From Clostridia bacterium (GTDB lineage Bacteria > Bacillota > Peptococcia > DRI-13 > SV3-B141), in assembly GCA_018433015.1 (NCBI GenBank), contig JAHDSB010000180.1:1-33956 (forward strand): a stretch of 33,956 nucleotides of DNA, read 5' to 3'. The notes under the pieces were generated by a model, which had not been told where the DNA came from, made no database searches, and saw nothing but the letters and a program-made list of their open reading frames with translations. Numbering within the stretch: position 1 is the first letter of the stretch; each line of letters starts with the position of its first letter. Made by a program: the position numbers and the translations under genes. Below, piece after piece: positions 1-33,956 of the stretch.

Positions 1-779
1 ATGGGTACTCCGCCTCCTAAACCTTTAGCTAAAGTAAATATATCAGGCTCTACCTTATAGTGCTCATAGGCAAAAAGCTTTCCGGTGCGTCCTAAACCCG
101 TCTGTACTTCATCAAAAATTAACAAAAGATCATATTCTTTGCAAAGCTCTTTTACTTTCTGCAAATATTTAAGATCAGCAGGATTGACTCCCCCTTCACC
201 TTGAACAGGTTCCAGCATAATGGCACATGTCATAGGTCCAATAGCTTCTGTTAAGGCAGTCAAATCGTTATAAGGCACATATTTAAACCCGGGCACCATG
301 GGTTCGAAACCTTTTTGATATTTTAATTGTCCTGTAGCCGTTAAGGCCGCCAAAGTCCGACCGTGAAAGGAATTATATGTGGTTATTATTTCGTACCTTC
401 CCGCACCATATTTCTGATAAGATCGCTTCCTGGCTAATTTAATAGCTCCTTCATTAGCTTCTGCACCACTATTGCAGAAAAAGACCTTATCACCGCAAGA
501 ATTCTTAACTATTTTTTGGGCCAATTTCACCTGAGGTTCGATCCAATATAAATTTGAACAGTGGAGCAGAGTATTAGCCTGGTTCTGTATGGCTTCAACT
601 ACTTGGGGATGGCAGTGTCCCACATTGTTAACGGCTATTCCTCCTACCATATCTAAATATTCCTTCCCCTCAGCATCCCACACATAACTGCCTTTTCCTT
701 GTACCAAAGCAAAGGGCTGCCGTCCATAAGTGTTCATGACATATTTCTGCCCCAACTCTAAAATGGTCTGGTTTTTCAT
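1..779 (-). CDS. argD: Acetylornithine aminotransferase (partial, C-terminus beyond the window)
   Basis: PLP-dependent transaminase that converts N-acetylglutamate semialdehyde to N-acetylornithine in cytoplasmic arginine synthesis. Only the first 259 codons of a family usually near 390-400 residues are present, because the gene runs off the window start. The reading frame opens with M-K-N-Q-T-I-L at 779, behind a GGAGGG SD at 786-791. Class III aminotransferase landmarks are visible: NSGAEANE near residues 103-110, a DEVQTGLGRTG cofactor-binding stretch near 223-233, and the PLP lysine in LAKGLGGG at about residue 252, only a few codons from the edge. It is last in the visible argC-argJ-argB-argD order. 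The closely related ornithine or succinyldiaminopimelate aminotransferases are made unlikely by this context. Confidence 0.95.
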   Translation of the reverse strand, partial: MKNQTILELGQKYVMNTYGRQPFALVQGKGSYVWDAEGKEYLDMVGGIAVNNVGHCHPQVVEAIQNQANTLLHCSNLYWIEPQVKLAQKIVKNSCGDKVFFCNSGAEANEGAIKLARKRSYQKYGAGRYEIITTYNSFHGRTLAALTATGQLKYQKGFEPMVPGFKYVPYNDLTALTEAIGPMTCAIMLEPVQGEGGVNPADLKYLQKVKELCKEYDLLLIFDEVQTGLGRTGKLFAYEHYKVEPDIFTLAKGLGGGVP

Positions 780-816
780 TTTTAACCCTCCAGTATCTAA
801 CTTTTGATCACAGCAG

Positions 817-1710
817 TTACTTTACTACCATAGTTCCAATTCCCTCTTTAGTGAAGATCTCTAATAATAAAGAATGGGGTTTTCTCCCATCGACGATATG
901 CACATTCTCTACTCCCATATTTATAGCCTCTAAACAGCTCTCTGCTTTAGGAATCATTCCTCCTTTGATAACGCCCTCTTCAATCAGCTGGGGGATTTCC
1001 TGAGCCGTTAATTCCGAAGCCAAAGATCCTGAATCTTCTCCTAAAAAAATACCTTCCACGTCTGTTAGTAATACCAGTTTATAGGCTTTTAAAGCTCCAC
1101 CTAAGGCTGCCGCTACATAATCAGCATTGATATTAAAAGTTTCCCCCTGACTCCCGGCAGCTACAGGAGCTACAACTGGTATATATCCTTCCTGGATCAA
1201 ACTATGGACAAGAGCAGGATCTATGTTAACAATATCACCTACCCACCCTAGATCATAGAGTTCCTGGGCCCCTTGACTATTTTTTGGGTTTTCTACTGTG
1301 AGGTATTTCTTTTTGGCTAAAATTAATTTTCCATCCTTACCACTTAATCCCACAGCTTTACCTCCAAAGCTATTGATTAGATTTACTATTTTTTTATTTA
1401 CAATACCCGTCAAAACCATTTCTACTACCTGCATAGTAGCATCATCTGTAACTCGTAAACCCTGGATGAACTCAGATTTTATCTCCAGTTTCTGCAACCA
1501 CTCATTAATAGCAGGGCCCCCTCCATGAACAATAACAGGGTTCATTCCCACTAACTTCATCAGAATAATATCTTTCAAAACCAATTCCGCCAGCTTTTGG
1601 TCTGTCATAGCGTGGCCACCATATTTTATCAGGATAGTCTTACCGGAGAATTTTTGGATATAAGGCAAAGCCTCCGTTAAAACATTGGCCTTTTCTAGCG
1701 CTGAAAACAT
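817..1710 (-). CDS. argB: Acetylglutamate kinase
   Basis: Phosphorylates N-acetylglutamate, the second step of the acetylated arginine pathway. The 297-residue protein shows KYGGHAM (residues 29-35, phosphate-binding lysine), VHGGGP (about 61-66), a GLSGKDG segment, NINAD and KGGMIPK, all typical of the amino-acid kinase fold. The N-terminal helix before KYGG (MFSALEKANVLTEALPYIQ) resembles the extension of arginine-inhibitable acetylglutamate kinases, so feedback inhibition by arginine is likely (inference). The frame is open up to 1743, but an AAGGAG SD at 1720-1725, overlapping the argJ stop, favours the ATG at 1710. The gene is therefore tightly coupled to argJ. Confidence 0.95.
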   Translation of the reverse strand: MFSALEKANVLTEALPYIQKFSGKTILIKYGGHAMTDQKLAELVLKDIILMKLVGMNPVIVHGGGPAINEWLQKLEIKSEFIQGLRVTDDATMQVVEMVLTGIVNKKIVNLINSFGGKAVGLSGKDGKLILAKKKYLTVENPKNSQGAQELYDLGWVGDIVNIDPALVHSLIQEGYIPVVAPVAAGSQGETFNINADYVAAALGGALKAYKLVLLTDVEGIFLGEDSGSLASELTAQEIPQLIEEGVIKGGMIPKAESCLEAINMGVENVHIVDGRKPHSLLLEIFTKEGIGTMVVK

Positions 1711-1723
1711 CTCCATCCTCTCC

Positions 1724-2944
1724 TTATGTACGATAGGAACCATTAATCTTCACATAGTCATAGGTTAAATCACAACCCCAGGCTGTAGCTTGGTAAGTTC
1801 CCAGTTTTAAATCAACTTTTATCTTAACAGTTTCCTGTTGAAAAACCTGTTCTGCCTTGGTTTCATCAAAATCTAGACCTGTTCCATCCTTAAAGACTTT
1901 AATATCTCCCAAGTATAAATCTGTAATAGCAGGATCGAAATCAATGCCTGAATAGCCTAAAGCGCAAATAATACGCCCCCAGTTTGCATCATTACCAAAT
2001 ACAGCTGCCTTTACCAGATTTGAGGAAACCACAGACTTAGCACCAATTCTGGCACAATTCAAGTCCGGGGCATTAATAACTTTTACTTCTATTAGCTTAG
2101 TAGCCCCTTCTCCATCCCGGGCAATGGCTTTAGCCAGTTCTATACATAAAGTTGTTAAAGCCCCTTTAAAGCTCTGATATTCTTCACTAGTACAATCTTG
2201 TATGAGCTTATTTTCCGCTAAACCGTTAGCAAGAATAAACACTGAGTCGTTAGTACTTGTATCTCCATCCACGCTGATCATATTAAAAGATTCATTGGTG
2301 GCTTCCTTTAAAGCCTGCTGAAGACAAGCTGGGGTCACATTAGCATCTGTGGTTATGAAACCCAACATGGTTGCCATATTAGGATGAATCATTCCCGACC
2401 CTTTGGCCATAGCTCCTAAAGTTACTTTTTGGCCGGCTATTTCCACAGTTAAAGCCATTTCTTTAGCATAAGTATCAGTAGTCATAATAGCTTGGGCAGC
2501 CAATGATCCCTTCTGGGATGACATACCTTGGCTAGCTCCTGCGATACCCATAAGAATCTTCTCCATAGGCAGTAGTTCACCAATAACACCAGTAGAAGCC
2601 ACCAATATTTCTTTAGCTGTGCAACCTACTTTCTGGGCAGTGAATTCTGTCATCTTGTAGGCATGGTTATATCCAATCTTCCCCGTACAAGCATTAGCAC
2701 AACCGCTATTAACTACAATACCCCGGATATTTCCTTGGGTTTCAGCAAGATGCTCCACACTGAGTTTTACCGGCGCGGCTTTAACTTTATTCTTGGTAAA
2801 GACCCCTGCCGCCGCAGTAACACCTTGGGACAAAATTAATGCTAAATCATAACGTCCCTGTTTCTTAATGCCACTCTGGGCAACGCCTACCGTAAAACCT
2901 GGAGGTGTGGTAACTCCCCCATCAGGTATTATTTTAATTGGCAT
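1724..2944 (-). CDS. argJ: Bifunctional glutamate N-acetyltransferase / amino-acid acetyltransferase
   Basis: Transfers acetyl from N-acetylornithine to glutamate, recycling the acetyl group. Many members also use acetyl-CoA for the first step, and this window has no argA. The 406-residue precursor carries the self-cleavage region KGSGMIHPNMATMLG. Family knowledge predicts cleavage between Ala191 and Thr192, with Thr192 as the new N-terminal nucleophile. The open frame reaches 2998, but AGGAGGG about nine bases upstream of the ATG at 2944 fixes the start, and M-P-I-K is the usual N-terminus. It lies between argC and argB, with 96 bases to argC. Confidence 0.95.
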   Translation of the reverse strand: MPIKIIPDGGVTTPPGFTVGVAQSGIKKQGRYDLALILSQGVTAAAGVFTKNKVKAAPVKLSVEHLAETQGNIRGIVVNSGCANACTGKIGYNHAYKMTEFTAQKVGCTAKEILVASTGVIGELLPMEKILMGIAGASQGMSSQKGSLAAQAIMTTDTYAKEMALTVEIAGQKVTLGAMAKGSGMIHPNMATMLGFITTDANVTPACLQQALKEATNESFNMISVDGDTSTNDSVFILANGLAENKLIQDCTSEEYQSFKGALTTLCIELAKAIARDGEGATKLIEVKVINAPDLNCARIGAKSVVSSNLVKAAVFGNDANWGRIICALGYSGIDFDPAITDLYLGDIKVFKDGTGLDFDETKAEQVFQQETVKIKVDLKLGTYQATAWGCDLTYDYVKINGSYRT

Positions 2945-3040
2945 TTTTCTCCCTCCTATTTTTAAATTTCCATTCACCCTAATGTACCGTTCTAGCACAA
3001 ATTTAACTAAGCAAAGGAGCCGGCAAGTATCCTGTCGGAA

Positions 3041-4081
3041 TTAGGGATAGACAGCGATCTTATTTAGACCTATATCTTCCTCTAACCCAAACATCATATT
3101 CATATTTTGTACAGCTTGACCTGCCGCACCTTTAACGAGATTATCAATAACTGTAATTATAATTAGTCTGCCTGTTCTTTCATCCCAACTTAAACCAATA
3201 TCGCAGCAGTTAGTACTTAAAACATATTTCGTATGAGGATACTCCCCCTCCGGCAGAACTCTAATAAAGGGCTCATGATGGTAAAAATCCTGATACAGTT
3301 TTATTACGTCATTTATCTTAATGGCAGCTTTAGGTTTCGTATAAATAGTGCTGAGCATCCCTCGAGTCATAGGTATTAAGTGGGGTGTAAAGCTTACTTT
3401 AATATCCTCTTCCCCTAATAAAGAAAGCTCCTGTTCTATTTCAGGAGTATGTCGATGCCGAGGAAGTCCGTATACTTTTATATCTTCATTTACCTCAGAA
3501 TAATGAGAACCCAAGGCAACTTTACGTCCTGCTCCGCTTACTCCTGACTTGCTGTCAATGATAATAAACTGGGTATCTATAATTTTTTCCCTCAACAAAG
3601 GGGCCAATCCTAAAATAATGGAAGTAGGATAACAACCGGGATTAGCAATTAAACTAGATACTTTTATCCTATCCCTATTTAACTCTGAAATTCCATACAC
3701 TGCTTTTTGTAAGAGTTCCTGAGAGGGAGGCTCAGCTTTATACCAGGCTTGATATGTTTTCTGGGAATTCAAGCGGAAATCCGCCCCTAAATCAATGACC
3801 TTTTTACCTTGTTGCAAAATTTCTTCCGCCAGAGAACTACTTAAACCATGGGGAAGAGCTAAAAATACTACATCTGCATCAGCAATCACTTCAGGATCCT
3901 GGGGAGATTTGCATGTTTTATCAAGAATATTGCGAAAATGAGGGTATACATAACTATAGCTTTGACCTGCATAACTTTGCGAACCCAATCCTGCTATTTC
4001 TACCTGAGGATGCATACTAAGTATGCGAACTATTTCCTGTCCCGCATAGCCTGTTGCTCCTAACACACTGGCTTTTATCAT
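3041..4081 (-). CDS. argC: N-acetyl-gamma-glutamyl-phosphate reductase
   Basis: NADPH-dependent reduction of acetylglutamyl phosphate to the semialdehyde, the third step of arginine synthesis. The 346-residue protein has the nucleotide-binding GATGYAG at residues 8-14 and the active-site cysteine Cys150 in ANPGCYPTS. The HRHTPEIEQEL segment of the dimerisation domain is also clear. Length is normal for the family. This is the first gene of the arg cluster. An AAGGGGTG SD precedes the ATG at 4081, and the promoter and operator lie 70-100 bases further upstream. Confidence 0.97.
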   Translation of the reverse strand: MIKASVLGATGYAGQEIVRILSMHPQVEIAGLGSQSYAGQSYSYVYPHFRNILDKTCKSPQDPEVIADADVVFLALPHGLSSSLAEEILQQGKKVIDLGADFRLNSQKTYQAWYKAEPPSQELLQKAVYGISELNRDRIKVSSLIANPGCYPTSIILGLAPLLREKIIDTQFIIIDSKSGVSGAGRKVALGSHYSEVNEDIKVYGLPRHRHTPEIEQELSLLGEEDIKVSFTPHLIPMTRGMLSTIYTKPKAAIKINDVIKLYQDFYHHEPFIRVLPEGEYPHTKYVLSTNCCDIGLSWDERTGRLIIITVIDNLVKGAAGQAVQNMNMMFGLEEDIGLNKIAVYP

Positions 4082-4138
4082 CTATCTCACCCCTTAAGAA
4101 AATGTATCTATTTAATATTTTTTAGAAACTACTTTGTG

Positions 4139-4178
4139 TTTGCAAATAATTATACAGTTATTTGTATATTTATTCAAT
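4139..4178. promoter_or_regulatory. Putative ArgR/AhrC operator (ARG boxes) over the argC promoter
   Basis: The 18 bases at 4161-4178 (TTTGTATATTTATTCAAT) match the published ARG-box consensus TNTGNATWWWWATNCANW at every defined position. A second, imperfect palindrome with TG...CA ends (about 4139-4157) covers the -10 box, a few bases away, as in paired ARG boxes. Binding here would block both promoter elements, so arginine-dependent repression is expected. No argR/ahrC gene is in the window, and the second box is weak. Confidence 0.65.
4149..4177 (-). promoter_or_regulatory. Sigma-A promoter of the argCJBD cluster
   Basis: On the minus strand, TTGAAT (4172-4177) and a perfect TATAAT (4149-4154) are separated by exactly 17 bases. 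The predicted transcription start is near 4142, giving a leader of about 60 nt before argC. The -35 box overlaps the last codons of ubiX. Assignment rests on consensus match and position. Confidence 0.8.
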
Positions 4179-4766
4179 ACCAAAATAAGGTTTTTCTTGA
4201 ATTAAATTTTCACCCCACCGCTGCTTATTGTTATTGTGAATTCCCAATTGATCTAAAATACGTCCCAGAAAATGTTCAATCAGATCATCAATTGATTGGG
4301 GTTGCTGGTAGAAAGCCGGCATAAACGGCATAATTCCCACTCCCATACGGCACAGCTTAAGCAAGTTCTCTAGATGTACTATATTCAGGGGCGTCTCACG
4401 GGGTACAATAACAAGTTTTCTCCCCTCTTTCAGTGTTACATCAGCAGCACGCATAATTAAACTGTCACAGTAACCATTTGCTATCCCTGCAGTTGTTTTC
4501 ATACTGCAAGGAGCAATTACCATCCCTTCCGTAAGGTAAGAACCGCTGGCAATAGCAGCTGCCATATCCTGATTGGAATATAACTTATCAGCCCATTTAT
4601 AAAGATCTTGGGGCTTAAAATTTGTCTCCCTGTTAATATTTTCTAAGGCCCAATTACTTATTATTAAATGAATTTCTCTTTGTGCTCCTCTTAGCCTTTC
4701 TAGCAAGCGTATGCCCACTATAACTCCTGTAGCTCCTGTAATTCCCAAAATAATTCGTTTATTCAA
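4170..4766 (-). CDS. ubiX: UbiX-family flavin prenyltransferase
   Basis: Makes prenylated FMN, the cofactor of UbiD-type reversible decarboxylases, from FMN and dimethylallyl phosphate. The 198 residues show the flavin-binding GITGATG (8-14), the MVIAPCSMKTTAGIANG segment, RAADVTLKEGRKLV and the PRETPL motif. They end with the PAFY..P.S.DDLIEHFLGR pattern of the family. The start is TTG at 4766 with only a GGGG SD eight bases upstream; an in-frame stop lies just above, so a longer start is excluded. No ubiD is visible, so its decarboxylase partner is elsewhere. Confidence 0.9.
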   Translation of the reverse strand: MNKRIILGITGATGVIVGIRLLERLRGAQREIHLIISNWALENINRETNFKPQDLYKWADKLYSNQDMAAAIASGSYLTEGMVIAPCSMKTTAGIANGYCDSLIMRAADVTLKEGRKLVIVPRETPLNIVHLENLLKLCRMGVGIMPFMPAFYQQPQSIDDLIEHFLGRILDQLGIHNNNKQRWGENLIQEKPYFGIE

Positions 4767-4849
4767 TTCTAAAACCCCAATAACTTAATAGTTTAATTTC
4801 TACTACCTTATTATTCCTAAAATAAAATTATCTATAAGAATAAGGGCAT

Positions 4850-4876
4850 AAAAAAATAACCCTCTCCGGGTTATTT
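4850..4876 (-). terminator. Rho-independent terminator of the cheW / HD-GYP pair
   Basis: The stem AATAACCC / GGGTTATT (4855-4862 with 4868-4875) has a five-base loop. On the minus strand it is followed by a run of U (4850-4856 are all A on the plus strand). The stop codon of the HD-GYP gene lies inside the stem. Confidence 0.85.
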
Positions 4877-5920
4877 TAGACGGTTTAATATATTTTGCTG
4901 CCGTTCTTTTTCATTAAGAACCTCATTGACAAATAAAGTTGTCTCTTCCATTAAATCCACATCGGGGAACTTTGTCAAAATGTTACCATTATTATCCTTG
5001 ATAATTTTAACCACAGGTCGGGTAGGAAAATTTTGCGGGACTGATATAACTATTCCAATGCCACCATTGTTTAGTTGAACTGTAGAACCTACAGGATAGG
5101 GAGCAATATTTCTGCTAAAAGCCTTCACTAAATCGGGATGAAAAGATTTACCACTTTCTGCTACGATAAGTTCTAAGGCTTGATAGGGGTAAAGACGCTC
5201 ATCCATATCGGGATTAGAAACTAAATTATCATATACATTTGCTATATTTGTTATAGCTGCGTACAAATGTATCCCATCGCCCTTTAGTTGTCTTGGAAAA
5301 CCTGTCCCATCAAACTTTTCGTGATGCTGATAAGCTACATGAGCCGCTGTTATGTTTAAGGAGCTCTGATTTCTAAGGATTTTATACCCGTAAACAGTAT
5401 GTTCCTCACCTGTATTTAAGCATTTCCCTATATCATGCAATAGTGCCCCCATACCTAGATTCTTTAATTTTAATTCATCTAAACCTAAGCCTATTCCCGT
5501 TAAAAGGCTGAGAACACATACCCCTACAGAATGGTTATACATGTATGTTCCACATGTGCGCGTATCTAGCAGCTGTACTAATACATTAGGTACAGACTTT
5601 AGATCATCAAGAATCTCATTTACCATATTGCTAATAGGCTTTAAGTCCAGGTCATTTTTCATCCGACCATTATCTACAACTTGTTTGAGGGCTTTAACTG
5701 TCTGAATACGCACCCTCTCATGAATTACATCTTCGACTTGTAAAGGACCTATCAATTCATCTTCCACATAGACAAAGGGTATTCCATATTGTCCTAATTT
5801 CCTAATATATCCTTTAGTAAGCGTAGCTCCCTCGCTCAATAATATACGTCCACTATCATCATATATTGTTTTAGCAATTTTCATACCCTCATTCAAGAGT
5901 TCGACTTCAATTGCACGCAT
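4871..5920 (-). CDS. HD-GYP domain c-di-GMP phosphodiesterase, soluble
   Basis: A 349-residue cytoplasmic protein with no membrane segment. Residues 1-60 form a small N-terminal domain of the kind often seen before HD-GYP domains. The HD-GYP domain follows at about 125-275, with NHSVG near 129, HD at 162-163 (LLHDIGK) and the HHEKFDGTGFP motif at 199-209. All expected metal ligands appear present, so hydrolysis of c-di-GMP is likely. The C-terminal 70 residues (GSTVQLNNGGIGIVI) form a small beta-rich tail common in this subfamily. It lies 20 bases behind cheW and has a good SD (GGAAGGG), so the two are one operon. The window has no chemoreceptor or CheA gene. Confidence 0.9.
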   Translation of the reverse strand: MRAIEVELLNEGMKIAKTIYDDSGRILLSEGATLTKGYIRKLGQYGIPFVYVEDELIGPLQVEDVIHERVRIQTVKALKQVVDNGRMKNDLDLKPISNMVNEILDDLKSVPNVLVQLLDTRTCGTYMYNHSVGVCVLSLLTGIGLGLDELKLKNLGMGALLHDIGKCLNTGEEHTVYGYKILRNQSSLNITAAHVAYQHHEKFDGTGFPRQLKGDGIHLYAAITNIANVYDNLVSNPDMDERLYPYQALELIVAESGKSFHPDLVKAFSRNIAPYPVGSTVQLNNGGIGIVISVPQNFPTRPVVKIIKDNNGNILTKFPDVDLMEETTLFVNEVLNEKERQQNILNRLK

Positions 5921-5940
5921 AATACCCTTCCTTCATCCTG

Positions 5941-6357
5941 TTAGATCACAGATGAGAGATCTAATAATATTACTATTCTGTCCTCTAACCTGGCGATACC
6001 GCTGATAAACTCTTTATCTATTTCTGTGTAAATATCATCACTTACTTTAATTTTATCACTACTTATCTCTACTACTTCTAGCACTTTATCTACTTTAATA
6101 CCCATCATATGATTATCTATCTTAATAATTATCATACGGGTATCATCATTATCTTCAGTACTAGCCAAGTCGAAGCGCTTCTTCAAATCTACCAGAGGAA
6201 TGATGTTGTCTCGTAAATTAGTAATTCCTATTACATGGGCCGGTGTTGTAGGCACCTTCGTTATAACGGGGGGACGAATTATTTCCTGTACACTAGTTAT
6301 TTCTACTCCATATTCCTCTTGGCCTAATTGAAAAACCACGTATTGTTTTTCTTCCAT
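5941..6357 (-). CDS. cheW: CheW-like adaptor protein
   Basis: A 138-residue single CheW domain, the SH3-like scaffold that links chemoreceptors to CheA kinase. The sequence opens with the strand QYVVFQLGQEEYGVEI. It continues through VQEIIRPP and the N-L-R-D-N-I-I-P-L-V-D-L signature, which is G-x-I-N-L-R-G in most members; here the glycine after LR is aspartate. GGAGGGG lies a few bases before the ATG. It is paired with an HD-GYP gene rather than other che genes, so it may be an accessory CheW or belong to a chemosensory array encoded elsewhere. Confidence 0.9.
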   Translation of the reverse strand: MEEKQYVVFQLGQEEYGVEITSVQEIIRPPVITKVPTTPAHVIGITNLRDNIIPLVDLKKRFDLASTEDNDDTRMIIIKIDNHMMGIKVDKVLEVVEISSDKIKVSDDIYTEIDKEFISGIARLEDRIVILLDLSSVI

Positions 6358-6430
6358 AAACTCCCCTCCTTCAATTAATCTATAGTGAATTATTCGCTAT
6401 CAGAGTTCTGTATCCTTCTTCTATTTAATA

Positions 6431-6444
6431 CTTTAGTACTAAAG
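6431..6444. repeat. Perfect 14-bp palindrome upstream of cheW
   Basis: CTTTAGTACTAAAG reads identically on both strands. It sits between the amrS stop and cheW, about 75 bases ahead of the cheW start, where a promoter or operator would be expected. There is no U run, so it is not a terminator. It could be a repressor site; no regulator is identified. Confidence 0.35.
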
Positions 6445-6446
6445 AG

Positions 6447-7310
6447 TTATACATTTCCTAATAAGACATTATATAAAAATTCCTCTGCCCCTTCTTTAGC
6501 TGCCCTCATTTTTTCCAGTGAGGTGGGAGGTAAGTCCATTTTGTAATTAGGAAAATAGCGCGTCAAATGTAACGGAATATTTTTATCCAGGGAAGAAATC
6601 CAGTGGGCCAGTTTTTTTATTTCTGTCTGATTATCATTGAGATTTGTAACGAGTAATGTGGTAATTTCTAAATGACAGTTTGCCGCAAATAATTTAGCAC
6701 TGTTTAAAACAGGCTCTAGTTTGCCTTGACATATTCCCTGGTAAAAATCATTAGTAAAAGCCTTGACATCTAAGTTAACTGCATCGATGAAGGGCAACAA
6801 CTCTTTTAAAGGTTTAGGATTTATGTATCCATTAGTCACCAAGATATTTTTCAGTCCTGCTTTCTTAGCAAGCTTAGCTGTATTTAATACATATTCATAC
6901 CACATTAAAGGTTCAGAGTATGTATAAGCTAGACCCACATTACCCGAATCTACCAGTTCTTTAGCCTTGTTGACGATCTGCTCTGAAGAAATATATTCTG
7001 CTTGAGGCTTTTCACCATGGGCTATGTTCCAATTCTGGCAATAGCCACAAGATAAATTGCAACCAAATGTCCCCAAAGATAAAACTTTACTACCCGGCAT
7101 AAATTTTTTTAAAGGCTTTTTTTCAATAGGATCTAAAGCTACAGCCGTTATCATACCATAATTCATGGTATAAAGCTTCCCCTTAACATTTTTCCTTACG
7201 CGGCAAATGCCACTAGAATTTTCCGGGATAACACAATTATGAGGACACAGTAAACATTGAACTTCTTGGGGATTCTTTGTTTTTATCCAATATAAGGCTT
7301 CTTGGCTCAA
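6447..7310 (-). CDS. amrS: AmmeMemoRadiSam system radical SAM enzyme
   Basis: Radical SAM protein of about 287 residues. The cluster motif is C-N-L-S-C-G-Y-C (Cys84, Cys88, Cys91), preceded by an N-terminal cysteine-rich segment (CLLCPHNC...GICRVR) typical of this PflA-like family. It lies directly after a MEMO/AMMECR1 fusion, which defines the family; the reaction is unknown. The frame extends to a GTG at 7325, but GAGGTG, matching the anti-SD, sits between that codon and the TTG at 7310. TTG with a seven-base spacing is therefore the better start. An anaerobic-ribonucleotide-reductase activase is less likely given the neighbour. Confidence 0.88.
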   Translation of the reverse strand: MSQEALYWIKTKNPQEVQCLLCPHNCVIPENSSGICRVRKNVKGKLYTMNYGMITAVALDPIEKKPLKKFMPGSKVLSLGTFGCNLSCGYCQNWNIAHGEKPQAEYISSEQIVNKAKELVDSGNVGLAYTYSEPLMWYEYVLNTAKLAKKAGLKNILVTNGYINPKPLKELLPFIDAVNLDVKAFTNDFYQGICQGKLEPVLNSAKLFAANCHLEITTLLVTNLNDNQTEIKKLAHWISSLDKNIPLHLTRYFPNYKMDLPPTSLEKMRAAKEGAEEFLYNVLLGNV

Positions 7311-7348
7311 AAAGTTACACCTCACTTATATTCACTATCCCTCGCTCA

Positions 7349-8773
7349 TCATGTATAGCGTTCTACTTTAAATCTCTCCAGTTCTACCTGCTCTTTCCGC
7401 CCAATACCGGCTTTTTCTTTAGCAATTCTCACTTGTTCTTGGCCACTATTGATGCCGGGTAAATCCGGCAGGAGCAAGCCTGTTCTGTTACCACGCCTAA
7501 CTATGACACCATAACTCTGAGGATTCAAGTCTTGTATATCAGTAATTTTTTCCGGTACACCCATAACATCTACTGAAATAGTCAAGTCTTCAAGTTCTGA
7601 TAACTCCAGGGGTTCAAAACGCGGATCATGCAAAGCTGCCGCTACTGAATTATGTATAATCTCATTTCCTAAACTACTGTACTGAGCTTCAATAGTCCCA
7701 ATACATCCCCGCAATTGGCCATGTTTTTTTAGCGATACAAAACATCCTGCTTTTTTCCCCAGCAATTCTTGAGTTTCTGAAGATACTTCCTCCAGCATAC
7801 TATTTATATCGGCATAATCACTTGTTAATAAGTAACTTTTAATACTTTGACGTGCTAAGGTAACCAGCAGTGATTCCTGAGCCTTAATTTTCTCCAATCT
7901 GTCCCTGCGGTCTTGGTACAATTGTGCCGCAAAATTCCTATTATCTTTTTCTCTACCTCTCTGTAACAAAGTTACTAAATATCCTACTCCAAAGGGTCCT
8001 TCATAAGATAATTCTTGAGCCTCAAGTTCATATCCATCAAAAGCTCCTAAAGCCATTATCAAGGGACGTAACCCACATTCCCCCGCATCTTCTACCAAGT
8101 CAGGATCTAGATGTATTAGTTTTTTAATATCTCCCTCTTTAAGACATTTCCTTAAAATATTATCAAAAACTTTCCCTTGAGGTGAGTACCCGGCGGGGGC
8201 ACCAGGAGTCAAACGATGGGACATATCTCCACTTATAAGCAGGACCCACCTTTTATTTAATCTAGTGAAGGCCCGTGATAAAATCCGTCCAAATTCATAG
8301 AGTTCTTCATAAGGGAGAAAGGCCATATTGATAGGAACTAATTTTCCTCCCCATTCATTAGCACTACCTAAAAAGGATAAGGGTACTACTAAACCGTGAT
8401 CTAAGTTTTTGCCAAGTTTTAACTGTTTTAATACCGCTTCATTGAGAGCAGCACAGGGAAATGAACAAGATGTGCTCTCTGCTAAAATAGCTTTAACAAC
8501 TTCTTGATCCAAATTATAACTTACTCTAACCTCTGAAGCATCAAAGTTACCTAAATCCCCTTCTAAGGGGTCTACTGCCGTTAATGTTACTGTATCACTA
8601 AATACGTTCCCATGGGGAGTTATAGCTACTATTACTTGAGGTTCTAGCTTTCTTACTAGTCGAGCCACTTCTTTCATAGCATCTCGCGTTTTAGCAACTT
8701 TTTCTGCCTCTTTTCCTCCCACTTCCAGGACTGCAATAGGAGGGTGGGGCATAAGAGCCGCCAGTTGCAGCAT
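7349..8773 (-). CDS. Fused MEMO-like dioxygenase fold (AmrB) and AMMECR1 (AmrA) protein
   Basis: A 474-residue two-domain protein. Residues 1-270 resemble the MEMO / class III extradiol dioxygenase (LigB) fold, with candidate metal ligands His10 (MPHPP), His126 (LDHG) and His186 (GDMSHR). Residues about 290-474 are an AMMECR1 domain with the hallmark LRGCIGT (354-360), then HDPRFEPL. In many genomes the two are separate genes next to the radical SAM partner; here they are fused and followed 38 bases later by amrS. The function is unknown. The ATG at 8773 is preferred over a GTG at 8782 because AAAGGG lies eight bases upstream of it. Confidence 0.88.
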   Translation of the reverse strand: MLQLAALMPHPPIAVLEVGGKEAEKVAKTRDAMKEVARLVRKLEPQVIVAITPHGNVFSDTVTLTAVDPLEGDLGNFDASEVRVSYNLDQEVVKAILAESTSCSFPCAALNEAVLKQLKLGKNLDHGLVVPLSFLGSANEWGGKLVPINMAFLPYEELYEFGRILSRAFTRLNKRWVLLISGDMSHRLTPGAPAGYSPQGKVFDNILRKCLKEGDIKKLIHLDPDLVEDAGECGLRPLIMALGAFDGYELEAQELSYEGPFGVGYLVTLLQRGREKDNRNFAAQLYQDRRDRLEKIKAQESLLVTLARQSIKSYLLTSDYADINSMLEEVSSETQELLGKKAGCFVSLKKHGQLRGCIGTIEAQYSSLGNEIIHNSVAAALHDPRFEPLELSELEDLTISVDVMGVPEKITDIQDLNPQSYGVIVRRGNRTGLLLPDLPGINSGQEQVRIAKEKAGIGRKEQVELERFKVERYT

Positions 8774-8795
8774 ATAAATCACCCTTTCTCTATTC

Positions 8796-8830
8796 TAAAA
8801 ATATCCCCGGATCTTCCAGACCTGGGGATA
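8796..8830 (-). terminator. Rho-independent terminator after the GGDEF/HD-GYP gene
   Basis: TATCCCC (8802-8808) pairs with GGGGATA (8824-8830), with two further G-C pairs inside. The minus strand continues into TTTTT (8797-8801). It lies only 23 bases before the amrAB start. Confidence 0.8.
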
Positions 8831-8888
8831 CTAGCTCTACAAACTATTATTTCCTATCTATGTTGTAATATAATTATTTAATTATAAT

Positions 8889-10580
8889 TTAAGCTGTATT
8901 TGATAAAATACCAGTTCCCACTAAATATTCGGTAAAGGCTTCTACCACTTCAGGATCATAACATGTACCACTATGGGCTTGAATTTCTTCCAAAGCTTCC
9001 TGAAAAGTAAATATCCGTTTATAGGGACGATTGCTGGTCATAGCATCAAAGCTATCTGCCACCCTAAGGATTCTTGCTCCTAACGGTATTTCTTCCCCTT
9101 TAATCCTATAAGGATAACCTGTCCCATCAAAATTCTCATGATGGTATTGCACAATGTCTACCGCATCACTTAAAGAAGAAATAGGCCTAATCATGTCAGC
9201 ACCCCACACCGGATGCTGGCGTATAGCAAACCACTCCTCTTCTGTTAACTTCCCAGGTTTATTTAATACTTCTCTACTCACCTCAATTTTCCCAATATCA
9301 TGCAGCAAAGCTCCCACAGTCAGATTTTGTATTTCCCATTCCCACAAGGACATGGTTCGCCCGATCTGCACCGCATAATGCATGACCCGTTCACAGTGAC
9401 CGTATGTATAGCGGTCTTTAGCATTGACAACCATTAAAAGTGTGCGCATGGAACTAAGCAATTCTTTTTCTTTATCCTGAAGAGAATTCTTAATTTCTTC
9501 AAATACGGAATAATATAATTCCACGCTATTAGTAGAAGTATATTTAGCTTTATACAACGCTTCATCTGCTTTTTGAACTAGCTTTTCTTTGGTATTAGCA
9601 TTTTCAGGAAAGGTGGCTACTCCTACAGAGATAGTAATCTTCCCATGGGGTAATATATCGGCCCCTTCAAATTTTAGTTTTTCTACCTCTTGTCTCACCA
9701 TTTCACCAACTTCCAGGCCATCCTTTCCACTGCACTTGGGAAGAATTACAGCAAATTCATCGCCACCATAGCGAGCGCTTAACCCTTTGTTGCGGGCAAC
9801 TTTATCAATTATCTGAGCTAACAAACGTAATACTTCGTCACCCTTACGGTGGCCATATGTATCGTTATAATATTTAAAAAAGTCAACATCAATCATTATC
9901 AATGCTAAACTATCATTTTCAAACTTGGCATTATCTAAGTATTTATCTAAAAAATCATAAAAACTCCGATGGTTATATATACCTGTTAATCCGTCAAGAG
10001 CAGCCTGATATTGAAGTTCTTCCCGAATTTCTTTTTCCGCTTCCGTCATGTTACCCAAGAGCCAAGCGAAAAGCCAGAGAACTCCTATAACAATAACATC
10101 TTCATCTACTCTTACAGGTTTATTAATCATTTCTAGGAAAAACAATCCTGTACTTGATAAAAAAGCCCAAAAGTAACCACTTCTAGCCCCATATTGTAAG
10201 GAGCAGATAACTATGGGCATCAGCAACAAAATTTTAAAGAAACTTTCTGATTCATAATTGAGAAAATAAAGGGTTAGAGCTAAATAAAATAAATTAAATA
10301 CGGTATCAGCTCTTTTTTGGTCTCCTAAAGACATTTTTTTCTGTAATATTTTAATAATAATTACAGCTACCGCCGGTATTAGTAATAAAATAATATTTAT
10401 GTATAATGAATTAAACAAAAAGGATGTATTATGACGAACTCGCACAAACAAAATACCAACTAATAATAAAAATACTATTTGTGAAATAAAGACATATTCT
10501 TCTGCCTTTTTATTACGAATAGATCCCTTATATTTCAAAACAATCGCTCCCAAATATTGATATGAGGTGGTATACACCAC
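8889..10580 (-). CDS. Membrane-bound GGDEF + HD-GYP c-di-GMP enzyme
   Basis: A 563-residue protein. The N-terminal 180 residues hold about six hydrophobic segments (near 31-47, 58-77, 92-107, 114-130, 134-151, 161-176). A GGDEF domain follows (about 190-355, motif YGGDEF at 271-276), then an HD-GYP domain (about 375-555, HDIGK at 427-431, HHENFDGTGYP at 480-490). Both motifs are intact, so it may make and degrade c-di-GMP. The position of the inhibitory RxxD site reads R-N-K-G, so product inhibition is probably lost. The gene follows agrD by nine bases. Its GTG start at 10580 has an AGGAGG SD but lies inside a perfect hairpin; a TTG at 10538 behind GGGAG is the alternative. Confidence 0.9.
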   Translation of the reverse strand: MVYTTSYQYLGAIVLKYKGSIRNKKAEEYVFISQIVFLLLVGILFVRVRHNTSFLFNSLYINIILLLIPAVAVIIIKILQKKMSLGDQKRADTVFNLFYLALTLYFLNYESESFFKILLLMPIVICSLQYGARSGYFWAFLSSTGLFFLEMINKPVRVDEDVIVIGVLWLFAWLLGNMTEAEKEIREELQYQAALDGLTGIYNHRSFYDFLDKYLDNAKFENDSLALIMIDVDFFKYYNDTYGHRKGDEVLRLLAQIIDKVARNKGLSARYGGDEFAVILPKCSGKDGLEVGEMVRQEVEKLKFEGADILPHGKITISVGVATFPENANTKEKLVQKADEALYKAKYTSTNSVELYYSVFEEIKNSLQDKEKELLSSMRTLLMVVNAKDRYTYGHCERVMHYAVQIGRTMSLWEWEIQNLTVGALLHDIGKIEVSREVLNKPGKLTEEEWFAIRQHPVWGADMIRPISSLSDAVDIVQYHHENFDGTGYPYRIKGEEIPLGARILRVADSFDAMTSNRPYKRIFTFQEALEEIQAHSGTCYDPEVVEAFTEYLVGTGILSNTA

Positions 10581-10583
10581 CTC
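10564..10583 (-). promoter_or_regulatory. 8-bp hairpin enclosing the start codon of the GGDEF/HD-GYP gene
   Basis: In the mRNA, GAGGTGGT pairs perfectly with ACCACCTC across a GTAT loop, and the GTG GTG start lies in the 5' arm. The AGGAGG SD ends two bases before the stem and overlaps the agrD stop. The ACCTC arm could also pair with the SD itself. Ribosomes finishing agrD would open it, so translational coupling is likely (inference). A DNA operator is the alternative. Confidence 0.6.
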
Positions 10584-10589
10584 TACCTC

Positions 10590-10721
10590 CTATTTAAGCA
10601 GGCTTTTTGGTGCTTTGGGCTGATAATACCAAGCATGACAAGCAAATACTGAACTTGTTGTAGCAATAAGCATTAATAAAGTAGAAGCCAGCGTTAATAG
10701 AGCAAACTTAATCCTGTTCAT
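10590..10721 (-). CDS. agrD: AgrD-type cyclic (thio)lactone autoinducer pro-peptide
   Basis: A 43-residue peptide immediately downstream of agrB. It has an amphipathic or hydrophobic N-terminal leader (M-N-R-I-K-F-A-L-L-T-L), a central core with one cysteine (Cys28, A-C-H-A-W-Y-Y) and a proline- and lysine-rich tail (Q-P-K-A-P-K-S-L-L-K). This matches the clostridial pattern of cysteine, aromatic residues, then QPxxPxxL. The predicted signal is a thiolactone ring from Cys28 to Tyr32 or Tyr33, with the tail removed by AgrB. The SD (GGGGAGGTGA) contains the agrB stop codon, giving coupled translation, and the AgrD stop overlaps the SD of the next gene. Confidence 0.85.
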   Translation of the reverse strand: MNRIKFALLTLASTLLMLIATTSSVFACHAWYYQPKAPKSLLK

Positions 10722-10725
10722 TTTT

Positions 10726-11310
10726 TCACCTCCCCTTAGTATTGAAAATAGGTAATAAGGTAAGGGTCTGTAAAAAAAGCCCTCCTAACATTGCAGCTCC
10801 TAAGGATGATGGGAGAAAATATGCTATACAGCTGCAAATAATTATGATCACCATGGATATACGATGAAGCCTTTTTCTAAAGCTCCTGGAGATAATTGGC
10901 TTGGCCTCTGAGTCTACAGGCGCATATAAATAAACAATTAACAATATTATTAAAACAATACATATATTTAGCCAATTAATATATGTATACTCAGCCCATA
11001 GTGGAACATTTTTCTTAATGAACCATCCCCCTAGAGGATATACGATAGCCCCCGTAACCAAGCACTGTAGCGGAGAACGGAAATGTGCTCCGCCACTAAA
11101 CTTTCTTAAGACAACTCCTGTCACAGCAATTAAGAATACCTCTTGGGGCGCTTGTAGTAAGGTTCCTACTGTCATTATCATAACAAAACCCAATACACCC
11201 AAAACAAGGCTATCCACAGCATAAACTAAGACTTCTTTTTGTTCTTCCGAATAATGGAGTTCCTGCGCTATATAATTGCCGATTTTAGTACCTAAAGATG
11301 AATAGGCCAT
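10726..11310 (-). CDS. agrB: AgrB-family accessory gene regulator protease
   Basis: Integral membrane cysteine endopeptidase that cuts and cyclises the AgrD precursor and helps export it. The 194-residue protein has four to six hydrophobic segments. The catalytic pair lies in R-K-F-S-G-G-A-H-F-R-S-P-L-Q-C, with His76 and Cys83 at the seven-residue spacing of AgrB. Its stop codon lies in the SD of agrD. The frame can extend to a TTG at 11322, but the ATG at 11310 follows GGATGTGA (one mismatch to the anti-SD complement) at good spacing and is preferred. Gap to the upstream sensor-like gene is about 24 bases. Confidence 0.92.
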   Translation of the reverse strand: MAYSSLGTKIGNYIAQELHYSEEQKEVLVYAVDSLVLGVLGFVMIMTVGTLLQAPQEVFLIAVTGVVLRKFSGGAHFRSPLQCLVTGAIVYPLGGWFIKKNVPLWAEYTYINWLNICIVLIILLIVYLYAPVDSEAKPIISRSFRKRLHRISMVIIIICSCIAYFLPSSLGAAMLGGLFLQTLTLLPIFNTKGR

Positions 11311-11334
11311 GCTCACATCCAACCATTTCTTATA

Positions 11335-11781
11335 TTATGAAAAGTATTTCTTTTTTCTATACAAATAGGTTAATAAAAAAATACAACCTACCTGAGGCAA
11401 ACCAAAACAAATCCTTAGTAAAACAGAATTTTTAATTTTCTCAGCAGTAGCTATCCCTAATTGAACAATAGTTAAATTAAAGGCGACTTCTATCAAAATA
11501 AGAATACACATTACAATAATGCTATAAGTTAGAGATTTTTTCATCTCAATTTTTGCAAAAAAGGAACATAAAATAGCTAAGTTTGTTATTAATAATATTA
11601 TGTGAATACCCGGTGATAATGGTAAAAATCGCACACCATACGCCGCTACAGCATCTATTAGCGCTATTTTTAATAGGATTCTCTTATCTATTTCTCGTTG
11701 ATTAGTGCCCATTATACAATAAACTAGAGCAATACTCTCCGGTATTCCTTGAAAAACCCAGGCTAAAATGGGTATCTGCAT
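11335..11781 (-). CDS. Small membrane protein resembling an AgrC-type sensor domain without kinase
   Basis: A 148-residue protein with about five hydrophobic segments (near 5-24, 35-53, 58-76, 84-108, 117-141) and a basic C-terminus (YRKKKYFS). The opening V-F-Q-G-I-P-E-S-I-A-L-V and the L-P-L-S-P-G-I-H-I-I-L-L segment recall the N-terminal sensor region of clostridial GHKL/AgrC-like histidine kinases. No HATPase domain follows; the frame ends cleanly and agrB begins. It could be a stand-alone peptide receptor, a modulator of AgrB, or a domain that acts with the downstream c-di-GMP enzyme. ATG at 11781 with GGAGG 12 bases upstream, a rather long spacing. The family resemblance is from memory only. 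Confidence 0.6.
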   Translation of the reverse strand: MQIPILAWVFQGIPESIALVYCIMGTNQREIDKRILLKIALIDAVAAYGVRFLPLSPGIHIILLITNLAILCSFFAKIEMKKSLTYSIIVMCILILIEVAFNLTIVQLGIATAEKIKNSVLLRICFGLPQVGCIFLLTYLYRKKKYFS

Positions 11782-11843
11782 ATATTAGTATGTCCTCCAT
11801 TTCTATATTCGCATAATGATATTGAATTCCTCTAGATATTCTT

Positions 11844-12707
11844 TTAGGTGGTTATTTTTAGTTCATATTTTTCCTGGTCCCATTCTACTTTTTCTGCCAT
11901 AAAATACAGTACCTCCATGGGAACTACTGTTCTTTCCTCTAACGATAAACGGGGAGAAGTTTCTACTTTTACAGCTATTCCATTTACCAATATATAATCT
12001 CTCCATACAGATATATCTATAGCACGTACGCTATTGGACAAAGTAACAACACTGACATGGTCTGCTGTTTTTTGATATTGTATTTGATAACCTAAGCTTG
12101 AACATAAGGCTCTAATTGGTACTAATACTTTTCCTTTACCCAATGAATAAGGCTGACTATCATTAAAATTTATTAGTTGGTCGTTAACATAAACTTTAAC
12201 AGGTAATTTCTTTACATTTTTAAACTGCTCAGGTACATAAGGTTTTGGTATTATAGAAAAGTTAGCTTCTATATCTTCATAGTTCAAGTCTTTTTCCGCT
12301 AGTTCCCAATATTCCTTAAGGGGAGTGTAGTTCTCTCTGGCCCACTGCTTTTGTATTGCCTGGCTCAAAAGAGTATTGGGAAAAAGACGTAATTCCTCAG
12401 GATTTACTTGCGCTAATTCTTCCTTAGCTTCTTTCCTGGTTTTATAAGATTTGGGTATTTTTATTTCTTGCTGTTCCTCAAAAACCCTTCCATAATGAAT
12501 ACTACCGGCATAATCAATAATCCCCTTTGTACCCCAATAATTAATGTAGATCCGCATAATTCCTGTTCCTTGTCCACTGAGGATTTCTTCCTTCAGCACA
12601 GAAAAATCCTCTCCCGGAACTATATCATATGAACTTTCAAGAGCAAAAAGAGGTTGTACACTTGCTACACTAAAAAGAAGTATGAAGCATATCATGACTT
12701 TTTTCAT
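11844..12707 (-). CDS. Secreted stalk-domain (copper amine oxidase N-terminal-like) protein
   Basis: A 287-residue exported protein. The start at 12707 gives M-K-K, a hydrophobic stretch and a plausible signal peptidase site after PLFA (residue 22); AGGAAG lies seven bases upstream. Residues 23-165 are not recognised. From about 168 on, the sequence shows the stalk-domain pattern V-Y-V-N-D, L-V-P-I-R-A-L...L-G-Y, I-L-V-N-G and R-T-V-V-P-M-E-V-L. Such domains occur on many clostridial cell-surface proteins and are not themselves oxidases. It has its own promoter and may also drive the agr genes, whose first member starts 62 bases downstream. Function unknown. Confidence 0.8.
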   Translation of the reverse strand: MKKVMICFILLFSVASVQPLFALESSYDIVPGEDFSVLKEEILSGQGTGIMRIYINYWGTKGIIDYAGSIHYGRVFEEQQEIKIPKSYKTRKEAKEELAQVNPEELRLFPNTLLSQAIQKQWARENYTPLKEYWELAEKDLNYEDIEANFSIIPKPYVPEQFKNVKKLPVKVYVNDQLINFNDSQPYSLGKGKVLVPIRALCSSLGYQIQYQKTADHVSVVTLSNSVRAIDISVWRDYILVNGIAVKVETSPRLSLEERTVVPMEVLYFMAEKVEWDQEKYELKITT

Positions 12708-12760
12708 ACATAATCTTCCTTTGCACATTATGTCATAAGATAATTTTACCACTTTTATTA

Positions 12761-12790
12761 ATGATATCTCTAACTGGATTACGCTGTCAA
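12761..12790 (-). promoter_or_regulatory. Sigma-A promoter of the stalk-domain gene
   Basis: Perfect TTGACA (12785-12790) and TATCAT (12761-12766, one mismatch) on the minus strand with 18-base spacing. Start predicted near 12754, leaving about 47 nt of leader. No terminator is visible between this gene and the agr genes, so it could serve both. Confidence 0.65.
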
Positions 12791-12806
12791 TCTATTCATA
12801 CAGAGT

Positions 12807-13580
12807 TTATTTTACTTTCCCACTGTTTTGCAGCGTAGCAGTATATTTATCACCATGATCTACTAAGTATTTTACTATTCCGCTATATATAGCCCAAGCC
12901 ATTTTATCCTGATAAGCCGGATCTTGTAAAAGTTTTTCTTCCTGGGAATTTGATAAAAATCCCATTTCTACATTAACTATAGGTATTTTTGCATGTTTAA
13001 ATATAAGGGAAGTATTGTCAATTTTAGGCTGACGTGTGGTATTTTCCAAATGGGAAATTAATTCACTCTGAATATTGTCTGCCAATTCCTTGCTTCCTGC
13101 AACTGCTGAGGAATAAAATGTTTGAGCTCCTCTCCAACGGGAGGAGGGAAAGGCATTACAATGCAGAGCAATATATAAATCAGCATTACTGTTTTCTGAC
13201 ATTTTTACTCTTCCGGCTAAGTCTGCTATTTTTCTTTCTCTTATTGTAGGTTCCCCATCACTTAATGCTTTATCTGTTTCCCTTGTCAAGATAACATTAC
13301 CGCCACCCTGACATAAGATGGTTTTTAATTTTAAAGCTACCGCTAAATTGATATCTTTTTCAAAAATACCACTAGGGCTTACTTTGCCCGGATCTTCTCC
13401 CCCATGTCCCGGGTCCACAATAAAAGTATGGCCTGCCACCGCCCAAGACATGGCTTTAATAGCATTAACTTCTTGCTCTAATCTCATAAAATGAAATAAA
13501 TATACGCTGCTGCTTACCACTCCAACAAGAATAATCCAGGCAATTAAGCGCCGTACCCGTGGCATATTTAATGTTCGCAT
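12807..13580 (-). CDS. cwlD: N-acetylmuramoyl-L-alanine amidase, CwlD type
   Basis: Zinc amidase (Amidase_3 fold) that removes peptides from muramic acid. In spore formers CwlD acts in making muramic delta-lactam of the spore cortex. The 257-residue protein has one N-terminal membrane anchor (about 11-30). It carries VDPGHGGEDPG (zinc ligand His59), GIFEKD (Glu74), LHCNA (His140) and the catalytic glutamate of NVEMGFLSN (Glu205). Size and single domain fit CwlD better than large autolysins with binding repeats. It lies downstream of rplM-rpsI, a frequent position for cwlD in spore-forming Firmicutes as far as I recall. AAAGGGGAG precedes the ATG. Confidence 0.85.
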   Translation of the reverse strand: MRTLNMPRVRRLIAWIILVGVVSSSVYLFHFMRLEQEVNAIKAMSWAVAGHTFIVDPGHGGEDPGKVSPSGIFEKDINLAVALKLKTILCQGGGNVILTRETDKALSDGEPTIRERKIADLAGRVKMSENSNADLYIALHCNAFPSSRWRGAQTFYSSAVAGSKELADNIQSELISHLENTTRQPKIDNTSLIFKHAKIPIVNVEMGFLSNSQEEKLLQDPAYQDKMAWAIYSGIVKYLVDHGDKYTATLQNSGKVK

Positions 13581-13615
13581 TTTCTTCTCCCCTTTGTTAT
13601 CTATTCTTTAACAGG

Positions 13616-13644
13616 ATATTAAAGGGGTGTTCTTGGTATGACAA
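13616..13644 (-). promoter_or_regulatory. Probable promoter of cwlD
   Basis: TTGTCA (13639-13644) and TAATAT (13616-13621) with 17-base spacing on the minus strand, just after the rpsI terminators and about 35 bases ahead of the cwlD start. The -10 is imperfect (4 of 6), and a sporulation sigma factor cannot be excluded. Confidence 0.5.
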
Positions 13645-13656
13645 TAAAGTTTAACC

Positions 13657-13686
13657 AAAAAAATACCTCAAAAAAATGGCGAGGTT
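13657..13686 (-). terminator. Weak second terminator-like hairpin after rpsI
   Basis: ACCTC (13665-13669) pairs with GAGGT (13681-13685). On the minus strand this is followed by a seven-U run (13657-13663). The stem is short with an 11-base loop, so it may only back up the stronger terminator upstream. Confidence 0.45.
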
Positions 13687-13696
13687 AGATACCCAT

Positions 13697-13725
13697 AAAA
13701 AAACTCCCTATAAAAGGGAGTTTTT
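13697..13725 (-). terminator. Rho-independent terminator of rplM-rpsI
   Basis: AAAAACTCCC (13699-13708) pairs perfectly with GGGAGTTTTT (13716-13725) around a seven-base loop. It lies 15 bases after the rpsI stop. A/T tracts on both sides make it potentially bidirectional. Confidence 0.9.
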
Positions 13726-13739
13726 CTTTCATATGGAAT

Positions 13740-14132
13740 TTAACGTTTGGAGAACTGTGGTGCACGACGTGCGCCTTTCAATCCGTACTTCTTACGTTCT
13801 TTCATGCGAGGATCACGAGTAAGGAAGCCGGCCTTTTTCAAAGCAGGTCTTAGTCCTGCATCAGCTTTGAGCAGAGCACGGGCAATTCCTAAACGAATAG
13901 CACCTGCCTGACCAGTGATACCACCACCAGTAACTTTAGCTATAACGTCAAATCTACCACCTGTCTCAGTTAAAACTAGTGGTTGTTTAACGATCATTTC
14001 TAATGTTTTTTTGCCAAAATACTCAGCTAAAGCCCTATTATTAACAAGTACTTTACCTTCACCAGGTACAATACGTACACGGGCTATAGAAGTTTTACGG
14101 CGTCCTGTTCCTCCATACTGTACTTGTGCCAC
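13740..14132 (-). CDS. rpsI: 30S ribosomal protein S9
   Basis: Component of the 30S head whose C-terminal tail reaches the P-site tRNA. The 130-residue protein has the full family length, with [14 protein letters not shown] near the start, [12 protein letters not shown] in the middle and the basic tail ending Q-F-S-K-R. The start is GTG at 14132, preceded by GGGAGG. It follows rplM by 16 bases, the standard L13-S9 pair. Confidence 0.98.
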
Positions 14133-14148
14133 TTTTTATTCCTCCCTT

Positions 14149-14583
14149 CTAATCCCGTATTTCCCAAACTTCGGGCTGCTGAGCCTCATGGGGATGTTGT
14201 GCTCCTCTATAAACTTTCAGCTTTTTATACATCTTAGCTCCAAGTTTGTTATGAGGAAGCATACCTTTAACTGCAGCTTCAATAACTCTCTCCGGTTTCG
14301 TCTGTAACAGGGTCTTATAATCTATTGTTTTAAGTCCCCCAGGGAAACGTGAGTGTTTAATCATTTGTTTCTGATATAATTTTTTTCCTGTTAAAGTTAC
14401 TTTTTCTGCGTTTGTAACAACTACATAATCACCTGTATCTACATGTGGTGTAAAAATAGGTTTATGTTTGCCGCGTAAGATAGTAGCAATTTCTGTCGCC
14501 AAGCGTCCTAAAGTCTTACCATCAGCATCAATTACATACCATTTGCGTTCAATTTCCAGCGGCTTAGCCATGAAGGTACGCAA
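14149..14583 (-). CDS. rplM: 50S ribosomal protein L13
   Basis: Early-assembly 50S protein that binds 23S rRNA. It has 144 residues, as usual, with [15 protein letters not shown] near the N-terminus and the [11 protein letters not shown] signature. The start is TTG at 14583, seven bases behind AGGAGGG; an internal ATG four codons later has no SD. First gene of a separately promoted rplM-rpsI pair. Confidence 0.98.
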
Positions 14584-14623
14584 GATTGTTCCCTCCTACC
14601 AAAATAAAATAATATCTCATATA

Positions 14624-14648
14624 TTAATTCCGGGGCTAGTGGAATTAA
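14624..14648 (-). promoter_or_regulatory. Stem-loop in the rplM leader
   Basis: TTAATTCC (14624-14631) pairs exactly with GGAATTAA (14641-14648) across a nine-base loop, within the roughly 85-nt leader between the rplM promoter and start. There is no terminator U run. L13 leaders that allow autoregulation are known in Firmicutes (Rfam L13_leader). Whether this belongs to that family was not tested. Confidence 0.5.
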
Positions 14649-14676
14649 AAATAGACACAAAAATACTCATAAAACT

Positions 14677-14705
14677 ATATTAATACACGCAGCCTGCCGT
14701 GTCAA
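14677..14705 (-). promoter_or_regulatory. Sigma-A promoter of rplM-rpsI
   Basis: Perfect TTGACA (14700-14705), 17-base spacer, then TAATAT (14677-14682) on the minus strand. It lies between truA and rplM, giving L13-S9 its own transcription in addition to any read-through from truA, for which no terminator is visible. Confidence 0.7.
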
Positions 14706-14742
14706 GAATTATTAACGTCAAACCACTATTTATCCTTGTCTT

Positions 14743-15489
14743 TCAGTAATCATATTCAACTGATTGAAGGCATAATCCCTGAGGTGGCAAAGTTACACCT
14801 GACAGCTTACGGTTTTTAGCAATTATAAGAGTTACTACATCTTCAGGTTGGCGTTTGTCTTTACCAATTTCTACCAATGTTCCCATTATTATTCTAACCA
14901 TGTTATAAAGAAAACCATTGCCTGTAATAGTTAGTTTCAGGAGGGGTCCTTCTTTTTCTAACCCGCAGGAGAATATAGTTCTGACAAAATCGGTTACAGC
15001 AGTGTTTTTAGCACAAAACCCGTGAAAATCGTAAGTTCCCACAAAATTTTCCGCACCTTTTATCATTTTACTTATATCTAATGGTACAGGAACATGGTAG
15101 GCATAATAGCGCCAGAAAGGAGATAATTCTCTATCATTATAAATAGTGTAGCTATAGGTCTTTTTCTTAGCTGCAAATCTGGCATGAAAATCGGGTAACA
15201 TCTCCTCTGCTTGCCAAACTACTATATCCGGGGGAAGCACCGAATTAACGGCGCGAGGAATTCTTTCTATGGGGATCTTTGTAATACTGAAAAAATTAAC
15301 CACCTGTCCTTGGGCATGTACCCCTGCATCTGTTCTACCTGAGCCATTTACCACTATATTCTCGTTGGTGATGGTAGTCAAAGCCTTTTCCAATTCATCC
15401 TGAATGGTTTTCAAGCTGGTCTTATTTTGCTTTTGAAAGCCATGATAATTTGTGCCGTCATATGCCAAAGTCAATTTAATATTTCGCAT
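14743..15489 (-). CDS. truA: tRNA pseudouridine(38-40) synthase
   Basis: Isomerises uridines 38-40 in the anticodon arm of many tRNAs. The 248-residue protein has the catalytic aspartate Asp54 in G-S-G-R-T-D-A-G-V-H-A. The opening K-L-T-L-A-Y-D-G-T-N-Y-H-G-F-Q and a C-terminal F-L-Y-N-M-V-R-I-I-M-G-T-L are also typical. It starts three bases after the ecfT stop with only a weak SD (GGGTTG), which implies translational coupling. The ecfA1-ecfA2-ecfT-truA-rplM-rpsI order is common in Firmicutes. Confidence 0.97.
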   Translation of the reverse strand: MRNIKLTLAYDGTNYHGFQKQNKTSLKTIQDELEKALTTITNENIVVNGSGRTDAGVHAQGQVVNFFSITKIPIERIPRAVNSVLPPDIVVWQAEEMLPDFHARFAAKKKTYSYTIYNDRELSPFWRYYAYHVPVPLDISKMIKGAENFVGTYDFHGFCAKNTAVTDFVRTIFSCGLEKEGPLLKLTITGNGFLYNMVRIIMGTLVEIGKDKRQPEDVVTLIIAKNRKLSGVTLPPQGLCLQSVEYDY

Positions 15490-15492
15490 AGT

Positions 15493-16287
15493 TTACAACC
15501 CAAATCTCGTGAAAATACTAATACCTAAAAATATTGTACAAATAACAAAGGCTATACCATCTCTCTTATCCATAACTAATTGTTTCATTCGGGTCCTATT
15601 TTCTCCTCCCCTATAACACCTGGCTTCCATAGCCATAGCCAACTCGTCGGCCCGTCGAAAAGAACTAAGAAACAGAGGCACTAACAACGGGATAAGACTC
15701 TTAGCCCTAGCAATAATACTTCCGCTTTCAAAGTCCGCGCCTCTAGCCATCTGAGCTTTCATAATCTTTTCCGTTTCTTCTATTAAGGTGGGGATAAACC
15801 TTAAGGCAATAGTCATCATCATGGCTAATTCATGGGCCACAGGTACAAACAAAGCCTTCAAAACACTTTCTATTCCATCGGTTAGAGCAATAGGTGTTGT
15901 AGTTAGAGTGAGCAGAGACGTAATAGTAACCAGATAAATCAAACGCAGTACCATAAATATTCCTTGTCTAAGTCCCTGGTAAGTTATCTTAAACACGCTC
16001 CACTGCCAAATGATATCGCCTTCTGTCATAAAGGTATGGAGGGCCAGAGTAAAAAGTAGAATTATCCAAAGAGGTTTTAACCCCTTTAGAATAAGCTTAA
16101 TTTTTATTTCAGACAATAGTATGATACCTGCAGTAAAAAAAGTAACAAAAATATATCCTATAATATTATTAACCATAAATAATCCGGTCATATATAAAAC
16201 CAGGGTGATGATTTTAGTGCGGGGATCTAATTTATGCACGGGAGAATTACCTTGTATATATTGTCCAATAGTTATATCTTTAAGCAT
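15493..16287 (-). CDS. ecfT: Energy-coupling factor transporter transmembrane protein EcfT
   Basis: Membrane scaffold that couples the two ATPases to substrate-binding S components taking up vitamins or transition metals. The 264-residue protein has about six membrane segments. The cytoplasmic coupling helices contain the short A-R-G and A-R-C motifs (A-Q-M-A-R-G-A-D and M-E-A-R-C-Y-R-G-G) that contact EcfA. It overlaps ecfA2 by eight bases. No S component lies in the window, so this is probably a shared, group II ECF module. Confidence 0.95.
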   Translation of the reverse strand: MLKDITIGQYIQGNSPVHKLDPRTKIITLVLYMTGLFMVNNIIGYIFVTFFTAGIILLSEIKIKLILKGLKPLWIILLFTLALHTFMTEGDIIWQWSVFKITYQGLRQGIFMVLRLIYLVTITSLLTLTTTPIALTDGIESVLKALFVPVAHELAMMMTIALRFIPTLIEETEKIMKAQMARGADFESGSIIARAKSLIPLLVPLFLSSFRRADELAMAMEARCYRGGENRTRMKQLVMDKRDGIAFVICTIFLGISIFTRFGL

Positions 16288-17143
16288 TCTTTTTACCTCG
16301 TATTACTTTTAACAATTCTGCTTGGGCCTCATCAATTGTAAAAATATCAGATCTAACAGGCCATCCCTTGTTCTGCAGTTCTATCATGAGCTTTGTTACT
16401 GTTGGTATATCCAGCCCAATTTTCTGCAGATTATCATAGTGTTTAAACACTTCTTTTATTTTATCATTATAAATGATTTCTCCCTTATGCATAACTACCA
16501 ACTTGTTCACTAACCTAGCTACATCATCCATACTGTGAGAAACTAACACAACAGTTAATTCTTCCTGTCGGTGTAGCTCAACAATCTGGTCCAGAATCTC
16601 ATCCCTTCCCCTAGGATCAAGACCTGCCGTAGGTTCATCAAGTATTAAATATTTAGGTTCCATAGCAAGAACGCCAGCAATAGCTACTCTCCTTTTTTCT
16701 CCCCCGCTTAATACAAAAGGAGAAGCTTCCTTATAGGTTTCATAATCCAGATGTACCATTTGCATAGCTTTTTTCACTCTTTTAGCTATTTTTTCATGAG
16801 GTAGCCCTAAATTCTTAGGCCCAAAAGCTATATCCGCATAAACGCTTTCTTCGAATATTTGGTGTTCCGGATATTGAAATACTAAGCCAACCTTCTGGCG
16901 CACAGCTTTAATTTTAGCCCCTTTTTCTAGGATATTTATCCCATCTACTGTTACTTTACCGGTAGTAGGTCTCAATAGCCCATTAAGATGCTGAACAAGA
17001 GTAGATTTACCGGACCCCGTATGGCCAATTAGTCCGATAAAATCCCCATCTTTTATTTCCAATGTAATATTTTTTAAAGCATGGACTTCTGTATTTACAT
17101 TAGATTGATACGTATAAAATACGTTTTCTAATTTTATGGACAT
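16280..17143 (-). CDS. ecfA2: Energy-coupling factor transporter ATPase EcfA2
   Basis: ABC ATPase of 287 residues. It has Walker A GHTGSGKST (40-48), Q-loop VFQYPEHQ, signature LSGGEKRR and Walker B YLILDEPTAGLDP, followed by the H-loop in VLVSHSMDD. It pairs with EcfA1 as a heterodimer on EcfT. It overlaps ecfA1 by ten bases and ecfT by eight, so the three subunits are translated as a coupled unit. The second position in the operon and the GEKRR signature fit EcfA2 rather than EcfA1. Confidence 0.95.
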   Translation of the reverse strand: MSIKLENVFYTYQSNVNTEVHALKNITLEIKDGDFIGLIGHTGSGKSTLVQHLNGLLRPTTGKVTVDGINILEKGAKIKAVRQKVGLVFQYPEHQIFEESVYADIAFGPKNLGLPHEKIAKRVKKAMQMVHLDYETYKEASPFVLSGGEKRRVAIAGVLAMEPKYLILDEPTAGLDPRGRDEILDQIVELHRQEELTVVLVSHSMDDVARLVNKLVVMHKGEIIYNDKIKEVFKHYDNLQKIGLDIPTVTKLMIELQNKGWPVRSDIFTIDEAQAELLKVIRGKKNA

Positions 17144-17958
17144 AAGGCCATCACCATTTCTTCCACATTTAAAATACCTGGGGGAAGCTTAATGCCGCTT
17201 TGCACCAGTCTTTCTCTAAGTTCCGTCATGGGAGGAACATCAAGACGTAATTTTCTAAGTATATCCACTTGGGAAAAGACTTGGCGAGGTTCCCCTTCCA
17301 TGACTATATTTCCTTCTTCCATCACAACTACTCTATCAGCAAAAACTGCTTCCTCCATAAAATGTGTAATATGCACGATTGTTAGACCTTCTTCTTTATT
17401 GAGACCTATGACAGTATCCATAACTTCTTTTCTTCCTATGGGATCTAACATGGCTGTGGGCTCGTCCAAAACCAAGATACGAGGTTTCATGGCTATCACT
17501 CCCGCAATTGCCACACGCTGTTTTTGTCCTCCTGATAAAAGATGGGGTGCCCGAGCTTTAAATTCATCTAGTCCTACACATTCTAAGGATTCATCCACAA
17601 GCTGCCTTATCTTTACGGGAGGTATTCCTAGATTCTCTGGACCAAAAGCTACATCTTCCTCCACAGTAGTAGCGATCAGCTGATTATCAGGATTCTGAAA
17701 AACCATACCTACTTGCTGTCTGATATCCCAAAGGCGTTCTTGAGTAGAAGTATCTATCCCGTTTATCACTACTTTACCTTGATGAGGCAAGAGCAGCGCA
17801 TTTAAGTGTTTGGCTAATGTTGATTTTCCTGAACCGTTATGTCCTATAACAGCAACGAATTCTCCCTCTTTAATTGTTAAGCTAATACCTTGTAGGGCTT
17901 TTTTTGCTTCTCCTTGGGGCGTTTTATATTGATGAACTAAATCTTTAACTTCTATCAC
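17134..17958 (-). CDS. ecfA1: Energy-coupling factor transporter ATPase EcfA1
   Basis: ABC ATPase of about 274 residues with Walker A GHNGSGKST (39-47), Q-loop VFQNPDNQ, signature LSGGQKQR, Walker B ILVLDEPTAMLDP and H-loop HITHFMEE. The frame stays open to 18021, but that extension would run through the rplQ terminator hairpin. The GTG at 17958 gives the family N-terminus (M-I-E-V-K-D-L-V) and has a GAGTGG SD-like stretch six bases upstream, so it is preferred. It is the first gene after the ribosomal operon terminator. Confidence 0.93.
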   Translation of the reverse strand: MIEVKDLVHQYKTPQGEAKKALQGISLTIKEGEFVAVIGHNGSGKSTLAKHLNALLLPHQGKVVINGIDTSTQERLWDIRQQVGMVFQNPDNQLIATTVEEDVAFGPENLGIPPVKIRQLVDESLECVGLDEFKARAPHLLSGGQKQRVAIAGVIAMKPRILVLDEPTAMLDPIGRKEVMDTVIGLNKEEGLTIVHITHFMEEAVFADRVVVMEEGNIVMEGEPRQVFSQVDILRKLRLDVPPMTELRERLVQSGIKLPPGILNVEEMVMALCP

Positions 17959-17982
17959 CTTTAACCACTCACTTCCCGCCCT

Positions 17983-18046
17983 AAAACAAAAACCAGGAAA
18001 GCCAAACTTAGCCTCAAGCATTGGGCTAAGAATTCGGTTTTCCTGA
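17983..18046 (-). terminator. Large Rho-independent terminator closing the S10-spc-alpha operon
   Basis: CAGGAAA plus GCC (17994-18003) pairs with GG plus TTTCCTG (18036-18045), and an inner stem joins TTAGCC (18008-18013) to GGCTAA (18024-18029). On the minus strand the hairpin is followed by GGTTTTTGTTTT (17982-17993). It starts about 33 bases after the rplQ stop and ends about 25 bases before the ecfA1 start. Confidence 0.88.
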
Positions 18047-18078
18047 CCTCTGGTTTTAATTTAATGTAGGATACTGCT

Positions 18079-18417
18079 TTAAACTAGCTCTACAATAACC
18101 ATAGAAGCAGCATCACCGCGGCGATTTCCTAATTTAATTAGTCTTGTATAGCCCCCTTGGCGGTCCTCATATTTCTTACTGATATTTTCAAAGAGATCTT
18201 TAGTAACCTCTTCATCAAGCAAGTAAGCAGCAGCTTGGCGGCGGGCATGAAGATCGCCTTGCTTAGCAAGGGTCACCATCTTTTCTACAATGCTTCTCAA
18301 TTCCTTAGCTTTTTGTTCTGTCGTTTTAATACGACCATTTTTCAGAAGAGAAGTTGTAATGTTCCGCAATAAGGCACGTCTTTGCCCGGTATTACGGTTA
18401 AGTTTCCTATAACCCAT
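18079..18417 (-). CDS. rplQ: 50S ribosomal protein L17
   Basis: Large-subunit protein of 112 residues, the short bacterial form. Typical segments are [19 protein letters not shown] and the closing [13 protein letters not shown]. It is the last gene of the alpha operon, 54 bases after rpoA, and is followed by the terminator. Confidence 0.98.
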
Positions 18418-18471
18418 ATTAATAACCCCCCTTTACTAGAGCACGTCTAAAGGATAGTAAAACGTACAATC

Positions 18472-19419
18472 TTATTCATCAACTTTTCTTAAACTAAGTC
18501 CAAGGGATTTTAATTTTTCGTCTACTTCCTCTAAGGATTTCTTTCCTAAGTTCCTTACTTTCATCATATCTTCTTCAGTTTTGGTAATAAGTTCACCTAC
18601 AGTATTGATCCCTGCACGTTTTAAGCAGTTATAAGAACGAACTGATAAATCCAACTCTTCAATGCTCATATCTAAAATCTTGTCTCTCTCTTCTTCTTCT
18701 TTTTCTACCATGATTTCTACATCTCTGATCTTTTCAGTAAGACCGATAAAGAGTTTGAGATGATCATTCAAGATTTTAGCTGACAAACTGATAGCCTCAT
18801 CCGGAACAATGGAACCATCTGTCCAAACTTCCAGGTTCAGTTTATCATAGTCTGTAATTTGCCCTACACGCGTATCTGTTACTGTATAATTCACTTTGCG
18901 CACAGGTGAAAAGATGGAATCTACCGGGATGATACCAATAATATGGTCTTCCTTTTTATTCTTTTCTGCTGGGCGATATCCCCGTCCTCGTTCAACGTTA
19001 ATCTCCATAACAAGATGCGCATCGTTCTCCAATGTAGCCAGATGCAAGTCCGGATTGAGTACTTCTACTTGGCTGTTGCTGATAATATCTGATGCTAATA
19101 CTTCTCCTGGACCTTGAGCATCTACACGTACTACTAAAGGTTCATCTGTATAAATTTTTAATGCTAATAATTTCAGATTCAGGATAATGTCTGTAACATC
19201 TTCTACAACACCTGGTATAGTAGAAAATTCATGTAATACCCCTTCAATTTTTACTGAAGTAACAGCCGCACCTGGGAGTGAAGATAATAAAACGCGGCGC
19301 AACGAGTTGCCTAACGTTATTCCATAACCCCTTTCGAGAGGTTCTACTACAAACTTTGCATAGTTCTTATCCTCATTTACCTCCACACACTCGATCTTGG
19401 GTTTTTCAATCTCTATCAT
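18472..19419 (-). CDS. rpoA: DNA-directed RNA polymerase alpha subunit
   Basis: Assembles RNA polymerase and contacts UP elements and activators. The 315-residue protein has the N-terminal dimerisation domain ([18 protein letters not shown] near 28-45) and the C-terminal HhH domain from about 248. The DNA-contacting part of that domain reads [15 protein letters not shown], and G-K-K-S-L-E-E-V follows. Length and domain order are normal. It lies between rpsD and rplQ, as in most Clostridia. Confidence 0.99.
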
Positions 19420-19470
19420 AGGCTAACCCTCCTACTGGATCATAACATTTTCCCAGTTTTTTAAACATTA

Positions 19471-20097
19471 TTATCTGGAGTACAACTCAACAATGTTCTG
19501 CTCTTCCACAGGCACATCAATTTGATCTCTTGTGGGGAATGCAAGAACCTTTCCAACCAATTGTTCGCGATCGAGCTCCAGCCAAGCAGGTGGGTTTTTA
19601 TGAGCAATTACTTCCCTAATTTCTTTAAATTTAGGTGATTTTAAGCTGCTTTCTTTGATAGTAATTACATCCCCTACTTTTACAAGCATGGAAGGAATGC
19701 TAGCTTTATGTCCATTCAGTACAAAGTGATTATGCTTAACTAACTGCCTTGCTTCTGCACGAGAACTAGCAAATCCCAATCGATAAACAACATTATCTAA
19801 ACGTCTTTCTAACAGGCGCAAGAAATTCTCACCTGTAACCCCTGGTTGATTTTCTGCCTTTTTAAAGTATTTCCTAAATTGTCTTTCTAAAATACCATAA
19901 ATACGGCGTGCTTTCTGTTTTTCTCTTAACTGTAATCCATATTCGGATACTTTTTTACGTCTTTGTCCATGTTGACCTGGAGCATACGCTCTTCTATCAA
20001 TTGCACACTTTTCAGTATAACAACGATCACCTTTAAGGTACAACTTAGCACCTTCGCGACGGCATAATCTGCAAACAGGTCCTGTATATCTTGCCAT
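19471..20097 (-). CDS. rpsD: 30S ribosomal protein S4 (zinc-binding form)
   Basis: Primary 16S rRNA binder and 30S assembly nucleator. The 208-residue protein carries an N-terminal cysteine cluster, C-R-L-C...C-Y-T-E-K-C, which marks the zinc-binding C+ version. An S4 RNA-binding domain follows ([13 protein letters not shown] near 100). The ATG at 20097 follows AAGGAGGTG at eight bases and is preferred to a TTG two codons earlier. Its place in the alpha operon differs from Bacillus subtilis, where rpsD stands alone. Confidence 0.98.
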
Positions 20098-20112
20098 TAA
20101 CAATACACCTCC

Positions 20113-20508
20113 TTAAACTCTTCTGCGTTTGGGTGGGCGACAGCCATTATGAGGAATAGGAGTAACGTCTTTTATTACGCTTACCTCCAAACCAGTAGCT
20201 TGCAAAGAACGTATTGCTGCTTCACGACCTGATCCAGGTCCTTTTACATAACATTCTACTTCGCGCATACCATGTTCCATAGCCGCCTTTGCAGCTTGCT
20301 CTGCCGCCATTTGAGCTGCAAAGGGCGTACTTTTACGAGAACCTCTAAATCCGAGAGCACCGGCACTTGACCATGAAATAGCATTACCGGATCTATCTGT
20401 TATAGATACAATAGTATTATTAAAAGTTGATTGAATATGAGCAACACCTAGTTCTATATTTTTACGTTCACGACGTCTTACCCGCGTATTGGTTGCTTTT
20501 TTAGCCAT
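20113..20508 (-). CDS. rpsK: 30S ribosomal protein S11
   Basis: Platform protein that helps shape the mRNA exit and the S7-S11 bridge. It has 131 residues with the family signature [15 protein letters not shown] and the closing [18 protein letters not shown]. It lies between rpsM (18 bases) and rpsD (15 bases). Confidence 0.99.
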
Positions 20509-20526
20509 ACTTATTTATTCCCCCCT

Positions 20527-20898
20527 TTACTTTTTACGTTTTGCGCCCACAGTTCTACTAGGCCCTTTACGTGTACGGGCGTTTGTCTTGGTTTTTTGTC
20601 CACGAACAGGGAGGCCTCGACGATGTCTTAAACCGCGGTAACTTCCAATTTCCATCAAACGTTTTATATTTAAGGAAACTTCTCTTCTCAGGTCACCTTC
20701 TACTTTATAGTCTTTATCTATAACATCTCTTAGCTTCGATACTTCTTCTTCAGTTAGATCTCTAACTCGTGTATCAGGATTAATCCCCGTTTTTTCGAGA
20801 ATCTGTTGAGATATTGAGCGTCCAACCCCAAATATATACGTCAGACCAATCTCAACTCTTTTCTCCCGAGGCAAGTCAACACCTGCTATCCTTGCCAT
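20527..20898 (-). CDS. rpsM: 30S ribosomal protein S13
   Basis: Head protein that contacts P-site tRNA and forms intersubunit bridges. It has 123 residues, opening [10 protein letters not shown] and ending in a basic tail with [13 protein letters not shown]. The ATG at 20898 is seven bases after AGGAGG. An upstream in-frame GTG lies too close to that SD. Confidence 0.99.
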
Positions 20899-20959
20899 TG
20901 GCACACCTCCTCATTCAAATACGTGTGTTTTATAGCTAATTTCATTTAAAATCCTTTAA

Positions 20960-21085
<126 letters not shown>

Positions 21086-21099
21086 TTAACACCAGGGAT

Positions 21100-21318
21100 T
21101 TATTTATAACGATAGGTAATTCTACCCCGGGTCAAATCATAAGGTGACAGTTCAACGGTTACCCGATCCCCTGGCAAAATGCGGATAAAGTTCATTCTTA
21201 TTTTACCTGAGACATGTGCTAAAACTTTATGGCCATTTGCTAATTCAACCCGAAACATTGCATTAGGGAGGGGTTCCAGTACAGTACCTTCTACTTCAAT
21301 TACATCCTGTTTGGACAT
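21100..21318 (-). CDS. infA: Translation initiation factor IF-1
   Basis: Single S1-like OB-fold protein of 72 residues that occupies the ribosomal A site during initiation. It opens [14 protein letters not shown] and has the F-R-V-E-L-A-N-G-H and [12 protein letters not shown] segments of the family. It lies 97 bases after map, in a gap that contains a small RNA hairpin. Confidence 0.99.
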
Positions 21319-21384
21319 GGTACTTACCTCCTTATCCTCAACACCTTCATAAAAACTTCCAGTATTGTTTATCTATCAAGAGTC

Positions 21385-21403
21385 TGCCCAACTTCGTTGA
21401 GCA
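21385..21403 (-). other. Stem-loop in the map-infA gap
   Basis: In the transcript TGCTCAAC pairs with GTTGGGCA (one G-U pair) around a three-base GAA loop. It starts about 12 bases after the map stop and has no U run, so it is not a terminator. It could be an RNA processing or stabilising element. Confidence 0.45.
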
Positions 21404-21415
21404 TTACTAACAAGT

Positions 21416-24088
<2,673 letters not shown>

Positions 24089-24532
24089 CTATATCACCTC
24101 TACTTGGCCGCCAGCAGCAATTATTTTCTCAGCAGCCGACTTAGAAAACCTTTGAGCCCTGACTGTTAATGCTTTGCTGATATCACCGTTTCCTAAAATC
24201 TTGATTCCATCACGCACATTTTTTACGAGTCCAGACTCTACTAGTACTTCAGGTGTCACAACAGTTCCTGCTTCAAAACGTTCTTCCAGCTGTTTTACGT
24301 TGATCTCCACGATTTCCTGTCTGAATATATTTGTAAAGCCACGTTTTGGCATACGACGTTGCAATGGTGTTTGCCCACCTTCAAAGTAAGGTCCTTTTCC
24401 GCCGCCGGAACGAGCTTTCTGTCCTTTATGCCCACGTCCAGCTGTTTTTCCTAGAGTCGATCCTACCCCTCTACCTTTTCTAACAGCCTTATCACGTGCT
24501 CCTTCTGCAGGCCTTAAGTTATGGAGTTTCAT
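24089..24532 (-). CDS. rplO: 50S ribosomal protein L15
   Basis: Late-assembly 50S protein of 147 residues. It opens [13 protein letters not shown] and has the glycine- and lysine-rich [13 protein letters not shown] segment typical of L15. AAGGAGGTG stands just before the ATG at 24532; the frame is open to 24556, into rpmD, but that start has no SD. Confidence 0.98.
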
Positions 24533-24555
24533 ATTCTGCACCTCCTTTTTTACCA

Positions 24556-24738
24556 CTAAGCCATTTCTTCAACAGACAATAAGTGTTTTATTTTTTCAAT
24601 TTTACCACGTACACTTGGTGTATCCTCGTGAATAACACTACTATTTAATTTTTTTAGTCCTAAAGTTTTCACAGTAGCTCTTACAGAATCATTTGATCCG
24701 ATAAAGCTCTTTTTAAGGGTTATTTTTAATTTAGCCAT
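24556..24738 (-). CDS. rpmD: 50S ribosomal protein L30
   Basis: A 60-residue ferredoxin-like 50S protein found in most but not all bacteria. It opens [11 protein letters not shown] and contains [11 protein letters not shown], the usual central motif. It lies ten bases after rpsE and 23 before rplO. Confidence 0.97.
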
Positions 24739-24748
24739 CTTGATCCTC

Positions 24749-25249
24749 CTACCTTAAGAGTTCTTCCACAGGTATCCCGCGCAGTTTAGCAACTTCCTCA
24801 GCCTGTTTCAAACTCTTGAGTCCCTCTATTGTAGCCCTTACCATATTGTTGGCATTATTAGAACCCAGGGATTTTGTTAAGATGTCTTTGATTCCTGCTA
24901 ACTCTAAAACAGCACGTACTGGTCCACCTGCAATAACACCTGTACCTTCTGCACATGGTAACATTAACACTTTTCCAGCCCCAAATCTACCTGTTATTTC
25001 ATGAGGGATAGTTGTGTTAACAATAGGTACAGAGATCATATTTTTCTTAGCATCTTCGATGCCTTTTCTAATGGCTTCCGGAACCTCGGTGGCTTTTCCT
25101 AATCCAGCTCCAACACGTCCGTTGTTATCACCAACTACAACTAATGCACTAAAGCTAAAACGTCTACCACCTTTTACTACTTTAGCAACACGATTTATAT
25201 AAACCACTCTTTCGGTCAACTCGAGACTGTTTGCATCTGCCTTCGTCAT
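24749..25249 (-). CDS. rpsE: 30S ribosomal protein S5
   Basis: Decoding-fidelity protein at the mRNA entry channel. It has 166 residues with the double-stranded-RNA-binding-like N-terminal domain ([17 protein letters not shown]) and the C-terminal [19 protein letters not shown] is where classical spectinomycin-resistance changes map; here it is wild type. Confidence 0.99.
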
Positions 25250-25275
25250 TTTTTTCCCTCCTTTGGCCGGTATAT

Positions 25276-25644
25276 TTATAATTTCAATCCAGCTTCACGG
25301 GCACCTTCGGCCACAGCCTTAATGCGACCGTGATAAAGGTAGCCTCCCCGGTCAAAAACTACTGTATCAATACCCTTTTCCAAAGCTTTTTTGGCTAGTA
25401 ATTCTCCCACTTTTTTAGCGCCTTCAACATTGCAGCCGTTTTCTGCATTGCCCTTGAAGTCTGCATCCAGCGTTGAAGCTGAAACAAGTGTTGTATTATT
25501 TTTATCATCAATTACTTGGGCACGTATATGTTTTAATGACCTGAAAACTGCAAGCCTTGGTTTCTCGGCTGTTCCTTTAATATGCTTGCGAATTCTGAGG
25601 TGTTTTTTCTGGCGTATTTTTTTACGATTAATCCTTTTGAACAT
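25276..25644 (-). CDS. rplR: 50S ribosomal protein L18
   Basis: Binds 5S rRNA and carries it into the 50S subunit with L5. It has 122 residues with [18 protein letters not shown] and the closing [21 protein letters not shown]. The start is ATG at 25644, eight bases after AAGGGAG; an upstream GTG would leave one base of spacing. Confidence 0.98.
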
Positions 25645-25682
25645 ATGCTTCACTCCCTTCTCTTACGAGTTAAGCCGTTAGA

Positions 25683-26225
25683 CTATTTCTTAGCCCCTGT
25701 TTTACCAACCTTACGGCGGACCACTTCATCTTCATACTTAATTCCTTTGCCTTTATATGGTTCTGGCTCACGAACTGCCCTAATATTTGCTGCTAACATA
25801 CCAACTTTTTCTTTGTCAATACCTTTTACAACAACCTTATTAGGTGCTGGCACCTCAATACTCAAGTCCTTACCAGGGTCAATTTCTACTGGATGTGAAT
25901 AACCAACTGTAAGCACTAATTTGTTACCTTGCTTAGCAGCACGGTACCCAACTCCCACTAGCTCCAGGGACTTTTCATATCCTTTAGTTACACCGTCAAC
26001 CATATTAGCAAGCAGTGCTCTTGTTAAACCATGAAGTGCTCTATGTTCCTTTTCCTCGCTGGGACGAGTAACAACAAGATTCCCATCTTCAAGTTTAACA
26101 ATCATATCTTTATGAACTTCCCTACTCAGCTCGCCTTTAGGTCCTTTGACATTTATGTTAAGACCATCAATCTTTACTTCAACTCCTGCTGGAATAGGAA
26201 TAGGCATCTTACCAATTCTAGACAT
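25683..26225 (-). CDS. rplF: 50S ribosomal protein L6
   Basis: Two-domain protein near the factor-binding site of the 50S subunit. It has 180 residues, opening [11 protein letters not shown] and ending with the signature [11 protein letters not shown]. The third of three adjacent in-frame starts (ATG at 26225) has the best spacing, seven bases from GGAGG. Confidence 0.99.
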
Positions 26226-26296
26226 CATCACACCTCCCTGAGCAATTAAATACTTACAACTAACCGCATTCTATTATCTCATTAATTAATGATTTA

Positions 26297-26695
26297 TTAC
26301 CAAACGTAGCAAAGAACTTCTCCACCAAGCCCGGATTTTCTAGCTTTTTTATCACTCATTACACCATTAGAAGTTGATATAACAGCGATTCCTAAGCCTC
26401 CCAGTACCCGTGGAACTTCGTCCTTTTTAACATAAACTCGCAGTCCAGGCTTACTGATTCGCTTAATCCCAGTAATGACTTTTTGTTTATCAGAGCCGTA
26501 CTTCAAGTATAGTCTCAATATACCTTGCTTGCCATCTTCTACATATTCAAAATCCTTAATGAAACCTTCTTCCTTAAGAATTTCCGCTAATCTTTTCTTA
26601 ATATTAGATGAAGGTATTTCAACTTTTTCGTGATTTACAGAGTTAGCATTTCTAACTCTTGTCAGAAAATCCGCAATAGGATCTGTCATAACCAT
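26297..26695 (-). CDS. rpsH: 30S ribosomal protein S8
   Basis: Binds helix 21 of 16S rRNA; in Escherichia coli it is the autoregulator of the spc operon. It has 132 residues with [15 protein letters not shown] at the start and the C-terminal [12 protein letters not shown] signature. The ATG at 26695 is ten bases from the AAGGGGG SD; the next ATG, two codons in, would be 16 away. Confidence 0.98.
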
Positions 26696-26725
26696 ATTAA
26701 AAGGACCCCCTTTCTCTCTTCATTC

Positions 26726-26911
26726 TTACCAACTGGCCTTAGTAACACCGGGAATCTGCCCTTCATAAGCCAGTTCACGGAAACAGATACGGCACATGCC
26801 AAATTTACGCATGTACGCATGGGGACGACCACATATTTTGCATCTATTATAAGTTCTAACTTTATACTTTGCGTTTCTTTGCTGTCTCAGGACTTGTGAT
26901 TTTTTAGCCAC
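26726..26911 (-). CDS. rpsN: 30S ribosomal protein S14, zinc type
   Basis: Short 61-residue type Z S14 of the 30S head. Four cysteines in C-K-I-C-G-R-P-H and C-R-I-C-F-R-E-L bind zinc. The longer zinc-free form seen in zinc-limited bacteria is not in the window. The start is GTG at 26911. It sits between rplE and rpsH as usual. Confidence 0.98.
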
Positions 26912-26950
26912 TTAATTCCCTCCTTTTTAAAAGCGCTGTTTCTACAAGAC

Positions 26951-27493
26951 TTATCTTTCAGCAAAGGGCATACCCATTAATGATAGAAGCTCTTTAGCCT
27001 CTTCGTCCGTCTTGGCTGATGTTACAAATATGATATCCATCCCTCGCACTTTATCAACTTTATCATATTCTATTTCGGGAAATATCAGCTGTTCTCTTAG
27101 TCCCAGTGAATAATTTCCTCTACCATCAAAAGCTTTAGGAGATACTCCTCTAAAATCTCTAACCCTCGGCAAAGCAACATTAAACAATTTATCAACAAAC
27201 TCATGCATCTTTTCGCTTCTTAATGTAACCTTAATTCCAAGGGGGACACCCTCACGGATTTTGAAGGCAGCTATTGATTTTTTAGCTCTTGTTATTACTG
27301 GTTTCTGTCCTGTTATAATTTTCAAGTCTTCTATAGCACCATCTAGAGCCTTAGGATTTTGTACTGCTTCACCTAATCCGATGTTGATAACTACTTTCTC
27401 TAGTTTAGGTATTTCCATAACATTTTTATAGCTAAACTTCTGCATCATAGCAGGCATAACTTCATTTTTATGTTTTTCCTTCAATCGCGCCAT
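26951..27493 (-). CDS. rplE: 50S ribosomal protein L5
   Basis: 5S rRNA-binding protein of the central protuberance that contacts P-site tRNA. It has 180 residues with the motif [13 protein letters not shown] near residue 30 and the C-terminal [17 protein letters not shown]. Start ATG at 27493; 24 bases after rplX. Confidence 0.99.
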
Positions 27494-27517
27494 ATCCTAT
27501 ACCTCCCTTCCGGTCGC

Positions 27518-27859
27518 TTACTTATCAAACTCTTCGCCGCACTTATTACATGTTCTTACTTTTTTACCGTCGCTTAATATCTTTTTGCTAATGCGTACCG
27601 GTCCTTTACATTTGGAACAATATATCATTACATTGGAACTATCCACAGCAGCTTCCTTCTCTACGATTCCACCTTGAGGCTTAGCCTGAGTAGGTCTTGT
27701 GTGTCTCTTTACTAAATTAGCTCCTTCTACAATGACACGTCCCTTAGCCGGATCAACGCTTAATATTTTACCTTTTTTGCCTGCGTCTTTTCCAGATATA
27801 ATCTGCACCATATCACCTTTTTTGACATGGACTTTTTTCTTTATCACTTCGGATTTCAT
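27518..27859 (-). CDS. rplX: 50S ribosomal protein L24
   Basis: Assembly initiator at the 5' end of 23S rRNA. The 113-residue protein has the KOW motif ([19 protein letters not shown]), the K-A-K-P-Q-G-G-type segment and two CxxC pairs near the C-terminus (C-S-K-C, C-N-K-C). These suggest a zinc ribbon. GGAGGTG precedes the ATG at 27859. Confidence 0.98.
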
Positions 27860-27895
27860 AAGTTCACCTCCATCGGTAGGTTAACGCAACTATTC

Positions 27896-28264
27896 TTAAA
27901 GAACTTCCGGTGCCAATGATAATATTTTTGTAAATTCTTTTTCGCGCAATTCCCTAGCCACAGGTCCAAATATACGAGTTCCTCTTGGGCTTTGGTCATC
28001 TTTAATTATTACCGCAGCATTTTCATCGAACCGGATATAAGAACCATCTTTTCTTCTCACGGCATCTTTCGTACGCACTACAACAGCTTTTACCACATCA
28101 CCTTTTTTAACAACGCCGCCTGGTGTTGCTTCTTTAACAGTAGCAACTATTATATCACCAATAGATGCATAACGCCTATAAGAACCACCCAATGGCCGAA
28201 TGCATAATATTTTCTTTGCACCAGTATTATCAGCTACTCTAAGTGCTGTTTCTTGTTGAATCAT
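27896..28264 (-). CDS. rplN: 50S ribosomal protein L14
   Basis: A 122-residue beta-barrel protein at the subunit interface, also the binding site of the silencing factor RsfS. It opens [16 protein letters not shown] and ends with [13 protein letters not shown]. It has the standard length and lies 79 bases after rpsQ, one of the longer gaps in the operon; nothing distinct is visible there. Confidence 0.99.
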
Positions 28265-28343
28265 ACTATGAACCTCCTTTCAGGAAACAATTCCCGTCTG
28301 TTCAATACCTGGGCACTAATCCATACTATTTTTTTCATTCCGT

Positions 28344-28604
28344 TTATACTATGGGAGCTTTTTCAACAACTTCAACAACTCTCCAGCGCTTATCTTTGCT
28401 AATAGGGCGAGTTTCCATGATCTTTACTCTATCGCCAGCTTTGCAAATCTTTTCTTCATCATGAGCCTTGTACTTTTTATTCTTCTTCATTACTTTATTG
28501 TATACGGGGTGCATAGCATAATCATCAACTGCAACAACAATGGTTTTCTCCATCTTATCGCTCACTACCACGCCCGTCCGAGTTTTCCGCATGCTTCTTT
28601 CCAA
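28344..28604 (-). CDS. rpsQ: 30S ribosomal protein S17
   Basis: OB-fold early-assembly protein of 86 residues. It has [19 protein letters not shown] near the start and the signature [14 protein letters not shown]. The start is TTG at 28604, seven bases from AAGGAGG; the next ATG, four codons in, is 19 away. Confidence 0.98.
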
Positions 28605-28638
28605 TTCAATACCTCCTTTTTCGACCGGAACTTAAAGC

Positions 28639-28842
28639 TTAACCCCTAATTTCCTTTAATTCCCGTTCTCTTAGTATTGTCTGAGTACGAGCAATGGTTT
28701 TACGTACTTCCCTGATACGTACAGGATTTTCTAATTGACCGGTAGCAAGCTGGAAGCGCAAATTAAAAAGTTCTTCTTTAAGTTCTATAATCTTATTGTT
28801 TAACTCATCTTGTGTGAGATCACGCAATTCCTTAGCTTTCAC
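28639..28842 (-). CDS. rpmC: 50S ribosomal protein L29
   Basis: Helical 67-residue protein near the polypeptide exit and trigger-factor site. It shows [21 protein letters not shown] and [11 protein letters not shown]. The frame is open to 28866, but the GTG at 28842 gives the usual N-terminus and follows GGTGGTGA, within the end of rplP, at eight bases. It overlaps rplP by 11 bases. Confidence 0.97.
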
Positions 28843-29269
28843 TTGCTTCACCACCCATTTCTTCACGTTTTACAAATTTTGTTTTGATGGGTAGTTTATG
28901 AGAGGCCAAACGCAAGGCTTCACGGGCTATTTCTTCACTTATACCAGCTATTTCAAACATAACCCGGCCAGGTTTTACTACTGCCACCCAATGTTCCGGA
29001 GTACCCTTACCACTACCCATACGAGTTTCTGCCGGTTTAGCCGTAATAGGCTTATCGGGGAATATTTTGATCCACACCTGCCCACCACGCTTAATGTAAC
29101 GGGTCATAGCTATACGTGCAGCTTCTATCTGGCGATTTGTAATCCAAGCACTTTCTAGTGCTTGTAATCCATATTCTCCATAAGAAACCTGTGTTCCACG
29201 AGTAGCCTTGCCCTTCATCCCGCCCTTACGATGGGGGCGACGCCATTTAACTCTCTTAGGAACGAGCAT
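28832..29269 (-). CDS. rplP: 50S ribosomal protein L16
   Basis: Organises the A-site tRNA binding region of the 50S subunit. It has 145 residues, opening [14 protein letters not shown], with the internal [20 protein letters not shown] signature. It overlaps rpsC by 14 bases and rpmC by 11, so translation of this trio is coupled. Confidence 0.99.
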
Positions 29270-29924
29270 TGCTGTTTTCCTCCTTCCTGTTTTTAATCTC
29301 AGGAAGTATTTCTCCTTTATATATCCACACTTTCACGCCGATCTTACCATATGTTGTGTTTGCTTCAGCAAAGCCATAATCGATGTCGGCTCTTAGAGTA
29401 TGAAGAGGTACTTTCCCTTCACTGTACCACTCTGACCGAGCTATTTCTGCACCGGCCAGACGTCCGGCACAAGAGACTTTGATACCTTCAGCGCCTAAAC
29501 GCATGGTACGAGAAACCGCTTGCTTCATAGCTCTCCGGAAAGCTACCCTTCTTTCAAGTTGTAAAGCTATTCCTTCTGCCACAAGTTGGGCTTCCATTTC
29601 TGGTTTCTTTATCTCAACGATATTTACATTGATTCTTTTACCAGTCAATTTTTCCAGGTCTTTACGCAGACTTTCTACCTCCGAACCACCTCTGCCGATA
29701 ACAATTCCTGGTTTTGCTGTATGAATGGAAATTTTTACTCTATTGGCGGCACGTTCGATTTTAACATCAGAAATACCTGCCTGATATAATCTTTTCTTTA
29801 AATATTTACGAATTTTTATATCTTCGTGCAGGAGTTCAGTATAGTTTTTATCGGCGTACCAGTTGCTCTCCCAGTCACGAATGATTCCGACTCTTAATCC
29901 CTTTGGATGTACCTTCTGCCCCAC
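29256..29924 (-). CDS. rpsC: 30S ribosomal protein S3
   Basis: Head protein at the mRNA entry channel with helicase-related function. The 222-residue protein opens [13 protein letters not shown]. It has a KH domain with [12 protein letters not shown] (about 75-86) and the C-terminal signature [13 protein letters not shown]. The start is GTG at 29924, three bases after the rplV stop and seven after GGAGGG. Confidence 0.99.
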
Positions 29925-29927
29925 TAA

Positions 29928-30269
29928 CTATCCCTCCTTCTTTTCACTAACAACTACTGTGATATGACTGGTACGTCTTTTTATAATGTCAGCTCTTCCC
30001 ATAGCTCTGGGCTTCATTCTTTTCAGAGATGGCCCAACATCTACATATGCTTCCTTAACAAAAAGTGTATCGGCATCCATCTCGTAATTGTGTTCAGCAT
30101 TAGCAACAGCAGATTTCAGCACTTTATTAATAGGTTCTGTTGCTTTATGTGGCGTAAACTTAAGGATAGCATAAGCATCCTTAATATTTTTTCCCCGGAT
30201 GAGGTCAATCACCTGGCGGGCTTTCCGGGGAGATATTCTTATATATTTTGCAACTGCTTTAGCTTGCAT
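29928..30269 (-). CDS. rplV: 50S ribosomal protein L22
   Basis: Lines the peptide exit tunnel. It has 113 residues with the tunnel loop region M-K-P-R-A-M-G-R-A and the opening [17 protein letters not shown]. No deletion of the loop (the classical macrolide-resistance change) is apparent. It lies between rpsS and rpsC. Confidence 0.99.
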
Positions 30270-30292
30270 GTAATGTACCTCCTCTCCCGGAA

Positions 30293-30577
30293 TTATTTCA
30301 AAGCGGTAGAACGTTCAGTATGAGAACCGTGCCCTCTAAAACTCCTTGTGGCTGCAAATTCTCCTAATTTATGGCCAACCATATCTTCTGTTATATATAC
30401 AGGGACATGTTTTCTGCCATCATATACAGCCACCGTATGTCCTACCATTTGCGGGAATATTGTTGAACGACGTGACCATGTTTTTATCACGCGTTTTTCA
30501 TTAGCTTCATTCATCTTCTCGATTTTCTTAAGTAGGCTCTCTTCTATATATGGACCCTTTTTTAATGACCTGCCCAT
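30293..30577 (-). CDS. rpsS: 30S ribosomal protein S19
   Basis: A 94-residue head protein that forms a pair with S13 and bridges to the 50S. It opens [10 protein letters not shown] and has the signature [18 protein letters not shown]. The ATG at 30577 follows rplB by 33 bases. Confidence 0.99.
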
Positions 30578-30610
30578 TCATGTGCCTCCTTTCCAAACTA
30601 TTATACGAAT

Positions 30611-31441
30611 CTATTTCTTACGAGGCGTTACAATGAACTTATCTGTAGAATTTGTTCTCTTCCGAGTCTTGCCACCTATAGCAGGTTTGCCCCAAGGAGT
30701 CATTGGCGTCTTTCTTCCTACTGGAGAACGACCTTCACCACCACCATGTGGATGGTCTACAGGGTTCATTACAACACCACGGTTAGCGGGCCTTATACCC
30801 ATCCAACGCGAACGACCTGCTTTTCCTATGGTGATATTTTCATGGTCATGATTACCTACCTGACCTACTGTAGCCTTACAATTCACATGCACCATTCTCA
30901 CTTCACCGGACGGCATGCGTATTGATGCATAATTATTCTCTTTAGCCATAAGTTGAGCAGATGTTCCAGCTGATCTTACTAATTGTGCTCCTTTTAATGG
31001 TTTGAGCTCAATGTTATGAATTATAGTACCTACAGGAATATTAATTAATGGCAACGCATTACCAACTTTAATATCAGCTGCTGGTCCTGATTCTACAGTA
31101 GCTCCAACTTTCAGTCCATTAGGGGCTAATATATATCTTTTTTCGCCATCAGCATAATGCAGTAATGCAATATTAGCTGACCGGTTTGGATCATATTCTA
31201 TAGTAGCAACTTTTGCTGGGATTCCATCTTTATTACGTTTGAAATCAATTTTTCTATATAAACGTTTATGACCGCCTCCACGATGTCTGACAGTCATTCT
31301 GCCTTTATTATTTCTTCCTGCCTTTTGTTTTAACGGTGTTAGCAAAGATTTTTCCGGTTTATTAGTAGTAATCTCTTCGAAAGTAGAAACCGTCATTTCA
31401 CGTTTTGCAGGAGAAGTAGGCTTAAAACTTTTAACTGGCAT
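30611..31441 (-). CDS. rplB: 50S ribosomal protein L2
   Basis: Essential for peptidyl transferase centre structure and subunit association. It has 276 residues, with [12 protein letters not shown] in the N-terminal half and the universal [13 protein letters not shown] near the C-terminus, which contains the conserved histidine close to the active centre. Length is normal. Confidence 0.99.
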
Positions 31442-31471
31442 GCTATTTCCCTCCCTTGCTCATTTATGTCA

Positions 31472-31756
31472 CTATTCTTCAAATATCGGCAGTCTCTGAC
31501 CGGATTTTACAGTAACTATGGCTTTTTTCCATCCTGGTGTCATGCCCATAGTTCTACCCATACGTTTCATTTTACCAACAACATTCATAGTTTTTACTTC
31601 AACTACATCGACTTTAAAAATAGCTTCAACAGCATGTTTGATTTCTAGTTTATTAGCCTTTTTATCGACTTTAAAAGTATACTTGTTTTCTTCCATTAAA
31701 CCAGTAGTTTTTTCAGTAACAATCGGTTTTATAAGAATCTCATGAGGGTTGCGCAT
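31472..31756 (-). CDS. rplW: 50S ribosomal protein L23
   Basis: Docking site for trigger factor and SRP at the tunnel exit. It has 94 residues with I-L-I-K-P-I-V-T-E-K-T at the start and K-A-N-K-L-E-I-K-H-A-V-E near the middle. Its ATG overlaps the rplD stop by one base (TAATG), indicating coupled translation. Confidence 0.99.
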   Translation of the reverse strand: MRNPHEILIKPIVTEKTTGLMEENKYTFKVDKKANKLEIKHAVEAIFKVDVVEVKTMNVVGKMKRMGRTMGMTPGWKKAIVTVKSGQRLPIFEE

Positions 31757-32379
31757 TATGCCAGCACCTCCTCAACTTTAGCGATAGCCTCTTTAGTAAT
31801 AACAAGCTTAGCATGATTAATTAAGTCATAAACATTTATTCCCTCAGCGCTCACTGGCTTTACTCCAGGAATATTTCTGGCTGATTCTACCACAAAACCA
31901 TCTTTGCCAGCTGTCACAATTAGAGCTTTACTATCTATATTTAAATTATTCAGCACCTTAACCATTTCTTTTGTTTTAGGAGTTTCAAATCCCAGCTGCT
32001 CTAAAACAAACAATTCCCCTTCATTAACTTTAGCAGATAGAAGGGATTTTAAGGCTAAGCGCCTTTTTTTACGAGGAATTTTATAGGAATAATCTCTGTT
32101 CTTAGGGGCAAATACCACTCCCCCTTTACGCCAGAGAGGTGATCTGATTGTGCCAACACGAGCTCTACCAGTTCCCTTTTGTCTCCAGGGTTTTCTACCA
32201 CCACCGCGCACTTCTGCTCTGGTTTTAGCTGATTGAGTACCGCGTCGTAAACTTGCAAGCTGCATTACAACAGCTTCATGAACAACCGCTTCATTAGGTT
32301 CTATTCCAAAAACATTCTCGTTTAATTCAAGCTCACCTACTTGTGAACCTTCCATATTATATACAGCAACTTTAGGCAT
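31756..32379 (-). CDS. rplD: 50S ribosomal protein L4
   Basis: 50S protein with an extended tunnel loop; in Escherichia coli it is also the autoregulator of the S10 operon. The 207-residue protein contains the loop [16 protein letters not shown] and the C-terminal [12 protein letters not shown]. Loop residues look wild type. It lies 26 bases after rplC. Confidence 0.99.
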
Positions 32380-32405
32380 AACTATATTCCTCCTTTCCCA
32401 TCAAG

Positions 32406-33032
32406 TTAGGCTTTAACGGAACTTTTGATGGTTACTAGGCTCTTTCTAGGCCCAGGAATAGCTCCTCTGATCAAGAGTAAATTACGTTCCGGATCAACCT
32501 TAACAATCATTAATTTTTGTACTGTTACCTGGTCTCCACCTAACCTTCCAGGCATTTTGCGTCCTAAGAAAACACGAGCCGGTCCCTTGGCTCCTAAAGA
32601 ACCAGGACGACGATGATATTTAGAACCGTGTTTCATTGGTCCACGGTGCATGCCGTGACGTTTAATTCCTCCGGCAAATCCTTTACCTTTACTAGTGCCC
32701 GTAACGTCTACCCATTCACCTTCTGCAAAGATGTCAGCCTTAATTTCTTGACCTGCTTGATAGGCTTCTGTATCATCAACTCTAAACTCTTTTAGATAGC
32801 GTTGTGCTTTTACTTGATTTTTTACAAAATGTCCTTTTTCAGGTTTATTAAGACTCTGTTCTTTTACTTCACCAAATCCGACTTGAATAGCTTTATAACC
32901 ATCGTTTTCCAGGGTCTTCTTTTGTGTAACTACACATGGCCCAGCTTGAACAACAGTCACAGGAACCGCTTTGCCTTCTTCATCAAAAACTTGCGTCATT
33001 CCAACTTTAGTTCCCAATATAGCTTTCGTCAC
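32406..33032 (-). CDS. rplC: 50S ribosomal protein L3
   Basis: One of two initiators of 50S assembly, reaching the peptidyl transferase centre. It has 208 residues, opening with [13 protein letters not shown] and carrying the extension [10 protein letters not shown]...[15 protein letters not shown]. The start is GTG at 33032, five bases after AGGAGGTG. Confidence 0.99.
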
Positions 33033-33089
33033 AATGCCACCTCCTAAAAAGAAACTTTGGCAGTATTTTTCGTATTAAATACTAAAACC

Positions 33090-33401
33090 TTAAAGTTTTA
33101 TTTCAATATCAACACCTGCTGGTAAATCCAGACCCATAAGGGCATCAACCGTCTTAGGTGTTGGATCTAAAATGTCGATTAAGCGCTTATGTGTCCTCAT
33201 TTCAAATTGTTCGCGTGAATCCTTATTAACATGAGGACTCCTCAAAATTGTGTAAATGTTACGTTCCGTTGGCAAAGGTATAGGTCCAGCAACAGAAGCT
33301 CCGGTACGCTTTGCAGTATCAACAATTTTTTCAGCAGATTGGTCAAGGATTTTATGATCAAACGCCTTTAACCTAATTCTGATTTTCTGTTGTTTTGCCA
33401 C
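33090..33401 (-). CDS. rpsJ: 30S ribosomal protein S10
   Basis: Head protein that also acts as NusE in antitermination complexes. It has 103 residues with [11 protein letters not shown] near the start and the loop signature G-P-I-P-L-P-T-E. The start is GTG at 33401 with AAGGAGGG seven bases upstream. It is the first gene of the S10 operon, behind a long structured leader. Confidence 0.99.
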
Positions 33402-33638
33402 AGATATTCCCTCCTTTTCGCCCGATTTATTATTTTTCGGACATTCTCAGCAGAAATTCCCCAAATCCCCTGCAACACTCTCCTTTTTCCATAAAGAAAA
33501 CTTGGCTGGTGCCAAGCCTTTCGCCCTAAATCATTAAGCTATAGCATAAAAATTACAACAGCTCAATTCCAGGACAACGCCTTCGGGCGTGTCGCAGCAG
33601 TTTCAGCAACCTCCTGCCTCATCGCATGCCAATAACAA
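33402..33638 (-). promoter_or_regulatory. Structured 5' leader of the S10-spc-alpha operon
   Basis: About 235 nt of transcript with no convincing coding region. In transcript order it contains GGCAGGAGGTTGCTG (33604-33618), a hairpin GACACGCC / GGCGTTGTC with a CGAA loop (33573-33593), a terminator-like hairpin (33493-33516), and the rpsJ SD (33410-33417). I recall a similar GAGGTTGC plus GACAC-hairpin arrangement ahead of rpsJ in other Firmicutes, but this is unverified memory. A regulatory role, perhaps feedback by a ribosomal protein, is inferred. Confidence 0.6.
33493..33516 (-). terminator. Terminator-like hairpin (possible attenuator) in the rpsJ leader
   Basis: In the transcript CTTGGC pairs perfectly with GCCAAG across an ACCA loop (33501-33516), followed by TTTTCTTT (33493-33500). 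It lies between the operon promoter and rpsJ, so it could stop transcription before the first gene unless an alternative fold forms. Confidence 0.6.
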
Positions 33639-33644
33639 TTTTTA

Positions 33645-33673
33645 ATTATATTAGAAATTTCCTTTTCTCGCAA
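33645..33673 (-). promoter_or_regulatory. Sigma-A promoter of the S10-spc-alpha operon
   Basis: TTGCGA (33668-33673), 17-base spacer, perfect TATAAT (33645-33650) on the minus strand. It lies just downstream of the tuf terminator; the start is predicted near 33638. No other strong terminator or intact promoter was noticed until after rplQ, so this may drive about 15.6 kb. Confidence 0.75.
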
Positions 33674-33694
33674 GTCCTAAAATGTAATATTTTT

Positions 33695-33730
33695 AAAAAA
33701 GGGAGAAGAAAAGTCTTGTCTCCTTCTCCC
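33695..33730 (-). terminator. Rho-independent terminator of tuf
   Basis: GGGAGAAG (33701-33708) pairs with CTTCTCCC (33723-33730); the minus strand continues into TTTTTT (33695-33700). It lies 21 bases after the tuf stop and separates tuf from the S10 promoter. Confidence 0.92.
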
Positions 33731-33751
33731 CTAATAATTTTTAATTGTAAA

Positions 33752-33956
33752 TTAAGCTTTAATGCTTGAAACAACACCGGCACCAACAGTACGGCCACCT
33801 TCACGAATAGCGAAGCGTAGTCCTTCTTCGATAGCGATAGGTGTGATTAGTTCTATGCTCATTTTGATGTTGTCACCAGGCATACACATTTCTACACCTT
33901 CCGGTAATGTTACTACGCCTGTAACATCTGTTGTACGGAAATAAAATTGTGGTCTG
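33752..33956 (-). CDS. tuf: Elongation factor Tu (partial, C-terminal end)
   Basis: Only the last 68 codons are present; the gene begins beyond the window. They encode the end of domain [23 protein letters not shown], then [15 protein letters not shown] and the final I-K-A. This is the standard bacterial C-terminus. EF-Tu delivers aminoacyl-tRNA to the ribosome. Its position before rpsJ follows the usual rpsL-rpsG-fusA-tuf order, and it has its own terminator. Confidence 0.98.

Follow-up and report, generated by a model that had tools for sequence, protein, structure and literature searches.

An agr-type operon of Clostridia with a putative c-di-GMP output

We describe an agr-type peptide quorum-sensing operon in which a cyclic peptide is probably read by two membrane components, the small protein SENS and the membrane domain (MEM) of an enzyme with GGDEF and HD-GYP domains, with c-di-GMP as the likely output. 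The operon lies in a window of 33,956 nucleotides from a Clostridia bacterium, the window being the entire contig. Agr is the textbook case of a Gram-positive quorum-sensing system in which a peptide acts through two-component signalling. The reading proposed here starts from the observed genes and motifs, the recurrence of the arrangement, the lack of AgrA nearby, the identity of SENS as an AgrC domain and the swapping of outputs on MEM.

Results

All four genes lie on the minus strand, and their open reading frame coordinates place them in the order SENS, AgrB, AgrD and GGDEF+HD-GYP enzyme (Table 1), with gaps of 12 bp (SENS/AgrB), 4 bp (AgrB/AgrD) and 9 bp (AgrD/enzyme). The coordinates uphold an earlier reading made without database searches (the sequence-only reading), which had described four tightly packed genes in this order. 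It had also held that an AgrC histidine kinase and AgrA are absent from the window, and no kinase or LytTR gene was found beside the locus, nor a LytTR gene elsewhere on the contig; Pfam profiles detected no SPOB_a/GHKL gene in the locus. An RNA family search of the window returned neither a c-di-GMP riboswitch nor any other RNA family. The region holds one terminator-like hairpin against a mean of 2.0 in shuffles, which is weak by itself. By Pfam, the locus is flanked upstream by a copper-amine-oxidase-N domain protein and an amidase, and downstream by a LigB-AMMECR1 protein and a radical SAM protein.

Table 1. Features of the operon and their positions in the window
Feature	Position	Strand	Basis
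SENS, lone AgrC-type N-terminal membrane domain by sequence, 148 aa, without kinase	11335..11781	-	ORF
AgrB peptidase/exporter, 198 aa as called, TTG start	10726..11322	-	PF04647, E 3.7e-36
AgrD autoinducer precursor, 43 aa, ends ...SVFACHAWYYQPKAPKSLLK	10590..10721	-	TIGR04223, E 2e-9
Predicted thiolactone pentapeptide ring, Cys28-His-Ala-Trp-Tyr32	10626..10640	-	AgrD alignment; precedes YQPxxPxxL tail
Membrane GGDEF+HD-GYP enzyme, 563 aa	8889..10580	-	ORF, Pfam, motifs
MEM, six-helix membrane domain of the enzyme, aa 1-192	10005..10580	-	AlphaFold2, alignments
GGDEF domain of the enzyme, aa 193-351	9528..10004	-	PF00990, E 7.7e-46
HD-GYP domain of the enzyme (HD_5), aa 382-545	8946..9437	-	PF13487, E 1.3e-40
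Terminator-like hairpin with T run	8806..8820	-	Between the enzyme and the next gene

The AgrB gene encodes the peptidase of agr systems (PF04647; Table 1), and AgrD has a cyclisable Cys followed by four residues and the YQPxxPxxL tail. When 51 AgrDs of enzyme-type loci were compared, the ring position was occupied by Cys in 48 and by serine in two. The four columns after the ring Cys are hypervariable (2.7-3.7 bits of entropy) and their flanks nearly invariant, the tail after the ring, Y/H-Q/E-P-x-x-P-x-x-L, being nearly fixed. A kept Cys and four hypervariable residues within fixed flanks fit a thiolactone pentapeptide of strain-specific sequence, and the signal of the window locus is predicted to be the five-residue thiolactone C-H-A-W-Y.

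Both catalytic domains of the enzyme retain their motifs, with RYGGDEF at residue 270 and HDIGK and HHENFDGTGYP at 427 and 480. The inhibitory site reads RNKG and not RxxD; this site is not essential for membership among GGDEF + HD-GYP enzymes, and RxxD is present in 2 of 47 proteins with a canonical GGDEF motif. In a set of 60 such proteins, 59 keep intact HD-GYP motifs and 47 keep intact GGDEF-type motifs, a pattern in favour of breakdown as the output that stays constant. The source genome carries four c-di-GMP-I riboswitches able to read the messenger.

The AlphaFold2 model of MEM (pLDDT 90.0) shows six helices together with a long exit helix. Its top matches in VIA-align were human AC9 and the Pseudomonas aeruginosa diguanylate cyclase ImcA (Z 11.1; 176 and 182 residues), followed by unrelated chains at Z of about 6.9; because helical bundles often reach a Z of ~13 in VIA-align, the score is suggestive only. 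Foldseek on MEM returned nothing significant, and the cyclase-like fold was seen by VIA-align alone. Weak Pfam matches occur among MEM members, to DUF4118 (21/51), 6TM_PilS (10/51) and MASE1 (7/51); the MEM of the window matches none of these.

SENS has five predicted transmembrane helices and an AlphaFold2 model of five helices (mean pLDDT 94.1), and by the positive-inside rule its N-terminus would lie outside and its C-terminus inside. As it matches no Pfam or NCBIfam family, the sequence-only reading's description of an "AgrC-like" sensor domain without a kinase needed testing. Profile comparison identified relatives of SENS as residues 1-155 of the kinases of loci L070, L032 and L061 (E 1e-29 to 1e-23); after this stretch these proteins have further helices and an AgrC-type kinase (SPOB_a/GHKL), and their genes adjoin AgrB. 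Some two dozen longer frames from the phylum search described below also fuse SENS to a kinase, SENS is split from a 2-TM kinase in L063, L065 and L035, and the 281-aa kinase of a second agr locus in the source genome aligns with the kinase remainder beyond the SENS part of the fusions. The label thus proved apt: by sequence relationship SENS is the N-terminal domain of AgrC, occurring fused to the kinase, split from it or alone. Its similarity to the sensors of classical AgrC is weak (hhalign probability 65%). No solved fold matched SENS above background, by sequence or by structure, and the idea that SENS and MEM are one duplicated domain was rejected (hhalign probability 0.4).

The number of SENS copies per locus ranges from one to five. 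At a few loci (L187, L190, L193 and L195) no SENS was recognised, some of these absences perhaps being gene-start calls or broken genes; the simple gene caller used here overlooked or truncated some SENS, AgrD or AgrB genes, owing to its choice of start site or to broken frames.

Recurrence of the arrangement was surveyed from two sides. On the AgrB side, 60 genomes (the source genome and its relatives) were searched, of which 31 had AgrB, at 53 places, and the neighbourhoods were annotated with profiles built in this analysis. The enzyme follows directly after AgrB/AgrD at 13 of the 53 places (13 genomes, 10 families), a fraction that measures the share of the variant among agr loci of the source genome and its relatives, and nearly all 13 have one to three SENS genes ahead of AgrB. 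Other layouts were SENS with a separate small kinase (type B), a SENS-kinase fusion (type C: L070, L061, L032) and a classical kinase without SENS. The source genome has only about 12 HD-GYP genes, so an enzyme immediately downstream at 13 of 53 AgrB places is more than chance would give.

On the enzyme side, the MEM alignment was searched in the class and in 398 genomes of the phylum, the SENS alignment was searched in the same 398 genomes, and 60 neighbourhoods were annotated. Of the 59 distinct MEM-GGDEF-HD-GYP proteins, 56 are immediately preceded by AgrB and/or AgrD on the same strand, a figure that measures the exclusivity of the enzyme to agr, since the sample was found through MEM. Among the other three, L219 and L102 sit at the end of a contig, which leaves L217 (754 aa) as the one real exception. 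Among MEM-kinase proteins, 9 of 28 are agr-linked and 19 are without agr. The order of sensor fragment, AgrB, AgrD and GGDEF/HD-GYP enzyme, for which the sequence-only reading had proposed a survey of AgrB/AgrD neighbourhoods, does recur: the enzyme arrangement spans about 31 families by a count of group codes in the phylum sample. This recurrence rules out chance neighbours.

An AgrA-like regulator was found within 4 kb at none of 57 MEM-GGDEF-HD-GYP loci, compared with 11 of 15 classical agr loci; the corresponding counts were 0/7 for MEM-kinase loci and 5/12 for split-AgrC (type B) loci.

The output attached to MEM is variable. In a quick tree of 85 MEM domains, some with long branches, the output has to switch between GGDEF/HD-GYP and kinase at least 10 times, and agr linkage 7 times; outputs are often swapped with adjacency to agr kept. 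DGC/HK sister groups have support of 96-100, and close pairs with differing output include the two L180 copies (96), L178/L179 (98), L224 versus L225 and L229 (100) and the two L172 copies (92). The kinases joined to MEM are PAS or GAF HisKA types, some of them hybrid, and at L185, L189, L192 and L225 such PAS/GAF histidine kinases occupy the same operon position as the enzyme. L172 reads SENS-AgrB-AgrD-MEM-enzyme and then SENS-MEM-kinase, and at L175 and L228 SENS adjoins a MEM-kinase gene with no AgrBD. The gene that follows AgrD thus seems to occupy the place of a receptor, with interchangeable outputs. In a mirror-tree test, SENS-MEM distances correlated with a partial r of 0.41 and AgrB-MEM distances with 0.38, values so nearly equal that the correlation neither singles out the SENS-MEM pair nor proves contact.

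Discussion

In the mechanism that we propose, AgrB would cut and cyclise AgrD to a five-residue thiolactone and then release it. In the membrane, SENS, representing the N-terminal half of an AgrC receptor that has been split, would read the peptide jointly with MEM; binding would move the long helix leaving MEM, and this movement would shift the balance between synthesis by GGDEF and breakdown by HD-GYP, such that the signal would alter c-di-GMP without a kinase or AgrA. The structure of the peptide, the SENS-MEM complex and the control of enzyme activity by the peptide are what we infer; the sequence-only reading had put the signalling link forward in the same way, and the gene order on which it built is now well supported.

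It is rather unlikely that the enzyme is only a co-transcribed target, with a kinase elsewhere (e.g. the split AgrC at G000:C43) reading the peptide and the operon raising the amount of enzyme with density. The source genome provides the best case for it, having two AgrB genes and four LytTR places: the second agr locus (G000:C43, L002/L063) comprises SENS, the SPOB_a + GHKL kinase, AgrB and AgrD, and that kinase might sense both peptides, which counts against reception by SENS and MEM. None of the LytTR places is on the contigs of either agr locus; since the second locus abuts a contig end, an AgrA might lie next to it. LytTR regulators are also present in 46 of the 51 genomes with the variant. 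A full agrC/agrA pair at another copy was one of the findings that the sequence-only reading had set against itself, and this applies by half: the second locus does have a split AgrC-type kinase, but its AgrD is different, of a serine type, and elsewhere the variant has the only AgrB, with five genomes lacking LytTR. Those five of the 51 variant genomes (G079, G102, G150, G237 and G295) gave no LytTR match and have one AgrB each with the enzyme beside it, which argues against a target-only role. G237 has SENS beside a 289-aa GHKL kinase elsewhere in the genome; in G079, G102 and G295 the PF14501 matches are only weak (best E 1.6e-7, in longer open frames), and with LytTR absent as well an AgrC-AgrA route is unlikely there. 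A mere target would also not be expected to be linked near-exclusively to AgrBD, nor to be replaced at the same position by MEM histidine kinases, where a receptor is expected.

Binding of the peptide by MEM alone, with another task for SENS, such as assisting AgrB, shielding the membrane or, in its tandem copies, detecting the peptides of rivals, is unlikely. The receptor-like fold of MEM with its six helices, the loci at which no SENS was recognised and the range of SENS copy number would suit such a scheme, but by sequence SENS makes up the N-terminal domain in fused AgrC kinases, and it persists beside MEM kinases even at loci without AgrB and AgrD. Very unlikely, in our estimate, is a cyclic peptide that is not a density signal (e.g. 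an antimicrobial or an envelope-state cue), with the enzyme sensing membrane state through MEM. There is a precedent in Clostridium thermocellum, where an AgrD pentapeptide inhibits growth and density did not explain its induction (PMC5322536); against it stand the hypervariable ring within fixed flanks, as in signal families, and an AgrC-type domain that is almost always present.

Reception by SENS and MEM can be compared with known systems. With AgrBDCA of staphylococci, Listeria and clostridia, the locus shares AgrB, an AgrD with Cys, four residues and a PxxP tail, and an AgrC-type membrane domain; it differs in lacking a kinase domain or AgrA, in having a GGDEF/HD-GYP enzyme instead and in SENS being a free protein. 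Lacking a local kinase and AgrA, two defining features of agr, the locus counts as an agr variant rather than as a standard member. ImcA (8wcn) and adenylyl cyclase 9 (7pd4) likewise have six membrane helices in a bundle, from which a long helix leads to a nucleotide cyclase domain; their sequence identity to MEM is low (7-8%). To our knowledge, neither protein has agr genes or a SENS partner. RpfR belongs to Gram-negative bacteria and is a soluble receptor for a fatty-acid signal, with a PAS/RpfF-interaction domain and GGDEF-EAL, and RpfG is a response regulator with HD-GYP. As for RpfR, the BDSF receptor (PMC6361424, PMC3703271), and RpfC/RpfG, a quorum signal would act on c-di-GMP enzymes here; the window enzyme is unrelated to RpfR and is not a receptor of that type, Pfam finding no PAS or EAL domain in it.

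Within clostridia, systems 1 and 2 of C. autoethanogenum resemble the variant in having agr genes with no local agrA, and differ from it in their AgrC kinases and a spo0E-like gene (PMC8748961); GGDEF or diguanylate is not mentioned in the text on C. autoethanogenum agr (PMC8748961). In C. difficile, the effect of agr status on c-di-GMP genes runs through AgrA and the transcription of separate genes (PMC3754575), whereas here the enzyme sits inside the operon. No description of AgrBD with GGDEF/HD-GYP was found in the open-licence papers searched.

A broader proposal seems to us evenly balanced: the variant may represent a branch of clostridial agr in which SENS and a six-helix domain together form a two-protein receptor that places a c-di-GMP enzyme under the direct influence of a cyclic peptide, the same receptor having been refitted several times to histidine kinases, to give a one-step, transcription-free Gram-positive quorum response. 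If this is true, crowding could change cell behaviour in one step, and a widespread form of agr ending in c-di-GMP would join two of the largest fields of bacterial signalling. Many orphan GGDEF/HD-GYP proteins in the membranes of anaerobes would acquire a function as well, and a natural receptor whose outputs can be exchanged would become available. The proposal predicts about 50 peptide sequences, which can be made and tested.

Named genomes were searched with an AgrD DNA pattern. Gracilibacter BRH_c7a, Clostridiaceae BRH_c20a and Peptococcaceae UBA5318 and UBA6129, all metagenome assemblies, carry the enzyme, and in Desulfosporosinus species SENS-AgrB-AgrD is followed by a PAS-HisKA kinase.

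Sensor and membrane domains in other settings

The AgrC-type membrane domain that makes up SENS, the five-helix protein of the agr operon, also occurs in longer proteins. In Pseudobacteroides cellulosolvens (L270:6103-6966) it runs on into further membrane helices and a short tail, the kinase domain being absent, and proteins of the same build are encoded at L259, L244 and L236. All four genes adjoin AgrD in neighbourhoods that lack AgrB, and their products are kinase-less AgrC-like proteins. SENS genes are repeated at other loci, with five in tandem ahead of a kinase (L079, G002:C5), three in tandem (L040) and three SENS-like frames (L049); these copies are possibly receptors for different peptides.

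At L175, L228 and L205 SENS adjoins a histidine kinase carrying MEM, the six-helix membrane domain of the GGDEF+HD-GYP enzyme; no AgrBD was found near the pair in the L175 and L228 neighbourhoods. SENS and MEM kinase there may constitute receptor pairs listening to peptides produced elsewhere. A MEM-like domain (G000:C188:17901-18392, L099, L108-L114) is also borne by a conserved histidine kinase of ~400 aa, found outside agr loci within the taxonomic order of G000, the genome of the window, and resembling sporulation-type kinases.

In the one-contig genome G001, the enzyme gene of agr locus L039 is a natural broken copy, split by a 499-aa gene on the opposite strand (6162-7661) that is called transposase-like from sequence alone.

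Other genes of the window

Size-matched counterparts of the LigB-AMMECR1 and radical SAM genes also lie downstream of the operon in relatives (L040, L041, L045, L047, L049, L050). The HD_5 gene is the second HD-domain gene in the window.

Additional features of the window
Feature	Position	Remarks
LigB-AMMECR1 and radical SAM genes	6447-8782	downstream of agr operon; AmmeMemoRadiSam-like
349-aa protein	4871-5920	partial HD_5 match, E 1.4e-12
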